From Coleofasciculaceae cyanobacterium (GTDB lineage Bacteria; Cyanobacteriota; Cyanobacteriia; Cyanobacteriales; Xenococcaceae): a DNA stretch of 64,000 nt. Shown here piece by piece: positions 1 to 64,000 of this stretch (position 1 is the first letter of the stretch; the number at the start of each line of letters is the position of its first letter). The stretch covers positions 62,001 to 126,000 of the forward strand of contig DATNPK010000092.1 in the NCBI GenBank assembly GCA_036703275.1, written 5' to 3'. A program made the translations under genes and the position numbers. Below the pieces are notes generated by a model, which saw only the letters and a list, made by a program, of their open reading frames with translations, was not told the origin of the DNA and did not search any database.

Positions 1-1
1 G

Positions 2-544
2 GCTCTCAATGCACCTATTCAAGGAGTAACTGCGGGCAAAGCGATGTTAGCTCGAATTAACTTCCCTCGCGAAGCATTGGTTTTAAGCAAGCTAGGCGAA
101 GTATTCTTCAATTTTGGCGTTAAGCTAATTTTGATTGTTATCTTATTCCTCTGGTTCAAGATGCCCGTCAGTGGCAGCGTAATTTTAGCACCAGTGGCTT
201 TAATTCATTTGGTAGCATTGGGAACTTTTATCGGTTTGATCCTTGCACCTATGGGAGCTTTGTATCAGGATATTTCCCGAGCTATTACCTTATTGACTGG
301 TTTATGGTTGTTTCTTACTCCTGTCGTTTATCCCGTACCCAATGGGGGCGTATTTGGCACGATTGTCAAATTTAACCCCGTAACACCTTTGTTAGTCACC
401 ACGCGAGAATTAGCCACTACGGGAACAGTATCCGATCCAATCGGTTTTTGGCTTGCCAGTAGCATTGGCTTGGTTGGCTTATTAGTGGGTTGGATTATTT
501 ATCGTGTCTCAATGCCTTACATAGTAGAGAGAATTAGTTCTTAG
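2..544 (+). CDS. Polysaccharide ABC exporter permease (ABC-2 family), 5' end outside window
   Basis: Inner-membrane half of an ABC exporter that moves a lipid-linked polysaccharide to the periplasmic face. The reading frame is open to the left edge, so only the last 180 residues are visible; the first ATG inside (44) is not the true start. About four hydrophobic segments follow (FNFGVKLILIVILFLW; a VILAPVALIHL stretch; ITLLTGLWLFLTPVVYPV; a C-terminal IGLVGLLVGWIIY), the usual layout of the C-terminal half of Wzm/KpsM/TagG proteins. The ATPase gene starts 3 nt after the stop, so the two are translationally linked. Substrate is inferred from the surrounding glycosyltransferases. Confidence 0.9.
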   Translation, partial: ALNAPIQGVTAGKAMLARINFPREALVLSKLGEVFFNFGVKLILIVILFLWFKMPVSGSVILAPVALIHLVALGTFIGLILAPMGALYQDISRAITLLTGLWLFLTPVVYPVPNGGVFGTIVKFNPVTPLLVTTRELATTGTVSDPIGFWLASSIGLVGLLVGWIIYRVSMPYIVERISS

Positions 545-547
545 AAA

Positions 548-1846
548 ATGATTAATACTACCCCAGCCAAAGTTATCGAACCCTCTTTTAATAACGACGA
601 AGTAGTTCTCTCAGTCGAAGGAGTATCGAAAAAGTTTTGTCGCGATTTAAAACGTTCTTTATTTTACGGAGTACAGGATATTGCAGGCGAATTAACTGGA
701 GTCAGACAAAAAAGCGATCGCCTGAGAAATAAAGAATTTTGGGCATTAGATAACGTTAGTTTTGAACTTAGAAAAGGCGAAGCATTGGGCTTAGTTGGCA
801 AAAATGGTAGCGGTAAATCCACCTTACTTCGCATCATTGCAGGACTAATTAAACCCGATCGCGGTACGGTGAAAGTCACGGGTAGAGTTGCACCTCTAAT
901 TGCTTTGGGTGCGGGTTTCAATCCCATCTTGACGGGAAGAGAGAACATCTATGCCAATATGTCGATCTTGGGTTTATCTACCAAAGAGATTGGCGAAAGA
1001 TTTGATGATGTCGTCGAGTTTGCCGAGATCGGTGAGGCGATCGATTCACCAGTGCAAACATATAGTTCTGGAATGGCTGCACGTTTGGGTTTTGCTAGTG
1101 CTATACATACCGAACCAGATATTTTGCTAATTGATGAGGTGTTAGCTGTAGGCGACGCAAAATTTAGAGCGAAATGTAACCGAAAGCTTAATGAAATTCG
1201 GAGTAAAGGTTCATCTTTTGTTCTAGTCTCTCATAATGTAGCAGCAATTTTAGGTATATGTGATCGTTCTGTATATCTATCAAAAGGAAAAGTCATTGCA
1301 GATGGGTTAACAGATTCAGTAGTCCGAAAATATGAAGCAGATTTATTTGTAACGGGTAACGAAATAAGTTACGGAAAAGTTAACTTTGAGGAAAAGGCAG
1401 CAGAAGAAAGTTCTGGTGCAGATATTAGATATTTTTGTTTCAAAGATCGAGACTGCAATATTATTAATTCTCCAGAAGTTGGAGAATATGTCAGTTTTTG
1501 TGTAGGGTGTCAAATACATCAAAACGTCAATGAAATTTTTGTTTATTTTGCTATTAATGATTTAACTAAAGATAATGAAAGTATATTAGTCATATCTAGT
1601 CAGTTTGATAAAAAATATATTGAAGCTAAACCAGGAAAATTGGAAATACAGTTACAGCTACCCTGTTGTTATCTCAGACCAGGTGCTTATGAAATGACGA
1701 TATATTTGCAAAAGCAAAATAGTTATGCTTTTGATATTGTTTCTTCTCTAAGGTTTGAAATTAAAGACTCTTATAACATTACTTACTTGAATGGTAGAAA
1801 TTTATTTTATCATCCTAGAAAATGGAATTATTTAAATACTAAGTAG
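548..1846 (+). CDS. Polysaccharide ABC exporter ATPase with Wzt-type C-terminal domain
   Basis: Energises export of the polysaccharide made by the downstream genes. The nucleotide-binding domain fills residues 20-260: Walker A GKNGSGKST at 84-92, signature SSGM at 173-176, Walker B ILLIDE at 192-197 and switch His229 in LVSHN. This is the Wzt/KpsT/TagH subgroup, as shown by the GRVAPLIALGAGF stretch. Residues 270-432 form an extra domain resembling the Wzt C-terminal beta-sandwich, which in characterised systems binds the modified non-reducing end of the glycan before export. In that model, end-modifying enzymes nearby (methyl-, pyruvyl-, sulfotransferase) could set the export signal; this last point is inference. 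Confidence 0.92.
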   Translation: MINTTPAKVIEPSFNNDEVVLSVEGVSKKFCRDLKRSLFYGVQDIAGELTGVRQKSDRLRNKEFWALDNVSFELRKGEALGLVGKNGSGKSTLLRIIAGLIKPDRGTVKVTGRVAPLIALGAGFNPILTGRENIYANMSILGLSTKEIGERFDDVVEFAEIGEAIDSPVQTYSSGMAARLGFASAIHTEPDILLIDEVLAVGDAKFRAKCNRKLNEIRSKGSSFVLVSHNVAAILGICDRSVYLSKGKVIADGLTDSVVRKYEADLFVTGNEISYGKVNFEEKAAEESSGADIRYFCFKDRDCNIINSPEVGEYVSFCVGCQIHQNVNEIFVYFAINDLTKDNESILVISSQFDKKYIEAKPGKLEIQLQLPCCYLRPGAYEMTIYLQKQNSYAFDIVSSLRFEIKDSYNITYLNGRNLFYHPRKWNYLNTK

Positions 1847-1889
1847 AGCAATAACCCGTAGCAATTATTAAGCAATATCATATTAAAAA

Positions 1890-2558
1890 ATGAAAAAAAA
1901 TATTAAATATCAGTTACAAACATATTTATTAAAGGCAATTCGGTATTTAGCTAATAATGATTTTTTTATTCAAGAATTGAAACAAGCAGAAAAACAGAAA
2001 GAGTTATTAAGAAATAAAACTATTTTACAGCAGCTTAAATTATGTGGTCATGGAGTAAGGTTAAATGGCAAAATGTTTATTTCCCATCCCCAGAACATGA
2101 TTATTGGACACAATGTTCATATTAATGAAAACGCTTACTTTTCTTCCGCAGGAGGATTAACAATTGGAGACAATGCTCATATTAGTCGTAATGTAACTAT
2201 ATATACAGTCAATCATAATTATCATGGAGAAGCTTTACCTTACGATAATACAGAAATTGGTAAGCCTGTTGTAATTGGCAAAAATGTTTGGATAGGTATG
2301 AATGTTTGTATTGTTCCTGGTGTTCGTATTGGTGATGGTGCAATTATTGGTTTGGGTGCAGTAGTAACTCAAGATATACCGTCATTAGCAATAGTTGGTA
2401 ATCAGCCAAGTCGTGTATTGAAATATCGAGATGCCAAACATTATCAAAATTTAGAGTCGAAAAAATGTTACGGTGGCGTTCGCGGTCAAATTTTGGTTCC
2501 AGAACAATTAGAATACCTAGAAAGTAATCAAGAAGGTCGATATGTTAACTCAAATTAA
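1890..2558 (+). CDS. Hexapeptide-repeat acyltransferase (WcaF/maltose acetyltransferase-like)
   Basis: Probably O-acetylates a sugar of the polysaccharide using acetyl-CoA. Residues 1-50 are helical and lysine-rich; from about 55 to 190 there are imperfect hexapeptide repeats ([LIV]-G-x4 such as IIGHNV, TIGDNA, VIGKNVWIG, RIGDGAIIG) that build a left-handed beta-helix. The catalytic-type histidines lie in TVNHNYHG (106-113). The 3' end overlaps the next gene by 17 nt. Composition is AT-rich and lacks the HIP1 octamer found elsewhere in the window. Serine or sugar acetyltransferase alternatives cannot be separated by eye. Confidence 0.85.
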   Translation: MKKNIKYQLQTYLLKAIRYLANNDFFIQELKQAEKQKELLRNKTILQQLKLCGHGVRLNGKMFISHPQNMIIGHNVHINENAYFSSAGGLTIGDNAHISRNVTIYTVNHNYHGEALPYDNTEIGKPVVIGKNVWIGMNVCIVPGVRIGDGAIIGLGAVVTQDIPSLAIVGNQPSRVLKYRDAKHYQNLESKKCYGGVRGQILVPEQLEYLESNQEGRYVNSN

Positions 2559-3390
2559 ATCAGTTACAAATAATAAATTATCCTTTTATCGGACTACTCA
2601 TAATTTTAAAAACTATGCTGAGTTTGAAACTATAGAGCAGTTTAAAGAATATTGTCTTTGGGCTAAAGCTAATAATTGTAAAATCTATATTTTAGGTAAT
2701 GGTTCTAATACTTTATTCACTAGAAAAAATATTAAATCGCTAATTCTTAAAAACAAGCTACACAAGAAAATAGATATGCTGTCAAAAAATAAAATTAGAG
2801 TATCTTCATCAACTCAAATCAGAGATATTTTAAAACACTGTTTTGATAATTCTCTCGATTCTTTTTATTATCTAGCATCAGTCCCAGCTACAATTGGTGG
2901 AGCGTTAGCTATGAATGCTGGAAGAGGCAAAAAGTTTCAGCGCACTATTTACGATTTTGTTGAGACTGTTGATTTTTTTGATTTTGAAAATAACTATGTA
3001 AAGACCCTAACCAAAGAAGAAATTATTAGAGGCTATAGGGAGACAATATTTACTGGTATTCAATCTAAACTTATTTTGAGTGCTGTATTTAATTTCCGAG
3101 AAATTAAACTAGAGGGTAATCCCATAGCAGAAAGATGTATATGGTCAAAAGAAAATCAAGATCATTGTGCACCTAATTGTGGTTCTGTATTTAAAGAATC
3201 TGACTCTAGTATTTTAAAAAACCTGAAAGGATTTCATATTAATCAAACAAGTTTTTCTTCTAAAACCAGCAATTGGATCGTTAATAAATCTGATAGTTGT
3301 ATTTCAATTTTAATGCTAATTATACTAGTAAAAATAATTCATTTTTTTAAAAGAAAAATAGCTAAAGTCGAAATTATATTTGTAGACTAG
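2542..3390 (+). CDS. MurB-like FAD-dependent reductase inside polysaccharide locus
   Basis: Homologous to UDP-N-acetylenolpyruvylglucosamine reductase, which turns an enolpyruvyl ether on UDP-GlcNAc into the lactyl group of muramic acid. FAD-binding features are seen: LGNGSNTLF (51-59) and ASVPATIGGALAMNAG (112-127). The three MurB catalytic residues appear kept: Arg166 in GYRET, Ser215 in CGSVFKES and Glu277 in KVEIIF. At 282 residues it is compact. It overlaps the acyltransferase gene and sits two genes from a sulfotransferase, far from cell-wall genes. I infer a specialised paralogue making a lactyl-ether or muramic-acid-like sugar rather than the housekeeping MurB, but cannot exclude the latter. 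Confidence 0.8.
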   Translation: MLTQIKSVTNNKLSFYRTTHNFKNYAEFETIEQFKEYCLWAKANNCKIYILGNGSNTLFTRKNIKSLILKNKLHKKIDMLSKNKIRVSSSTQIRDILKHCFDNSLDSFYYLASVPATIGGALAMNAGRGKKFQRTIYDFVETVDFFDFENNYVKTLTKEEIIRGYRETIFTGIQSKLILSAVFNFREIKLEGNPIAERCIWSKENQDHCAPNCGSVFKESDSSILKNLKGFHINQTSFSSKTSNWIVNKSDSCISILMLIILVKIIHFFKRKIAKVEIIFVD

Positions 3391-3437
3391 CTTTATTTTC
3401 TAAATTCAAAAAATAATGTTACTTCTAAAGGAAAACA

Positions 3438-4598
3438 ATGAAAGTAGGAATTATAACTTTTCATCACACTACAAATTTTGGTGCAACATTACAGACTTAT
3501 GGATTGTGGAAAGCCATTATAAGTCAAGGACATGAGGTAGAAATCATTGATTATCGGCCACCTGCCGCTACTCAATATTATCGTCATAAAATTATTAATC
3601 CTATTTATGGTAATTTTTCTAAAATTGTCTGGTTAAAAATTCTAATAAAATATTTTTATTCTAGTTTGGCAAAATATATTAAAATGAGAGATTTCTTAGT
3701 TTCTGAATTAACTTTAAGTAAGAAAAAGTTTGTTGATCGAGAACAATTAAAATTCTTTTTAGAGTCAAAAGCCGACTATGATGCTGTAGTTTGTGGTAGC
3801 GATCAGATTTGGTGTGTTAATTCAATTAGAGGATTCGATACATCTTATTTTTTAGATTTTGTTAACGATAAATGTCGCAAGTTAAGTTATGCGGCTAGCT
3901 TTGGTCCAACAGCTAATTTGGGAGAGAATTGTAAATCGATTAGTAAGTTAATTAGGAATCTAGATAATATTTCGTTACGCGATTCCAATAGTTTGAATTT
4001 AATTCAGCAAAATTGTAATATTTCAGGGATTAAGGTTCTCGACCCAACATTTATAGTTGACTATAAAAAAGTTTTTAATTTAAGCAATAATCCAAGTAAC
4101 AAACAATATCTTTTATTGTATCTAGAAAAACATCTAAAGCCTCAAGAAATTGATTTTATTGATTTTGTTGCCAAACAAAAAAAACTAACTATTATTTCTA
4201 TTGGAGAACCTTGTTATAAAGCCGATAAAATTTTAATTAACATAAGCCCGATCGAGTGGTTGAAATATTTTAATCATGCCTCTTATATAGTTACCAACTT
4301 TTATCATGGAACTATTTTTTCTATAAAATTTAAAAAGCAATTTACAACTTTTGCTAGTGAAAGTAAACTCAATAAAACAGGAGACTTAGTTGATAATTTA
4401 GGATTAAAGAATAGATTTGTAAGTAATATTCAATCAAACTCTTTTGAGAAACAATTGATCGAAATTGATTACAATCTTGTCGACCAAAAATTAAATAATG
4501 AAATATTAATATCTAAGACTTATTTATTTGATGCTTTAAATGGAAAAGAATTGCAAAAAACGTCATTAACTACAATCGGAAGCTGTACGAAAAATTAA
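3438..4598 (+). CDS. Polysaccharide pyruvyl transferase family protein
   Basis: Family (CsaB/WcaK/ExoV type) that attaches ketal pyruvate to sugars from phosphoenolpyruvate, adding negative charge. The start MKVGIITFHHTTNFGATLQT is the family's typical N-terminus, and VVCGSDQIWCVN (about 116-127) and the later VTNFYHGTIFS (about 283-293) are characteristic motifs. Length 386 residues matches the family. The next gene begins 5 nt after the stop. AT-rich, no HIP1 sites. Some members of this family in exopolysaccharide loci have no proven activity, so the exact reaction is inference. Confidence 0.88.
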   Translation: MKVGIITFHHTTNFGATLQTYGLWKAIISQGHEVEIIDYRPPAATQYYRHKIINPIYGNFSKIVWLKILIKYFYSSLAKYIKMRDFLVSELTLSKKKFVDREQLKFFLESKADYDAVVCGSDQIWCVNSIRGFDTSYFLDFVNDKCRKLSYAASFGPTANLGENCKSISKLIRNLDNISLRDSNSLNLIQQNCNISGIKVLDPTFIVDYKKVFNLSNNPSNKQYLLLYLEKHLKPQEIDFIDFVAKQKKLTIISIGEPCYKADKILINISPIEWLKYFNHASYIVTNFYHGTIFSIKFKKQFTTFASESKLNKTGDLVDNLGLKNRFVSNIQSNSFEKQLIEIDYNLVDQKLNNEILISKTYLFDALNGKELQKTSLTTIGSCTKN

Positions 4599-4603
4599 GA
4601 TTT

Positions 4604-5581
4604 ATGCAACCCCAGAAAATCAACGTATTATCAGAACAGCCTCTTGTTAGCGTTATCATTCCTACTTATGACCGTGCAAAAATTATTGACATTTCTTTAA
4701 AGAGCGTATTCAATCAATCGTATCAAAATATAGAGATTATTGTTGTTGACGATCACTCTACAGATAATACCGAAGCAGTTATTAATAGTATTAACGATCC
4801 TAGAATTCGCTATTTTCGCCACTCAACTAATAAAGGAGGTGGTGCTACACGGAATACGGGTATTGAAGCAGCAAAAGGTGAATACATTGCCTTTTTAGAT
4901 TCTGATGATGTTTGGGTTGCTGATAAGCTAGAATTGCAACTTGCTTCGATTCTACAATCTGCCGCTCCTGAACGAATAGTTAGTTATACTCAAGCTTTTT
5001 ACAGTGTTTCTGGAATTTCGGAGTCTACTTACACGGCTTTTGATGATCGCTTTTTTGTACCCAAAAAAGCCAAGGAATCAGCAGAATCTTTGGGAGACTA
5101 TCTATTTTGTAATCAAGGGAAAGCGTTAACTAGCACCCTGATGCTTCATAATTCTCTAGCTTTTAATACTCGTTTTCGAGATAGTTTGAGAAAACATCAA
5201 GATTGGGATTTTTGTCTCCGATTAGAAGCTGCCGGAGCAATTTTTTCTTTTATAGAGCAACCTCTGACTATTTGGAATGGCGATTCTAAATTAGATCATG
5301 TTGGGAGAACACCTGACTATCGACTTTCAGAAACTTTTATTCGCGAATGTCGAAATTATGTTTCATCTAAGGCTGCTACAGCTTTTTTACTAGATAAAGT
5401 AATTCCATCTTTAATTCAAGATGGGACTAGAAAATTATATTGTCAAAAAATAGTTTTCAATGGATTAGTACATCAATTAATTTCTTGGAAAAAATTCATC
5501 CGAATTACTGCTCACTTGTGGCTAAGAAAATTAAAAGCGTTGCGTAAATTTAATTTTATGAAAAAAGTATTATCTTTTTAA
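4604..5581 (+). CDS. Glycosyltransferase family 2
   Basis: Adds one sugar from a nucleotide donor at the cytoplasmic face of the membrane. The GT-A fold is recognisable: PLVSVIIPTYDRAKIIDISL (13-32), VVDDHSTDNTE (47-57) and the metal-binding DSDD at 99-102. A WDFCLRLEAAG stretch (about 202-212) carries the second acidic motif. 325 residues, with a basic C-terminal tail (LRKLKALRKFNFMKK) that may touch the membrane. Lies 5 nt downstream of the pyruvyltransferase-family gene. Donor and acceptor cannot be told from sequence. Confidence 0.92.
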   Translation: MQPQKINVLSEQPLVSVIIPTYDRAKIIDISLKSVFNQSYQNIEIIVVDDHSTDNTEAVINSINDPRIRYFRHSTNKGGGATRNTGIEAAKGEYIAFLDSDDVWVADKLELQLASILQSAAPERIVSYTQAFYSVSGISESTYTAFDDRFFVPKKAKESAESLGDYLFCNQGKALTSTLMLHNSLAFNTRFRDSLRKHQDWDFCLRLEAAGAIFSFIEQPLTIWNGDSKLDHVGRTPDYRLSETFIRECRNYVSSKAATAFLLDKVIPSLIQDGTRKLYCQKIVFNGLVHQLISWKKFIRITAHLWLRKLKALRKFNFMKKVLSF

Positions 5582-5601
5582 AACTATTAAGGAGATTTCC
5601 C

Positions 5602-6465
5602 ATGCTCGTCTATATTTCATCATATTTAAGGTCGGGTAACTCATTAATGCAAAATTTGATTAGAAACTTTTTTGCCAGACCGATTTCTGGAGTCGAATCA
5701 AATAGCAAATTAATTAGAACTAAATTTGCTAAAAATTGGCGTTATAACGGTCAAACTTTACCGAATAGCCAAGAAGAACTACAGTCTATATCTTTGAAGT
5801 TAAATCGACAAATTTTATCGAGATGGAACCGATATATTTTTAAAACCTACGATATTAATAAGTGGGTTGTAGAATACGCTCTAGACCTATCGCCTTACAG
5901 TAAAAACTGTCGCTGTTTACTACCTGGATGTCAAAATATATTGACAGATCGAAACCGTCAAAAATTAGCCAACGATTGTAATTACTTTTTTATCAAAACC
6001 CATAATCCTCCTTTTTTAGAATATTTTGACAATGAATATGTTCTTCAAATCGTGCGTCATCCTAGTTTAGTGTTTGAATCTTACTTTCATTTTTTAAGTA
6101 AGTATATTAATCGCCATAAAACTTTGGATGAAGTTATTATGGGCCAAGTTCCTTATGGTTCTTGGAGCGATTGGCATCAGCAATGGGAACGGGCGATGTC
6201 TGTTGTTAATGGCAAATTTTTAAGATTGCGCTTTGAAGATATTCTTTTAGATACATTAATAGCTTGCCAGCAAATTAAAGAACTAATTGGGTTGGATTAC
6301 GATTCTACTCAAACATTAACTTCGTTTAGCGAATTAAAACAACGAGATTCTAGTTATTATCGTTCCGGAGACACCGAGTCTATAGATTGCTACAATCGTT
6401 CAGAATCTTTTAAGCTACTCCAGAAATTACATGCTGCTACTATCGCCTCATTAGGTTATGAATAA
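5602..6465 (+). CDS. Sulfotransferase domain protein
   Basis: Likely transfers sulfate from PAPS to a sugar hydroxyl of the polysaccharide. The N-terminus has the 5'-phosphosulfate loop in a variant form, SSYLRSGNSLMQNLI (6-20, usually PRSGT), and the middle has the 3'-phosphate loop LQIVRHPSLVFESYFHF. LRLRFEDILLD matches the family's RYEDL motif. 287 residues, soluble. A good ribosome site (AAGGAGA at 5590-5596) precedes the ATG. The stop overlaps the start of the next gene by 8 nt. Sulfated exopolysaccharides are common in cyanobacteria; acceptor unknown. Confidence 0.85.
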   Translation: MLVYISSYLRSGNSLMQNLIRNFFARPISGVESNSKLIRTKFAKNWRYNGQTLPNSQEELQSISLKLNRQILSRWNRYIFKTYDINKWVVEYALDLSPYSKNCRCLLPGCQNILTDRNRQKLANDCNYFFIKTHNPPFLEYFDNEYVLQIVRHPSLVFESYFHFLSKYINRHKTLDEVIMGQVPYGSWSDWHQQWERAMSVVNGKFLRLRFEDILLDTLIACQQIKELIGLDYDSTQTLTSFSELKQRDSSYYRSGDTESIDCYNRSESFKLLQKLHAATIASLGYE

Positions 6466-7615
6466 ATCAATTCCCAAGGTTAGCATTTTGATGTGTGTCT
6501 ACAATGGAGAAACTTATCTATCAGAAGCAATAGCAAGTATCTTAAAACAAAGTTATACAGACTTTGAATTTGTAATTGTAGATGATGGCTCTACAGATAG
6601 CACGCGGCGGATTCTGAGCGATTATGCAGCCAAAGATGAGAGGATTGTTCTTATCTACAATCAGCATAACTTGGGTCTAGAAAAATCATTAAATAAAGGA
6701 TTAGCAGCAACTAAAGGAAAATACCTGGTTCGGCAAGATGCAGATGATATCTCATTACCCAATCGCTTACAACTGCAAGTAGATTTTTTAGATACTCATC
6801 CAGAAGTAGGTGCAGTAGGTTCTTCTGTAGAATTTATCGATCGCCAAGGCACAGTTTTAGGCAAACAAGACATACCTGAAGACCATCATAGCTTACAGGC
6901 ACTGCTTTTAATTAACAATTATCTATGGCATTCATCAATGACAATTAGACGAAGTTTGTTACAAAAACTAGGAGGATACAATGAGCAAATGCTTCATGCA
7001 GAAGATTACGATCTTTGGTGGCGGATAAGTTGTAATTCTTATTTAGCAACGCTTTCAGATATTCTCTTACAATACCGCCGCGATAATCCTGCTGCTATTA
7101 CTAAGCTCAAACGAAAAAAACAACTTCAATGTTCGCAGCAAATTTCCTATAAAGCCATACAAGAAAGCCTACAGGACAAAAGCTTAGCTTTAGATGCTAA
7201 AGCTTACGAACGTCTCTGGTGGTCATATTTAGAGCTTATAGATAAACGCTCCTATCAAAAATGGTGGTATGAAGAGCTAGGCGAAAGTGGCTTACTTCAG
7301 CAGCAAGATCTAAATTTACTAGAGTCGTTTTGGAATTTACTCGCCAGCAATCCTACTAGAGCCGAGATTTGGGGAAAACGTTTCTATCATTTGAGCAATC
7401 ATTTATTGCGTACCAAACAAACTTTAATCGGACTCAAATTACTGTGGATTTTAAAAAGTAAATTACAATTATCCGTTCGATGGCACACTACAGTTAAAGC
7501 TTTAGTTACGCCCTATGTTCCAAACATAGGTCGTCGGCTTTGGGCAGTTGGAAAAGCGAGAGTGAATAACTTTAAATTACATATTTCCAAGAATAGCTTT
7601 TTAGTCAAAAACTAA
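6458..7615 (+). CDS. Glycosyltransferase family 2
   Basis: GT-A glycosyltransferase with PKVSILMCVYNGETYLSEAI at 5-24, VDDGSTDSTRRI (about 41-52) and RQDADD (about 92-97), followed by EDYDLWWRIS near residue 182. Residues 240-385 form a helical C-terminal extension seen in many capsule and exopolysaccharide GT2 proteins. The start overlaps the sulfotransferase gene by 8 nt, so the two are probably co-translated. Sugar specificity is not predictable. The 134-bp gap downstream shows no gene. Confidence 0.92.
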   Translation: MNKSIPKVSILMCVYNGETYLSEAIASILKQSYTDFEFVIVDDGSTDSTRRILSDYAAKDERIVLIYNQHNLGLEKSLNKGLAATKGKYLVRQDADDISLPNRLQLQVDFLDTHPEVGAVGSSVEFIDRQGTVLGKQDIPEDHHSLQALLLINNYLWHSSMTIRRSLLQKLGGYNEQMLHAEDYDLWWRISCNSYLATLSDILLQYRRDNPAAITKLKRKKQLQCSQQISYKAIQESLQDKSLALDAKAYERLWWSYLELIDKRSYQKWWYEELGESGLLQQQDLNLLESFWNLLASNPTRAEIWGKRFYHLSNHLLRTKQTLIGLKLLWILKSKLQLSVRWHTTVKALVTPYVPNIGRRLWAVGKARVNNFKLHISKNSFLVKN

Positions 7616-7749
7616 CTTTCTAAAGCAATCGCTAATGAGAGGCGGAATCGCAGACAAACAATAATCATTATTTACTTAAAACTAAGATCGGACAAATAAT
7701 CTGAGAAAAAAACCACCAAGTCTTTATAATTTTTAAGCTTATTCAATTT

Positions 7750-8970
7750 ATGAAAATTTTACACATCAATCAATCTGATACTGCTGGCGGTGCGGCGATC
7801 GCAGGGTACAGACTGCATCAAGATTTATTAGATCTGGGTATTGATTCTCGGTTGCTGGTGGGCGTAGCTAAAACAAAAAGCGATCGCATTGCTACAGTTA
7901 AACGCAAACAGCGTCTAGAAAATCAAATTTGTCGCTTGTCCAGCCGTTTAGGACTTAATTACCTCAATCTTATTAGTAGTTTTGACATACCTAAACATAA
8001 GTTTTTCCAAGAAGCCGACGTTTTAAACTTTCATAATCTTCACACTGGTTATTTTAACTATCTGACAATACCTAAACTTACTAAAAACAAACCTGCTGTA
8101 TTTACTCTTCATGATATGTGGAGCTTTACTGGTCACTGTGCTTATAGTTACGATTGCGATCGCTGGAAACAAGGCTGTGGTCAATGTCCCGATCTCAATA
8201 CTTATCCTGCTGTTCGTAGAGATAGTACATCTTGGGAGTGGAAGTTAAAAGATTGGGTTTATAGTCGCTCTAATCTATCAGTAGTGACACCCAGCAAATG
8301 GTTAACTGAACAGGTGAAGCAAAGTATGCTGAATCGTTTTCCTATTCATCATGTTCCTTATGGAATTGATACAGAAGCCTATCAGCCAATCGACTCAGAA
8401 AAATGCCGATATATACTTAATATTCCAAACAATAAAAAAGTTTTAATGTTTGGTGCTGAAAACATTAGCGATTCTCGTAAAGGTGGCGATTTATTAACAG
8501 AAGCTTTAACAAAATTACCAGAATCCCTAAAAGCAGAAACCGTATTGCTAACTTTTGGTTACGGTGGAGAAATTATTAGTAATGCTGTCGGAATTGAGAC
8601 TGTAAATCTTGGCTATGTTAGCAGCGATCGCTTAAAATCTATTGCCTATTCTGCTGCCGATTTATTCATTTTTCCCACCCGTGCAGATAACTTACCTCTA
8701 GTCTTACAAGAAAGCATGGCTTGTGGAACACCAATGGTATCTTTCAAGATTGGCGGTGTTCCTGATTTAGTTCGTCACAATATTACAGGTTATTTAGCTA
8801 CTCCCGAAGATTCTAATGATTTTTGTCAGGGAATTATTCAGCTTTTAGAAGACGATCGATTAAGAGCAGAAATGAAACAAAACTGTAGAGCGATCGCACT
8901 AGATGAATATTCTCTTGAACTTCAAGGACAGAGATACATCGAACTGTATCAAAATGCTTTGCAGAATTAA
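7750..8970 (+). CDS. Glycosyltransferase family 4
   Basis: GT-B retaining glycosyltransferase. The N-terminal acceptor domain starts MKILHINQSDTAGGAAIAGY, a form common in colanic-acid-type transferases. The C-terminal donor domain has DLFIFPTRADNLPLVLQESM followed by CGTPMVSFKIGGVPDLV, the E-x7-E region that binds the nucleotide sugar. 406 residues. A cysteine-rich stretch (CAYSYDCDRWKQGCGQCPD, about 134-152) may hold a metal or disulfide and is common to this subfamily. HIP1 octamers reappear here after 7 kb without any. Confidence 0.92.
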   Translation: MKILHINQSDTAGGAAIAGYRLHQDLLDLGIDSRLLVGVAKTKSDRIATVKRKQRLENQICRLSSRLGLNYLNLISSFDIPKHKFFQEADVLNFHNLHTGYFNYLTIPKLTKNKPAVFTLHDMWSFTGHCAYSYDCDRWKQGCGQCPDLNTYPAVRRDSTSWEWKLKDWVYSRSNLSVVTPSKWLTEQVKQSMLNRFPIHHVPYGIDTEAYQPIDSEKCRYILNIPNNKKVLMFGAENISDSRKGGDLLTEALTKLPESLKAETVLLTFGYGGEIISNAVGIETVNLGYVSSDRLKSIAYSAADLFIFPTRADNLPLVLQESMACGTPMVSFKIGGVPDLVRHNITGYLATPEDSNDFCQGIIQLLEDDRLRAEMKQNCRAIALDEYSLELQGQRYIELYQNALQN

Positions 8971-9038
8971 AAATAGAGACGCTGAATTGCTTCTTAATAA
9001 GATTATCCAAAACTTAGCTTATTTATTCCATACCTAAA

Positions 9039-10049
9039 ATGTCAGTTTTAAGCACACAGATTACTTTAGAAGATTTACCCGCACCACCACCAGATAAGAT
9101 AGGATGGCCCTGGACAGAAGCCAGTCAACTTTTGCCTCCAAATATGCCAGATGGTCAACCTTGGCCTTTAATTAGCATTATTACACCTAGCTATAACCAA
9201 AGCCGTTTTTTAGAGAAAACTATTCGCTCGGTATTACTGCAAAGTTATCCTAATTTGGAGTATATCGTGATTGATGGTGGAAGTAGCGATCGCAGTGTAG
9301 ATATTATTAAAAAGTACGAGTCTTACTTAACATATTGGGTTAGCGAGAAAGATAAAGGACAAGCTCACGCTATTAACAAAGGGTTTGATCGAGCTACAGG
9401 TAAAATTTTTGCATGGTTAAATAGCGATGATATTTATCTTCCCGAAGCTTTATCTTTAGTTGCAGAAAGGTTTAACCAAGAAGATAATCATACTGGCGCA
9501 TTAGTTGGAATCGGTCATAAAGTAGATGAAACAGGAAAAATAGTTTATACTCCGCCGCGAGGACCTGAATTAAACTTTCAGTCTTTTCTTAACTGGCATA
9601 AATCTCATTTTATGCAGCCATCCTGTTTTTTCACTAGGGAAGCATGGGAACTCTGCGGACTTTTAGATGAGAGCCTTAATTACTGTATGGATGTAGATTT
9701 ATGGCTCAAAATATCTCAAAAATTCTTTTTTAAAAAACTAGATACAGTATTATCTCATGCCACCGTTCATCAAGAGGCAAAGACTACGGCTCAAAAAGAG
9801 CAAACTATTGTAGAGAATGCGCTTTTAATTATGGATTATGGCGCAAGAGATATTGCTTATCAAGATTTGATGGGGCTAGCTGATGCTTTAGTCGATGCTA
9901 ATCAAAAAATTCAATCGATTACATTTAGTCCAGTTTATAAAATTATTGGACCAATTTATCGAATAGTCAGATATGTTAATCAATTTTTTGGTGATTTAAT
10001 TAAAAAATATTCTTGTAAAATCTTTAATAGAATCGACCGAAATGTTTGA
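9039..10049 (+). CDS. Glycosyltransferase family 2
   Basis: GT-A glycosyltransferase. Residues 1-45 are an N-terminal lead ending in the WPWTEASQLLPPNMPDGQPW segment often found before the catalytic domain in this subgroup. Then come WPLISIITPSYNQSRFLEKT, VIDGGSSDRSVDII and LNSDDIYLPEAL with the DXD-like NSDD metal site. A CMDVDLWLKIS segment is the second acidic motif. 336 residues, ending in a hydrophobic and basic tail. It overlaps the next gene by 8 nt. Confidence 0.9.
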   Translation: MSVLSTQITLEDLPAPPPDKIGWPWTEASQLLPPNMPDGQPWPLISIITPSYNQSRFLEKTIRSVLLQSYPNLEYIVIDGGSSDRSVDIIKKYESYLTYWVSEKDKGQAHAINKGFDRATGKIFAWLNSDDIYLPEALSLVAERFNQEDNHTGALVGIGHKVDETGKIVYTPPRGPELNFQSFLNWHKSHFMQPSCFFTREAWELCGLLDESLNYCMDVDLWLKISQKFFFKKLDTVLSHATVHQEAKTTAQKEQTIVENALLIMDYGARDIAYQDLMGLADALVDANQKIQSITFSPVYKIIGPIYRIVRYVNQFFGDLIKKYSCKIFNRIDRNV

Positions 10050-11280
10050 TAAAAAAGTTATCCTTTTTGCACCTGATTTCAAGCCTTTAACTGGTGGCGT
10101 AGCGGAATATACATACCATCTTGCAAAAGAATTAAATGAGTTAAATAAGCTTGATCGTGTCATTACTACAATCCATCAAGAACAACAATATGAATTTACT
10201 GTTGAAGGTTTAAACAAGCAAAAACACGATCGTCATTTAGGAAAAAGACCAGGAGACAATATTGCTTTGGGGCGTAAAATAAATTCTTTAATTTATTTTG
10301 GTAAATTATATTTATTTACTTTAGCAAGCTTTATCAAAATTTTAATAGCTCGTAAATCTACATCTTTGCTAATAACGTATACAGAAAATCTTTATTCCAA
10401 AATAATTATTAGGTTATGCAATTTACTTACCATAGAATATGGTGTTTGTATACATGGATTGGATGTAATTAAATTATCTACAGAAGATAAATTTTATTTG
10501 CAAGAGATTGGACAAAATGCTAAACCAATAATTTTTAACTCTTTAGCAACTCAAAATTTATTTAAATCTTTATTCTCTGATATTAATAGTAATTCTTATT
10601 TATTATATCCAGGTATAAATACTAACGATTGCGAAAGACTAGCTTTTTTTTCTATAGAGCAGCTTGAAGAAAGATTTAAGATTAATTTAAAAAATAAGAC
10701 TATTATCTTATCTGTTGCCAGACATATTAAAAGAAAAGGTTTAGATATTGGAATTAAAGCTGCTGCTTTATTATACAAAGAATATGATAATTTTATTTAT
10801 CTTATTGCTGGAGATGGAGCGGAATTTAGTAATTATAAAGCTTTGATTACAGCTCATAATCTCCAAAACAAAGTCTTTTTAATAGAAAAAATTACTGAAT
10901 CAGAAAAGTTTAGTTTGTTAAATTTAAGTTCAATATTTCTTATGCCTAATCGCGGATTGAATAATACTGACTTTGAAGGCTTTGGTATTAGTTTTATTGA
11001 AGCATCTTATTTTAAAAATGTAATTATTGGAGGCAGAAATGGCGGTGCAGTAGAAGCAGTAAAAGATAAAATTACTGGGTTTTTAGTAGATACAGAACAA
11101 GAAAAAGCGGAACGAGAAGTAAGTAATATACTTAAAAACTTAATCGATAATCCTCATTTAATTAATAAAATGGGTAACGAAGGTAAAAAGTATGTATTAG
11201 AAAATTTCGTGACAAAAAATATAGTTTTTAACTTTGCCAAAAATCTAACTAGATTATTTGTCAAATCAGCAATGAAGTAA
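10042..11280 (+). CDS. Glycosyltransferase family 4
   Basis: GT-B glycosyltransferase of 412 residues: N-terminal FAPDFKPLTGGVAEYTYHLAKEL, donor-domain start ILSVARHIKRKGLDIGIKA (about 224-242) and the nucleotide-sugar motif DFEGFGISFIEASYFKNVII. The gene is unusually AT-rich and free of HIP1 octamers, unlike the genes just before. Its start overlaps the upstream GT2 gene. Directly downstream lies a truncated GT2 copy, so this gene probably once abutted the intact GT2 now at 12437. Confidence 0.9.
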   Translation: MFDKKVILFAPDFKPLTGGVAEYTYHLAKELNELNKLDRVITTIHQEQQYEFTVEGLNKQKHDRHLGKRPGDNIALGRKINSLIYFGKLYLFTLASFIKILIARKSTSLLITYTENLYSKIIIRLCNLLTIEYGVCIHGLDVIKLSTEDKFYLQEIGQNAKPIIFNSLATQNLFKSLFSDINSNSYLLYPGINTNDCERLAFFSIEQLEERFKINLKNKTIILSVARHIKRKGLDIGIKAAALLYKEYDNFIYLIAGDGAEFSNYKALITAHNLQNKVFLIEKITESEKFSLLNLSSIFLMPNRGLNNTDFEGFGISFIEASYFKNVIIGGRNGGAVEAVKDKITGFLVDTEQEKAEREVSNILKNLIDNPHLINKMGNEGKKYVLENFVTKNIVFNFAKNLTRLFVKSAMK

Positions 11281-11313
11281 CAATATTTCTTAAGTAATAA
11301 AATTTGTGCGGTC

Positions 11314-11480
11314 ATGAATTCTTTAGTTTCTGTTATCATTCCTTGTTATAATTCCGAACGCTGGATTACCGAAGCGATCGACAGTATTTTAGCTCAAACT
11401 TATCCAAATATTGAAATAATTGTTGTCGATGATGATTCGACAGATTCTAGTTTATAAATTATCAAAACTTATGGCGATCA
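11314..11480 (+). pseudogene. Truncated 5' copy of the GT2 gene at 12437
   Basis: Near-identical to the start of the GT2 gene at 12437, including the leader before the ATG. It codes 47 residues ([20 protein letters not shown]...) and stops at TAA 11455-11457, where the intact copy has GAA. Homology continues past the stop to about 11480 (TTATGGCGATC) and then ends abruptly 28 bp before the FkbM gene. A few substitutions distinguish the copies. It is a remnant of duplication linked to insertion of the methyltransferase gene. Confidence 0.9.
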
Positions 11481-11507
11481 AAATTCAATATTCAGATGTA
11501 AAAAAGA

Positions 11508-12404
11508 ATGATTAAGCTTATTAAAATATTACGCAAACTAAACTTACTCGATTGCTTTAGTTTATTGAAAAATATTAAAATTAATAATACTCAAATAAAA
11601 ATCCCACTAATTAATGGTTTAGGTTATGATTTGTTGAATGCAGCACGTCGCGAATGTTGGCTAGACAATATTATTCAAAGTGCTTTGAAAACTAAGAAAG
11701 GAATATTTATTGATGTTGGAGTAAACCTAGGTCAGACTCTTTTAAAAGTAAAGTCTACTCAGTTAAATAATAACTATATTGGTTTTGAGCCAAATTCAAT
11801 TTGCTCTACCTATGTTAAAAAACTAATTAGTGTTAATAATTGGCATAATTGTCACATTATTCCTGTTGGTTTGGCAAATGAATCTTCTGTATTAAGTTTA
11901 TTCATGAACAATGATATAGACCCCTCAGCAAGTATTGCTCAAGATTTTAGAGATGAAACTTTCTATTCTTCTCATACCTATGTTCCCGTATTTCAAGGAG
12001 ATTATTTATTAAGTCAACTTGGGGTTAATTCAATTTCAGTTATTAAAATTGATGTAGAAGGAGCAGAACTTGAAGTAATTCAAGGTCTTCAAAACTCAAT
12101 AGCCAAGTATAATCCGTACATTTTGTGCGAAGTTCTTCCCGTTTACAATTCAAATACTACTCAAGTAAACTCAAGAAAAAGAAAACAAGATTTATTAGAA
12201 AATCTCATCAAAGAAAGTGGCTATAAAATCTACAGAATTATGCATGACGGCAAACTTATGGCTATAAATACAATTGGCGTGCATTCCGATCTTTCTATTT
12301 GCGAGTATATTTTTGTACCTGAAGCACATGAGGCTAATTTTTTCAAATCTTATTTATCTAATACTACCGAATATACAAATGAATATTCGGTAGTAACAAA
12401 CTAA
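11508..12404 (+). CDS. FkbM family SAM-dependent methyltransferase
   Basis: Probable O-methyltransferase modifying a sugar or chain end. The SAM-binding motif FIDVGVNLGQT is at 67-77 and the FkbM hallmark VIKIDVEGAELEVIQGL is near 181-197. 298 residues. The gene lies precisely between a truncated and a complete copy of one GT2 gene and lacks HIP1 octamers, which suggests transfer from elsewhere. If the exporter ATPase uses its C-terminal domain to read a capped chain end, this enzyme is one candidate for capping (inference). Confidence 0.88.
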   Translation: MIKLIKILRKLNLLDCFSLLKNIKINNTQIKIPLINGLGYDLLNAARRECWLDNIIQSALKTKKGIFIDVGVNLGQTLLKVKSTQLNNNYIGFEPNSICSTYVKKLISVNNWHNCHIIPVGLANESSVLSLFMNNDIDPSASIAQDFRDETFYSSHTYVPVFQGDYLLSQLGVNSISVIKIDVEGAELEVIQGLQNSIAKYNPYILCEVLPVYNSNTTQVNSRKRKQDLLENLIKESGYKIYRIMHDGKLMAINTIGVHSDLSICEYIFVPEAHEANFFKSYLSNTTEYTNEYSVVTN

Positions 12405-12436
12405 GGTATTTCTTAAACAATAAAATTTAGGTAATT

Positions 12437-13393
12437 ATGAATTCTTTAGTTTCTGTTATAATTCCTTGTTATAATTCTGAACGCTGGATTAGCGAAGCGA
12501 TCGACAGTATTTTAGCTCAAACTTATCCAAATATTGAAATAATTGTTGTCGATGATGGTTCGACAGATTCTAGTTTAGAAATTATCAAAAGTTATGGCGA
12601 TCGCCTTAAATGGGTAACGGGAACAAACCAGGGTGGTAATGTCGCTCGCAATCGTGGTTTTCAATTAAGCAAAGGCAAATATATTCAGTGGTTAGATGCC
12701 GACGATTATTTATTACCAGAAAAAATTGCTCATCAAATCGAATTTTTAGCAACAAATAATTGTGATGTGGTTTATGGAGATTGGCAACATCAATACCATC
12801 AAGAAGATGGTAGTAATTCTTTGGGTAATATTAAACTAAGTGGCCAACATTTGGATACTTTAGAAGCTCTTTTGTCGGGCTGGTGGGCATCTCCAGCAGC
12901 ATATTTAATTAAGCGAAAAATAGTAATAGAAATTAATGGATGGGATGAGACTTTAAAAGCAGGACAAGATCGAGATTTTTGGATTAGAGTCGCGATCGCT
13001 CTTGCTAAATTTGTTTATCAACCTGGCTGCTATTCAATATATCGCCGTTATGGAAACGTGACAGTTTCTACTAAAAATTGTCAGCAATGGTGTGATAGTC
13101 ACGCTCAGATTTTAGAAAACGCTAGAGCTAGTTTAAAAGCTAAAAATAATTTACAAAATAAATATAAAAAAGCTTTGGCAAAATCACATTTTGCTTTAGC
13201 TAGAAACTACTTCGATCGCGATCGCAACTTGTATCAATATCACTTGAATTTAGCTAAAGAGCTAAACCCAGATTTTCGACCCAGTGAAAGCGGTTTATAT
13301 AACCTGTATGCTAAATTTTTGGGTTTTACCCTAGCAGATTATCTGGCTAGCTGGAAACGCAAAGTTAAGACCGTTGCTACTTTTAATTCATAA
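12437..13393 (+). CDS. Glycosyltransferase family 2
   Basis: GT-A glycosyltransferase of 318 residues. [20 protein letters not shown] opens the nucleotide-binding fold, VVDDGSTDSSLEII follows at about 37-50, and QWLDADDYLLP carries the DXD metal site near 92-96. GQDRDFWIRVAIAL is the second acidic motif. The first 47 codons and 27 bp of leader are duplicated upstream at 11287-11480. HIP1 octamers occur inside this gene (12597, 12993, 13218), unlike the FkbM gene before it, supporting the view that it is the resident gene and the methyltransferase the newcomer. Confidence 0.92.
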   Translation: MNSLVSVIIPCYNSERWISEAIDSILAQTYPNIEIIVVDDGSTDSSLEIIKSYGDRLKWVTGTNQGGNVARNRGFQLSKGKYIQWLDADDYLLPEKIAHQIEFLATNNCDVVYGDWQHQYHQEDGSNSLGNIKLSGQHLDTLEALLSGWWASPAAYLIKRKIVIEINGWDETLKAGQDRDFWIRVAIALAKFVYQPGCYSIYRRYGNVTVSTKNCQQWCDSHAQILENARASLKAKNNLQNKYKKALAKSHFALARNYFDRDRNLYQYHLNLAKELNPDFRPSESGLYNLYAKFLGFTLADYLASWKRKVKTVATFNS

Positions 13394-13418
13394 GTGCGAT
13401 CTAGAAACGAAAATAATC

Positions 13419-14576
13419 ATGAAAAGCGATCGCAAAATACTTTATCTGCAATATACCAATCCTACTGCTTATCCTCCTTTAGAGCATAGTTCTCATATTT
13501 TGGCGCGTCATGATTGGCAGGTATTATTTTTAGGTATTGGCGCACAAGGAGAAGCAAATAATCTGCTTTTTGCGACTCATCCCAACATTAAGCTAAGACT
13601 AATATCTTCTTGTCCCCCAGGCTGGCAACAAAAATTACACTATATCCAATTTTGTCTTTGGGTATTGGCTTGGTGTATTTATTGGCGACCAAAAGTAATT
13701 TACGCTTCTGACTTATTTTCTTGTCCAATCGCTTTAACTGCCACTTTCATCCCTGGTATCGAAGTAATTTATCACGAACACGATACCAATGCAGGACAAG
13801 AAGATAGTCTATTTATGGATTTATGTTTCAAAGCTCGTAAATGGCTGACTAACCAGGCTAAAGCTTCTATTTTACCTAATAGGCAAAGATTAGAGTATTT
13901 TATCCGCGAAACAGCCGTTAAATCCCCAACCTTTTGTGTTTGGAATTGTCCGACTCAAGAAGAAGTTACCCCACCGCGGAGTTCGGCCTTATCTCCCGAT
14001 GGCAAGCTTAAATTGCTGTATCATGGCTCGATCAACTCTTCTCGCTTACCTCTAAGTATTTTAGAGGCTATGGCAAGTTTAGGCGATCGGGTTGAGTTAG
14101 GAATTATTGGTTATGAAACTATTGGTAACGATAGTTATATTCAGCAGTTACGAGCTAAAGCCCAACAATTAGGAATTATCGAACGAGTAGAATTTCTAGG
14201 GGCGATGCCTCGTCAAGAAGTATTAAAGCGATCGCAACAATACGATCTGGGTTTAGCATTTATGCCTAACAATAGCGATGATGTTAACTTGCAGCACATG
14301 ATTGGTGCTTCCAATAAAGTTTTTGACTATCTTAGCTGTGGTTTGGCTTTGCTAGTATCGGATTTAGCAGACTGGCATAGTGCATATGTCAATCCTGGTT
14401 ATGGTTTGGCTTGCGATCCCGATGATGTAGATAGTATTGCTGCTGCTTTAAGTTGGTATCTTGAACATCCGACTCAGATGCGGGAGATGGGCGAGTTGGG
14501 CAGACAACGAATTGCTCAAGAATGGAACTACGAAAAGCAATTTGAACCAGTATTAGAGCTAATGAGTAGCTACTGA
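13419..14576 (+). CDS. Glycosyltransferase family 4 (GT-B fold)
   Basis: GT-B glycosyltransferase. An ATG at 13374 would overlap the GT2 gene by 20 nt and add a non-conserved MLLLIHKCDLETKII leader; the ATG at 13419 gives the usual start MKSDRKILYLQYTNPTAYPP and is preferred. The acceptor domain holds YHEHDTNAGQED, and the donor domain has LKLLYHGSINSSRLPLSIL, VEFLGAMPRQEVL and the C-terminal CGLALLVSD segment. 385 residues from the chosen start. Possibly closer to the GT1/GT4-like 'group 1' families; sugar unknown. Confidence 0.87.
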   Translation: MKSDRKILYLQYTNPTAYPPLEHSSHILARHDWQVLFLGIGAQGEANNLLFATHPNIKLRLISSCPPGWQQKLHYIQFCLWVLAWCIYWRPKVIYASDLFSCPIALTATFIPGIEVIYHEHDTNAGQEDSLFMDLCFKARKWLTNQAKASILPNRQRLEYFIRETAVKSPTFCVWNCPTQEEVTPPRSSALSPDGKLKLLYHGSINSSRLPLSILEAMASLGDRVELGIIGYETIGNDSYIQQLRAKAQQLGIIERVEFLGAMPRQEVLKRSQQYDLGLAFMPNNSDDVNLQHMIGASNKVFDYLSCGLALLVSDLADWHSAYVNPGYGLACDPDDVDSIAAALSWYLEHPTQMREMGELGRQRIAQEWNYEKQFEPVLELMSSY

Positions 14577-14615
14577 TTAACGATTGATTATTTTTTATCT
14601 TTTATTCTTTCTCTC

Positions 14616-15818
14616 ATGCCACGTTTAGCTTATTTTGTTTCTCATCCGATTCAGTATCAAGCTCCCCTATTGCGTCTTTTGGCCGCAGAGCCAGATATCG
14701 AGCTTAAAGTCTTTTTCTATAGCGATTTTTCGGTGCAAGCCTATTACGATCCTCAATTTGGTCAAGCAATTAAATGGGATGTACCACTTTTAGCAGGCTA
14801 TGACCATCAATTTTTAGAATGCTGGGGTAGCAAGCAACGACAAAACCTGATACGGCAACCTATTGCTCGCAATATTTGTCAAGAACTAAAACAAGGACAG
14901 TTTGATGCCGTTTGGATACATGGCTGGCATTGGCTGTGTAGCCTGCAAGCATTATTGGCAGCCGAACATTTAAATATCCCGATTTTACTGCGGGGTGAAT
15001 CAAATGGTTTGAGAAAACCAAGCCAATCTTTAAAACATTCTTTAAAAGATTGGGCAAAAAATCGGTTTCTTGAGTGGTTATTTGCCAAAATATCCGGCTT
15101 TCTTTGTGTTGGTAGCTTTAATCGCCAATTTTATCAAGATCATGGCATTAATGAGTCTCGTTTGTTTTCTGTTCCCTATGCTGTAGATAATAGCTTCTTC
15201 CAAGAACAAGCCCAATTAGCTAGCTACAGCCAGAAAGAATTACGCCAATCTTTAAATCTACAGCCTAATAGACCAATTATCTTGTTTGCAGCCAAGCTAA
15301 TTGAGAAAAAACGCCCTCAAGATTTACTTGCAGCTTATCGTTTATTATCAGTGGACGGAAATAGAGAACCTGAGCCATACTTGCTATTTGTAGGAGATGG
15401 TAACTTGCGATCGCATTTAGAAGCGGAGGTGAAAACCACAGGCTGGGAATCAATTCGCTTTTTAGGCTTCCGTAATCAATCGGAGATGCCCAAATTTTAC
15501 AATCTTTGCGATGTTTTTGTCTTACCTTCTGATTTTGAACCTTGGGGATTAGCAATTAACGAGGTCATGAATGCGGGTAAAGCAGTAGTAGTTAGCGATC
15601 GCGTTGGCTGCGCTCCAGACTTGATTAAAGATGGCGGTAACGGTCGAATTTTTCCCACAGGAGATATTACGGCTTTAGCTGAAGCTATGCAATGGGCGAT
15701 CGCTAATCGTGATTCAGCGGGAGAAATAGCTTTAAAGCGCATTCAAAACTGGAGTTTTAAACAAGACATTCAGGGAGTCAAACAGGCTTTAGAACGATTA
15801 AAAACAGGGGTGGCTTAG
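14616..15818 (+). CDS. Glycosyltransferase family 4
   Basis: GT-B glycosyltransferase of 400 residues starting MPRLAYFVSHPIQYQAPLLR, an N-terminus shared by a well-populated cyanobacterial exopolysaccharide subgroup. The donor domain begins with PIILFAAKLIEKKRPQDLLA and contains FEPWGLAINEVMNAGKAVVV, the E-x7-E-like nucleotide-sugar site, then GGNGRIFPTGD. The stop codon abuts the ATG of the next gene with no gap, so the two are probably co-translated. Confidence 0.92.
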   Translation: MPRLAYFVSHPIQYQAPLLRLLAAEPDIELKVFFYSDFSVQAYYDPQFGQAIKWDVPLLAGYDHQFLECWGSKQRQNLIRQPIARNICQELKQGQFDAVWIHGWHWLCSLQALLAAEHLNIPILLRGESNGLRKPSQSLKHSLKDWAKNRFLEWLFAKISGFLCVGSFNRQFYQDHGINESRLFSVPYAVDNSFFQEQAQLASYSQKELRQSLNLQPNRPIILFAAKLIEKKRPQDLLAAYRLLSVDGNREPEPYLLFVGDGNLRSHLEAEVKTTGWESIRFLGFRNQSEMPKFYNLCDVFVLPSDFEPWGLAINEVMNAGKAVVVSDRVGCAPDLIKDGGNGRIFPTGDITALAEAMQWAIANRDSAGEIALKRIQNWSFKQDIQGVKQALERLKTGVA

Positions 15819-16859
15819 ATGCAGAAAATTCTGATTGTCGGCAAAACGGTAGAACTTGGTCGAACCGAAGAAGTCTATGGACGAGGATTTGCAGCGAAGG
15901 AATGTGAAGTTAAACACTTTAGTTGGAATGTAGCCGAACCAAGTCTATTATCCCGTTCTTTATTACAAAGAGCCTCTTGGCGATTAGCATGGCAATTACG
16001 AGCTAAAACAGCCAATCAAAAATTAGTTGAAACGGCATTACAATTTCAACCAGATCTAACTTTTGTTGTCTCTCCTTTGTTAATGCAGCCTAATACCATC
16101 AAAGCTTTGAAGCAACATGGTAAGGCTTTTGTCTTCTTTACCGATAATCCCTTAGACAACCATCACACCCATACCAATGCTTGGATACAGCAAGGATTAG
16201 AGCTATGGGATGCGGTGTTTATTTGGAGTCAAGAGCTTGTCACGCAAATTAGCGATCGCGGTATTAAAAACGTCTATTATCATCCTTTTTGCAGCGATAC
16301 TAAACACCACTATCCTCAAAAACAAAGCAATCCAGATTACGATGTCGCTTTTATTGGTAACTGGGACGATAGCTGCAAACGCGAACGCTATCTTAAAGCT
16401 ATTTCTGACTGTCGTTTGGGAATCTGGGGATCTGACTACTGGCAAACTCGCTGTCAAGAAACTTTAATTAAAAAATCTCATCAGGGAATGTGTTCCTATA
16501 CTGAAATACCCCAAGTATTAGGCTCGGCAAAAATAGGACTAAATATTCTTCGTCCTCAAAATGAAATGGGTCACAATATTAGAACTTTTGAGATTCCCGC
16601 AGCCAAAACTTTGATGTTAAGCGAGCGCAATCAAGAGTTATTAGATCTATTTGAAGAAGATCAAGAAGCAGTTTATTTTTCTAGTCCAGAAGAATTAAAC
16701 CGAAAAGTAACTTATCTGTTAAACAACGATCGGTTAATTGAATCTATAGCAGAAGCTGGCTATCAAAAAGCATTGCAGCACACAAGCGCTCGCAGAATTC
16801 AAGAGCTTAAAAATGTCTATGAAACGCTCGATAATTCTCAAATATTAATCGGACAGTAA
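15819..16859 (+). CDS. CgeB-like glycosyltransferase
   Basis: Resembles the CgeB/DUF3880 proteins with a GT-B fold. Features seen: VFFTDNPLDNHHTHTNAW (about 107-124) in the N-terminal half, DVAFIGNWDDSCKRERYL at the start of the C-terminal domain, and the family's GHNIRTFEIPAAKTLMLSE segment near 248-266 that binds the donor. 346 residues. The start immediately follows the stop of the GT4 gene. The family name comes from Bacillus spore-coat genes; here it is one more sugar transferase. Confidence 0.82.
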   Translation: MQKILIVGKTVELGRTEEVYGRGFAAKECEVKHFSWNVAEPSLLSRSLLQRASWRLAWQLRAKTANQKLVETALQFQPDLTFVVSPLLMQPNTIKALKQHGKAFVFFTDNPLDNHHTHTNAWIQQGLELWDAVFIWSQELVTQISDRGIKNVYYHPFCSDTKHHYPQKQSNPDYDVAFIGNWDDSCKRERYLKAISDCRLGIWGSDYWQTRCQETLIKKSHQGMCSYTEIPQVLGSAKIGLNILRPQNEMGHNIRTFEIPAAKTLMLSERNQELLDLFEEDQEAVYFSSPEELNRKVTYLLNNDRLIESIAEAGYQKALQHTSARRIQELKNVYETLDNSQILIGQ

Positions 16860-16951
16860 TTTAGTTTTTACATTTCACTCAATTATTAAATGCAAAATTT
16901 GCGATCAAAAATTATTAGCTCGCAAAAAACAATTATTTATTATTACCAACT

Positions 16952-17752
16952 ATGGCTAACTTAACACATAATAATATCTCTCAAAAGTGGATTGAAGGAC
17001 TACGAAATGGTGGTTACGATCATCACTGTAATTCTATTCAAGAACTAAAAAAAATCAAAAAAATAAATCGTGTTTGGCGCAAAATTATCAAAACAACTAA
17101 AATCAAGCCATCCGATACTCTATTTGAATTAGGATGTGGCGGTGGTAAACATTTGGCATTATTAAGTCTTCAAGGTTTTAAAGTCCAAGGAATTGATGTC
17201 TCACCAGAAGTTGTTGTTAGATGTCAAAATTATCTTCAAGAAATTGAAAAAACAGCTTGTTTATCATTACCTGCAATGGTAGAAGAAGCTGACATTTTTG
17301 ATTACCAATCAGCAGACAAATACGATTTAACCTACCATTTTGGCGTAGTAGAACATTTCTTAGAAAAATCGGATCGCCAGCAAATTTGGGATAAAATGTA
17401 TGACTTAACTAAACCAGGAGGATATGTTGTCTCAGTTGTGCCTAATGGTTCTCATTTTTGGCGAGATCGCATTCGCAAATATAATCTTTGTGGTTACAAT
17501 ATTCCAGAAATTGATTACGACCTTAACCTTCACAAGCAAGAACTTTTAGATGTTGGTCTGGAGGATGTCATTGGTATTCCTTGGAATTATTTTGGTTTTG
17601 CTAAAGGAATGACTCAAGGAAAGTTGGCAAAAATGATTGCTAAAACTATTCATTTAGCTAGTAATGTATTGATTCCTTATTTTCCAATATCTTCAACAAT
17701 CAAACAAAAGTTTGCCCATAGTTTAGTTGTTTTAGCCAGAAAGCCAATTTAA
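16952..17752 (+). CDS. Class I SAM-dependent methyltransferase
   Basis: Motif I LFELGCGGGKHLALL (57-71) binds SAM; VQGIDVSPEVV (about 78-88) is motif II, and YHFGVVEHF sits where motif IV is expected. DLTKPGGYVVSVVPNGSHFW is the post-IV strand. 266 residues, soluble. Position between glycosyltransferase genes suggests methylation of the polysaccharide or its precursor. N- versus O-methylation cannot be decided from the sequence. Confidence 0.87.
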   Translation: MANLTHNNISQKWIEGLRNGGYDHHCNSIQELKKIKKINRVWRKIIKTTKIKPSDTLFELGCGGGKHLALLSLQGFKVQGIDVSPEVVVRCQNYLQEIEKTACLSLPAMVEEADIFDYQSADKYDLTYHFGVVEHFLEKSDRQQIWDKMYDLTKPGGYVVSVVPNGSHFWRDRIRKYNLCGYNIPEIDYDLNLHKQELLDVGLEDVIGIPWNYFGFAKGMTQGKLAKMIAKTIHLASNVLIPYFPISSTIKQKFAHSLVVLARKPI

Positions 17753-17797
17753 CATTGCAATCTAATCAGCTTTTTCAATTGTTTATTAACCAATAAG

Positions 17798-18952
17798 ATG
17801 AAAGTCGCCATATCAGTTTTAGGTCGTTTCCATGCTTTTAATTTGGCACAGCAGGTACAAAAAAGAAACTGTTTGCATCAATTAATTTCTAGTTACCCAA
17901 CCTGGGAAATTACTAAATATGGTATTGCTGAGAGTTCGATTAATTCAATATTACACCTAGAAATATTGGCTCGTGCTTGGCGAAAATTACCTAATTGTTT
18001 TAAACAGCAACACAATCTGCAACTATGGTTTGCCGAAACTTTTGATCGCTGTGTGACCAAAAAACTACTGTGCGACTTGGATGTATTTGTAGGTTGGTCT
18101 GGATCTAGCTTATGCTCTTTGCGCCAAGCCAAGGAAATGGGGGCAATGACGGTAGTTGAGCGGGGTAGTAGCCATATAGAATATCAAACCCAAATCCTGC
18201 AAGAAGAATACGATCGCTGGGGACTTAAATTTAATGCGACTCACCCAGGAATTTGCGATCGCGAATTACAAGAGTATCAAGAAGCAGATCGCATTGCCAT
18301 TCCCAGCCTATTTGCCAAACGCACTTTTATCGCCCAAGGTATTCCTGAAAATAAACTAATTCATGTTCCTTATGGTACATCCTTGACCGAGTTTTATCCT
18401 GTACCCAAAGAAGATAATATTTTTCGAGTTATGCACTGTGGCAGTATTAATCTCCGCAAAGGCGTGCTGTATTTAATTCAAGCTTTTCATGAATTGAATT
18501 TACCCGATGCCGAGTTATGGTTAGTCGGTTCAGTTGCTCCTGAAATTGAACCTTTTTTAGCTAAATATCAAAGCGATCGTATTATCTTTAAAGGCACACA
18601 TCCCCAGAATCAACTGCGCTGGTTTTATGCTCAATGTTCTGTATTTTGTTTGGCTTCAATTGAAGAAGGACTGGCAATGGTTCAGTCTCAAGCAATGGCT
18701 TGTGGTCTACCTATAATTCATACTACCAATACTGGCGGAGAAGATATTGTTAGGGATGGAATTGATGGTTTTTGTATCCCCATTAGAAATGTAGAAGCAC
18801 TCAAAGAAAAAATCATGTTCTTCTACGAACATCCCGACAGACGAAATGAGATGGGAAATAATGCTTTAGAGCAAGTAAAAACATCTTATTCTTGGGATCA
18901 ATATGGCGAGGAAATTATCCAAGCGTACGCTCAAATATCCTCATTACAATAA
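17798..18952 (+). CDS. Glycosyltransferase family 4
   Basis: GT-B glycosyltransferase of 384 residues. The N-terminus MKVAISVLGRFHAFNLAQQV is the 'group 1' form found in several exopolysaccharide loci. Donor-domain motifs: FRVMHCGSINLRKGVLYLIQ (about 208-227), CLASIEEGLAMVQSQAMACG with the E-x7-E site, then GGEDIVRDGIDGFCIPIRN. It contains HIP1 octamers. The sugar donor is unknown. Confidence 0.92.
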   Translation: MKVAISVLGRFHAFNLAQQVQKRNCLHQLISSYPTWEITKYGIAESSINSILHLEILARAWRKLPNCFKQQHNLQLWFAETFDRCVTKKLLCDLDVFVGWSGSSLCSLRQAKEMGAMTVVERGSSHIEYQTQILQEEYDRWGLKFNATHPGICDRELQEYQEADRIAIPSLFAKRTFIAQGIPENKLIHVPYGTSLTEFYPVPKEDNIFRVMHCGSINLRKGVLYLIQAFHELNLPDAELWLVGSVAPEIEPFLAKYQSDRIIFKGTHPQNQLRWFYAQCSVFCLASIEEGLAMVQSQAMACGLPIIHTTNTGGEDIVRDGIDGFCIPIRNVEALKEKIMFFYEHPDRRNEMGNNALEQVKTSYSWDQYGEEIIQAYAQISSLQ

Positions 18953-19000
18953 TCAGCTTTTATCAATTAAATTATCGCCTGTATAGATTATTTTCTAGCT

Positions 19001-20488
19001 ATGTATGATCAAAATTCAGCCAAATCCAATCGGACAGAGCGAGCATTTACCAGTCTAGTAATCAAAAAACATCAACAACAGTTAAAGACTAATCTTTATA
19101 TCAACAAAATATATTATTGTGTTCTAGCTGGATTAGCTTTTTCCAGCATCTATTTAATATTTAACGCACCAGTAAATCTTCCCACCAGCAAACTTAGTTT
19201 GGCTTTATTAATTTTATGGGTATGCCTATTTCCTAGCCTATCTTACTTAAAAAATCCTCAAAGACCTCCAATTCCTTTTCTACCATTAATCGGCTTGTTC
19301 TATGCTATTACTTTTAGTCTACCAATGTTTTCTAGTGATGATATCTATGTTTTTGGTGTAGCTAGTTTAGGAGAAGTAAGTAATTTTTCACTATTTTTAA
19401 CCTTGGTTGGAATATCCAGCTTCATCTTCTTTTTTTATCAATCAAAATCTTCACTCTGGAAAAATGTAAATCCAGTTAAAATATCAAACTCTTATTCAAT
19501 TAATCGATTATTGTTCTTAACTTGGTTGGCACTTACCGCTCATATTGCCTATGAATATGTTCCTTTATTGCACTTTATTCCTTCTATCGGTAATATTTTG
19601 AGACCTTTAGGAATATTATGCTTTGGCATATTTTATCTGGTTTGGGCGGAAAAGAAATTACCTCAGATTCAAGCTTTATCGATCGTCGGCATATTTCTGC
19701 CTCTTGAGATACTTGCTGCACTTACCAGCGGAGCATTGGCTCAAATTATTCATTTAATACTATTTGTCTGTTGTATTTTATGGTATAAACATCAGCGAAT
19801 ATCGATAATATTAGTCGCTTTTATAATAGCTATTTATATTTTTTTAAATCCGATCAAAGCGCAATATCGTGCTTTAGTCTGGGATGGAATTTATAGTCAA
19901 GAAAGTTTACTGACCAAAACCCAATTATTCATCGAATTAGCAATTAATCATCAATCAAACAAATCGGCATCATTTGCCACCGAAGATACAGAACAGCAAA
20001 ACATCGGTAGAATAGCTCATATTGCTTTGTTTTCTAAAGTAATTGAAGATACACCGAAAAATGTTCCTTACTGGAATGGAGGAAGTTATTTATCTTTATT
20101 AACTAAATTTATTCCCCGAGTTATTTGGGCAAATAAACCAAAAGAAACTATCGGTAATCAATTTGGGCAACGCTATCATTTAATTGCGCATTTGAATACT
20201 CAAACTTCGGTCAATTTGCCTTGGCTGGTTGAATTATATGCCAACTTTGGAGCTGTAGGTGTATTAATTGGAATGTCATTTTTTGGCGTATTGCTAGCTT
20301 TAATCGAGCAACTATTCAACAGCAACAAAATGAACTTAATTGAATGTGTTCTGGGAATTACCGTAATTTTGAATTTAGTCTATCAAGAATCTAATTTCTC
20401 TTTGATGATTGGTCGTGTATTTATCTTAGGGATTGGACTATACTTTATTGCTAAATTCACATTAGCTACCAAAACCTATATTAGATAG
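19001..20488 (+). CDS. Wzy-like O-antigen/polysaccharide polymerase, integral membrane
   Basis: 495-residue membrane protein with about ten to twelve hydrophobic segments (for example LAGLAFSSIYLIF, LALLILWVCLFPSL, ISSFIFFFYQ, LALTAHIAYEY, IIHLILFVCCILW, IILVAFIIAIYIFL). A long soluble loop at roughly 285-400 contains RALVWDG, GGSYLSLLTKFIPRVIW and FGQRYHLI, the pattern of O-antigen polymerases, which carry catalytic arginines there. It would join repeat units. The presence of both a Wzm/Wzt-type exporter and a Wzy-like polymerase in one locus is unusual and may mean that two assembly routes are mixed or that this gene acts with a flippase elsewhere. Confidence 0.75.
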   Translation: MYDQNSAKSNRTERAFTSLVIKKHQQQLKTNLYINKIYYCVLAGLAFSSIYLIFNAPVNLPTSKLSLALLILWVCLFPSLSYLKNPQRPPIPFLPLIGLFYAITFSLPMFSSDDIYVFGVASLGEVSNFSLFLTLVGISSFIFFFYQSKSSLWKNVNPVKISNSYSINRLLFLTWLALTAHIAYEYVPLLHFIPSIGNILRPLGILCFGIFYLVWAEKKLPQIQALSIVGIFLPLEILAALTSGALAQIIHLILFVCCILWYKHQRISIILVAFIIAIYIFLNPIKAQYRALVWDGIYSQESLLTKTQLFIELAINHQSNKSASFATEDTEQQNIGRIAHIALFSKVIEDTPKNVPYWNGGSYLSLLTKFIPRVIWANKPKETIGNQFGQRYHLIAHLNTQTSVNLPWLVELYANFGAVGVLIGMSFFGVLLALIEQLFNSNKMNLIECVLGITVILNLVYQESNFSLMIGRVFILGIGLYFIAKFTLATKTYIR

Positions 20489-20537
20489 CAAATATATAAT
20501 ACCAAGAATAAATATATGGAGTTAGCTAGAAACACTA

Positions 20538-21692
20538 ATGAAAATTAATCAAAATAGTATACATTTATGGTTACCCAATATTTTCGAGTTTAAAGGTGGC
20601 ATTCAAGTCTACTCGGCTTTCTTCCTAGAAGCATTACAAAAGATATATCCCAGATTAGACTATGATGTCTTTCTCAAACACGATCGCCATACTGTAGCAG
20701 ATGTTGCTTTTCTCCCAAAAACTCGATTTCATTTCAGCGGTAAGTGGTCTTCTCGTTTACGCACTTCCATGTTTGCTAGTCAGATTTTCGGATATGGTCT
20801 TTGGCAACGTCCTAATGTTATTATTTGCACCCATCTTAATTTTACTGTTGCTGCCTATTGGCTAAAACGCTTAACTGGCATACCTTACTGGGCTGTGGCT
20901 CATGGTGTTGATGCTTGGAAAATTGATAATCCGACTTTGCAAACTGCCTTGAAATTTGCCGATCGCATTTTAGCAGTCAGTAACTATACAAGAGATCGCT
21001 TAATCCGAGAACAAAATCTCGATCCTAGTCGCATCTCTTTACTTCCCAATACTTTTGATGCTAGTCGCTTTAAAATTGCTGCAAAACCCCAGCACCTATT
21101 AGAGCGTTATCAATTAACTCCAGAACAGCCTGTCATTTTAACTGTAGCAAGGTTAGACAGTACCGAACGCTACAAAGGCTACGACCAAATACTCAAAGCG
21201 TTACCAAGTATTCGTCAGACTATCCCTAATGTTCATTACATTATCGTAGGGAAAGGAAGCGATCGCCCTCGCATTGAAAAGCTAATTGCCGAGTTGGATT
21301 TACAAGACTGGGTTACTTTGACTGGCTTTATTCCTGATACAGAATTAAACGACCACTATAACCTCTGTGATGTATTTGCGATGCCGAGTAAAGGCGAAGG
21401 TTTTGGCATCGTCTATTTAGAAGCTTTAGCTTGCGGTAAACCAACCCTAGGAGGCGATCGCGATGGGGCAATTGATGCTTTATGTCAGGGTGAATTAGGG
21501 GTTTTAGTCAATCCAGATGATCTAGGTGCAATCGCGCAAAACTTAATGCAAATGCTGCAAGGTACTCATCCTCATCCTTTAATTTATCAGCCAGAGGTTT
21601 TAAGACAAAAAGTTATTGATACTTTTGGATTCGCCCAATTCCAAAAAACACTGAAGAAACTGATGAAAGATTATCTCAACGAGGTTAACTAA
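20538..21692 (+). CDS. Glycosyltransferase family 4
   Basis: GT-B glycosyltransferase of 384 residues. The acceptor domain opens with LWLPNIFEFKGGIQVYSAFF; the donor domain has VILTVARLDSTERYKGYDQI (about 197-216), HYIIVGKGSDRPRIEKLI, and GEGFGIVYLEALACGKPTLG with the E-x7-E nucleotide-sugar site. The next gene starts 4 nt after its stop. The pattern resembles mannosyl- or rhamnosyl-transferases of the WbaZ/PimB group, but this is weak evidence for specificity. Confidence 0.92.
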   Translation: MKINQNSIHLWLPNIFEFKGGIQVYSAFFLEALQKIYPRLDYDVFLKHDRHTVADVAFLPKTRFHFSGKWSSRLRTSMFASQIFGYGLWQRPNVIICTHLNFTVAAYWLKRLTGIPYWAVAHGVDAWKIDNPTLQTALKFADRILAVSNYTRDRLIREQNLDPSRISLLPNTFDASRFKIAAKPQHLLERYQLTPEQPVILTVARLDSTERYKGYDQILKALPSIRQTIPNVHYIIVGKGSDRPRIEKLIAELDLQDWVTLTGFIPDTELNDHYNLCDVFAMPSKGEGFGIVYLEALACGKPTLGGDRDGAIDALCQGELGVLVNPDDLGAIAQNLMQMLQGTHPHPLIYQPEVLRQKVIDTFGFAQFQKTLKKLMKDYLNEVN

Positions 21693-21696
21693 ATTA

Positions 21697-22911
21697 ATGA
21701 AAGTACTGCACGTTATACCTTCTATTGCACCTTCTAGAGGAGGTCCTAGTCAAGCAGTGTTGGGCATGGTTAAGGCACTAAGAATGCAGGGAATTGATGC
21801 CGAAATAGTGACTACAAATGACAACGGTAATGAACTTTTAGACGTACCTTTGGGCGATCGCATTATTTATCAGGATGTTCCGATCTGGTTTTTGCCGCGT
21901 TTTGCTTTACCGCTGAAAGAGTTCATTTTTTCGGCTGGATTAACTAAGTGGTTGTGGCGAAATATTAGCAATTACGATTTAGTACACATTCACTATCTTT
22001 TTTCCTATGCTTCTACCTGTGCGGGAATATTTGCCAGACTCAATAAAATCCCCTATGTAGTTAGAACTATTGGTCAACTTACACCTTGGGCATTAGCTCA
22101 AAGTCGCCTCAAAAAACAAATCTACACCTCATTAATTGAACGGCATAATTTAAATAGTGCAGCAGCAATACACTCTACAGCATTGGGTGAAGCTGAAGAT
22201 GTGCGTAATTTTGGCATCAAAACTCCGACTATTACTCTTCCTTTGGGCGTAGAACAACCAGCAATATTGCCAGCAGCTAAAACAGAAATTCGTAGTCAAT
22301 ACAATATCCCTGCTAACCAACCAATCATTTTATTTTTATCCCGTCTGCACTATAAAAAACGTCCCGATTTATTAATCGAATCTTTAGCAGAATTAAACAA
22401 ACTGGGGCAAGAATTTCATTTAATTATGGCTGGATCTGGGGAAGATGATTATGTCAACCAGCTTCACAACTTAGTTAAAAATCGTGGTTTGACTGAATGT
22501 ACTTCTTGGCTGGGTTTTGTATCAGGCAGAGATAAAGATTTGCTTCTACAGGGCGCAGACATTTTTGCCTTGCCATCTTTTTCGGAAAACTTTGGCATTG
22601 TAGTTGCTGAAGCTGCGATCGCTTCTTTGCCAATTATCATTACTCCAGGAGTGCAAATCGCTGCCGACATAGCCGCTGCCAATGCTGGATTAGTAGTCGA
22701 AGGAAAAGAAGAGTTGATGCAAGCACTAGATCGATTAATAAATTCACCCGAATTGCGCTCGCAAATGGGCAAAAATGCTCAAAAGTTAGCCAGTAAAAGG
22801 TATTCTTGGTCAGCGATCGCAACTCAACTAATTCAGTATTATTTCGCTATTATTCAACGCAAGTCTCTCAACCAAGATGTAAATTTAGCAGCAAAACTTT
22901 TGACAGATTGA
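21697..22911 (+). CDS. Glycosyltransferase family 4
   Basis: GT-B glycosyltransferase of 404 residues. It begins MKVLHVIPSIAPSRGGPSQA, the glycine-rich acceptor-domain loop of this family; PIILFLSRLHYKKRPDLLIE (about 209-228) starts the donor domain and SENFGIVVAEAAIASLPIII holds the E-x7-E site. Two HIP1 octamers lie within the gene (22615 and 22813). Close spacing to the previous gene indicates co-transcription. Confidence 0.92.
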   Translation: MKVLHVIPSIAPSRGGPSQAVLGMVKALRMQGIDAEIVTTNDNGNELLDVPLGDRIIYQDVPIWFLPRFALPLKEFIFSAGLTKWLWRNISNYDLVHIHYLFSYASTCAGIFARLNKIPYVVRTIGQLTPWALAQSRLKKQIYTSLIERHNLNSAAAIHSTALGEAEDVRNFGIKTPTITLPLGVEQPAILPAAKTEIRSQYNIPANQPIILFLSRLHYKKRPDLLIESLAELNKLGQEFHLIMAGSGEDDYVNQLHNLVKNRGLTECTSWLGFVSGRDKDLLLQGADIFALPSFSENFGIVVAEAAIASLPIIITPGVQIAADIAAANAGLVVEGKEELMQALDRLINSPELRSQMGKNAQKLASKRYSWSAIATQLIQYYFAIIQRKSLNQDVNLAAKLLTD

Positions 22912-23011
22912 TAAATATAAGTTTTGCTATGAAAGTTATTAGAAATATTCACTTTATGGGAATTGTATATTAGTAGTTTTTCAAAGCAACAAAATTATCT
23001 TAATTGTAATT

Positions 23012-23962
23012 ATGAAAGTAGCGCTTATTTGCGGTGTATCGGGTCAAGATGGGGCTTATTTAGCTAAGTTGCTGCTGGAAAAGGGTTATCTAGTTTGTGG
23101 TACTTCCAGAGATGCTCAAATATCTTCCTTTCGTAATTTACTCCGTTTGGGAATTCGCGAACAGATTAAATATGAGTCTTTAGTGCCGACAGACTTTCGC
23201 AGCGTTTTACAGGTAATTAGTAAAATTCAGCCTGACGAAATCTATAATCTGGCTGGACAAACCTCAGTTGGTCTATCATTCGATCAACCAGTAGAAACCC
23301 TAGAAAGCATTGCTACAGGAAATTTAAATTTCTTAGAAGCAATCCGCTTTATTGGTGCGCCAATTAAATTTTACAATGCAGGTTCGAGCGAATCTTTTGG
23401 TGATATTGGAGATTGCCCTGCGGATGAAAATACTCCTTTTCGCCCCAGAAGTCCTTATGCGGTGGCAAAATCTACTGCCTTCTGGCAGGTGGCAAATTAT
23501 CGTGAAGCCTACAGTCTATTTGCTTGTTCTGGTATTTTATTTAACCATGAATCTCCTTTAAGACCGCAAAGATTTGTGACTCAAAAAATTATTGATGCTG
23601 TTTGTCGAATAGCCAAAGGTAGCCTAGAACAACTACATCTAGGCAACATTTCAGTCAAACGAGATTGGGGCTGGGCGCCAGAGTATGTCGAAGCAATGTA
23701 TCTGATGATGCAGCACGAACAACCCGATGATTACGTGGTAGCTACGGGACAAAGTTATTCTCTAGAAGAATTTGTGGCTGAAGCTTTTAAATATGTCGGT
23801 TTAGATTGGAAAGACCGCGTCACTACCGATGCTAGTCTATTAAGACCTACTGATTTAGCGATCAGTAAAAGTAATCCTGCAAAAGCCAAAGAAAAACTTG
23901 GTTGGTCAGCCAAATATAAAATGCCCGATGTCGTCAAAATGATGGTCGATGCCTATTACTAA
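23012..23962 (+). CDS. gmd: GDP-mannose 4,6-dehydratase
   Basis: Converts GDP-D-mannose to GDP-4-keto-6-deoxymannose, the branch point to GDP-fucose, GDP-rhamnose and GDP-perosamine. An extended SDR fold: the NAD(P) loop and Gmd hallmark GVSGQDGAYLAKLLLEKGY is at 8-26, IYNLAGQTSVGLSFDQPVET follows at about 76-95, the catalytic YAVAK is near 150-154 and RDWGWAPEYVEAM is the family's C-terminal motif. 316 residues, a little shorter than typical Gmd. No partner reductase or GDP-fucose synthase is seen in the window, so the final sugar is unknown. Confidence 0.85.
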   Translation: MKVALICGVSGQDGAYLAKLLLEKGYLVCGTSRDAQISSFRNLLRLGIREQIKYESLVPTDFRSVLQVISKIQPDEIYNLAGQTSVGLSFDQPVETLESIATGNLNFLEAIRFIGAPIKFYNAGSSESFGDIGDCPADENTPFRPRSPYAVAKSTAFWQVANYREAYSLFACSGILFNHESPLRPQRFVTQKIIDAVCRIAKGSLEQLHLGNISVKRDWGWAPEYVEAMYLMMQHEQPDDYVVATGQSYSLEEFVAEAFKYVGLDWKDRVTTDASLLRPTDLAISKSNPAKAKEKLGWSAKYKMPDVVKMMVDAYY

Positions 23963-23971
23963 TATCTATAG

Positions 23972-24544
23972 ATGCAATTGAAATACAAAGGTAAGATGCG
24001 GTTTTATCTTGCCCTAGCCAGTCTAACCGTAGTTTTGCTGCTAATTTTTAGCATACCCTTCAAACTCGCGATCGCACGATATCAACAGCCCGATCCTCAA
24101 GCAATTTTAACTTTAGGCGGCGGTTTAAATCGAGAAGTATTTACTGCCAACTTTGCTCAGTCTTATCCTACCTTACCTATCTGGGTTTCTACTGGTAGCG
24201 ATCCTGAAATAGCCCGTCAAATATTTCAACAAATCGGTATTGCTGGAAGACAAGTTTACCTAGATCGTCAGGCGACAGATACGGTGACTAACTTCACTAC
24301 CTTGGTTGCAAGCTTTAAAAAAAGGCACTTTCAACATATTTATTTAATCACCTCTGACTTTCATATGCCTAGAGCCAAAGCGATCGCTTTTGTGGTTTTG
24401 GGTAGTCAAGGAATTTTTTGTACTCCTGTGGCTATGGATACTAATCAAGCTGCTGAAACTAAACTCAAAATTATCCGCGATCTGGGGCGATCTTTTGTTT
24501 GGTTACTAACTAATCATACAGGGTCTAGTTTAAATGGCAGATAA
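23972..24544 (+). CDS. YdcF-like DUF218 membrane-anchored protein
   Basis: Residues 9-34 form a single hydrophobic anchor (MRFYLALASLTVVLLLIFSI). The rest is a DUF218 fold: AILTLGGG (about 44-51), WVSTGSDPE, ATDTVTNF and TSDFHMPRAKAIA are the conserved blocks. Proteins of this family (YdcF, ElyC, SanA) are linked to envelope polymer metabolism; their chemistry is poorly known. It starts 9 nt after the dehydratase and is the last gene of the polysaccharide locus. 190 residues. Confidence 0.85.
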   Translation: MQLKYKGKMRFYLALASLTVVLLLIFSIPFKLAIARYQQPDPQAILTLGGGLNREVFTANFAQSYPTLPIWVSTGSDPEIARQIFQQIGIAGRQVYLDRQATDTVTNFTTLVASFKKRHFQHIYLITSDFHMPRAKAIAFVVLGSQGIFCTPVAMDTNQAAETKLKIIRDLGRSFVWLLTNHTGSSLNGR

Positions 24545-24572
24545 AGGAAGTCTTTTCACAAAGCTTTTAGCG

Positions 24573-24815
24573 ATGACGCGAAGCTTATACTAAAGCCCGT
24601 GCATGATTCACGGATAAACCGCACTCCGCCCTTCGGTCACATTTGCCCTAAAGGATTCCCTTCGGTCTCGAAGCTAGTCATGCACGGGCATCGTCCGAAG
24701 GTGTCCCTGAACGGACGACACGTAGTTAGTGTGACGCGAAGCTAATCCTTTAGGGCTTTAGCATACCGCTACGCATATACCATGCACGGGAATCCTTTAG
24801 GACAGCTTTTAGCGT
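24573..24815. repeat. Hairpin-rich interspersed repeat cluster
   Basis: The 334 bp between the YdcF-like and Uma2 genes hold no gene but nested inverted repeats. CCCGTGCATG (24596-24605) faces CATGCACGGG twice (24679-24688 and 24781-24790). GCCCTAAAGGATT (24645-24657) faces AATCCTTTAGGGC (24744-24756), and CCTAAAGGATTCCC faces GGGAATCCTTTAGG (24788-24801). TCGTCCG/CGGACGA (24691/24712) forms a small hairpin. GACGCGAAGCT and CCCTTCGGTC occur as direct repeats. Similar units recur at 31361 and 31625. Confidence 0.85.
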
Positions 24816-24878
24816 CTTATATAAAATAGAAAAAATAATCATCATAGACAGTAATTAAAAAAAAGTTAAACAAGAAAA

Positions 24879-25460
24879 ATGGAAGCGATCGCTATTCCCA
24901 AAGGATTTAAAGTTACTCTCGAACAGTTTGAGCAGCTAGCTGATGCCGAACAAATTGCCAGATTAGAGTTAACTCAAGATAGAGAATTAATTATAATAAG
25001 TCCGACTGGAGGTGAAGCAGGCAGAAAAAATTTCAACTTATACTTGGATTTGGGAAATTGGAATCGTCAAACAAAACTTGGAGAAGCTTTTGATTCTTCT
25101 ACCGTATTTGTATTGCCTAATGATGCCAGAAGAAGTTCAGATGTTAGCTGGATTCAATTAGAACGCTGGAATACTTTAACCCTTGCAGAAAAACAAGGTT
25201 TTCCTCCCATCACTCCAGATTTTGTAATTGAACTCGTTAGTCCAAGCGATCTTAAAAACCAAAGATATCAAGACTTACAGGCAAAGATGCAGGAGTATTT
25301 AGATAATAGCGTCAAGCTTGGTTGGTTAATTGAGCCGTCAGCAAAAACAGTTGAAATATATCGACTTGGGCAGCAAGTAGAGATAATCAATAATCCTTCA
25401 ACTTGATCAGGAGAAGATGTCTTACCTGAATTTACTTTAGATTTGACTGAAATTTTTTGA
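24879..25460 (+). pseudogene. Uma2 family (DUF820) protein with in-frame stop near the end
   Basis: Cyanobacterial Uma2/DUF820 protein with a PD-(D/E)XK nuclease-like fold. RLELTQDRELIIISPTGGEA, SSDVSWIQ, PDFVIELVSPSD and the C-terminal KLGWLIEPSAKTVEIYR are the family blocks. Translation stops at TGA 25404-25406 after 175 residues, but the same frame continues with SGEDVLPEFTLDLTEIF to TGA 25458-25460, which is the normal family C-terminus; a single change from a leucine codon (TTA) explains it. The core is intact, so a shortened protein may still be made. Biological role of the family is unproven. Confidence 0.85.
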
Positions 25461-25477
25461 TTTGCGACTCTTATACC

Positions 25478-25553
25478 AACCAAATTACTCGTAGGGGCGA
25501 ATGGCAATTCGTCCTTACATAATGACCATTTGCCCTTACATAATCATTTGGTT
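25478..25553. repeat. Small MITE-like palindromic element
   Basis: A 76-bp unit bounded by AACCAAATTA and TAATCATTTGGTT, which are imperfect inverted repeats. Inside, GTAGGGGCGAAT (25491-25502) faces ATTCGTCCTTAC (25507-25518), and the CCTTACATAATGA block is repeated as CCTTACATAATCA. GTAGGGGCGAAT-type palindromes are widespread in cyanobacterial genomes as non-autonomous elements. No coding capacity. Confidence 0.65.
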
Positions 25554-26008
25554 TTTATTTGCAATGCCACCCATAGCTTTTGAGATATTTTTCCTGAACT
25601 TTAACTATCCCGTCACCGTATAAACTTCCTTCAATCCACATAAGCGTGTTGACTAAGACTACTTTTTCTTAACTTGTAATCAATAGCTAAAAACCAATCA
25701 ATAAAAACACTTAACGAGAAGTATTATTGACTCGTAAATCATTGACTAATTGTGATTATTAAATAATTTTCGCAACGCTATTTTGTACTTACATAATTTC
25801 TATATTCATCGCAACAAAACACGTATAAATACAGTTGGCGATTAACTGATTATCAAGATACTGTAAAGCTGTACATATTCGCGTATTTATAATTTAATTT
25901 AAATGGTTTGGCAAGAATAAAACCTAATTAAGCGATTAATTAAATCTCTTGATCGAGTTTATTGCCAGCGAATTATTCTAATTTATTTGTTATCTAGAAA
26001 TCAGCAAA
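25554..26008. other. Gene-free stretch before the PEP-CTERM gene
   Basis: AT-rich sequence with no convincing reading frame. A TATAAT at 25888-25893 could be a -10 box for the gene at 26009, but no matching -35 box is seen at the usual distance. Nothing else recognised. Confidence 0.5.
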
Positions 26009-26737
26009 ATGAAACTGTTAAATATAATATATGGTGTGGGAATAGGCGCATTGCTTCTCGGGTTGATTTCAACCCCTGCAATGGCTGTTACAATAGATCT
26101 TTTTAGTGACGTTAATGATCAGGTTGATGGCGATCAAGCCGTTATAGATACTACTGATGACAGTACGCCAGTAACCGACACAAACACCTCTCTAACAGGA
26201 GTTATCGGTGGACAGAGAACTATTAGTGTAGAAAAATTAACTGGAGTAGGAGAAGATGCCACTAAGTTTTCTATAAGACAAACTACCCAGGATGCTATTT
26301 TATCTTCAGATTCAGGAGTTCAGCCGCGTTTTTCCATCCTTTATGATGGCGACTTCAGCGCAGGCGGTACAGATTTAACTAATGAAAATACTCAGAAATC
26401 TTTTCTTGTAAATATTCTCGAAAACGATCTAGGTGCAAGTTTGGCTTTTGACGTAACTGATATTGATAATAATACATCTACCATAACTCAATCAGTTGCT
26501 GCGGGAGCAACAGGAAATACTTTTTTTCGTTTCGATCAAGCCACGGGCAGTGCTAATTTGACAACAGCTGAGTCGATAACTTTTCGTTCTACAAATGCTC
26601 CAGAGAATTTAGATATGAGATTTGATTTTATTGAAACCTCAGCAGTTCCTTTTGAATTTAGTCCTAGTATGGGGCTGGTTTTCTTTGGTGGTTTGTTCGG
26701 TGTCCATCGACTAAAGAAAAGGCTTAAAAGTTGTTAA
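26009..26737 (+). CDS. Secreted protein with cyanobacterial PEP-CTERM sorting tail
   Basis: Residues 1-26 are a signal peptide (hydrophobic GVGIGALLLGLISTPAMA, cleavage after AMA). The mature part, 27-210, is acidic, Asp/Thr-rich and predicted to be beta-sheet, with no known enzyme motif. The tail has VPFEFSPSMGLVFFGGLFG followed by HRLKKRLKSC: a PFEFSP motif, one transmembrane stretch and a basic end. That is the form read by cyanobacterial exosortases, which cut the tail and are usually linked to exopolysaccharide production. No exosortase gene lies in the window. 242 residues. Confidence 0.85.
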   Translation: MKLLNIIYGVGIGALLLGLISTPAMAVTIDLFSDVNDQVDGDQAVIDTTDDSTPVTDTNTSLTGVIGGQRTISVEKLTGVGEDATKFSIRQTTQDAILSSDSGVQPRFSILYDGDFSAGGTDLTNENTQKSFLVNILENDLGASLAFDVTDIDNNTSTITQSVAAGATGNTFFRFDQATGSANLTTAESITFRSTNAPENLDMRFDFIETSAVPFEFSPSMGLVFFGGLFGVHRLKKRLKSC

Positions 26738-26761
26738 ATTACAACTCTTACAATTATTTTT

Positions 26762-26940
26762 AGCATTGCTGAATCGAGGTCTGATTTCGTCCCCTCTACC
26801 TCCAACTCTGGATAAAGAAAATAACTCAAAGTCCCCAACCCTTCTTTATCTCCCCTACAGGAAAGATACAATTGTTTCCCTCGTAAAAGGAGGGATTAAG
26901 GGAGGTGAGGATTTAGGGGGCGGGATAGTGCAATAAACTA
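26762..26940. repeat. Non-autonomous repeat, CCCCTCTACCTCC type
   Basis: The 547-bp gap 26738-27284 has no gene. This part carries imperfect inverted ends: TCGTCCCCTCTACCTCC near 26783 faces GGATTTAGGGGGCGGGA near 26915. The inner block ATAACTCAAAGTCCCC matches ATAACTTAAAGTCCCCC in the element at 28654, and both have GAGGATTTAGG near the right end. The rest of the gap, 26941-27284, is AT-rich; only a run of AGCTAAAAGCTAATAGCTA near 27129 stands out. Confidence 0.6.
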
Positions 26941-27284
26941 CCATGAAAGCCTATCCCTATCTATACATATCAAAAGCCCAAAAATAGTTAATAGATAAAA
27001 AAACATCTGTGTCATGTGTCACTTCACTGCTGAGAACAGAATTTAATAAGTAAATTAGATTTATCACCTTTTTATAAATTTCAAATTAAGCCTACAGCTT
27101 AACTTTTCAGTGGGCAGAACACTAAAAAAGCTAAAAGCTAATAGCTATTTAATCATATATATAGCCAATTCAATTACAAACTGCTCTAATTTACGCAATT
27201 TTACCTAAACTTTATTAAGCCATTTTGGGAATACTGAAAACAGTATTTTCTCACTGTGTTTTTGGTACTGAGTATTAAGTAAAT

Positions 27285-28610
27285 ATGACTAACATATCAA
27301 GTCTATGGTCAAGAAAAAGTAAGCAGGCTTTTTCGCAATCTCTACAGAATCAAATGCCTAAGTCAGATGAAGTGTCCGCAAAGTTTAATCTATTAATAAT
27401 TACGCAGTTTTTCCCTCCCGATTATGCAGCTACGGGTCAATTAATTCAGGAGTTAGCCCGCAATCTAGGCAAAAGTAATGTTCAGGTAAATGTTTTTACA
27501 GGGCAGCCTGGATATGCTTTTGAACAAATGCAAGCTCCGAGCAAAGAGAGAAAAGAAGATGTCAATATACAACGCTCCAAAACAGTACAATTATGTTCGA
27601 CTAGAATTCGTGGTAAAACGTTTAATGGGATGGTTTTCACTCTAAGATCAGCTTGGCATATCTTTAGAAATGCTCGCCGAAATGATTGTGTTTTATTAAC
27701 CACTGCGCCACCTTTTCTTTCAATCATCGGTTATTTCGCTAAGTTGTTCTTTGGTTTAGAATATATTTGTTTGATTTATGATTTATATCCCGATGTTGCT
27801 GTCGAATTAAATATAGTTTCCGAGAAGAGTTTAATCACTAAGTTTTGGCATAAGGTAAATACGATTGTTTGGCGCAACAGCAAACAGCTAGTGGTCTTAA
27901 GCAATACTATGAAAGACAGAATTATTGCTAAGAATCCTGAAATTTCTGACAAAATTTCGATCATTCATAATTGGGCAGACGCTGACCTAATTAAACCAAT
28001 AACTAAGCAGGAAAATTGGTTTGCTTGCCAACATGGAATAGACCGTAAGTTTACCGTTTTATATTCTGGTAATTTAGGTCGCTGTCATGATGTAGATACT
28101 ATTGTGGGCGCGATTAAATTACTCAAAGATAAACCCGTACAGTTTGTCTTTATTGGTGCAGGGGCTAATCATGAAATATGTCGCCAAACCATTGCCGATT
28201 TGAACTTAAACAACTGTATTTTCTTGCCATATCAAGATAAAGCCCATTTGCCTTATTCTCTAACAGCTTGTGATTTAGCCTTGGTAACGATCGCACCTGG
28301 TTTAGAAGGAGTGGTTGCCCCTAGCAAAGTATATGGCATTATGGCTGCGGGAAAAGCGATCGCCGCTATTTGTGAACCCTATTCATATCTGCGTCAGTTG
28401 ATTGCTGATGCCAAGTGTGGCGCGTCTTTTAAAAATAATCACAGTGAAGATTTGGCGGAGTTTATTTTATTTTTGGCTGCCGATCCCGATCTGGCTATCA
28501 AAATGGGTAAAGCAGGACGTAACTATATGAAAGAACATTTTACACCACAAATTATTGCTAATCAGTATTGCGAAGTTCTTGGTGTTACTCAAGAACAAGC
28601 GGTAAGGTAA
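27285..28610 (+). CDS. Glycosyltransferase family 4 (WcaI/WbuB-like)
   Basis: GT-B glycosyltransferase of 441 residues. ITQFFPPDYAATGQLIQELA (about 38-57) is the N-terminal signature of the WcaI/WbuB subgroup, VFTGQPGYAF follows, FTVLYSGNLGRCHDVDTIV starts the donor domain and VAPSKVYGIMAAGKAIAAIC is the nucleotide-sugar region. The first 33 residues are a variable lead. Members act in colanic-acid-like and N-acetylfucosamine pathways. It stands apart from the main locus, separated by repeats and the PEP-CTERM gene, so it is probably transcribed alone. Confidence 0.9.
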   Translation: MTNISSLWSRKSKQAFSQSLQNQMPKSDEVSAKFNLLIITQFFPPDYAATGQLIQELARNLGKSNVQVNVFTGQPGYAFEQMQAPSKERKEDVNIQRSKTVQLCSTRIRGKTFNGMVFTLRSAWHIFRNARRNDCVLLTTAPPFLSIIGYFAKLFFGLEYICLIYDLYPDVAVELNIVSEKSLITKFWHKVNTIVWRNSKQLVVLSNTMKDRIIAKNPEISDKISIIHNWADADLIKPITKQENWFACQHGIDRKFTVLYSGNLGRCHDVDTIVGAIKLLKDKPVQFVFIGAGANHEICRQTIADLNLNNCIFLPYQDKAHLPYSLTACDLALVTIAPGLEGVVAPSKVYGIMAAGKAIAAICEPYSYLRQLIADAKCGASFKNNHSEDLAEFILFLAADPDLAIKMGKAGRNYMKEHFTPQIIANQYCEVLGVTQEQAVR

Positions 28611-28653
28611 TGGATTAGTTTTTAGCTATTAGCTATTAGCTTCTATTGATTGA

Positions 28654-28733
28654 TTCCGCCCTCCTACCCCCAAATTTGGGGGAGAAAGATAAGATAACTT
28701 AAAGTCCCCCAAGATTAGAGGATTTAGGAGGCA
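28654..28733. repeat. Small palindromic element between GT4 gene and por
   Basis: Ends GCCCTCCTA and TAGGAGGC are near-perfect inverted repeats. Inside is the 16-bp perfect palindrome CCCCCAAATTTGGGGG at 28667-28682. The block ATAACTTAAAGTCCCCC is shared with the larger element at 26762. Likely a MITE-type non-autonomous repeat; it could also act as a terminator for the convergent genes. Confidence 0.65.
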
Positions 28734-28761
28734 TTGCTGAAGCGCGATCGCATTTAACTCT

Positions 28762-29751
<990 letters not shown>

Positions 29752-29847
29752 CTATTCTAGTATTTATACTTGTTTTTAAAATCTCACAATATCCCACCCC
29801 AAGTTATCTGCAAGTCATAAAGCGTTATATTTTTATTGGAAGATATT

Positions 29848-29905
29848 GGCAGATTGACACTCCACATGGTTAGAAACCGTGGGATTCTTGGTTCACGGAA
29901 AAAAC
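29848..29905 (-). ncRNA. Predicted 3' part of TnpB omega RNA / right end
   Basis: After the tnpB stop on the minus strand comes a stem-loop (29862-29883) and then GTGTCAATC, the usual form of an IS605 right end. In studied TnpB elements the guide RNA covers the gene's 3' end plus this hairpin and reads into flanking DNA as the guide. Transcription here is not shown by sequence; the 5' limit would lie inside tnpB. Confidence 0.45.
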
Positions 29906-31081
29906 TTACTCCAACAGGTTCTCACCAGTTAAAATAGCGGTTTCTTCTCCCCAAGCTTTAGATCCCGTATGTCCTACGGTACTTAGTCCAATTGAAAGAA
30001 CGTTTTTGGCTGCGTTTTGATCGCGGTCTAAGACACAGCCACACTTACACTTATGAGTTCGGGTACTAAGAGCTTTTTTAACCTTTGCTCCACAGCTAGA
30101 ACAAATAACAGAAGTATATTGGGGCGGTACGGCAATTGTTATCTTGCCAAATTTGTACCCAAAATACTCTAACCAGACTCTAAATTGATACCAACCAGCA
30201 TCAGTTATTGATTTAGCTAGATTGTGATTTTTTACCATATTGGCAATTCTTAAATCTTCGTAGGCGACTACATCGTTAGACGTGACTACGCATCGTGCCA
30301 GCTTTACGGCATGATCTTTACGCTGCCTACTTGTTTTAAGATGCTTCAAGGCATATCTTTTTCTAGCTTGGTGATAGTTTTTAGATTGAGGCTTTGCTCC
30401 TTTAATATACTTTTTAGACTTACTTTTATTCAATCGATTGAGAGGTTTTTCTCCTTTTCTATAGAAGCGAGGATTCTCTATTTGATTCCCTTTGTCGTCA
30501 GTATAAAAGTAATTCAAACCAACGTCTAAACCTATTTCTGAATAGGAAAGTTCAACTTTTTCTCTGTTATCTACATCAACTAAAAACTGACAATAATGAC
30601 CATCTGCACGTCTAACTATACGTACTCTTTTGATTTGCTTGATATCGTAACAATTCAAATCGCGAGTACCTTTTAATTTAACTTGTCCGATGTTATTTTT
30701 ATCCGTAAAGGTTATTTTCTTTCTGTCTTCAGAAAACTTCCATCCGCTTGTTTTATATTCAACGGAACGAGAGTGTTTTTTAAACTTAGGAAAACCTTTC
30801 TTTTTAGTTACTTTGTTTTTACAGTTAGCGTAGAAACGAGATATCGCTGCCCAAGCTCGATCTGCACTTGATTGTCTTGCCATTGAATTTAACTTGTGAG
30901 CAAAAGGAAACTCCGCAGCTAATACTTTGCAGTATGCGCTTAAATCGTATTTTCCTACTCCTTTGTTATCCATCCAATAGCGGAGTGCTTTGTTGCGTAT
31001 GAATTGAGCCGTTAAAATGGCTTCATCCATCGCTTGATATTGAACTTGTTTTGCGTATATCTTGGCTTCTAAAACTAACAT
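29906..31081 (-). CDS. tnpB: RNA-guided endonuclease TnpB (IS605 OrfB)
   Basis: 391-residue TnpB, the ancestor group of Cas12. A helix-rich N-terminus (1-90) is followed by the WED-like region and a split RuvC domain. All three acidic catalytic residues are visible: Asp186 in SEIGLDVGLN, Glu275 in VVAYEDLRIA and Asp354 in LDRDQNAAKN. The zinc ribbon has CSSCG (327-331) and CKCGC (345-349). No frameshift or stop, so it appears functional. By analogy with ISDra2 the omega guide RNA would arise from the 3' end of this gene and the right end of the element, about 29850-29960. Confidence 0.93.
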   Translation of the reverse strand: MLVLEAKIYAKQVQYQAMDEAILTAQFIRNKALRYWMDNKGVGKYDLSAYCKVLAAEFPFAHKLNSMARQSSADRAWAAISRFYANCKNKVTKKKGFPKFKKHSRSVEYKTSGWKFSEDRKKITFTDKNNIGQVKLKGTRDLNCYDIKQIKRVRIVRRADGHYCQFLVDVDNREKVELSYSEIGLDVGLNYFYTDDKGNQIENPRFYRKGEKPLNRLNKSKSKKYIKGAKPQSKNYHQARKRYALKHLKTSRQRKDHAVKLARCVVTSNDVVAYEDLRIANMVKNHNLAKSITDAGWYQFRVWLEYFGYKFGKITIAVPPQYTSVICSSCGAKVKKALSTRTHKCKCGCVLDRDQNAAKNVLSIGLSTVGHTGSKAWGEETAILTGENLLE

Positions 31082-31198
31082 ATTATTACGCTAGCACGAA
31101 AGCATAATATAGTATAGTTAAACTTCGGGTTTTTCATCCCACGGCTGAAGCGCGTGGGCTTTCATTTGCTGTAAATGCGATCGCTCGCTTGGTCTGGG

Positions 31199-31362
31199 TG
31201 ACATCCTCTCATCCTAAATCAAAGATAAAGATACGAGCTTCCTAACCTCACGATTAGGCTTTACTGCCCAACGCCACTTGTCTAGTTTGTTGATTAGCTC
31301 AACAAACCCCGACAGCCCGACTTGACAGTCAATTTGTTCCCCGTGAGTCCCACGGTATATGC
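31199..31362 (-). pseudogene. Decayed 3' end of a second TnpB element with structured right end
   Basis: On the minus strand ACCGTGGGACTCACGGGG reads TVGLTG, matching STVGHTG near the end of the intact TnpB. The frame then gives GNKLTVKSGCRGLLS and stops. Beyond it is a set of hairpins: TTGAC/GTCAA (about 31323-31333), GTTTGTTGA/TCAACAAAC (31285-31307) and CCTAA/TTAGG (31238-31255), ending in GAGAGGATGTCACC (31199-31212), which I recall as the right end of common cyanobacterial IS1341-type elements. The rest of the gene is missing, cut at the 31361 repeat. Confidence 0.6.
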
Positions 31363-31382
31363 GAAGCGGTATCCTTTAGGAC
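31361..31382 (+). repeat. GCGAAGC...CCTTTAGG interspersed repeat
   Basis: GCGAAGCGGTATCCTTTAGGAC. The same blocks occur in the cluster at 24573-24815 (GCGAAGCTAATCCTTTAGGG) and, inverted, at 31625. It joins directly to the broken end of the TnpB remnant. Confidence 0.6.
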
Positions 31383-31422
31383 TAACGCAAAAATGAATTT
31401 ACGATTTACATCTAATTACGCT

Positions 31423-31466
31423 CAAGATTTTACCTACAGAACTCTTCTGTAGAACTTCTTATCTTG
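31423..31466 (+). other. Two-tier stem-loop
   Basis: CAAGAT (31423-31428) pairs with ATCTTG (31461-31466); inside, CTACAGA (31434-31440) pairs perfectly with TCTGTAG (31446-31452) over a 5-nt loop. No T-run follows, so it is not a classical terminator. Might be part of an old mobile element end or a small RNA. Confidence 0.4.
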
Positions 31467-31624
31467 AATTGTCAAGGTGCTAATTTGTACGAACTGGAGA
31501 GCAATAAAAGCTAGATTTCACGTACCAAAAGTATTGTATAGCGAAGTGTATCCGTGATAGACAACAGCTAAACTGCTTATTTGACAAAGGTTTCATAAAC
31601 TTTTTGTATCTAAAATGTAAAGTT

Positions 31625-31647
31625 CCCTAAAGGACTAGCTTCGCGTC
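31625..31647 (-). repeat. Inverted copy of the GCGAAGC...CCTTTAGG repeat
   Basis: CCTAAAGGACTAGCTTCGCGTC (read on plus) is the reverse complement of GACGCGAAGCTAGTCCTTTAGG and matches the blocks at 24732-24755 with two differences. Confidence 0.6.
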
Positions 31648-31733
31648 GCGTTATCATCTCCCACTGAACTCCTGTCGTCGTTTTGAAGGAGAATTCTCAC
31701 TCACAAAAGGTTAAAAATACCCCGATCGCTCAG

Positions 31734-31761
31734 TTGAATTGACTTAATTTATCGCTATAAT
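31734..31761 (+). promoter_or_regulatory. Possible promoter without a downstream gene
   Basis: TTGAAT (31734-31739), a 16-bp spacer and TATAAT (31756-31761). No reading frame follows until fusA 600 bp on. It may drive a small RNA, be the distal fusA promoter, or be chance in AT-rich DNA. The rest of 31648-32190 shows nothing recognisable beyond an AGCTAAGAGCTAAAAGCTTT run near 32103. Confidence 0.3.
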
Positions 31762-32190
31762 AATTTGAGTAATTATACGACCGCCTCTCTTCACAGAAGT
31801 AAAAAACGATGAATATCTAGACATAGCACTCGATCGATACGCAGCGATGATAATTTGAAGGTTACAGCGTATGACATGAGCTAGAGAAAAGCACTACAGC
31901 GCGGTGAAATAACGCAAGGCTGGATCGCAGTATTAGTCAAGACTTAATTAGTGAAAACTGAGACTTAGCAAAAACTGGTAATTCTGTCTCTTGTTTAGGA
32001 GTTGATGAATCAAGATATAATTTTTAATCTTTTCCTGCCTTAATTAACATGCGCATGGAATAAGCTCGCGTTTTCCAAGCATTTGGGCGCATCAAATTAA
32101 AAAAGCTAAGAGCTAAAAGCTTTATCAAAAGGTTCGGCAATCATCAATTTATTAGGGTGATTTCTGACTGTACCGCGACATCAATATCTC

Positions 32191-32234
32191 TTATCATTAA
32201 TTAACAATTAGCATTATAATTGGCACTGTTGCCA
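32191..32234 (+). promoter_or_regulatory. Probable fusA promoter with inverted repeat at the start site
   Basis: TTATCA (32191-32196), 18-bp spacer, TATAAT (32215-32220). Immediately after lies TGGCActgtTGCCA (32221-32234), a 5-bp inverted repeat that would overlap the first transcribed bases. It could be an operator or a 5' hairpin. The leader to fusA would be about 140 nt. Confidence 0.45.
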
Positions 32235-32369
32235 TTTATCTAAAATATAGCTTCTTGATGTTCGAGATGGTTAAAATCAAGACCAAAGAGAGTTACAGAA
32301 GCGATCCCTAACACCTCATCAGCAGCAAAAAGCAGTATTAATACGTCAAAATTAAGTAAATAGACAAAT

Positions 32370-34457
32370 ATGAAAGACCTTACTCGATATCGAAATATTG
32401 GCATCTTCGCGCACGTAGATGCGGGTAAAACCACCACCACTGAAAGAATCCTGAACCTAACTGGTAAAACCCATAAAATCGGTGAGGTACATGAAGGAGA
32501 AGCAACAACCGACTTCATGGAACAGGAAAAAGAACGTGGTATTACAATTCAGTCTGCTGCGACAAGCTGCTTCTGGAAAGAACATCAGCTAAATATTATT
32601 GATACACCTGGTCACGTTGATTTTACGATCGAGGTTTACCGTTCTCTCAAAGTTCTTGATGGCGGTATTGGTGTGTTCTGCGGTTCTGGTGGGGTAGAGC
32701 CTCAGTCTGAGACTAACTGGCGTTATGCTAATGATTCCAAGGTAGCTCGAGTTATATACATTAACAAGTTAGACCGAACTGGTGCTGATTACTTTAGCGT
32801 AGTTAAGCAAATAGATGAAATCCTGGTTGCTACTCCTTTGGTAATGGTATTGCCCATTGGAGTTGAAAATGATTTTATTGGGGTAGTTGACCTCTTAACT
32901 CGTAAAGCTTGGGTATGGGATAATTCTGGCAAGCCAGAGAACTACGAAATTAAAGATGTTCCCGCGGATATGGTAGATGATGTAGAAACTTACCGCGAAC
33001 AGCTAATTGAAACTGCGATCGAGCAAGACGACGAATTGATGGAAAAATATCTAGAAGGTGAAGAGCTTTCCGTCGACGAAATCAAAGCCTGTATCCGTAA
33101 AGGAACTCGCGATTTAGCTTTCTTCCCTACTTACTGCGGTTCTTCCTTTAAAAACAAAGGGGTACAGTTAGTGCTAGATGCCGTAGTTGACTATCTACCT
33201 AACCCCACCGAAGTTAAGCCTCAGCCAGAGATCGACCTAGAGGGCACCGAAACAGGCAAATATGCCATTGTTGATGCCGAAAGACCTTTGCGTGCTTTAG
33301 CATTCAAAATCATGGACGATCGCTATGGTGCATTGACCTTTACGCGAATTTATTCTGGTACTCTAAATAAAGGTGAATCTGTCTTAAATACCGCTACAGG
33401 CAAAACTGAGCGCGTTGGTCGGATGGTAGAAATGCACGCCAACTCCCGTGAAGAAATTGATTCTGCTCAAGCAGGGGATATTATTGCAATTGTTGGTTTG
33501 AAAAGCATCCAGACTGGACATACTCTTTGCGACCCTAAAGATCCTGCAACTTTAGAGCCGATGGTTTTCCCTGACCCCGTAATTTCGATCTCCGTAACTC
33601 CCAAAAATAAGGGTGCTTCTGAAAAGTTGGGAATGGCATTGGGTAAAATGGTTCAAGAAGATCCGTCTTTTTATGTCGAAACTGACCAGGAAAGCGGTGA
33701 GGTGATTATCAAAGGAATGGGTGAACTTCACTTAGACATCAAGGTAGACATTCTTAAACGTACTCACGGCGTAGAAGTAGAAGTTGGTAAGCCTCAAGTA
33801 GCCTATCGCGAGTCTATTACTAAAGTTATTCAAGATAGCTACACTCACAAAAAACAGTCTGGTGGTTCAGGTCAGTTTGGTAAAATTGACTATACTATCG
33901 AGCCTGGTGAAGCTGGCTCTGGCTTTGAGTTTGAGTCTAAAGTTACTGGTGGTAACGTCCCTAGAGAATTCTGGCCCGCAGTTGAAAAAGGTTTTGCCAA
34001 TAGCATTGAAAAAGGTGTCTTAGCAGGTTTCCCCTGTGTGGATTTGAAGGTTACTTTAACTGATGGTTCTTTCCACCCTGTAGACTCTAGTGCGATCGCA
34101 TTTGAAATTGCAGCTAAGTCTGGTTATCGCCAAACTTTACCCAAAGCTGGGCCTCAAATACTTGAGCCGATTATGAACGTAGACGTATTTACTCCTGACG
34201 ATCATATGGGAGATGTTATTGGCGACCTCAACCGTCGTCGTGGCATGATCAAATCTCAAAACTCTACTCCAATGGGTGTTCGCATCAAAGCTGATGTACC
34301 TTTGAGTGAAATGTTTGGTTATATTGGTGACTTACGTACTATGACTTCTGGTCGTGGTCAGTTCTCAATGGAGTTTAATCACTACTCGCCTTGTCCTAAG
34401 AATGTTGCCGAAGAAGTGATTGCTGAAGCAAAAGCGCGTCAAGAAGCTAAGTCATAA
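32370..34457 (+). CDS. fusA: Elongation factor G, second type (FusA2/FusB-like)
   Basis: GTPase that moves tRNA and mRNA through the ribosome. G1 AHVDAGKTT (14-22), G3 DTPGHVDF (about 78-85), G4 NKLD (132-135), then EF-G domains II-V; the C-terminal part has [11 protein letters not shown] and [19 protein letters not shown]. 695 residues. The start [19 protein letters not shown] with [19 protein letters not shown] resembles the stand-alone EF-G type of Pseudomonas and Vibrio rather than the str-operon type, and no rpsL, rpsG or tuf is adjacent. I therefore think it is the paralogue; the organism probably has another fusA. Confidence 0.9.
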
Positions 34458-34566
34458 GTAGTCGCCGTTTGGGAGTTGGGAGTTGGTAGCAGTAATGTTT
34501 TAGCTTTATGCTCTAAACTTTTAATCTGCTGTTCATACTTAGATTAAGCGACAATCATAATTTAAG

Positions 34567-34600
34567 TCCCGTTTGGTATTAATTACTAAACGGGATTTTT
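34567..34600 (+). terminator. Rho-independent terminator after fusA
   Basis: TCCCGTTT (34567-34574) pairs with AAACGGGA (34588-34595), with GTA/TAC extending the stem inward, followed by TTTTT. Well-formed intrinsic terminator 110 bp beyond fusA. Confidence 0.85.
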
Positions 34601-34650
34601 GTTAGTAAAAGTATAATTACATGTAGGTTGGACTTTGATTACCAAGGGTC

Positions 34651-34812
34651 ATGGAAGAGATTTTAGAACTAAAAGAAAAGCTATATCAAGGAGATATTCA
34701 AGCAGCGCTCGCAATTTGTGATGAGTTAGAAACGATGGGAAGATAAGATAAAATCAATACTTTAGAAAGTTTTCTGGTAGTTTTGCGCGTTCATTTAATT
34801 AAAATATCATAA
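34651..34812 (+). pseudogene. DUF29-like small gene broken by an in-frame stop
   Basis: ATG at 34651 reads MEEILELKEKLYQGDIQAAL... for 31 residues to TAA (34744-34746), then the same frame continues DKINTLESFLVVLRVHLIKIS to TAA 34810. The joined text matches the N-terminus of a cyanobacterial protein type with the pattern MEE-L-LK-L--GDI-AAL-I-EEL-EM-K-DKI--I-SYA--LL-HLIK, which I recall as DUF29-related. The remainder of the gene is absent. Confidence 0.6.
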
Positions 34813-34923
34813 TAGATCTTAAATTCTTAAATTAGAGGTTTAAGTAGCAACGGTAGTGTTGCCAAAACTTTCGCCAACACTACCAATAGATTAGGGGAAT
34901 TGAATTAATTTAAGTTTCCAGAT

Positions 34924-35907
34924 TTATTCACTTAACCAACGTACCGCGTCTTTAGCATGATAAGTCAGAATCAAATCTGCACCAGCACGTTTAAAGCTAG
35001 TTAAGGTTTCTAAAGTCACCTTCTTCTCATCGATCCAGCCGTTGAGGGCAGCAGCTTTAACCATTGAATATTCTCCAGAGACATTATAGGCAGCTACAGG
35101 AAGGTTGGTTGCTTGCTTGACTCGCCAGATAATATCCATATAGGACAGTGCAGGTTTAACCATCAACATATCTGCACCTTCAGCGATGTCTAATTCAATT
35201 TCTTTAAGGGCTTCTGTACCGTTGGCAGGATCCATTTGATAGGTACGGCGATCGCCAAAGCTGGGAGCAGATTCGGCTGCATCTCTAAATGGCCCATAAT
35301 AGGCAGAAGCATACTTGGCAGCATAGGAAAGTATGGGCGTATCTTGGAAGCCAGCATCATCTAAGCCTTCTCTAATAGCTCTGACAAAGCCATCCATCAT
35401 CCCTGAAGGCGCAATAATATCTGCACCTGCATTTGCCTGAGAAACCGCCGTTTTTTTGAGTAGTTCTAAAGTAGGATCGTTGAGTACTCTGCCAGACAAA
35501 TCTCCTGTTTCTAAATATCCACAGTGTCCATGACTGGTATATTCACATAGACAAGTATCGGCAATTACTAATAGTTCAGGAACAGATTCCTTAATTGCCG
35601 TGGCGGCTTTTTGGACAATACCGCAATCGTGCCAGGCACCAGTAGCATCAACGTCTTTATCTTCAGGAATACCAAATAAGATTACCGCAGGAATGCCCAA
35701 GTCATATACTTGCTTAGCTTCCTCAACAATCTTATCTACCGAAAGTTGATAGACACCAGGCATCGATCTAACTTCGGTGGCAACAGATGTTCCTGGTACA
35801 GCAAATAAAGGGTAAATTAAGTCACTAGCAGTAACTACTGTTTCTTGCACCATACGGCGTAATTGGGGATGTTGGCGCAGCCGACGAGGACGATTGATGG
35901 GAAACAT
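34924..35907 (-). CDS. hemB: Porphobilinogen synthase (delta-aminolevulinic acid dehydratase)
   Basis: Condenses two 5-aminolevulinates to porphobilinogen, the common step to heme, chlorophyll and bilins. TIM-barrel enzyme of 327 residues. Schiff-base lysines are Lys198 in [17 protein letters not shown] and Lys251 in [13 protein letters not shown]. The metal-binding cysteines Cys119, Cys121 and Cys129 ([14 protein letters not shown]) are kept, so it is of the zinc-type. The N-terminus [18 protein letters not shown] is typical. Single gene, minus strand, convergent with the DUF29 remnant. Confidence 0.97.
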
Positions 35908-36214
35908 AAGATTTTTTATACTAAATTGACGATCTAAAACACAGAAGTACTAACTTATAGTTTTATCGGTCACGATTTATTCCGTACTAGTACTAATAGT
36001 TAGTTCAAATATCTAGTGTAAGACGAATATTGCCCTCAAAGTATTAGCTACTGTACAAATCAATGTTTTGTAACGTTGAGAAGATTATTTTGCGCTCCAT
36101 CGCCTAAAAAGTTAGCTATAATACAAATGAAGCTTTAGCCATTAGTCACAAGGTCTTTTGTACAGTACAAATGATTTCCAAGACCGAATGCGCCAAGAAG
36201 CTAAAAAAATCATG
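35908..36214. other. hemB-ssrA intergenic region with two palindromes
   Basis: No gene. GTACTAGTAC is near 35983 on the hemB side. TATAAT at 36117-36122 may serve ssrA, giving a precursor with a leader of about 85 nt. TTTGTACaGTACAAA (36157-36171) is a perfect 15-bp palindrome 44 bp before the mature tmRNA 5' end; CTGTACAAAT also occurs near 36052. They might be regulator sites; none is identified. Confidence 0.45.
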
Positions 36215-36605
36215 GGGCCGTAAAGGTTTCGACAGGTTAGTAAAAATTAATCCGTGATTCAGGTCGAGAGTGAGTATCCTCTCGTAAATACAGACTCAAA
36301 CTAAATATAGATGCAAACAACATCGTAAAATTTGAGCGTCAGGCAGTAGCTGCCTAAATCTAGAAAAAACACTTTTCAGATTTGCTCGTCTCTAGCTGGA
36401 CTCCGTTAAAAATTAGAGACAAAACCCCAACGGATGCTCCTACTGGTTTTCTTTGGTAGACTAGTTAGGAAAAGACTTTATCAAAGAATCCTACCATCAG
36501 GGATAATTGATGATCCCCGCTCCAAGGGTTAGAGGAGCTAAACCTGTGAACGAATGGGCAAGTGAATAGCTGATCTGGACAGCAGTTCGACTCTGCTCGG
36601 CTCCA
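36215..36605 (+). ncRNA. ssrA: Transfer-messenger RNA
   Basis: Rescues stalled ribosomes and tags the unfinished protein. The 5' end GGGGCCG pairs with CGGCTCC before the discriminator A at 36605; the terminal CCA is not encoded. The T-arm is seen in CAGCAGTTCGACTCTGCTC. The tag frame starts at GCA 36313 and gives ANNIVKFERQAVAA, ending at TAA 36355; the AVAA end is the ClpXP-type degradation signal. One-piece form, not permuted. About 391 nt. Confidence 0.95.
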
Positions 36606-36743
36606 CTAAAGTATTAATTGTTAGTCTTCTGCTACTTTTATCTTGCTGTTGATTAACGATCATTAAAGATAATAAATGATAAAAAGTAATGCTTAGATGT
36701 ACCTTAACGATTTAAGATGGTCATATATTTCTAGACCTCAATC

Positions 36744-36797
36744 AAATGACCTAAGCTTGTGATATTTTGATCGTAAAAGCTCAGGTCATTTTTTTAT
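36744..36797 (+). terminator. Rho-independent terminator downstream of ssrA
   Basis: AAATGACCT-AAGCTT (36744-36758) pairs with AAGCT-CAGGTCATTT (36777-36791), then a run of seven T. It faces the tmRNA transcript and also lies behind the minus-strand gene at 36830, where the U-tract is weaker. Confidence 0.8.
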
Positions 36798-36829
36798 CTT
36801 TTATGTTTCAATTGAGCAAGGCCTGCTTT

Positions 36830-37339
36830 TTAGTTTTGTAACTTGAGCAAAATATTTTGTACCTGCTGATAAAAACTAGCCTGGCGATCGTAATCAGCTT
36901 TTAATTCATTAAAACGATTGATAGTAAGGTTGTTTTGTTGCACAATTTGCTGAGATTGATTGCAATAGCGATTAGCAATTTCACGAACTTGTGGCTTGAG
37001 GTTATTTAGAGTTTCTTGTCGATCGCAAACTATGTTTGGTGGTGGTTCATTAATCAGGTTTTTAATTTCTTGATAGACTTTCCTTCTCAGTAGCTCTACC
37101 TGATAACCCGCTCTGGCATAATTTTCAGTTTCTTCTGGGGTAAATTGTTGTCCATAAGCATTACTAGATAAAGAAACTGTTGGTAAGAAAGTTTTATTAG
37201 CACCAGACGAACTTGATATTTCAGGAATTAACCCGACCATCAAGCTAATTAATGCCAACGCACTACTACTCAAGATCCGAACATATAGTTTATTTAATTT
37301 AAATAAAGTTAAATTAACTTTGAACATCATTAATAACAA
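36830..37339 (-). CDS. Secreted DUF4168-like protein
   Basis: 169 residues. A basic N-terminus and hydrophobic segment (RILSSSALALISLMVGLIP, about 21-39) suggest a signal peptide or anchor. The C-terminal part has FTPEETENYARAGYQVELLR, INEPPPNIVCDRQETL, ANRYCNQSQQIV and RFNELKADYDR, matching the cyanobacterial DUF4168 pattern of short, two-cysteine, helical periplasmic proteins. The true start may be a later ATG (MMF or MF near codon 4-5). Function unknown. Confidence 0.75.
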   Translation of the reverse strand: MLLMMFKVNLTLFKLNKLYVRILSSSALALISLMVGLIPEISSSSGANKTFLPTVSLSSNAYGQQFTPEETENYARAGYQVELLRRKVYQEIKNLINEPPPNIVCDRQETLNNLKPQVREIANRYCNQSQQIVQQNNLTINRFNELKADYDRQASFYQQVQNILLKLQN

Positions 37340-37606
37340 TAACTAGTATTAGTAAGATTACTATTTATTGGGAATTGATTTTGATGAGATAAGTTCCTGT
37401 TTTTTGGCTTATTTGACTAAAAATTTTATTAAATTGCGGTATTGTCATTCGCAGTCAGAGATAGGCGATCGCTAGTTATCCTAAATTATCTAGCTATAGC
37501 TCTTGCTATTGAAGCATTTTAAGTTTATTTTTTATTCCCGAGTAAAGAAATAAAAGTTAAAACTTTGGAACAATCAGCACATAGAACTAAGTTACTTCAA
37601 AATAGA

Positions 37607-38788
37607 TTAGCTTTGAGAAAGACGTTTAACGGGCTTACCTCCTAAAAGTCGGTCGGTTTCTGCTAGTAAACTAGGAATTTTCTGAGCATAGGGATTAGCT
37701 GTTAAGCAAGATTCGAGATCTAATCGCTCGACTCGATCTGCTTTCGCCCCAGGAAACCAATGACCAGCATTAGTTAAAAGGTTATAACGTGCTTGTCCAT
37801 ATTCAATCATGTCGTATGCTAATGCTAAATTACGCAGCCACAGAATAACGGGCATATTAACGTTACCAGGAGTATTGTCGTGGCTAGGTAAGCCAACTTG
37901 CCAATTATCGAGCCAATCTTTCCCTAATACGGCGATCGCTTCTTGTTCTAAACGTTCTAAGATTGGCGGTAATATTTCGTCTGCTCGATCTAATAAAGGT
38001 AAAACTTTTAAATGTTCATTAAAATCTGAAGGTTTCGCTGCACCCAAACTAAGGGTATGCACTTCAGGATGAGATAAACAAAACAGATCGTTAAATACCA
38101 TTGGACTTAGAGGCTGGCATAATTCTCTTAACTTTGCTGGTGGATTATAAAGATGTCCGCCTTTATCAGTAGGAGAAATGATAAATACTCCCATATCCTG
38201 TCGTTGGGCTGCTTCTATGGCTGACCAATTCCATTGATTGATGTAATACCAATGAAGATTTACATAGTCAAACTCGCCTGTTTCAATTGCTTTGGTAATA
38301 ATTTCCGTTGAGCCGTGGGTAGAAAAGCCAATATGTCTGACTTTACCTTCGGCCTTTAGTTTCTTGGCTTCGTCTAAACACCCTCCAGGGCGTATACTAT
38401 GATGGAAAGTCTCTTCGTTATTAATGCCGTGGAGTCCCAGCAGGTCGACATATTCTAGTTGACAAAAGTTGAGAGACTGCATAAATTGACGACGAAAATC
38501 CAAAGCTTTGGGCTGAGGAGAGACTTTAGTTTGAAAGATTAGCTTTTCTCTCGGTAGTTTAGGTAAAATTTTTCCTAGCTGCATCTCAGAGCTACCGTAA
38601 CCCCTAGCTGTTTCGATATGATTAATCCCCAATTCAAACGAACGGTAAATAGTGGCTTCTAAATTACGCTGATTGGCTTCGGGTATTTTAGATTGGGGCA
38701 AATCTTGCCATTTATATTGATATCTCATCCCCCCACAGGAAAAAACGGGCATCTGTAACTCTGTACGACCAAATCGGCGATATTGCAT
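37607..38788 (-). CDS. Aldo/keto reductase, long form
   Basis: NADPH-dependent oxidoreductase of the AKR superfamily, TIM barrel, 393 residues. MQYRRFGRTELQMPVFSCGG is the first strand. The usual catalytic Asp-Tyr-Lys-His set appears as Glu-Tyr-Lys-His: Glu in HIETARGYGSSE, Lys in IFQTKV and His in LLGLHG. The Asp-to-Glu change may alter activity. No CxxC cluster is visible in the C-terminal extension (about 300-393), unlike ferredoxin-fused AKRs. Substrate unknown. Confidence 0.88.
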   Translation of the reverse strand: MQYRRFGRTELQMPVFSCGGMRYQYKWQDLPQSKIPEANQRNLEATIYRSFELGINHIETARGYGSSEMQLGKILPKLPREKLIFQTKVSPQPKALDFRRQFMQSLNFCQLEYVDLLGLHGINNEETFHHSIRPGGCLDEAKKLKAEGKVRHIGFSTHGSTEIITKAIETGEFDYVNLHWYYINQWNWSAIEAAQRQDMGVFIISPTDKGGHLYNPPAKLRELCQPLSPMVFNDLFCLSHPEVHTLSLGAAKPSDFNEHLKVLPLLDRADEILPPILERLEQEAIAVLGKDWLDNWQVGLPSHDNTPGNVNMPVILWLRNLALAYDMIEYGQARYNLLTNAGHWFPGAKADRVERLDLESCLTANPYAQKIPSLLAETDRLLGGKPVKRLSQS

Positions 38789-38880
38789 AATTAAACTACT
38801 ATTTTTTATATTTATTTTTATCTCTTATCAATATCATTTTAGATATTATTTGAGCAGGGCAGGAGCAACAGGGAAATTAG

Positions 38881-39558
38881 ATGAAAATTTTATTGGTAGA
38901 TGACGAAACTGAACTAAGCGATCCTTTGAGTCGAATTTTGTTGCAAGAAGGCTATCAGGTAGATATAGCTGATGATGGTGCAACAGGAATGGAATTAGCC
39001 CTGCAAAATCAGTACGATTTACTGATCTTGGATTGGATGTTGCCTCATAAGTCAGGATTAGAAATCTGTCGGTCCATGCGATCGCAATTTTTAAGTACCC
39101 CTGTATTATTTTTAACCGCTAAGGATACAATAGACGATCGCGTCGATGGGTTGGATGCAGGGGCAGATGACTATTTAGTCAAGCCGTTTGAACTGCGGGA
39201 ATTATTAGCCAGAGTGCGGGCTTTGTTGCGTCGCTCTAGTTTAGAAATGCCCAATAGCGAGCGCTTAAAAGTAGCAGACTTAGAGCTAGATCTAGAAAAT
39301 CAGATAGCATATCGTAGCGACAGGGCGATCGACCTATCGGAAAAAGAAATCAAGCTATTAACTTACTTTATGCACCACCCAGACAGACTATTAACCCACG
39401 AAGAAATATATCGCTATCTGTGGCAAGCGGAAGAACAACCTAGCAGTAATGTATTAGCTGCGTTGGTACGCCTATTGCGACGTAAAATTGAAATTAAGGG
39501 AGAAAGCACTTTAATTCATACGGTTTATGGCAAAGGTTATCGTTTCGGAAATGTTTAG
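38881..39558 (+). CDS. rppA: OmpR-family response regulator, RppA-like
   Basis: Two-component regulator of 225 residues. Receiver domain: acidic pocket Asp7-Asp8, phosphorylated Asp51 in LILDWMLP, Thr79 and Lys101 in YLVKPFE. The output is a winged helix with HTVYGKGYRFG at the end. The text closely matches what I remember of Synechocystis RppA, which with kinase RppB responds to redox and nickel and affects photosynthesis genes. No histidine kinase follows: the next sequence is a decayed DUF29 gene on the other strand. The name is by resemblance only. Confidence 0.88.
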   Translation: MKILLVDDETELSDPLSRILLQEGYQVDIADDGATGMELALQNQYDLLILDWMLPHKSGLEICRSMRSQFLSTPVLFLTAKDTIDDRVDGLDAGADDYLVKPFELRELLARVRALLRRSSLEMPNSERLKVADLELDLENQIAYRSDRAIDLSEKEIKLLTYFMHHPDRLLTHEEIYRYLWQAEEQPSSNVLAALVRLLRRKIEIKGESTLIHTVYGKGYRFGNV

Positions 39559-39590
39559 CTGTAGTCTGTCAGGTTGTAATTGATAGGTTT

Positions 39591-39722
39591 AAAATCGTTA
39601 ATTTCTTCAATTAGATTATCCTAATCCATGTCTTCTAGTTTTCTGTTTTGAATCGCATTGATAATCTTTTGTCGCCAAAGATTTAAATCTTGATGATAAA
39701 GCTGTTCCAGTTGATTACTCAT
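39591..39722 (-). pseudogene. DUF29 family gene, broken and truncated
   Basis: Minus strand, ATG at 39722: MSNQLEQLYHQDLNLWRQKI... reads 33 residues to TAG (39623-39621), in the place of the tryptophan of the family motif MDWDNLIEEI, then continues DNLIEEINDF before homology ends. This is the N-terminus of the cyanobacterial DUF29 family (usually about 150 residues). It begins 18 nt after the third mfd 3' copy. Confidence 0.8.
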
Positions 39723-39740
39723 CGCTTATCTCTCTTGTAT

Positions 39741-39828
39741 TTAAACCAATTCTAATTCAGGTAAAGCCTTGTGAATTGTCCCTAACCAGTCAATCAAATT
39801 ATCCAATTGCTTTTGAGGCTTCGCAATC
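39741..39828 (-). repeat. Third copy of the mfd 3' end (28 codons)
   Basis: Reads AKPQKQLDNLIDWLGTIHK then ALPELELV and TAA, in the same orientation as mfd, whose own end is [19 protein letters not shown] plus ALPELELV. The 14-mer TGCTTTTGAGGCTT (39808-39821) is identical in all three copies. Confidence 0.92.
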
Positions 39829-39906
39829 TAGAAATTATTCCTCTAGCAATAGAATTGTTAAGCAAGATTAAGGATAAAAGGGAAAAGCAAGGATTAAAAA
39901 AGATAT

Positions 39907-40029
39907 TTACGCTATTTTGAATAAGTTTTTTGCTAAATAAGTTTTACACTCTAAATAGAGATCGCCTTGATTGCCAAATAATTCGATCGCTTTGATTGGA
40001 TTGAAATCGGCAAAAGCTTGATAATTAGT
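39907..40029 (-). pseudogene. Unrecognised coding remnant
   Basis: A 40-codon open segment bounded by stops and without a start codon: NYQAFADFNPIKAIELFGN and then QGDLYLECKTYLAKNLFKIA before TAA. The amino-acid make-up looks coding, with a HIP1-related GCGATCG inside, but I do not recognise the family. The rest of 39829-40123 shows nothing. Confidence 0.35.
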
Positions 40030-40123
40030 TTATTTGGTGGGCAAAAGTTATTCTGTAATGATAATTTGCTGGTGTTATTTTTTTCCACCTACATGCGATC
40101 GCTCTAATTTTTTGTTGATAAAA

Positions 40124-41887
40124 TCAATCATCATCTTGGGCGATAATTCTTAAAGATTGATCGACAGTATCTATAGAGTCTATTTGCTCGTTTCCATAGC
40201 CACCTATCTCTTCAAACTTTTTGGCAGTTACTAGTAGTCTAGAATTATACGAACCTACTGCTTTGTTGTATGTTTTAACTGTTTCGTCGAGTTTTTTGCG
40301 AAGAGTATCCAAATGGTTAGCAAATACGGTAAACCTGTCATATAGTTCTCGACCTAAATTACCTATTTCTTGAGTATTTCTAGCAATTTGTTCTTGTCTC
40401 CACCCGTATTCTATAGTTCTTAGTAACGTAATTAATGTAGTTGGAGTAGCAAGAATTACCTTTCTTTCTATTCCATATTCTATTAAACTAGGATCTTGCT
40501 GTAAGGCTGCACTAAAGAAAACTTCACCTGGCAAAAACATAACTACAAATTCAGGCGTGTTATCAAATTGTATCCAATAGTTTTTGGAACTAAGTTGATT
40601 GATATGACTGCGAATATGTTTGGCATGATTTTTTAAACAGTTAATTTTCTCCGATTCTTCTTCCATCTCTAATGCTTCTAAATATGCTTTTAAAGGAGCT
40701 TTAGAGTCTACAATTACCTTTTTTTGGCTAGGAAGCGTCACAATTAAATCTGGTCTTTGATTGCGACCCTCTTCTGTAACTACAGTTTCTTGTATGGTAA
40801 AGTCACAATGTTCTTGCATTCCTGAAATTTCTACTACGCGCCTTAGCTGGACTTCTCCCCATCTCCCACGAACTATAGGCTGTCGTAATGCTTGAGTTAA
40901 ATTAGCAGTTTCAGATTGAAGCCTGTACATGAGTGCTGCTTGAGATTGAAGCTGTTCTGAAATTTGTCCTTTATCTCTTGACCAAGCATTATCTGTATTA
41001 TTTAATTTTTTGTCAAATGCTTCTAAAGATCTGTTTAATGGTGAAATTAAGTCGCTAATTGCTTGATGTTTGGCATCAATTTTATGTTGAGATGTTTGAT
41101 ATATATTTTCAAACGTAGCTTTGGCAGCTTGTAAAAATTGTTGATTATTATTTTGCAAAGCTCTCGAAGATAGAGATTCAAAAGCGTTAGTCAATTTTTG
41201 TTCTGCATTTTGAAGTAGCTCTATTTTTTCTTGTGTTGATTTTCGTTCTTCTTCTAACTTAGTTTTTAAACTAGATAATTCTTCTTTAAATCTAGCTTTT
41301 TCTAACTTTAGTTGTTCGTTTTGTTGTTTAAAATCAGTATTTTCTTGTTTCAGTTCTTCTATGTATTCTCTTTGAGCATTAGCTTCAGCACTCATTTTAT
41401 GAGCCTGTTCAATTTCTCGTTTATAATCCGTGATTTCTAAATTTATCTGATTTAGATCGTTTTCTAATTTAATAATTATTTGATTATGATGTTGTTTTTG
41501 ACTTTCTAAATCTGCTGCTAGTCTAGATATATTTTCTTTATGAGCAGTATTTTCATTTCTAAGGCGTTGATTATTCTCAGTTTCAACTAACAATCTTGCT
41601 TCCAAATTTGATGTTTTCTCTAGCTTTGCATCTGCATCACTAGATTTTTTGATTGTGTTGCGAATTTCCTGTTCATTTTCTTTTATGGTTTTTTCTAGTT
41701 GTTGAATTATAGTTTGTTTCTGCTCGTTTTCTTCTAATAGTTTTTCTCTCTGTGAGTTAAAAAGATTAGCTTTTTCGTCACTTGCCTGTTTTTGAAATTT
41801 GATAGTTTGTATTTGCGATCGCGTTATCAACCAAACACTTCCTCCACCGAGAATTAATCCCACAATTAGCCCAAATATAACTTCCAT
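40124..41887 (-). CDS. rmuC: DNA recombination protein RmuC
   Basis: RmuC proteins limit inversions at short inverted repeats and have a PD-(D/E)XK nuclease-like core. Residues 3-22 are a membrane anchor (IFGLIVGLILGGGSVWLI), 25-235 a long coiled coil rich in Glu, Lys and Gln, and 250-560 the RmuC domain: RGRWGEVQLRRVVEISGM, RPDLIVTLPSQKKVIVDSKA (with the acid/K nuclease motif) and FLPGEVFFSAAL. 587 residues. It lies between two partial copies of the mfd 3' end, so it may have arrived with one of them. In a genome so rich in short inverted repeats its presence is fitting. Confidence 0.93.
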   Translation of the reverse strand: MEVIFGLIVGLILGGGSVWLITRSQIQTIKFQKQASDEKANLFNSQREKLLEENEQKQTIIQQLEKTIKENEQEIRNTIKKSSDADAKLEKTSNLEARLLVETENNQRLRNENTAHKENISRLAADLESQKQHHNQIIIKLENDLNQINLEITDYKREIEQAHKMSAEANAQREYIEELKQENTDFKQQNEQLKLEKARFKEELSSLKTKLEEERKSTQEKIELLQNAEQKLTNAFESLSSRALQNNNQQFLQAAKATFENIYQTSQHKIDAKHQAISDLISPLNRSLEAFDKKLNNTDNAWSRDKGQISEQLQSQAALMYRLQSETANLTQALRQPIVRGRWGEVQLRRVVEISGMQEHCDFTIQETVVTEEGRNQRPDLIVTLPSQKKVIVDSKAPLKAYLEALEMEEESEKINCLKNHAKHIRSHINQLSSKNYWIQFDNTPEFVVMFLPGEVFFSAALQQDPSLIEYGIERKVILATPTTLITLLRTIEYGWRQEQIARNTQEIGNLGRELYDRFTVFANHLDTLRKKLDETVKTYNKAVGSYNSRLLVTAKKFEEIGGYGNEQIDSIDTVDQSLRIIAQDDD

Positions 41888-42045
41888 AACTAAACTAGAT
41901 TGAAATAAAACAAAACTACTTTTGAAGCAGCTATCTAAATAGTTCCCTTGTAAAAGGCTTAAATTAATAAAAGTTACAAATCGTATTTTGTTTCTGATAA
42001 TAATTCGAGGCAGACAAGATAATCCTTTGTGTCTGTGGGTGAAAC

Positions 42046-42186
42046 TTAAACCAACTCCAACTCAGATAAAGCCTTGTCAATTGTACCCAACCACTCAATC
42101 AAATTATATAATTGCTTTTGAGGCTTAACTATACCTAAACCCCGCACGATGACTTTTTTTGGTGCATAGACAAAACGAGATAAAAG
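42046..42186 (-). repeat. Second copy of the mfd 3' end (about 46 codons)
   Basis: Reads [37 protein letters not shown] and KALSELELV to TAA (42048-42046) with no frameshift; mfd itself has [11 protein letters not shown]... and the same pattern. Many third-position differences separate it from mfd, so it is not a very recent copy or came from a diverged strain. It begins 1-2 bp after the xisI remnant. Between it and rmuC (41888-42045) no gene is seen. Confidence 0.93.
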
Positions 42187-42187
42187 T

Positions 42188-42521
42188 TTAACTGACTGCA
42201 AAATCAGTATATTGTCTAATATCGGCAGGATGAAAACCCAACACTATTTTATCTTTAGAAATTCCTGCGTTTACTAATTCATTTGCAATACCATATTCTG
42301 TACCATCGCGATGAATCCAGATTTTGTTATCAATAATTTCTAAGTGAATAACGCAGCCATGTACTCTTTTTTTTTTGCCATCCCGAAGTCATAACCAAGT
42401 AATTATTTTGGTCATTGCTAATAATTAACTTTGACTCTATATTTCCTCGCGAGTAGGGAATAGATACATAATCAGTTAAGATATTTTTAATTTTTTCTCG
42501 ATATTCTTCTATGGTATCCAT
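42188..42521 (-). pseudogene. xisI: xisI-like gene with +1 frameshift in an A-run
   Basis: XisI family (fdxN-element excision controlling factor). ATG at 42521: MDTIEEYREKIKNILTDYVS... reads into a run of ten A (plus strand T-run 42367-42376), where the frame shifts and stops after 63 residues. With nine A the frame continues [54 protein letters not shown] to TAA 42190-42188, the full family length of about 110. Its ATG overlaps the expected xisH stop as TAATG. Confidence 0.85.
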
Positions 42522-42925
42522 TAAATTATTTCCTCGCGAGCGGCATCGAAAACAATTAATTTAAAAGTTTTTTATTTAAAAGAATTTGACCAACAGGTTC
42601 TATAAATATATCTTCAAGAGTAGTTTCTCTGATAGCTAGATATAATATACGCTCTGGCTTTGTTTCTCCTATGATATCCAAATACAAAGTATATTGACCC
42701 AACGCTTGTTGTAGATCGGCTACTTGCGAGTTACCAACAAAGCTTTTTATTTCTACAGCTATTTTTTCACTACCTTTGTGTGCTGCAATTAATTTTTCTG
42801 CGCCAAGATCGACATATAAATCTTTATTGCCCCATTGTTAATTTCAGCGGATCGTTGGTAATGCTCTACCCGTCTTTAATTAGAGCATTTTTAACATTGT
42901 TGTGAAAAATATCTTTTGCTGGCAT
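42522..42925 (-). pseudogene. xisH: xisH-like gene with nonsense and frameshift lesions
   Basis: XisH family (nuclease-like, partner of XisI). ATG at 42925, 3 nt after the mfd stop: MPAKDIFHNNVKNALIKDG then TAG where the family has Trp (DGW), followed by SITNDPLKLTMG, one extra base, then KDLYVDLGAEKLIAAHKGSE, KIAVEIKSFVGNSQVADLQQ, ALGQYTLYLD and so on. A one-base loss near 42560 shifts the last VFDAAREEI segment. At least three lesions, so non-functional. Confidence 0.87.
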
Positions 42926-42928
42926 AGT

Positions 42929-45900
42929 CTACACTAATTCTAATTCGGGTAAAGCCTTGTGAATTGTACCCAACCATTCAATTAAATCATTCAACTGCTT
43001 TTGAGGCTTAACAATACCCAAACCCCGCACAATAACCTTCTTCGGCGCATAAACAAAACGCGATCGCAAATGCTTAGGTAAATTCTCCGCCATCAAATTC
43101 CAAGCAGGTTCAGCCATCGGAGTTTCTAAGACAATGTTGGTTTGTCCTTCGGGTTTGATACGAGAGAAGCCAATCGCCTTAGCAATCTGTTTTAGTTCCA
43201 TTACCTGGATTAGCTGCTGGGTTGCTGAAGGAATTGCACCATAGCGATCTTCCCATTCGGCTGCAATTTGGACTAGTTCTTTTTTCGAGGTAGCGGTAGC
43301 AACAGCGCGGTAAGCATCCATTTTTTGTTCGGGATCGGCAATATAGTTGGCAGGAATAAAAGCAGTGAGTTTTAAATCTATTTGGGTATCTTCTACCTTG
43401 GGTATTTCTTGCCCTTGGATTTCTTGAATCGACTCTTGCAGCATCTCCATATAGAGATCGAAGCCGATTTGCGTCATTTGTCCCGACTGTTCTGCACCCA
43501 GAAGACTACCTACCCCGCGTATTTCCATATCCCTAGTTGCTAGTTGATAACCCGAACCGAGTTGGCTAAATTCTTGTAAAGCGCGGAGTCTTTTACGGGC
43601 AAGATCTGATAAAGTCTGTTTACTGGGGTATAGTAACCAGGCGTGTGCTTGAGTCCCAGAGCGCCCAACTCTGCCTCTTAACTGATACAGTTGGGATAAG
43701 CCGAATTTCTGGGAATCTTCGACGATAATGGTATTGACGCGGGGGATATCTAAACCTGACTCGATGATGGTGGTGCAGACAAGCAAATCTGATTCGCCGT
43801 TGCTAAAGGTAAGCATGGTTGACTCTAATTCTGACTCTGGCATTTGCCCGTGAGCGATCGCAATTTTCATGCCCGGAATCATTTCCCGTAGCTGCGCGCT
43901 AACTTCTTCAATTCCTTCTACTCTGGGAACAACATAAAATATCTGTCCACCCCGATCTAATTCATTACGAATCGCATTGCGGATCACTTCAGGATTATAA
44001 GGAGAAAGATGGGTTTTAATCGGACGACGAGACGGCGGAGGAGTAGTAATTAAACTCATTTCCCGAATTCCCGACAGAGACATATATAGGGTGCGGGGAA
44101 TAGGAGTAGCCGAGAGAGTTAAGACATCTACCTGTGTTTTGAAGGCTTTGATTTTTTCTTTTTGGTTTACTCCGAAGCGTTGTTCTTCATCAACTACCAA
44201 CATACCTAGATCTTTGAACTTTACATCCTTCCCTAATAGCTGTTGTGTACCCACCACCACATCTAATTCCCCTGTTGCTAGCCGCTGTAAAATTTCTTTT
44301 TTCTCCGAGGGAGTGCGGAAACGATTTAATAAACCGACGTTGATGGGATAGGGGGCAAATCTTTCTTTGAAAGTGTGATAATGCTGTTGCGTCAAAATAG
44401 TTGTTGGCGCAAGTACGGCTACCTGTTTATTACCACTGGTAATTACTTTAAAAATTGCCCTGATAGCTACTTCCGTTTTACCAAAACCAACATCACCACA
44501 AACTAATCGATCCATCGGGCGATCACTTTCTAAATCTATTTTAATATCTTGGGTAGCTTTGAGTTGATCTGGGGTAGGTTGATAAGGAAAAGAATCTTCT
44601 AATTCTTGTTGCCAGGGATTATCTGGAGGATAGGCATAACCTTCTAGTTTGGAGCGTTTGGCATAGAGTTTTAATAAATCTACCGCTAACTTTTTAATAT
44701 TTTTTTTAACTCTTGACTTAGTTTTTGACCAAGACTGAGTTGCCATTTTATTTAATTCTGGCGGACGTTTTTCAGTTTGCCGAAATCGAGACAGCATATC
44801 TAAAGAATCGGCAGGAACTCTTAACGTACCGTCGGCATATTGAACTACTAAATATTCGCGGTGAACTAATGTTTCTAACTCTATAAATTTACCCAAGCCG
44901 TGATGTTTATGAACTACATAATCACCTGGGCGTAATTTATTAAGATCGACTTTTTTAGAAGTAGCGCGACGGCGTTTACGAATGTAACCAGCAGTAGCTA
45001 AAGTTTGTTGTCCAAAAAATTCTTTATCAGTAACAACTACAATGCGATAGGTAGGTAAAATAAACCCTTCTAACTCCGCTAAACCCGAATATTTTACTGC
45101 TACTGCGGTACTCTGAATTTGAGCTTTTTCAATTGCCCGAAAGTCTTGTGGATTTGGTACAAACTGCACTGGACAATCATGTTCTTCTAATAGCGAAGCA
45201 GAACGACTGGGTTGGGCTGAAACTAACCATGCCTGATACTTTTCTAGCGTCATCCCGCTGTATATTTCTCGCTTACCTCTAAGAATTGCAGCTAGTTTAG
45301 CAAATTGATGCGGCGTGGTAGGAATCGGACGTGCCTGTAAATTGTGTACCGACACCGCGTCAGGATTAGCTATGTCTAAACGGGGTTTTGCTTCCGCAAT
45401 TTCTGATAAATAAATGCAGTTAAAGTTATTACTTTTAGCTATACAAGTTTGAAACTCAGCGTGTATTTTGGGCAGACTTAATGCTAAACTTTCCCATTGA
45501 AATTGAGCCAATTCGATCCAGCGATCGCTATGGGCCTGACACTGTTCTAATTCATCAATGGCAATTAAAGTATTATCAGGTAAATAATCTAGAAGTGAAG
45601 CAGTTTGTTGAAAAGCAATACCTAAAAACCGCTTCATTCCTTCAGGAGGATTACCTTCTAGTAAAGCTTCTAATTCTGCATCATCTAAATAGCTTTCAAT
45701 ACTCTTACCGCTTTCTAAAATACTGTTAGCAATAATGTTACTAAAAGAAGTTGGCGTTAATAATAACCGCGGCAGCTTATCTAAAGATCTTTGACTAGCA
45801 GGATCGAACTCTTTTATTTGTTCTAATTCATCCCCAAACCAATCCAGTCTGACGGGTAGTTCAGCCGAAACGGGGAAAATATCGACAATATCCCCTCGTC

Positions 45901-46456
45901 TACTCCATTGTCCTTCGGTTTCTACTAAAGATACCCGTTCATAACCCAATCTAGCTAGAGATTCATCCAACTGTTTTGAGGTCAATTCCATTTTAGGGTA
46001 AAGCGTCAGACAATAAGACTGAAATACTTCTGGGGGTGGTAAATGAGGCTGGAGCGATCGCTCTGTAGCTACAATAGCTATAGGCTGATTATTATGTACT
46101 TTTCCCTTTTCCCTACCCTCTTGACTGATGACTGATAGTACCTGCATCTGTCCCCAAGTAATCTCTGATTCGGGGTCAAAAGGGTCATAGGGACTCGCTT
46201 CGGAGGTAGGATAAAAATTTACCGTCTGCCACCCCATCGCCTCTAATTGGGCAGCCCAACGCCCGCCTTCTTCTAGGGTAGGACATATCACTAATAAATT
46301 CTTTGCTTCGGCTTTTGCCAAACTAGAACTAACAATACCCTTGGGTAAGCGGGGTATACCGTTGAGTAGTAAAGATTGTCCTTTGTCTAGTTTAGTTATT
46401 AGTTCTTTAGTCAAAGGCGATTTCTCGATCGTCCGTACTACTGATGCAAAAGCCAT
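42929..46456 (-). CDS. mfd: Transcription-repair coupling factor Mfd
   Basis: Displaces RNA polymerase stalled at DNA lesions and recruits UvrA. 1175 residues: UvrB-like N-terminal module (1-400), polymerase-binding domain [20 protein letters not shown] (about 507-526), helicase with [13 protein letters not shown] (Walker A, about 656-668) and VVDEEQRFG, motif [21 protein letters not shown], and the C-terminal TRCF domain. Full length and intact. The last 28-46 codons are repeated downstream at 42046 and 39741. A decayed xisH starts 3 nt after its stop, where no natural gap is left. Confidence 0.97.
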
Positions 46457-46829
46457 AATTTGAAAGGATGATGGTTTAAAGGATATAGAAATAAAAATTT
46501 TTTACTCTCTTAAAAAGAGTAACGAAAAATAAGACCTATTAGTGCAGATAAATCGGACTTATAGCAAAATTCATGGTTTATTACCGTTGTTAAATAGTAC
46601 GAGCTAATCTAAATAGAGATCGCCTATAAACATTAACATCCGTAATTAATACAAAAAAAAACTTTATTCTTAGCTAAAGCATCAATCATTACCGATAATT
46701 TTGGGTTTAAAGCTTCGCACTTTATGGCGATATACCTATTAGCTATTAGCTCTTAGCTATTAGCCTAGAATCACCAATATTTTAAGTCGGTGAGCAGTCA
46801 AACACTGAGTAACTCAAAAAGTCATTTGT
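46457..46829. other. mfd upstream region
   Basis: No gene in 373 bp. TTACTCT/AGAGTAA (46501-46521) forms a 7-bp hairpin of unclear use. CTATTAGCTATTAGCTCTTAGCTATTAGCC near 46736-46765 is one of the window's dispersed TAGCTATTAG repeats. Confidence 0.5.
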
Positions 46830-47303
46830 TCAAATTAAATTCAACATCATTTCATTACTAGGAGTAAAACCAATATTTTCGTAGACAGGCTTTCCTGAAA
46901 GTGAAGCATGAAGCACAGCCTTGGTGCAGTTTAAAGTTTTTAAATAATCAATAGCTGTTTTAGTTAACTGGCTAGCAATACCCTGACGGCGATAATCTGG
47001 CAGAACATATACATTCCAGATATAGCCATAGTTGCGATATTCTATTTTAAAAGAGGAAGGATATAAACCTGCAAATAGCTGACAGCTAACCGATCCGACT
47101 ATTTTGTCTTCTACTTGAGCTACAAAAGTCTGAAATTTTAACTCTCGGGCTTGTTGAATAAACTTGAGCGTAACATCCAACCAATCATTACGAATCAAAG
47201 TTGAAGAAATATTGTTGTCCAACCAAAGTTGATAGAAATGTTCGGCAATTACGGAATCTATTTTAGGTGTCGCGCAATCGATAACTGCTTGAGAGACAGA
47301 CAT
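46830..47303 (-). CDS. GNAT family N-acetyltransferase
   Basis: Acetyl-CoA-dependent transferase of 157 residues. IVGSVSCQLF (about 68-77) and the acetyl-CoA loop VLPDYRRQGIASQLTKTAID (about 100-119, Q/R-x-x-G-x-A motif) are clear, and the end VYENIGFTPSNEMML fits the family. Substrate unknown. Minus strand, 84 bp downstream of map, possibly co-transcribed with it. Confidence 0.88.
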   Translation of the reverse strand: MSVSQAVIDCATPKIDSVIAEHFYQLWLDNNISSTLIRNDWLDVTLKFIQQARELKFQTFVAQVEDKIVGSVSCQLFAGLYPSSFKIEYRNYGYIWNVYVLPDYRRQGIASQLTKTAIDYLKTLNCTKAVLHASLSGKPVYENIGFTPSNEMMLNLI

Positions 47304-47387
47304 ACAGATTGTTAGTTAGCTATTAGAAGCCATTCTAAATTTATATTTTAAAATTATTTGCTGGGCAAATAATTTTTATTAAATTAA

Positions 47388-48254
47388 TTAAACTAAATTG
47401 CGATCGCTCAAAATTTCATAGCCATCTTGGGTGACTAATACGGTATGCTCAAATTGGGCAGATAGATTATTATCTACGGTAACTACTGTCCAGCGATCGC
47501 GCAATACTCTAGTATGCTTAGAACCTGCATTAAGTATCGGTTCAATCGCCAAAGTCATTCCTGCTTTCAATTTGACGTTAGGCATCCATTTATTACGATG
47601 ATTAAATACTGATGGTGCTTCGTGCAGATTTTTACCAACACCATGTCCAGTATATTGTTCTACTATGCTATAGCCATTTGCCTTTACATGGTCTTCTACT
47701 GCCCCAGCAATATCTAATAGATGATTACCCGCCTTTACTTGTTCTATGCCTTTGTATAAAGCTTCTTCGGCAACCTTAATTAATTTAGCAGCGTCTTTAG
47801 TTACCTTGTTACCTACGGCAATGGTGATACAGGAGTCACCATGAAACCCCTCACAATAAGCACCCGTATCTACTTTTAAAACATCTCCGCGATGAAGCAC
47901 TTTTTTGGCATTAGGAATGCCGTGTACTACCTCGTTATTAACGCTGGCGCAGATTGAGGCAGGAAACCCATAATAACCTTTAAAGCTAGGAGTTGCAGCC
48001 ATTTCACGAATACGCTGTTCGGCATATTCATCTAAATCTGCGGTTGTCATTCCTGGTTTAGCTATCTCTTGAATTTCTTTCAGCACTGTTGCTACAATTT
48101 TCGCTGAACGACGCATTTTCTCAATTTCTGGCGCAGACTTAATTAAGATACCGCGCGGATTACGATTTAGTGCGGGTAATTCATTAGATGTGGATGTGTC
48201 GGAATTTGAAGTTGGTTTTGATTTGGGAAAAAAAAGATTAGTAATAATATTCAT
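47388..48254 (-). CDS. map: Methionine aminopeptidase, type I
   Basis: Removes the initiator methionine from new proteins. Residues 1-35 are a polar extension ([20 protein letters not shown]) not needed for the fold; [20 protein letters not shown] begins the core. Metal ligands are visible in [20 protein letters not shown] (two Asp), [15 protein letters not shown] (His), LAIEPI (Glu) and QFEHTVLV (Glu). 288 residues versus about 255 for short forms; cyanobacteria often have several map genes and this would be an extended version. Confidence 0.95.
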
Positions 48255-48307
48255 TAAATGTAGTGTTATTTATATCTTTAATCTAAGTATATCGCTAACT
48301 GATTACG

Positions 48308-49240
48308 CTATTGATTTTGTTCATTATAGGCAGCATAAACTCCCTGAACGTTATACCAGTTAAGGAAGATACGTGCTACCTGTTCGGCTAGCTGTGGTTT
48401 TTGATGCTCGATTAACCACTGCAAAACAGGTTCAAGAGTGCGTTCGTTTAATGTTCCTCTTAATGATAATATGCCCCAAAGCAGACGATGTAAAGCTGTC
48501 ATTTGAATCATCATTTTGACATCGAAGGTAGGATGTTTTTGATAAAAAACCACCCCCATTTTTCCTCGTTCAATTTCTTGGTCAATCATCTTAGGAATCT
48601 GCTCTAAATTAAAAGCAGGATGCCAATGATAACCGACAGCTTGAGGACATTTTATGAGTTTTAAATTTAGCTTTTTAAGGCGTACTCCTAATTCTAAATC
48701 TTCCCAGCCATAGAGTTGAAAACCCGTGTCAAATAAACCCGCCTCTTCTAACCACTTACGGGAGATTGCTACATTGCCAGTCGCAAAATAAGCAGCGGAA
48801 AAGTCAATTATTTTGTAAGGTTCAGAAGTGGGATTATCAAAGTTATTAGTATTAATTACTGCACCATAAGTAAACAGGCGATCGCTTCCTAGATCTTGCT
48901 CACCTTTGATTAAAGCATCGGCGTGAGATTGTAAAAAACTTGAGGTAACAACTAAATCGCTATCAATGAAAATTATGCTGTCGCCTGTAGAATTTTTTAC
49001 GCCCAAATTTCTAGCAGCAGCAGCACCTTGATGATCTTGCTCGAATACTTTTACATGAGGTAAATTAGCTCGATTTTCTCTCAGCCAAGCTAATGTTCGA
49101 TCGCTCGATCCATCGTCAACTATTACTATTTCATAATTGCTAACTCGATCGTTAATTAATTCCTGTTTTTCTAAAGCAACAAGACATTTTTGAAGTATCG
49201 GCAAGCGATTATAAGTAGGAATTACCACACTAATATACAT
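48308..49240 (-). CDS. Glycosyltransferase family 2
   Basis: GT-A enzyme of 310 residues, ISVVIPTYNRLPILQKCLVA at the start, VDDGSSDRTLAWL (about 41-53), FIDSDLVV with the DXD site near 92-96 and GWEDLELGVRLKKL as second acidic motif, all typical. The C-terminal LHRLLWGILSLRGTLNER segment is as in chlorobactene-like and hormogonium-polysaccharide GT2s. It is far from the main locus and next to map. Acceptor unknown. Confidence 0.9.
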   Translation of the reverse strand: MYISVVIPTYNRLPILQKCLVALEKQELINDRVSNYEIVIVDDGSSDRTLAWLRENRANLPHVKVFEQDHQGAAAARNLGVKNSTGDSIIFIDSDLVVTSSFLQSHADALIKGEQDLGSDRLFTYGAVINTNNFDNPTSEPYKIIDFSAAYFATGNVAISRKWLEEAGLFDTGFQLYGWEDLELGVRLKKLNLKLIKCPQAVGYHWHPAFNLEQIPKMIDQEIERGKMGVVFYQKHPTFDVKMMIQMTALHRLLWGILSLRGTLNERTLEPVLQWLIEHQKPQLAEQVARIFLNWYNVQGVYAAYNEQNQ

Positions 49241-49338
49241 CTATAAAAGCTCTTGTTTTAAAAAAACCAAGTATAACATCCGAACTTTTGCTCGAATATT
49301 AACTTATTAACCTTCTGAGTACAGTGCCTTGCCCTTTC

Positions 49339-50163
49339 TTAAAATACTCGATTCATTTTCTTTAATAAGATTTCGATCATGGCTGCATCATCGCTATCAG
49401 GCGCAACTTTGAGAAAGTATTGGAGATCGACGATCGCCTCCTCCCAACGATTTACTTGGTAATAGAGTAAACCGCGATCGCGTATTTCTGCCACGTTTTG
49501 AGGAAATATCTTAAGGATGCCACTCATAATTAATAAAGCTTTATCTATTTCTCGGCGGTGTAGATAGATAAACTTAAGGTTGTTCAGCATTCTAACTAAT
49601 ATTTGCTTATTGGTTACAGGCGCAAGCCAGCTAGGATCGAGCTTTACCTGTTGTTGATAAATCTTATCTAGTCTTATTTGACAGTCGTGTTCAAATAAGA
49701 TTTCTCCTTGGTTAAAAGCATCGACAAAAATTTCCGAATCTTCAAATTCAGGGCGAATTAAGAAATGTCCAGGCATGCCAATTCCTACCATCGGAAAATT
49801 AAGACGTTGAGCGATCGCTAAATAAATTACTGCCAGGGTTATGGGAATTCCTACCTTTCTTTCAATTACTTGATTTAAAAAGCTATTGTCAGGATCGTAA
49901 TAATTATGTTGATTACCGCGAAATTGCAAGCGCTCAAATAAATGATTGTTAATTAATTTAATTACTTTTAAAGGATAGCGTTCGGCGGTTAATTGAGATT
50001 CAATTTCCAAAGCGATCGCTGTTAAAATATCTAAATATTTCTGAACATTTAAATTGGGATATTCTGCTTGAGCAAAATAAAGAGAGGCTTTAGCTAAATC
50101 TATGTGATTATCTGGTTGATTAACTTCTTGATAAAAGTTATGCCATAGTAATTGATTATCCAT
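49339..50163 (-). CDS. SirB1-like protein (transglutaminase-like plus TPR)
   Basis: 274 residues of the SirB1/YchA family. A transglutaminase-like region holds NSFLNQVIERKVGIPITLAV, IYLAIAQRLNFPMVGIGMPG and HFLIRPE, where a cysteine protease site would be but the Cys is absent, as usual in this family. The C-terminal TPR-like repeats (about 195-270) have LIMSGILKIFPQNVAEIRDR and YYQVNRWEEAIVDLQYFLK. Function not established; no close operon partner. Confidence 0.88.
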   Translation of the reverse strand: MDNQLLWHNFYQEVNQPDNHIDLAKASLYFAQAEYPNLNVQKYLDILTAIALEIESQLTAERYPLKVIKLINNHLFERLQFRGNQHNYYDPDNSFLNQVIERKVGIPITLAVIYLAIAQRLNFPMVGIGMPGHFLIRPEFEDSEIFVDAFNQGEILFEHDCQIRLDKIYQQQVKLDPSWLAPVTNKQILVRMLNNLKFIYLHRREIDKALLIMSGILKIFPQNVAEIRDRGLLYYQVNRWEEAIVDLQYFLKVAPDSDDAAMIEILLKKMNRVF

Positions 50164-50290
50164 CGGGCTGGCAATTGATTTGTATAATTCATTTTGGTTA
50201 TTTTAATCTGTTTTCAGTAAATATACCGATTAACTATTATTAATAATTTGGCATCTGTTAAAAGTTGTTTATTTTTTAAGTCCAAAGATT

Positions 50291-52444
50291 TTAAGCTTGT
50301 TTAATTGATAAGCCAACGCGTTTAAGTTTTTCATTTACTTCCAATACTCTAACTTTAACTATCTGTCCGACTTTTACTATTTCATTAGGATCTGATATAA
50401 AGCGATCGCATAGCTGAGAAATATGCACCAAGCCATCTTGATGTACGCCAACATCAACAAATGCACCAAAGTTAACCACGTTAGTTACTACTCCTTCCAA
50501 AACCATCCCTTCAGTCAAATCCCCGATCTCAGCAACACCTTCTTGAAAAGTAGCATATTGAAATTGCTCTCTAGGATCTCTTCCTGGTTTTTCTAATTCG
50601 GCGATCGCATCTTGTAGAGTTGGCAAACCAATATCTTCAGTAACAAACTGTTGTAGATCGAGACTTTTAAGGCGATCGCTCACTTGAGTAATTTGATTTA
50701 GAGGTACATTCAAGCTTTTAACAATTTGTTTAATTACCCCGTAGCTTTCTGGATGCACCGCCGTATTATCTAAAGGATTTTCTCCATCGCGAATGCGCAG
50801 AAATCCCGCTGCTTGTTCGTAAGTTTTCTTGCCTAATTTTGCCACTTTTAAAAGTTCTTGACGATTATTAAATGCTCCGCGATCATTACGATAAGTCACT
50901 ATATTATTGGCAATTGACCCAGAAATTCCTGATACAAAGGTTAACAATTCTTTAGAAGCAGTATTTAGATCTACACCTACATAATTGACGCAGCTTTCTA
51001 CAGTTTCCTCAAGCTTTTGTTTAAGTAGCTTTTGATTTACATCATGCTGATATTGCCCTACCCCAATAGATTTCGGATCTATTTTGACTAACTCAGCTAA
51101 GGGATCTTGTAATCTTCTCCCGATGCTAATTGCACCACGTATAGTAATATCTAGATCGGGAAATTCTTCTCGCGCTACATCACTTGCCGAATAGATCGAT
51201 GCCCCCGACTCGTTAACAATTACCTTAATTGGTTGTTGCTTAATTTCGGTTAAAACTTCGCCAATAAAGCGATCCGTTTCCCTAGAGGCTGTACCATTAC
51301 CAATAGCAATCAATTCAATTTGATATTTGCTAATGAGATCTTTGACGCTTTGGGCTGCTTGCTTTCTTTTATTTTCCCCCGAATGAGGAAAGATTGCCTG
51401 ATATTTTAAATACTTACCAGTATCTGAAAGCACCACCGTCTTACATCCCGTCCGAAAGCCAGGGTCAATTGCCAGAGTCGGTTTTCTCCCCGCAGGAGAA
51501 GCCAGCAAAAGGTTGCGTAAGTTAGCTTCAAAAGCTTGAATAGACTCTATATCTGCATATTCTTGGCGATCGCTCCTCACTTCCCGAATTAAAGAAGGCT
51601 TTAGTAGACGATTAAATGCATCTTGGAGCATTGTTTGATAAAATAGCTTTAAGCTTGGACATTTAGTGCTAATTTTCCGCTTCTCTAGATAAGTCATCAC
51701 TTCTGACTCTTCATAAGCAATCTCTACACTCAATATCCCTTCGGCTTCACCACGATATAAAGCCAAAACGTTATGTGGTGGAATTTTACTTACCCCATAG
51801 CTATATTGACGATACATTTCATACTTGGTACTGCCTTCAGGATGCTCGCTTTTGATTTGCGAGACAAATACTCCTTGTTTAAAAAGGTATTCCCGTAAAT
51901 AAGCCCTAATTTCAGCATTATCTGCTATTTGCTCTGCTAGGATATCTGCTGCACCTATTAACGCTTGTTCTAAAGAATCAACTCCTTTGGCTGCATTGAT
52001 ATATTTATTAGCTTCTGAGTTCAAAGATAAATTAGCTACTTGTGGTTTGTTATTCGATTCAATCCACTCTGCCAACGGCGTTAATCCTTTGTCTCTAGCA
52101 ATAGTAGCCCTAGTGCGTCGCTTTGGTTTGTAAGGTAAATATAAATCTTCTAGTTCAGTTTTATTGAAACAGGCTGTAATCTTCGCCTCAAGTTCGGCAG
52201 TTAATTTTCCTTGAGAATCAATTTCTTCGACGATTTTGGCTTTGCGCTTTGCCAGTTCATCCAAATAGGAGTAGCGTTCAAAAATATCTCTTAGCTGTAC
52301 TTCATCCAATGAGCCTGTTTGCTCCTTACGATAGCGGGCAATAAAAGGAACTGTTCCACCTTCTAGCCACAGATCCAGTGCATTGTTGACGTTGCCTGGG
52401 GACAAGGAAAACTCTTGAGTAATCAGTTGCCGAATGTCAGTCAT
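50291..52444 (-). CDS. tex: Tex-like RNA-binding transcription accessory protein
   Basis: 717 residues. Order: N-terminal helical HTH region (1-150), central helices, YqgF/RuvC-like domain with LAIDPGFRTGCKTVVLSDTG (about 320), helix-hairpin-helix domain FVSGISGSIANNIVTYRNDR, and a C-terminal S1 RNA-binding domain EGVVTNVVNFGAFVDVGVHQ. GDLTEGMVLEG links to S1. All parts are intact. Tex acts in transcription and RNA metabolism; the exact role in cyanobacteria is unknown. Confidence 0.95.
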   Translation of the reverse strand: MTDIRQLITQEFSLSPGNVNNALDLWLEGGTVPFIARYRKEQTGSLDEVQLRDIFERYSYLDELAKRKAKIVEEIDSQGKLTAELEAKITACFNKTELEDLYLPYKPKRRTRATIARDKGLTPLAEWIESNNKPQVANLSLNSEANKYINAAKGVDSLEQALIGAADILAEQIADNAEIRAYLREYLFKQGVFVSQIKSEHPEGSTKYEMYRQYSYGVSKIPPHNVLALYRGEAEGILSVEIAYEESEVMTYLEKRKISTKCPSLKLFYQTMLQDAFNRLLKPSLIREVRSDRQEYADIESIQAFEANLRNLLLASPAGRKPTLAIDPGFRTGCKTVVLSDTGKYLKYQAIFPHSGENKRKQAAQSVKDLISKYQIELIAIGNGTASRETDRFIGEVLTEIKQQPIKVIVNESGASIYSASDVAREEFPDLDITIRGAISIGRRLQDPLAELVKIDPKSIGVGQYQHDVNQKLLKQKLEETVESCVNYVGVDLNTASKELLTFVSGISGSIANNIVTYRNDRGAFNNRQELLKVAKLGKKTYEQAAGFLRIRDGENPLDNTAVHPESYGVIKQIVKSLNVPLNQITQVSDRLKSLDLQQFVTEDIGLPTLQDAIAELEKPGRDPREQFQYATFQEGVAEIGDLTEGMVLEGVVTNVVNFGAFVDVGVHQDGLVHISQLCDRFISDPNEIVKVGQIVKVRVLEVNEKLKRVGLSIKQA

Positions 52445-52745
52445 AGAAAATCTCGAAACTACGCCAAAAGCGTAATAGCTTTAAAAGAACAATTCTGATT
52501 ATATATAGCAATACGTTAAAGTTTTCCCAAAGCTCATGGAGGAAGGAAATGAATTCGCGCTAAAAGTCTATGCTTACAGCAGTTTTCATGCTTGATAGAC
52601 TACGCTGTTGATTAACTAGTTTTTAGTTATTAGCCATTGGTGACAAGTTAAAGCTGTGTGTTATTTGTCAATTGGTTTGTAGCGCCCTGCGCTATTAGCT
52701 TTTAGAAATAAGAAATAGCAAATAGCTTTTTTTACCTTTGCATCT
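52445..52745. other. Intergenic region with TAGCTATTAG-type repeats
   Basis: No gene in about 300 bp. AGTTTTTAGTTATTAGCCATTGG near 52620 and GCTATTAGCTTTTAGAAATAAG near 52690 belong to the dispersed repeat type seen at 27129, 28620, 46736 and 63901. Confidence 0.5.
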
Positions 52746-53690
52746 TTAGTAATTCAAGCTTAATAAACTAAGTTGTTCAGCATCTTTTGTACTAAGTTTC
52801 CAGCCCATTGCTCCTGCATTTTCCGCTGCCTGTCGAGCGTTTTTAGCCCCAGGAATTGGAATTACGTTTTCTTGAACTATGAGCCAGTTGAGAGCTACCT
52901 GAACGGGAGTTTTTTGATATTTTTCAGCAAGCTGTTTTAATTGGCTAATTATTGGTTCAATCTTGCTCAAACCAGAAGCCGAAAATTTGGGGTTGAGCTT
53001 TCTTGCTCCTTTGACTATTTCCGTATTCTCTGGAGTGTATTTTCCTGTCAATAGCCCTTGATCTAAAGGACTATATGCCAAAATCGTAATTCCCAATTCA
53101 CGAGCAAGCTCTAAAATACCGTTTTGCTCAATTTTTCTGCTTAGCAAAGAATAATGAACCTGATTTACAGCCAAAGGGACATCATATTGTGCTAATAAAT
53201 CGTGTGCCTGCTGCATCTGGGTTGCAGAATAGTTACTGACTCCGACGCTTAGGATACGACCTCGCTTAACCTCTGATGCCAAAGCCTTCATTAAAGTCTG
53301 TTGACCCATAAAAAAGCTAAAAGGCATATGGACTTGGTAGAGAGCAACTTGTTCCACCTGAAGCCGTTTGAGACTATCAGTTACAGCATCAGCCACCGCC
53401 TGCGAGTTCAACTTCCAGGGCAAAGGAAAATACTTGGTTGCGATCTGTACTGGTTGAGTAGTTTGCTTTAAAAATTGTCCAATGAGCCGCTCAGATTCAC
53501 CTAAACCGTAAATTTCAGCAGTATCAAAAAAAGTTGCGCCGTTAGCTATAGCAGCCTCAAAAGCTTTTTCAACCTCCATTGCTCCATAATCTGAGCCATA
53601 ACCCCAAAACAGGCGATCGCCCCAAGACCAAGTGCCAATACCTAAAGATGGAAGTGAAATAGGCAGAAGTGATAGTTTAGTTGATTCCAT
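52746..53690 (-). CDS. Aldo/keto reductase
   Basis: AKR enzyme of 314 residues. Catalytic set visible: Asp and Tyr in FFDTAEIYGLGESE, Lys in QIATKYFPLPW, His in LYQVHMPFSFF. GVSNYSATQMQ and LNWLIVQENVIPIPGAKN (cofactor-binding end) follow. Similar to plant-type pyridoxal reductase-like and general cyanobacterial AKRs. One of four AKR genes within 22 kb; divergent from the one at 54018. Confidence 0.92.
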   Translation of the reverse strand: MESTKLSLLPISLPSLGIGTWSWGDRLFWGYGSDYGAMEVEKAFEAAIANGATFFDTAEIYGLGESERLIGQFLKQTTQPVQIATKYFPLPWKLNSQAVADAVTDSLKRLQVEQVALYQVHMPFSFFMGQQTLMKALASEVKRGRILSVGVSNYSATQMQQAHDLLAQYDVPLAVNQVHYSLLSRKIEQNGILELARELGITILAYSPLDQGLLTGKYTPENTEIVKGARKLNPKFSASGLSKIEPIISQLKQLAEKYQKTPVQVALNWLIVQENVIPIPGAKNARQAAENAGAMGWKLSTKDAEQLSLLSLNY

Positions 53691-54017
53691 GAGTTTGATA
53701 ATAACTTTTAGACGGCTTTAACATTACTTTATCTAAAATAATGCCTGAAATAAATTGGCGGTCAAACCATCTAAAGCGTTAGATATTTTTCACAGGCAGA
53801 GTGATTGCTAATTTTATTAAGTTCACCTATGGAATTACTACACATAGTGAGGCTAAATAAATCAAGAGCAGCTATAAAAATAATTATGACTGCTACCAAC
53901 AACTATAAGTACTCTTTTTGCTCGACCTTCGTTACGGTTAAAAAAAGATAGATACGGTCTGAAGTAAAAATCGCTCAGAATATATTTAATAACTGTCGAT
54001 AAGAGAAAAAATAAATT
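53691..54017. other. Spacer between divergent aldo/keto reductase genes
   Basis: No gene seen. AT-rich; both promoters should lie here but no box pair stands out. A minus-strand reading frame at 53862-54053 has no family features and is disregarded. Confidence 0.5.
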
Positions 54018-54977
54018 ATGAAAACGCGCTCGCTGGGAACATCGGAAATTCAAATTACCCCGATCTTAATGGGAACATGGCAGGCGGGAAAAAGGATGTG
54101 GGCAGGAATTGATGACGAAGAGAGCGTTGCGGCAATTCGAGCTGCTGTGGAGGCAGGGATAACCACTATTGATACGGCCGAGGTATACGGCGAAGGACAT
54201 TCAGAACAAATTGTCGCTAAAGCTGTAGCCGATCTTCGTGATCGATTAGTCTACGCTTCTAAAGTATTTGTTAATCATCTTAAATACGACCAGGTAATCG
54301 AAGCTTGCGATCGCTCTTTGACTAATCTCAAGACTGACTATCTCGACCTCTATCAAATTCATTGGCCCTCTGGCTCATTTAACAATGAAGTTGTCCCGAT
54401 TGAAGAGACAATGAACGCCCTAAATAAATTAAAAGAGGACGGCAAAATTAAAGCAATTGGAGTTTCTAATTTTAATCGTACTCAGCTAGAGGAAGCTGCC
54501 CAATATGGCAAAATTGATAGTCTACAACCCCCCTATTCATTGTTCTGGCGCAAGATCGAAACCGATGCAGTACCCTATTGCGTGGAACATAATATTTCTA
54601 TTTTGGCTTACTCTTCCATGGCTCAAGGATTACTTACAGGTAAATTTAGTCCAGGTCATCAATTTGCTAAAGACGATCATCGTAGTGCTAATGTCCTATT
54701 TCAAGGAGAAAACTTTGAACGCGCTCAACACGCTTTAGAACAGCTAAAACCCATTGCCGAAAAGCATAGCTGTACTTTAGCTCAACTGTCTCTGGCGTGG
54801 TTAATTGCTCAACCTCAAACTCAGGCGATCGCTGGAGCGAGAACTGCTGCTCAAGCCCAAGATAATGCCAAAGCAGCAAGCGTCGATCTATCTCCTGATG
54901 AATTGCAAGAAATAGATCGCATTGGTAGACAAGTAACCGATCCTCTCGATGATAATCCCGTAATGTGGAATTGGTAG
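54018..54977 (+). CDS. Aldo/keto reductase
   Basis: AKR enzyme of 319 residues: MKTRSLGTSEIQITPILMGT start, Asp and Tyr in TIDTAEVYGEGHSE, Lys in VYASKVFVNH, His in YQIHWPSG. VSNFNRTQLEEAAQYG and LAWLIAQPQTQAIAGARTAA are the family's later blocks. Closest in pattern to the AKR at 52746 but clearly diverged, so an old rather than recent duplication. Convergent with sufB. Confidence 0.93.
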   Translation: MKTRSLGTSEIQITPILMGTWQAGKRMWAGIDDEESVAAIRAAVEAGITTIDTAEVYGEGHSEQIVAKAVADLRDRLVYASKVFVNHLKYDQVIEACDRSLTNLKTDYLDLYQIHWPSGSFNNEVVPIEETMNALNKLKEDGKIKAIGVSNFNRTQLEEAAQYGKIDSLQPPYSLFWRKIETDAVPYCVEHNISILAYSSMAQGLLTGKFSPGHQFAKDDHRSANVLFQGENFERAQHALEQLKPIAEKHSCTLAQLSLAWLIAQPQTQAIAGARTAAQAQDNAKAASVDLSPDELQEIDRIGRQVTDPLDDNPVMWNW

Positions 54978-54997
54978 CTTGTAGCTTGACAGTCAAT

Positions 54998-55036
54998 AAA
55001 AATCTGGAGATGTATCGTTAAAACACATCTCCAGAT
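54998..55036 (-). terminator. Rho-independent terminator after sufB
   Basis: ATCTGGAGATGT (55002-55013) and ACATCTCCAGAT (55025-55036) are perfect 12-bp arms. On the minus strand the stem is followed by TTTTT, as needed to end the sufB transcript. Confidence 0.88.
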
Positions 55037-55059
55037 CGAGTCTATAGTCAGACAAGTAA

Positions 55060-56508
55060 TTAACCGACTGTTCCTTCTAATTTTAAGCTCAATAACTTGT
55101 CAGCTTCGGCGGCAAACTCCATGGGTAATTCATTGAGGACATCCTTACAAAAACCACTAACCAGCATCGATACCGCATCTTCTTCAGAAATACCTCGTTG
55201 AGCAAAGTAAAACAGCTGTTCTTCGCCAATTTTGGCGGTAGAAGCTTCGTGTTCGACTTTGGCGGTATTGTTACTTACTTGGATATAAGGAAAAGTATTC
55301 GCTTCGGCATTATCGCCAATTAACATTGAATCGCACTGAGAATAGTTGCGCGCACCAGTAGCGTTATTACCAATTTTAACCAAACCGCGATAGCTACCTT
55401 GAGAATTTCCCGCCGAGATACCTTTAGAAATGATTGTACTGCGGGTATTTTTACCCACATGGATCATTTTTGTACCTGTGTCAGCCTGCTGCTTATTGTT
55501 AGTTAAAGCGATTGAATAAAATTCACCGATGGAATTATCACCGACTAAAACACAACTAGGATACTTCCAGGTAATCGCCGAACCTGTTTCTACCTGCGTC
55601 CAAGAGATTTTGGAGTTGACTCCTTTACACAAACCACGCTTAGTTACAAAATTATAAATTCCGCCTTTACCGTTTTCATCCCCTGCAAACCAGTTTTGGA
55701 CAGTGGAATATTTAATCTCAGCGTCATCTAACACCACTAATTCCACTACCGCAGCATGAAGCTGATTAGTATCAAACATTGGCGCAGTACAGCCTTCAAG
55801 ATAGCTAACGGATGCACCCTCTTCAGCCACAATTAAAGTACGCTCAAACTGCCCTGTATCACCATCATTAATCCGAAAATAGGTTGATAGTTCCATAGGA
55901 CAGGTTACGCCTTTAGGAATAAACACAAATGAACCATCGCTAAATACAGCTGAATTTAAGGCCGCAAAGTAATTATCGCCTACTGGAACAACGCTGCCTA
56001 AGTACTTGCGCACTAGTTCGGGATACTCTTCTAAAGCCTCGGAAATTGAGCAAAAAATTACGCCATCTTCGGCTAACTTCTCTTTAAAAGTAGTGCCGAT
56101 CGAAACGCTATCAAAAATAGCATCCACTGCTACGTTACTTAATCTTTTTTGTTCGGATAAAGGAATACCCAGCTTATCAAAAGTCTCTAGTAATGCTGGA
56201 TCGACTTCATCTAAACTACCTTTCTTTTCTAGTTTTTTCTTGGGCGCGGAATAATAAACGATGTTCTGATAATCGATCGCCGGATATTGTACATGAGGCC
56301 AATCTGGTTCGCTCATCTTGAGCCATTGACGATAGGCTTTGAGACGAAACTCTAGCATAAATTCTGGCTCGTTTTTCTTAGCTGAAATTAGGCGAACGAC
56401 ATCTTCGCTCAAGCCACGAGGAATTTGTTCAGTCTCAATGTCGGTAACAAAACCATATTTGTAAGGCTGATTGACTAAAGTTTTGACGTTGGCACTCATA
56501 ATAGGCAA
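55060..56508 (-). CDS. sufB: Fe-S cluster assembly protein SufB
   Basis: Scaffold subunit of the SufBCD complex that builds iron-sulfur clusters, essential in cyanobacteria for photosystem I. 482 residues, usual length. N-terminal [53 protein letters not shown] and the beta-helix end [33 protein letters not shown] are family blocks; conserved Cys residues remain in CTAP and CDSML. In most cyanobacteria sufC, sufD and sufS follow directly; here a terminator comes after 24 bp, so sufB is alone. sufR is divergent upstream. Confidence 0.97.
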
Positions 56509-56631
56509 TTAATATAGATTATGTTTTGGCAAATGTCTTACAATTTTGTTCGGCAGTAACCAGAGAATCTAGTCAATGCTTAGGTAAAATTAGTTTAAGA
56601 GTATTTTGAGGAAATCTTATTTTGAGTTTAA

Positions 56632-56645
56632 CAATAAATTTGTTG
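56632..56645. promoter_or_regulatory. SufR operator, imperfect
   Basis: CAAT-AAATTT-GTTG, one base off the known SufR site CAAC-N6-GTTG. Followed by TTTAAGTA, as is the second site, and exactly 40 bp from it. Confidence 0.75.
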
Positions 56646-56671
56646 TTTAAGTATATTGTAAGTTACATTAG

Positions 56672-56685
56672 CAACAAAGACGTTG
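56672..56685. promoter_or_regulatory. SufR operator, perfect
   Basis: CAAC-AAAGAC-GTTG is a full match to CAAC-N6-GTTG, the site bound by SufR with its Fe-S cluster in Synechocystis. It lies in the 235-bp divergent region, 59 bp before the sufR ATG, and would control both sufR and sufB. Confidence 0.85.
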
Positions 56686-56743
56686 TTTAAGTAAAAAATT
56701 TCCTTTGCTCTTTTGTTAATTTCAACATATAGCTTTTAAGACG

Positions 56744-57388
56744 ATGACGACCACTGGTTTACCGTCTACTAAACAGAATATCCTGCAATCTTTATTGAGG
56801 CATGGTGAGGCAGCTGCACAAAAGTTAGCTCAAGACCTAAACCTTAGTACTCAGGCAATTCGTCGCCATTTAAATGAACTAGAAGCATTAGGATTAATTG
56901 AATATCAATTGGTACAGCAGGGAATGGGACGACCGCAACATTTGTATCAGTTGAGCAGTAAGGGACGCGATCGCCTTAGTCCACAGAAGTATAGTGAATT
57001 TGCCGTTTCTTTTTTAGATACCCTAGCCGAAACCGTAGGGGCAGAACAGGTAAGCAAAGTCTTGGAAAAACAGTGGCAACGTAAAGCAGCCGAATATCGC
57101 GATCGCTTAGGAACAGGGACTCTCAAACAACGCATTGCCAAACTGGTTCAGTTGAGAAAAGAAGAAGGCTATATGGCAGAGTTGCATCAAGCATCCCCAA
57201 AACAAAAGCAGCAATTTATCTTAGTAGAACATAATTGCGCGATTTCTGAAGTCGCAGAGTCTTATCCCAGTATTTGCGGTCATGAGTTGGAAATGTTCGC
57301 TGAGGTATTGCCAGACTGCGAGGTGCAACGGACTCACTGGATCAATGATGGCGAACATCGCTGCGGATACTCGATTAAAGCAAAATAA
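56744..57388 (+). CDS. sufR: Iron-sulfur cluster biosynthesis repressor SufR
   Basis: DeoR/ArsR-like winged-helix repressor of the suf genes that senses Fe-S status. HTH region ILQSLLRHGEAAAQKLAQDL and STQAIRRHLNELEALGLI (about 13-52). Four C-terminal cysteines, Cys165, Cys178, Cys192 and Cys207, have the exact C-x12-C-x13-C-x14-C spacing of SufR cluster ligands. 214 residues. Divergent from sufB, with two operators between, so autoregulation is likely. Confidence 0.96.
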   Translation: MTTTGLPSTKQNILQSLLRHGEAAAQKLAQDLNLSTQAIRRHLNELEALGLIEYQLVQQGMGRPQHLYQLSSKGRDRLSPQKYSEFAVSFLDTLAETVGAEQVSKVLEKQWQRKAAEYRDRLGTGTLKQRIAKLVQLRKEEGYMAELHQASPKQKQQFILVEHNCAISEVAESYPSICGHELEMFAEVLPDCEVQRTHWINDGEHRCGYSIKAK

Positions 57389-57664
57389 ACCAGAATCGAT
57401 TATTAATAGTTAATCTATTACCAAATTTTTTAATTGAAACAGTTGAAAAAGTTTAAATAATTTGTTATTTGCGATCGCCAAAATATTATCCCAGAAATTT
57501 AAAAATCAATAGATATCAATAGATGACACGATTGGGATATTTATTAAGAAACATTGCAAATTCGTAAAGATATTATTGGTAGTTCTGCCTAGTGGTGGTG
57601 CAATCATACCTAATCGAGATAGTCTGAGTGAAGCAGTTTTTTTATTTAATTTTTAATCTTTTAT

Positions 57665-58720
57665 ATGGCCGTTATAAATACTAATCCAGCTAATACTCAA
57701 GCTTCGCGTTCAGGTGAATCGAATACACCTTCAAAACCTCCTGCGGACTCGAAAGAAAGAGTAAGCCAGTTTATGAAACAGCTACAGGATGAAATTTGTG
57801 CTGGCTTAGAACAGGTTGATGGAGGAGGAAAATTTAAAGAAGATAGCTGGGAGAGAGAAGAAGGGGGTGGCGGGCGATCGCGCGTACTCTTAGACGGAGG
57901 TATCTTAGAACAGGGTGGCGTAAATTTTTCGGAAGTTTGGGGGAGTCAATTGCCTGCTTCAATCCTCAAGCAACGTCCCGAAGCAGAAGGACATGGCTTT
58001 TATGCCACGGGGACATCAATGGTATTGCATCCCCGTAGTCCTTATATTCCCACGGTTCATTTGAATTATCGTTACTTTGAGGCTGGCCCCGTTTGGTGGT
58101 TTGGGGGTGGTGCAGATCTGACTCCTTACTATCCTTTTGCCGAAGATGCTGCCCATTTTCATCGAACCTATAAAGAAAGTTGCGATCGCCATCATCCTGA
58201 ATACCATTCTGTGTTTAAGTACTGGTGCGATGAGTATTTTTATCTTAAACATCGTCAGGAAACTAGAGGAGTTGGCGGATTATTTTTTGACTATCAAGAT
58301 GGTACAGGAGAACTATATAAAGGTCCTCATCCTGATAAAGCAGCAGCGGAATATAGTAACAAGTTGGGAGAGATTGAACATCGCAGTTGGACAGATATCT
58401 TTAGCTTTATTCAAGACTGTGGTAAAAGCTTCTTACCCGCTTATCTGCCAATTATTGAAAGACGCAAAGACATGGAATATGGCGAAAGACAGCGTAACTT
58501 TCAGCTATACCGTCGCGGACGCTATGTAGAATTCAACTTAGTATACGATCGCGGTACTATTTTTGGCTTGCAGACCAACGGACGTACTGAATCTATTTTG
58601 ATGTCTTTACCGCCTCTGGTTCGTTGGCAATATAATTACCAACCAGAACCCAACACCCCTGAAGCAGAACTATACGAGACATTTCTTAAGCCTCAAGATT
58701 GGGTCAATTGGGAAGCATAA
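57665..58720 (+). CDS. hemF: Oxygen-dependent coproporphyrinogen III oxidase
   Basis: Decarboxylates two propionates of coproporphyrinogen III with O2, giving protoporphyrinogen IX for heme and chlorophyll. 351 residues. Family blocks: [58 protein letters not shown] and [20 protein letters not shown]. The first 30 residues are a polar Ser/Pro-rich lead; the ATG at 57665 is kept as start because the core begins at about 32. Aerobic, fitting an oxygenic phototroph. Confidence 0.97.
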
Positions 58721-58764
58721 AAAATAAGGGATGAGGATGAAGGTTTATTTCCTTATCTCTATTT

Positions 58765-59748
58765 CTAAGCTTTGTAGAACTCTACTGTAGTTCCTGCGAG
58801 ATCGGCAACTTTATCGATCAAAGCTTGGCGTTGAGATTCATCCATAACAGTAAAAGAATTAGCCAGATCGACTTTTTCCTGCATCTGTTCGGGATCGTTT
58901 GCGCCTGTAATTAAAACACTCACGGGTAAAGACCAAGTAAAATTAATTGCCTCAGCAATGCTAACTCGGTTCGGCACAATCTTCGGATTATCTCCGCTTT
59001 GTCCATGAGAAGAACCACCAAAAAAGCCGCCATTTGCTAAAGACTTCATGGCTAATACACCTATATTGCGTTCGATTAGTTGCGGCATTACCTGTTTGAT
59101 AAAGCTGGAATAGTTAGGATCGGCAAGGTTTACGGGCATTTGACAAGTATCGAAAATATTAGATTCCATAACTCGTAATAGCGCATCGGGTTGATAATGA
59201 CCAGTAAAGCCAAGATGCCGAACCTTGCCTGATTCTTTGGCTTCTGCCATTACTTCAAACACTCCATTAGCAACGCGTCCATCAACATCTTGAGGATCAT
59301 TTACCGAATGTACCTGCCATAAGTCCAGATAATCAGTATTCAACCTACGTAGAGATCCTTCTAGGTGAAGACGAGCATCATCCGCATTGCTAGCGGTGCT
59401 TTTAGTCATTAAGTAAATAACATCTCGATATTGAGGCGTGAGCAATTTACCGTAACGAGTTTCACTACCACCAGACTGATACGACTCAGCAGTATCGAAA
59501 AACCTAACTCCACCTTCAAGGGCAATTTCAATAGTTTCTTGAGCATCCCGTTCGCTGCTCATCCCTCCAACGTGCGCTCCCCCTACGCCTAGCATCGTTA
59601 CCGCTTCACCCGTTCGCCCCAAAGTTCTAAGAGGCAATAATTTACCTAAGCGATCTGTGGGAGTCTTATCTTGAGCCTCGGCTTGAGTAGAAAGCAAGAT
59701 TCCAGCCGTAAAACCTCCTAGCCATTTGAGTACTGAACGTCGCTCCAT
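58765..59748 (-). CDS. Tat-exported aldo/keto reductase
   Basis: 327 residues. The N-terminus MERRSVLKWLGGFTAGILLS is a twin-arginine signal (RRSVLK), with a likely cut after AEA (about residue 25), so the enzyme is periplasmic or thylakoid-lumenal; export by Tat suggests that it folds with its NADP(H) bound. AKR core: FFDTAESYQSGGSETRYG, MTKSTASN, LWQVHSVND. GVGGAHVGG replaces the usual first loop. Similar Tat-AKRs occur in many cyanobacteria; substrate unknown. Confidence 0.88.
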   Translation of the reverse strand: MERRSVLKWLGGFTAGILLSTQAEAQDKTPTDRLGKLLPLRTLGRTGEAVTMLGVGGAHVGGMSSERDAQETIEIALEGGVRFFDTAESYQSGGSETRYGKLLTPQYRDVIYLMTKSTASNADDARLHLEGSLRRLNTDYLDLWQVHSVNDPQDVDGRVANGVFEVMAEAKESGKVRHLGFTGHYQPDALLRVMESNIFDTCQMPVNLADPNYSSFIKQVMPQLIERNIGVLAMKSLANGGFFGGSSHGQSGDNPKIVPNRVSIAEAINFTWSLPVSVLITGANDPEQMQEKVDLANSFTVMDESQRQALIDKVADLAGTTVEFYKA

Positions 59749-59854
59749 AGTTCTAATACCTTAATCTGTTTTCAAGTTAATTCTACACAGAAAAAAAAGC
59801 TAAGAACTCTGGCAAGTTAATATAAACAAAGCTAATTTACAACATCAAACATAT

Positions 59855-60265
59855 ATGAACTTATCCGTTAGCTTAATTTTGCTTTACTCCATAGTTGGAG
59901 CGGTTATTTTAACTTATGCCCCTTTTTTAGTGGTAGCTTGGGGACGATTACAGGTTGGTTACAATCAATCAGCACCTCGTGCTATGTTTGACAAACTTCC
60001 TGCTTATGCTCAAAGAGCTACTTGGGCGCATCAGAATAGTTTTGAAGCTTTGACCATTTATGGTTTGGCTGCGCTGATGGCTTACGTTACTGGAGTAGAA
60101 TCAGACTGGGCAAAAATTGCCGCGATCGCCTTTATTGTAGCCCGATTGCTCTATTCTGTATTCTATATTTCAAATATTGCTTTAGGGCGATCGCTGATGT
60201 TTGCGCTCGGTTCTTTGTCTGGTTGGACTCTATTTGCTCTGAGTATCTTGCGGGTGATGAATTAG
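59855..60265 (+). CDS. MAPEG family membrane protein
   Basis: 136 residues with four membrane spans (about 5-27, 65-81, 86-104, 112-132). RATWAHQNSFEALTIYGLAA and ARLLYSVFYISNIALGRSL are the MAPEG signatures (glutathione-transferase-like membrane proteins in eicosanoid and glutathione metabolism). Bacterial members are of unknown role. Single gene. Confidence 0.88.
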   Translation: MNLSVSLILLYSIVGAVILTYAPFLVVAWGRLQVGYNQSAPRAMFDKLPAYAQRATWAHQNSFEALTIYGLAALMAYVTGVESDWAKIAAIAFIVARLLYSVFYISNIALGRSLMFALGSLSGWTLFALSILRVMN

Positions 60266-60387
60266 CAATTAGCAAGATTTAACACTAAATCCGATTGATA
60301 AAGTACTCTTGACCAAACATTAAACATTAAACTCGCGAACAAGTTGTTGATAAATGATAGATGTTAAATGTTCAATGATCTGACTCC

Positions 60388-61323
60388 TTACCTCATCGCC
60401 TCAGTACTGCCAAAACTAATATCATCTTCTTGGTACTCTGGGGGTTCAACGTGAATTAGTACTCGCACCGTGCCGAAATGCTTTTCTAAAAGTTCTTCGA
60501 TTTGTTCGGTAATTTGATGAGCGATCGCCAAGTCATCTGTATCTACAATCAAGTGCATTTCGATAAATACCTGTCTACCCAACATTCCTCGTGAGGCAAT
60601 ATCATGACAGTTGATTACGCCTGGAACTTGAATGACAACATCGTAGATAGCTTCTGGGGCGATCGCCATTTCATCAACCAGCCAAGGTAAATTTTCACTA
60701 ATTACTTCCCAACCACTGCGAAACACTAATAACGCTACAGGAAAAGCCAAAATTACATCCAGCCATTGCAGTTGAGGAATGCTTAGGTTTTCAGCTTGCC
60801 AAACTCCTACTAAGCTAGCGATCACAATAATTGTTACCCAAATATCGCTCATGGTATGTTTAGCATCAGCGATCAAGATTGGACTATTAATTTTTCTGCC
60901 GATGTTACGCTCGTAAAAAGCCACAAAAATGTTTACGCCCAAAACTAGCAGCAAAAGCCACAACTCAGTCGAAGAGATGGAAATTTCTACCTTTTCCGTG
61001 TTTAAAAAGATCTTTTCTACTGCGCCACGTAAAATCTCAAAGCAAGCAATACCCAAGAATGCAGCAATACCCAATGCTCCTACCGCCTCAAACTTTTGAT
61101 GTCCATAAGGATGTTCGCGATCGGGTTGAGGAGAGGAAATACGGTTAGTAACTAAACCCAAAACATTGTTAACGCTATCGGTGACGCTATGTAGTGCATC
61201 TGCCTGTAGGCTCAAAGAACCAGTAGCTATACCCAAGGTAAACTTGAGCGCCATAACAAACAAATTTAGAAACAGAGTTAGCCAAAGAACTCGACGCACT
61301 TGCGAACGGTTATCTTGCACCAT
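60388..61323 (-). CDS. Cation diffusion facilitator transporter
   Basis: Zn/Fe/Mn-type proton-coupled efflux protein, 311 residues, about six membrane spans (15-35, 38-58, 83-100, 121-138, 163-180, 187-202). Site-A residues seen: Asp42, His45, Asp49 (ADALHSVTD) in helix 2 and Asp153, His156, Asp160 (DAKHTMSD) in helix 5. The first pair is AxxHxxxD with an Asp before, which is common in Fe/Zn members. A cytoplasmic C-terminal domain (about 215-300) has VINCHDIASR, VFIEMHLIVDTD and VRVLIHVEP. Metal cannot be assigned. Confidence 0.92.
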   Translation of the reverse strand: MVQDNRSQVRRVLWLTLFLNLFVMALKFTLGIATGSLSLQADALHSVTDSVNNVLGLVTNRISSPQPDREHPYGHQKFEAVGALGIAAFLGIACFEILRGAVEKIFLNTEKVEISISSTELWLLLLVLGVNIFVAFYERNIGRKINSPILIADAKHTMSDIWVTIIVIASLVGVWQAENLSIPQLQWLDVILAFPVALLVFRSGWEVISENLPWLVDEMAIAPEAIYDVVIQVPGVINCHDIASRGMLGRQVFIEMHLIVDTDDLAIAHQITEQIEELLEKHFGTVRVLIHVEPPEYQEDDISFGSTEAMR

Positions 61324-61558
61324 ATAACAATTGAAACTTTTTTGGATGGTTGCTTTATAATCATAGTCTTAAAAATAGCTATAGTCTCTATTTGGTAATG
61401 CTTATAGCAATGTTTAGCTCTGGAAAAGATGTAACTTATTGAGATAATTTCTGACAGATAAACGATTAAATTTCGCCAGTCTGATAAATTAGAATTACAG
61501 ATTTATCAAAAGATATTTGCATTAAATCTAAGATATTAAATTAAATTAAATTTTTACT

Positions 61559-61900
61559 ATGGCTCAGTTAACCCTTAATTTAGTTCAAGGAGCAGTTAGC
61601 TTCAACTTCTCTATTGATGCAGCAAAACAGCTACAGGCGGAAATATCTACACTAATGCAAAGCCTCAAAGCAATTGCAGGTGCTACCTCGAGTGCTGCTA
61701 GTCGTCCAGCTAGACAAGAATCAATGGAATATCGTTATACAGGTGATGTGTTTTTAGAAATCTTCTGTAACCCTAATATTTATCCCAGTCCTTTTGCGGC
61801 TAAAATTTTGATAACTCTGCGAGACGATCGCATTCGTTTGACTAGTGAAGCTGAACTTACTCAGTTAATTGAAGACTTGAATGTATTTCTCGAAGGATAA
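61559..61900 (+). CDS. Conserved cyanobacterial hypothetical protein
   Basis: 113 residues, no signal or membrane segment. A beta-rich N-terminus (LTLNLVQGAVSFNFS), a helix (IDAAKQLQAEISTLMQSLK), an Ala/Ser-rich linker (AGATSSAASRPARQ) and a second beta region (RYTGDVFLEIFCNP, AAKILITLRDDRIRL) ending in a helix. I do not recognise the family. A likely promoter lies in the AT-rich leader, but no boxes are clear. Confidence 0.75.
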   Translation: MAQLTLNLVQGAVSFNFSIDAAKQLQAEISTLMQSLKAIAGATSSAASRPARQESMEYRYTGDVFLEIFCNPNIYPSPFAAKILITLRDDRIRLTSEAELTQLIEDLNVFLEG

Positions 61901-62091
61901 TTGAAGCGCGATCGCTTTAATAGTTGGAGTTGGATCGCGCGATCGCTGACATTACATAAATCAAGACAATATTAATAGTCAAATAATGTAAATTCTATCT
62001 TTAAGACAACGATGTCTTACTCTTGATTTTATGTTTGGCAAATCCTACTAGTACTACAATAAATAGGGTAATTGTTTGATTTCTCTTCAGC

Positions 62092-63447
62092 ATGGCATTT
62101 ACTCCCAACTCGCGATCTTTAGCTTTCTTGGCCCTAAAAAATGTATATCAAAAGAAAGCCTATACTGATGTTGCGCTCAATCGCGTCATTAAGTCTATGG
62201 GTAAATCTGCTGAGATCAGCCAAACAGATCGCAGTTTTGCTTGTGAGTTGGTTTATGGAATTGTGCGTCGTCAACGTACATTAGATGCGTTGATCGATCT
62301 ACTAGGCAAGAAAAAAGCAGTACAACAACCCCCAGATTTAAGAATTATTCTGCATCTTGGTTTATATCAGCTGCGCTATTTAGATCGTATTCCTGCTTCA
62401 GCCGCGGTTAATACTAGTGTGGAATTGGCTAAAGCTAATGGCATTGCTAAACTCGCTGGAGTAGTTAACGGCTTGTTACGAGGATATATTCGTCAAGCTG
62501 AATCTGGCGAGCCTCTGCAACTACCAGAAGATCCGATAATTAGATTGGGTGTAAAACATAGTTTCCCTGATTGGATTGTGGAAACTTGGTTAGAGCAATT
62601 ACCACTGGAAGAGGTAGATCGGCTACTTGCTTGGTTTAATCGATCGCCCAAAATTGATTTACGAGTTAATATTTTAAAAACTAACCTAACTGAAGTAGAA
62701 GCTGCGTTTAAAGCTGTTGGTGTTGACGTTGAGCAAATACCTAACCTACCTCAAGGATTACGACTAGAAAACGCGGGTGCAGTTACTGATTTACCTGGAT
62801 ATAAAGACGGATGGTGGGTAATTCAAGATAGTAGCGCGCAGCTAGTCACACATTTATTAGATCCTCAGCCTGGAGAGACGATTATTGATGCCTGTGCTGC
62901 CCCAGGAGGCAAAACAACCCATATTGCCGAATTAATGGGAGATGAGGGGCAAATTATTGCTTGCGATCGCGCTGCTAAACGCTTAGAAAAAGTTAGGGAA
63001 AATGCTGCACGATTACAGTTAAAATCAATTAAAATTGAAGTAGGAGATAGTCGAAACTGCGAGCAATTTGTTAATATTGCTGATCGCGTACTCTTAGATG
63101 CACCTTGTTCGGGCTTGGGTACACTTCATAAACGCCCCGACCTTCGTTGGCGACAAACATCTCAAGGGATTCGGGAACTTTTTACCCTGCAAAAGGAACT
63201 ATTAGAACAAGCAGCTACTTGGGTAAAGCCAAAAGGTATTTTAGTTTACGCAACTTGCACTCTTAATGTTTTAGAAAATGAAAAAGTAATACAATCATTT
63301 TTGGCAAATAACACTAATTGGAGTATTCAATTTCCTCCCGATGCGATTGCTAAAAACTGGTTAACAAACGAAGGCTGGATTAAAGTTTATCCCCACCGAC
63401 ATAATATGGACGGATTCTTTATGGTGGGATTAGTACGAGATTGGTGA
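62092..63447 (+). CDS. rsmB: 16S rRNA cytosine-967 methyltransferase
   Basis: Methylates C5 of C967 (E. coli numbering) in 16S rRNA. Residues 1-140 are the NusB-like RNA-binding domain, and 150-440 the RsmB/NOL1 methyltransferase: SAM loop DACAAPGGKTTHIAEL (about 267-282), DAPCSGLGTLHKRPD with the release cysteine and YATCTLNVLENE with the catalytic cysteine. 451 residues. The TerB-like gene starts 1 nt after the stop. Confidence 0.95.
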   Translation: MAFTPNSRSLAFLALKNVYQKKAYTDVALNRVIKSMGKSAEISQTDRSFACELVYGIVRRQRTLDALIDLLGKKKAVQQPPDLRIILHLGLYQLRYLDRIPASAAVNTSVELAKANGIAKLAGVVNGLLRGYIRQAESGEPLQLPEDPIIRLGVKHSFPDWIVETWLEQLPLEEVDRLLAWFNRSPKIDLRVNILKTNLTEVEAAFKAVGVDVEQIPNLPQGLRLENAGAVTDLPGYKDGWWVIQDSSAQLVTHLLDPQPGETIIDACAAPGGKTTHIAELMGDEGQIIACDRAAKRLEKVRENAARLQLKSIKIEVGDSRNCEQFVNIADRVLLDAPCSGLGTLHKRPDLRWRQTSQGIRELFTLQKELLEQAATWVKPKGILVYATCTLNVLENEKVIQSFLANNTNWSIQFPPDAIAKNWLTNEGWIKVYPHRHNMDGFFMVGLVRDW

Positions 63448-63448
63448 G

Positions 63449-63880
63449 ATGTGGAGCAATAAAATTAACAAGATGAAACAAATTCTTAAGCTTATCATTG
63501 CTGCTGCTTGGATTGATGGCGTTATTCAACCAGAAGAAAGAGCTTATTTACGTCGAGTAGCGCGAGATTTTCAGCTAGCTAACGATCCTGAAATTAAACC
63601 ATTACTATCAGAATTAAGACCAATTCAAGCTGTTGAGTGTTATCGATGGCTGGAAGAATATTTTGGTGAACATCCCTCTGTGGCTGATTATCAAGAATTG
63701 CTAGAGAAAATTAGTGGTCTAATTTATAGCGATGGTTATGTCGATGTTAGGGAAGCGAAGTTAATTGAGACTATTCAAAGTTGCGATCCTAATAATCCAG
63801 ATTGTCGTAATTCTGTTTTAGATAGGATGCTACGCAAAATTCAAAAAATCTATAAAGCAGCAATTGAACAACAAGTTTGA
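63449..63880 (+). CDS. TerB-like domain protein
   Basis: 143 residues, all-helical. MKQILKLIIAAAWIDGVIQP (from about 9) with PEERAYLRRVARD, and later GLIYSDGYVDVREAKLIETI match the TerB/DUF533-like fold that has paired acidic D-G-x-[IV] motifs thought to bind a metal. The ATG at 63449 or the one at 63473 (MKQILK) could be the start; the latter fits the domain limit better. Coupled to rsmB by a 1-nt gap. Function unknown. Confidence 0.75.
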   Translation: MWSNKINKMKQILKLIIAAAWIDGVIQPEERAYLRRVARDFQLANDPEIKPLLSELRPIQAVECYRWLEEYFGEHPSVADYQELLEKISGLIYSDGYVDVREAKLIETIQSCDPNNPDCRNSVLDRMLRKIQKIYKAAIEQQV

Positions 63881-64000
63881 TTAATGCTAATTGGAATTTT
63901 TTAGCTTTTAGCTCTTAGTTTTCAGTAATGTGATTTATTAACCAAATAACACATTATTTGAATGCTTTCTATACAAAAATATCTTAATTAAAATCATAGT

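Follow-up and report, generated by a model that had tools for sequence, protein, structure and literature searches.

Genomic islands and CIME-like elements sit in gene ends, where the end of the target is regenerated, the old end is displaced and further elements are added by tandem accretion. Integron arrays are built of cassettes with one or two genes, many of them toxin-antitoxin or defence-like, separated by the repeated attC. A 5' end is the target of the dusA islands (PMC4482086). In fungal mitochondria, mobile ORFs have given rise to gene hybrids (atp6 of Allomyces macrogynus; atp6, atp9, cox2 and nad3 of Glomus sp.), in which a foreign C-terminal part on the gene body is followed by the ORF, a LAGLIDADG or GIY-YIG endonuclease, and by the displaced native end, the two ends differing as if they came from different species (PMC3630166). 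HIP1 (GCGATCGC) is described in PMC4390886 as over-represented in many cyanobacteria and of little-known significance; evidence for site-specific recombination at HIP1 is also cited there, including a plasmid of Synechococcus PCC 7002, the PCC 7942/E. coli excision and the SDR5 module, which was inserted between the third and the fourth base of HIP1.

The mfd arrays analysed here, one in a window of 64,000 nucleotides (the whole stretch of DNA under analysis) and others in its relatives, share with islands and CIME-like elements the regenerated end, the displaced old end and the tandem accretion, but their cassettes are tiny, their breakpoint is defined by HIP1, and no linked Phage_integrase match turned up on those array contigs that were searched. 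Like integron arrays, they hold one- or two-gene cassettes parted by a repeated sequence; here, however, the repeat is a gene end and not attC, the array contigs searched hold no integrase match, and both gene edges are used. The order of parts in the fungal hybrids (PMC3630166) recurs as well, with the tree of ends not deciding which mfd end is foreign, and the mfd copies are likewise diverged; by contrast, the cyanobacterial arrays carry cargo of many kinds, affect either edge of the gene and break at a genome-wide palindrome. In the earlier HIP1 cases the recombination points lie at GCGATCGC, as here, and the SDR5 site is where several of our displaced ends begin, but those cases concern plasmids, excision and a small repeat module (PMC4390886), whereas the present one is a horizontal gain of cassettes at conserved gene edges. 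Homology-facilitated illegitimate recombination adds foreign DNA through one homologous and one illegitimate join (PMC3240628), as is proposed for the arrays; the difference is that a single palindrome would be the place of the illegitimate join here.

The features of the array in the window are as follows.
42929..46456, minus strand: intact mfd of 1175 codons (from ORF, repeat and protein comparison)
43060..43067: HIP1 (GCGATCGC) inside mfd, about 136 nt before the stop (from motif position)
42559..42925, minus strand: xisH remnant, split in two, whose start follows the mfd stop by 3 nt
42190..42521, minus strand: xisI remnant, consisting of the ORF 42330-42521 and a decayed tail recognized by eye
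42047..42181, minus strand: copy 2, a displaced mfd 3' end that begins ATC(T)CGTTTTG, which is inside HIP1
40124..41887, minus strand: intact rmuC, the second cassette (PF02646, 587 aa)
39742..39827, minus strand: copy 3, a displaced mfd 3' end with a decayed 5' part, so that its start is not informative
39588..39723, minus strand: broken DUF29-like reading frame after copy 3 (read from the sequence)

An ungapped repeat search with copy 2 as the reference found the mfd 3' end in triplicate, as three 135-nt copies: over this length, mfd itself (42930-43064) is 82% identical to copy 2 (42047-42181), and copy 3 (39742-39876) is 64% identical to it. At the protein level, copy 2 corresponds to the last 46 mfd codons (89%) and copy 3 to the last 30 (80%, with one TAG). 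The initial annotation had reported this threefold end together with a 14-mer common to 39808, 42113 and 42996, and both hold, the 14-mer having only 0.05 chance matches expected with up to one mismatch allowed. Across the 116 contigs of the assembly, mfd-end matches (E <= 10) occur at these three places only. The three ends bracket a broken xisHI and the intact rmuC. xisH is split into two pieces, one of them with stops, and the longest xisI frame has 63 aa, compared with 111 aa in G002. The start of xisH 3 nt past the mfd stop had been read correctly; xisI had been said to end 1-2 bp before copy 2, but about 7-10 nt separate the xisI stop from the start of the mfd-derived part.

The differences between a copy and the mfd of its own genome are concentrated at third codon positions, which account for 61-83% of them in six copies (p 6.6e-7 to 0.004 versus one third) and for 59-66% in four more. 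This concentration argues that the copies diverged as working mfd ends before they were joined, and codon positions thus indicate separate histories for them as working gene ends. The mfd genes of G002, G007 and G012 are 86-87% identical to copy 2, more than the 82% found for the mfd of its own genome. Two ideas had been offered for the array, an integrative element with the gene's 3' end as attachment site and a stepwise uptake of DNA with diverged mfd ends; by the third-codon test, the latter is the better one. With regard to one-sided homology from a diverged donor, these separate histories stand beside a comparison of relatives' mfd genes that found no identity jump at the site, and beside a tree of mfd ends that is mostly without resolution. 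The tree, proposed earlier as a check, firmly groups the G022 copy with its own mfd, its sole firm grouping, and does not decide which end is native.

Of the 25 family f1 genomes in which mfd was matched, 7 have extra mfd 3' ends, as do five genomes from two further families (four of f33, one of f13), and displaced mfd 5' ends occur in three family f1 genomes. mfd is a recurrent cassette site: as the initial annotation supposed, the extra ends bracket cassettes at a hotspot whose content differs among relatives, which also vary in the number of mfd-end copies rather than repeating the same three copies at the same places. The cargo at mfd and at other duplicated gene ends comprises xisHI, Uma2, a PAZ_3 Argonaute, DUF29, and HigB-like and other toxin-antitoxin pairs. 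A protein-level scan of 514 ORFs for gene-end fragments gave nine C-end fragments (four of mfd, two of tandem xisI, one of ksgA and two in L060) and six N-end fragments. Order-wide, adjacent flanking repeats were found at 22 of 123 xisHI cassettes versus 4 of 181 control ORFs (p=2.5e-6), where three of the 22 positives (L093, L095 and L098) had prompted the test and four are xisHI pairs at one locus (L175). Because the flanking repeats of many xisHI loci elsewhere are ordinary intergenic repeats, we used only the comparison with control ORFs. No mfd end was confirmed in viral, plasmid and phage collections, in which the plasmid and phage matches at E 3-6 look like chance, and searches of open-licence papers brought up no title or abstract that reports cassette insertion of this sort at mfd or at HIP1.

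Breaks at HIP1 exceed chance, and this link between insertion and HIP1 goes beyond the initial annotation, in which HIP1 did not figure. In f1, 8 of 12 displaced mfd 3' ends start at mfd's HIP1 (relative positions -8 to -3), where the total omits a contig-end piece in L036 and two of the eight (G002 e1 and G006 e1) have one common junction; the relatives' displaced ends start within the HIP1 equivalent to 43060..43067. In the four f33 genomes and the one f13 genome, all seven main displaced mfd ends start at HIP1, which lies there 323-333 nt before the mfd stop, compared with about 136 nt in f1. The position of the break in mfd therefore moves with HIP1 and is not tied to one fixed mfd sequence, and the core at the break differs among families and genes except for HIP1. 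On the other side of the gene, five of the six displaced 5' end matches outside mfd's own 5' end finish at HIP1 or a one-base variant. The same behaviour was seen for radA (L098), devC (L095) and a 394-aa gene (L060).

We quantified this for 21 nearby partial gene copies, taken from family f1 sequence and from G044 and G052. In ten of them the breakpoint is at most 8 nt away from a HIP1 of the gene itself, with one mismatch tolerated in the motif, versus 1.12 expected (p=1.5e-8); the number is eleven when HIP1 may lie in the gene or the copy, versus 2.12 expected (p=1e-6). With one row per gene end and tandem paralogues dropped, 6/10 remained HIP1 breaks (p=5.7e-6). At xisHI loci outside f1 there was a weak excess, with 4/25 gene sites at HIP1 (1.49 expected, p=0.05) and 6/25 for gene or copy (2.55 expected, p=0.03). 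The ends away from HIP1 are four of the 12 f1 mfd 3' copies, all short or decayed (G000 copy 3, G025, G001 and a 45-nt scrap in L035), and the 37-nt mfd scraps in G377 and G269; for ksgA (L193) and the gene of L227, too, the break at the duplicated end is not at HIP1.

A second case, at a glycosyltransferase gene, is located in the same 64-kb window as the mfd array. Its copy showed no third-position excess (1, 3, 2).
11285..11480, plus strand: displaced glycosyltransferase 5' end, which ends inside HIP1, after TATGGCGATC
11508..12404, plus strand: cassette with an FkbM-domain methyltransferase (PF05050)
12437..13393, plus strand: glycosyltransferase family 2 gene, intact, with HIP1 at 12597-12604; the duplicated 5' end is that of this gene

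We consider it probable that small cassettes were added successively at a conserved gene edge with no linked integrase, the gene-body side being joined in register and the other side at HIP1. This explanation builds on what was observed: the gene ends are present as copies that have separate histories as working ends, the cargo varies, breaks lie at HIP1 on both sides of mfd and in other genes, and the array contigs gave no Phage_integrase match where searched. DNA of a related cyanobacterium would arrive with the end of the same gene and an adjoining cassette, and the recipient gene would be opened, or would exchange, at the HIP1 (GCGATCGC) closest to the gene edge. On the gene-body side, homologous recombination or a join between two HIP1 sites would link donor and recipient in register and leave an uninterrupted gene that carries the end of the donor; the last 45 codons of mfd would then be the incoming end. 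On the other side, the recipient's old end, starting or ending at HIP1, would be joined behind the cassette, and repeated rounds would produce arrays in which old ends accumulate and decay outward. We infer the direction of displacement, the homologous step and the part of HIP1, which may act via a specific enzyme or as mere short homology. Our confidence is slightly lowered because the HIP1 signal is weaker outside the family. Fully HIP1-digested fragments are disfavoured as the substrate, since 14 of 22 inserts contain at least one internal HIP1 (29 HIP1 observed versus 51.5 expected).

More tentatively, HIP1 could be the exchange point of a genome-wide integrase-free system, in which toxin-antitoxin, xisHI and defence-like cassettes, each with a regenerated gene edge, are joined at the nearest HIP1 by a putative HIP1-specific cut-and-join activity; we regard this as possible but doubtful. 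If it is true, HIP1, whose function is unsettled, gains a role in gene acquisition. A clear rule by which cassettes join conserved genes at HIP1 opens such a role in horizontal gene gain to direct testing. The rule also offers a method of reading genomes: wherever a displaced gene edge stops at HIP1, an earlier insertion can be recognized with its two gene ends and its cargo. It further suggests a route by which genes for toxin-antitoxin systems, xisHI and Argonaute become established with no integrase linked to them.

HIP1 might instead be merely a common 8-bp homology. One-sided homology-facilitated illegitimate recombination, a process described in other bacteria (PMC3240628), would then let the free end land on HIP1 as any two HIP1 pair, with no HIP1-specific enzyme. 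In agreement with this, HIP1 occurs here at 64 per 64 kb, and a whole HIP1 is kept at many junctions (among them G002 e3, G022 e1, radA, L060 and, if one mismatch is tolerated, every one of the five mfd 5' copies). Nevertheless, several junctions (G000 copy 2, G003 e1, G387 and the glycosyltransferase) keep only the gene-side part of HIP1 and have a partner without HIP1, and we judge this account unlikely, though not implausible.

It is improbable that XisH or other nuclease-like cargo acts as a free-standing homing endonuclease cutting cassette-less alleles, with the carried end as the resistant allele. The architecture equals that of the fungal mitochondrial mobile ORFs (PMC3630166), Uma2 is a putative restriction endonuclease in its Pfam description, and xisHI loci are enriched for flanking repeats. 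But the same site or rule holds for HigB-like pairs, the FkbM methyltransferase and other toxin-antitoxin-like pairs, all of them cassettes where no gene of this type was noticed, and different cargo would need a common HIP1 specificity. XisH as the driver is rejected, as cargo without xisH obeys the same HIP1 rule. No homing endonuclease domain was found in the part of the cargo proteins scanned by Pfam.

Still less credible are integrative elements that have lost their own integrase, with the mfd 3' end serving as attB for a site-specific integrase supplied in trans. The precise common start of the copies and the regenerated gene end with its displaced copy are typical of an attachment site, and Phage_integrase genes lie elsewhere in 7/7 genomes searched. 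However, no linked tyrosine integrase was found: the array contigs of these seven genomes, some only 4-9 kb long, gave no Phage_integrase match, in line with the earlier statement that none is present at the locus. Instead of one fixed core in the target gene, HIP1 alone is constant, the break shifting with it between families, and both mfd edges, the 5' one as a mirror image, as well as several unrelated genes are used. Together with the mobile-element collections without confirmed mfd ends, these findings turn against the attachment-site idea of the initial annotation. Finally, the idea that this mfd end was duplicated in tandem and then decayed, which the same strand and close spacing would suit, is refuted for the ten copies tested by the third-position excess and, for copy 2, by its greater identity to the mfd of other species, and has a negligible chance of being correct; nor are copies 2 and 3 recent duplicates of this kind.

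A minor observation concerns the reading frame at 39588..39723, which by eye resembles an ORF after mfd in G011.

The initial annotation placed the 3' end of mfd three times in the window, bracketing gene cassettes, and this was borne out. Three 135-nt copies of the mfd end and a common 14-mer were present, far beyond chance, and a search of the source assembly returned no further mfd-end copies besides these three. Two of them are displaced ends, that is, extra partial copies of a gene end separated from the intact gene by a cassette:

42929-46456, minus strand: mfd
behind mfd, before the displaced end at 42047-42181: broken xisH and xisI
42047-42181: displaced mfd end (copy 2), between the xisHI remnants and rmuC
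40124-41887: rmuC, intact, after copy 2
39742-39827: second displaced mfd end (copy 3), after rmuC
after the displaced end at 39742-39827: broken DUF29-like frame, judged by eye

The suspicion of an insertion hotspot at mfd was confirmed and widened. The mfd end was matched in 25 of 27 genomes of the source family, and seven of the 25 carried extra 3' ends (the source genome G000, G002, G003, G006, G022, G025 and G001, the last weak and on a different contig). Among 388 genomes sampled across the order, 13 had at least two matches at E <= 0.01. Seven of these lay outside the family, a lower bound for other families because the query mfd end came from the source family. Of those seven, five (G164, G269, G355, G377 and G387) carry a displaced end 0.7 to 7 kb behind mfd, in the same orientation. 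The second matches in G062 and G084 are weak and located elsewhere, that in G084 far from mfd (C1:2452241-2452342, L276). The G006 assembly breaks within the mfd end (L036, C222:1-4106; L037, the end of C237), showing that repeated gene ends can fragment draft genomes and conceal arrays of this kind. In G002, four mfd ends form an array some 25-32 kb away from mfd (L033, 5409-13202); since this array is on the opposite strand, mfd ends may serve in inversions too.

When aligned, displaced copies from five genomes had a common start inside GCGATCGC of mfd, at HIP1, an 8-base palindrome very common in cyanobacterial genomes. In a sensitive search, 12 displaced 3' ends turned up in the family (excluding the G006 contig-end piece). 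Eight started at the HIP1 of mfd, among them one in G002 and one in G006 that share a single junction behind Uma2; the other four were short or decayed. Nineteen of the 25 mfd genes in the family have HIP1 spanning this position. The mfd of G025 lacks it, and the displaced copy there starts elsewhere. In four genomes of another family (f33), the final 600 nt of mfd contain a single HIP1, located 323 nt ahead of the stop. The corresponding site in G164, 333 nt before the stop, is mutated in mfd and is HIP1 in the copy. All seven main displaced ends of these five genomes start at this site; two 37-nt mfd scraps outside the family start away from HIP1. A mirror image is seen at the start of mfd, where five displaced 5' ends (G002, G004, G009) stop at HIP1 at about codon 10. 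A sixth match (L047) is elsewhere and looks like chance, and a match in L061 was not confirmed.

Other genes showed the same breakpoints. Displaced 3' ends starting at HIP1 or a one-base variant belong to three genes: radA and devC, both next to intact xisHI, and a gene of 394 aa next to a pair that includes an MqsA-like protein (an assignment below Pfam's cut-off). In the window, at 11285-13393, an intact glycosyltransferase gene is preceded by an FkbM methyltransferase gene and, before that, by a displaced copy of its own 5' end that stops inside HIP1. In all four genes, the break lies at the HIP1 closest to the gene edge. We scanned 1696 ORFs, of which 1648 were tested for 3' fragments and 1508 for 5' fragments. 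Among 21 non-redundant partial copies (the family plus G044 and G052; ORFs >=150 aa; breaks inside the gene), 10 broke within 8 nt of a gene HIP1 with at most one mismatch, against an expectation of 1.12 (p=1.5e-8). When a HIP1 in either the gene or the copy was counted, the figure was 11 of 21 against 2.12 (p=1e-6). With one row per gene end, 6 of 10 broke at HIP1 (p=5.7e-6), a count that drops the tandem paralogues L228, L229 and L239 (L239 itself a match) and further mfd rows from G003, G022, G025, G004, G009 and G024. The signal was weak at xisHI loci outside the family (ORFs >=100 aa; 25 copies, including tandem xisHI paralogues): 4 of 25 against 1.49 expected for gene HIP1 (p=0.05), and 6 of 25 against 2.55 for HIP1 in gene or copy (p=0.03).

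The cargo behind the mfd ends is varied. We found xisHI directly behind real or displaced ends in G000 and G002, with a remnant in G012; Uma2 in G001 and, after a DUF120-like gene, in G006; Argonaute directly behind in G002, G003 and G004; and DUF29 directly behind in G022. Single representatives were checked with Pfam (from G002 Uma2, XisH, XisI and PAZ_3 Argonaute; from G003 the DUF120-like protein; from G022 DUF29), and the remaining proteins were named by likeness. HicAB-like, ParE-like and PIN-like pairs also occur, named by reading only. HigB-like and HTH proteins lie between displaced and intact mfd 5' ends in G002 and G004 (L034, L044; Pfam for the G004 pair only).

How did the extra ends arise? 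A dead duplicate should have one third of its differences at third codon positions. When six displaced ends were each set against the mfd of their genome, third positions made up 61 to 83% of differences (p 6.6e-7 to 0.004), and in four f33 copies 59 to 66%. For these ten copies the excess rules out duplication of the own mfd end and shows that the displaced ends diverged while each formed part of a functional mfd. Copy 2 shares 86-87% identity with the mfd of G002, G007 and G012, versus 82% with its own. A tree of 132-nt mfd ends was mostly unresolved, with the G022 copy firmly with its own mfd, and no identity jump was seen at the insertion site between related mfd genes.

Use of the mfd 3' end as an attachment site had originally been raised as one possibility. 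No Phage_integrase match was found on the array contigs of the seven genomes searched, and we replace that idea with cassette gain bounded by HIP1 and without a linked integrase, which we regard as the somewhat likelier account, the acting enzyme and the direction being hypothetical. A break or exchange would occur within HIP1, a donor end would be joined in register to the gene body, and the old gene end would be reattached behind the cassette. Some displaced ends retain the full palindrome and others the gene-side part only (for example ATCGC or GCGATC), a pattern consistent with these steps. PMC4390886 cites work on site-specific recombination at HIP1 and on the insertion of an element between bases 3 and 4 of the palindrome. 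The overall architecture equals that of the fungal mitochondrial gene hybrids in PMC3630166; in contrast to those, no homing endonuclease domain was found among the cargo proteins scanned. Inserts contain fewer HIP1 sites than expected from their flanks (29 versus 51.5). Fourteen of 22 contain some, so completely HIP1-digested fragments are not supported as the substrate.

Across the order, direct repeats lay within 300 nt on both sides of 22 of 123 usable xisHI cassettes; among control ORFs, taken from loci L136-L215, the figure was 4 of 181 (p=2.5e-6). Of the 22, three had suggested the test and four are one locus, and some of the repeats are plain intergenic repeats. In L193 (1938-4821), xisHI is flanked by ksgA and ispE (names by reading); a segment made of the ksgA end and the ispE start recurs on either side, a long target-like duplication whose ksgA break is away from HIP1. 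L175 holds four xisHI pairs in about 5 kb, with similar spacers containing HIP1.
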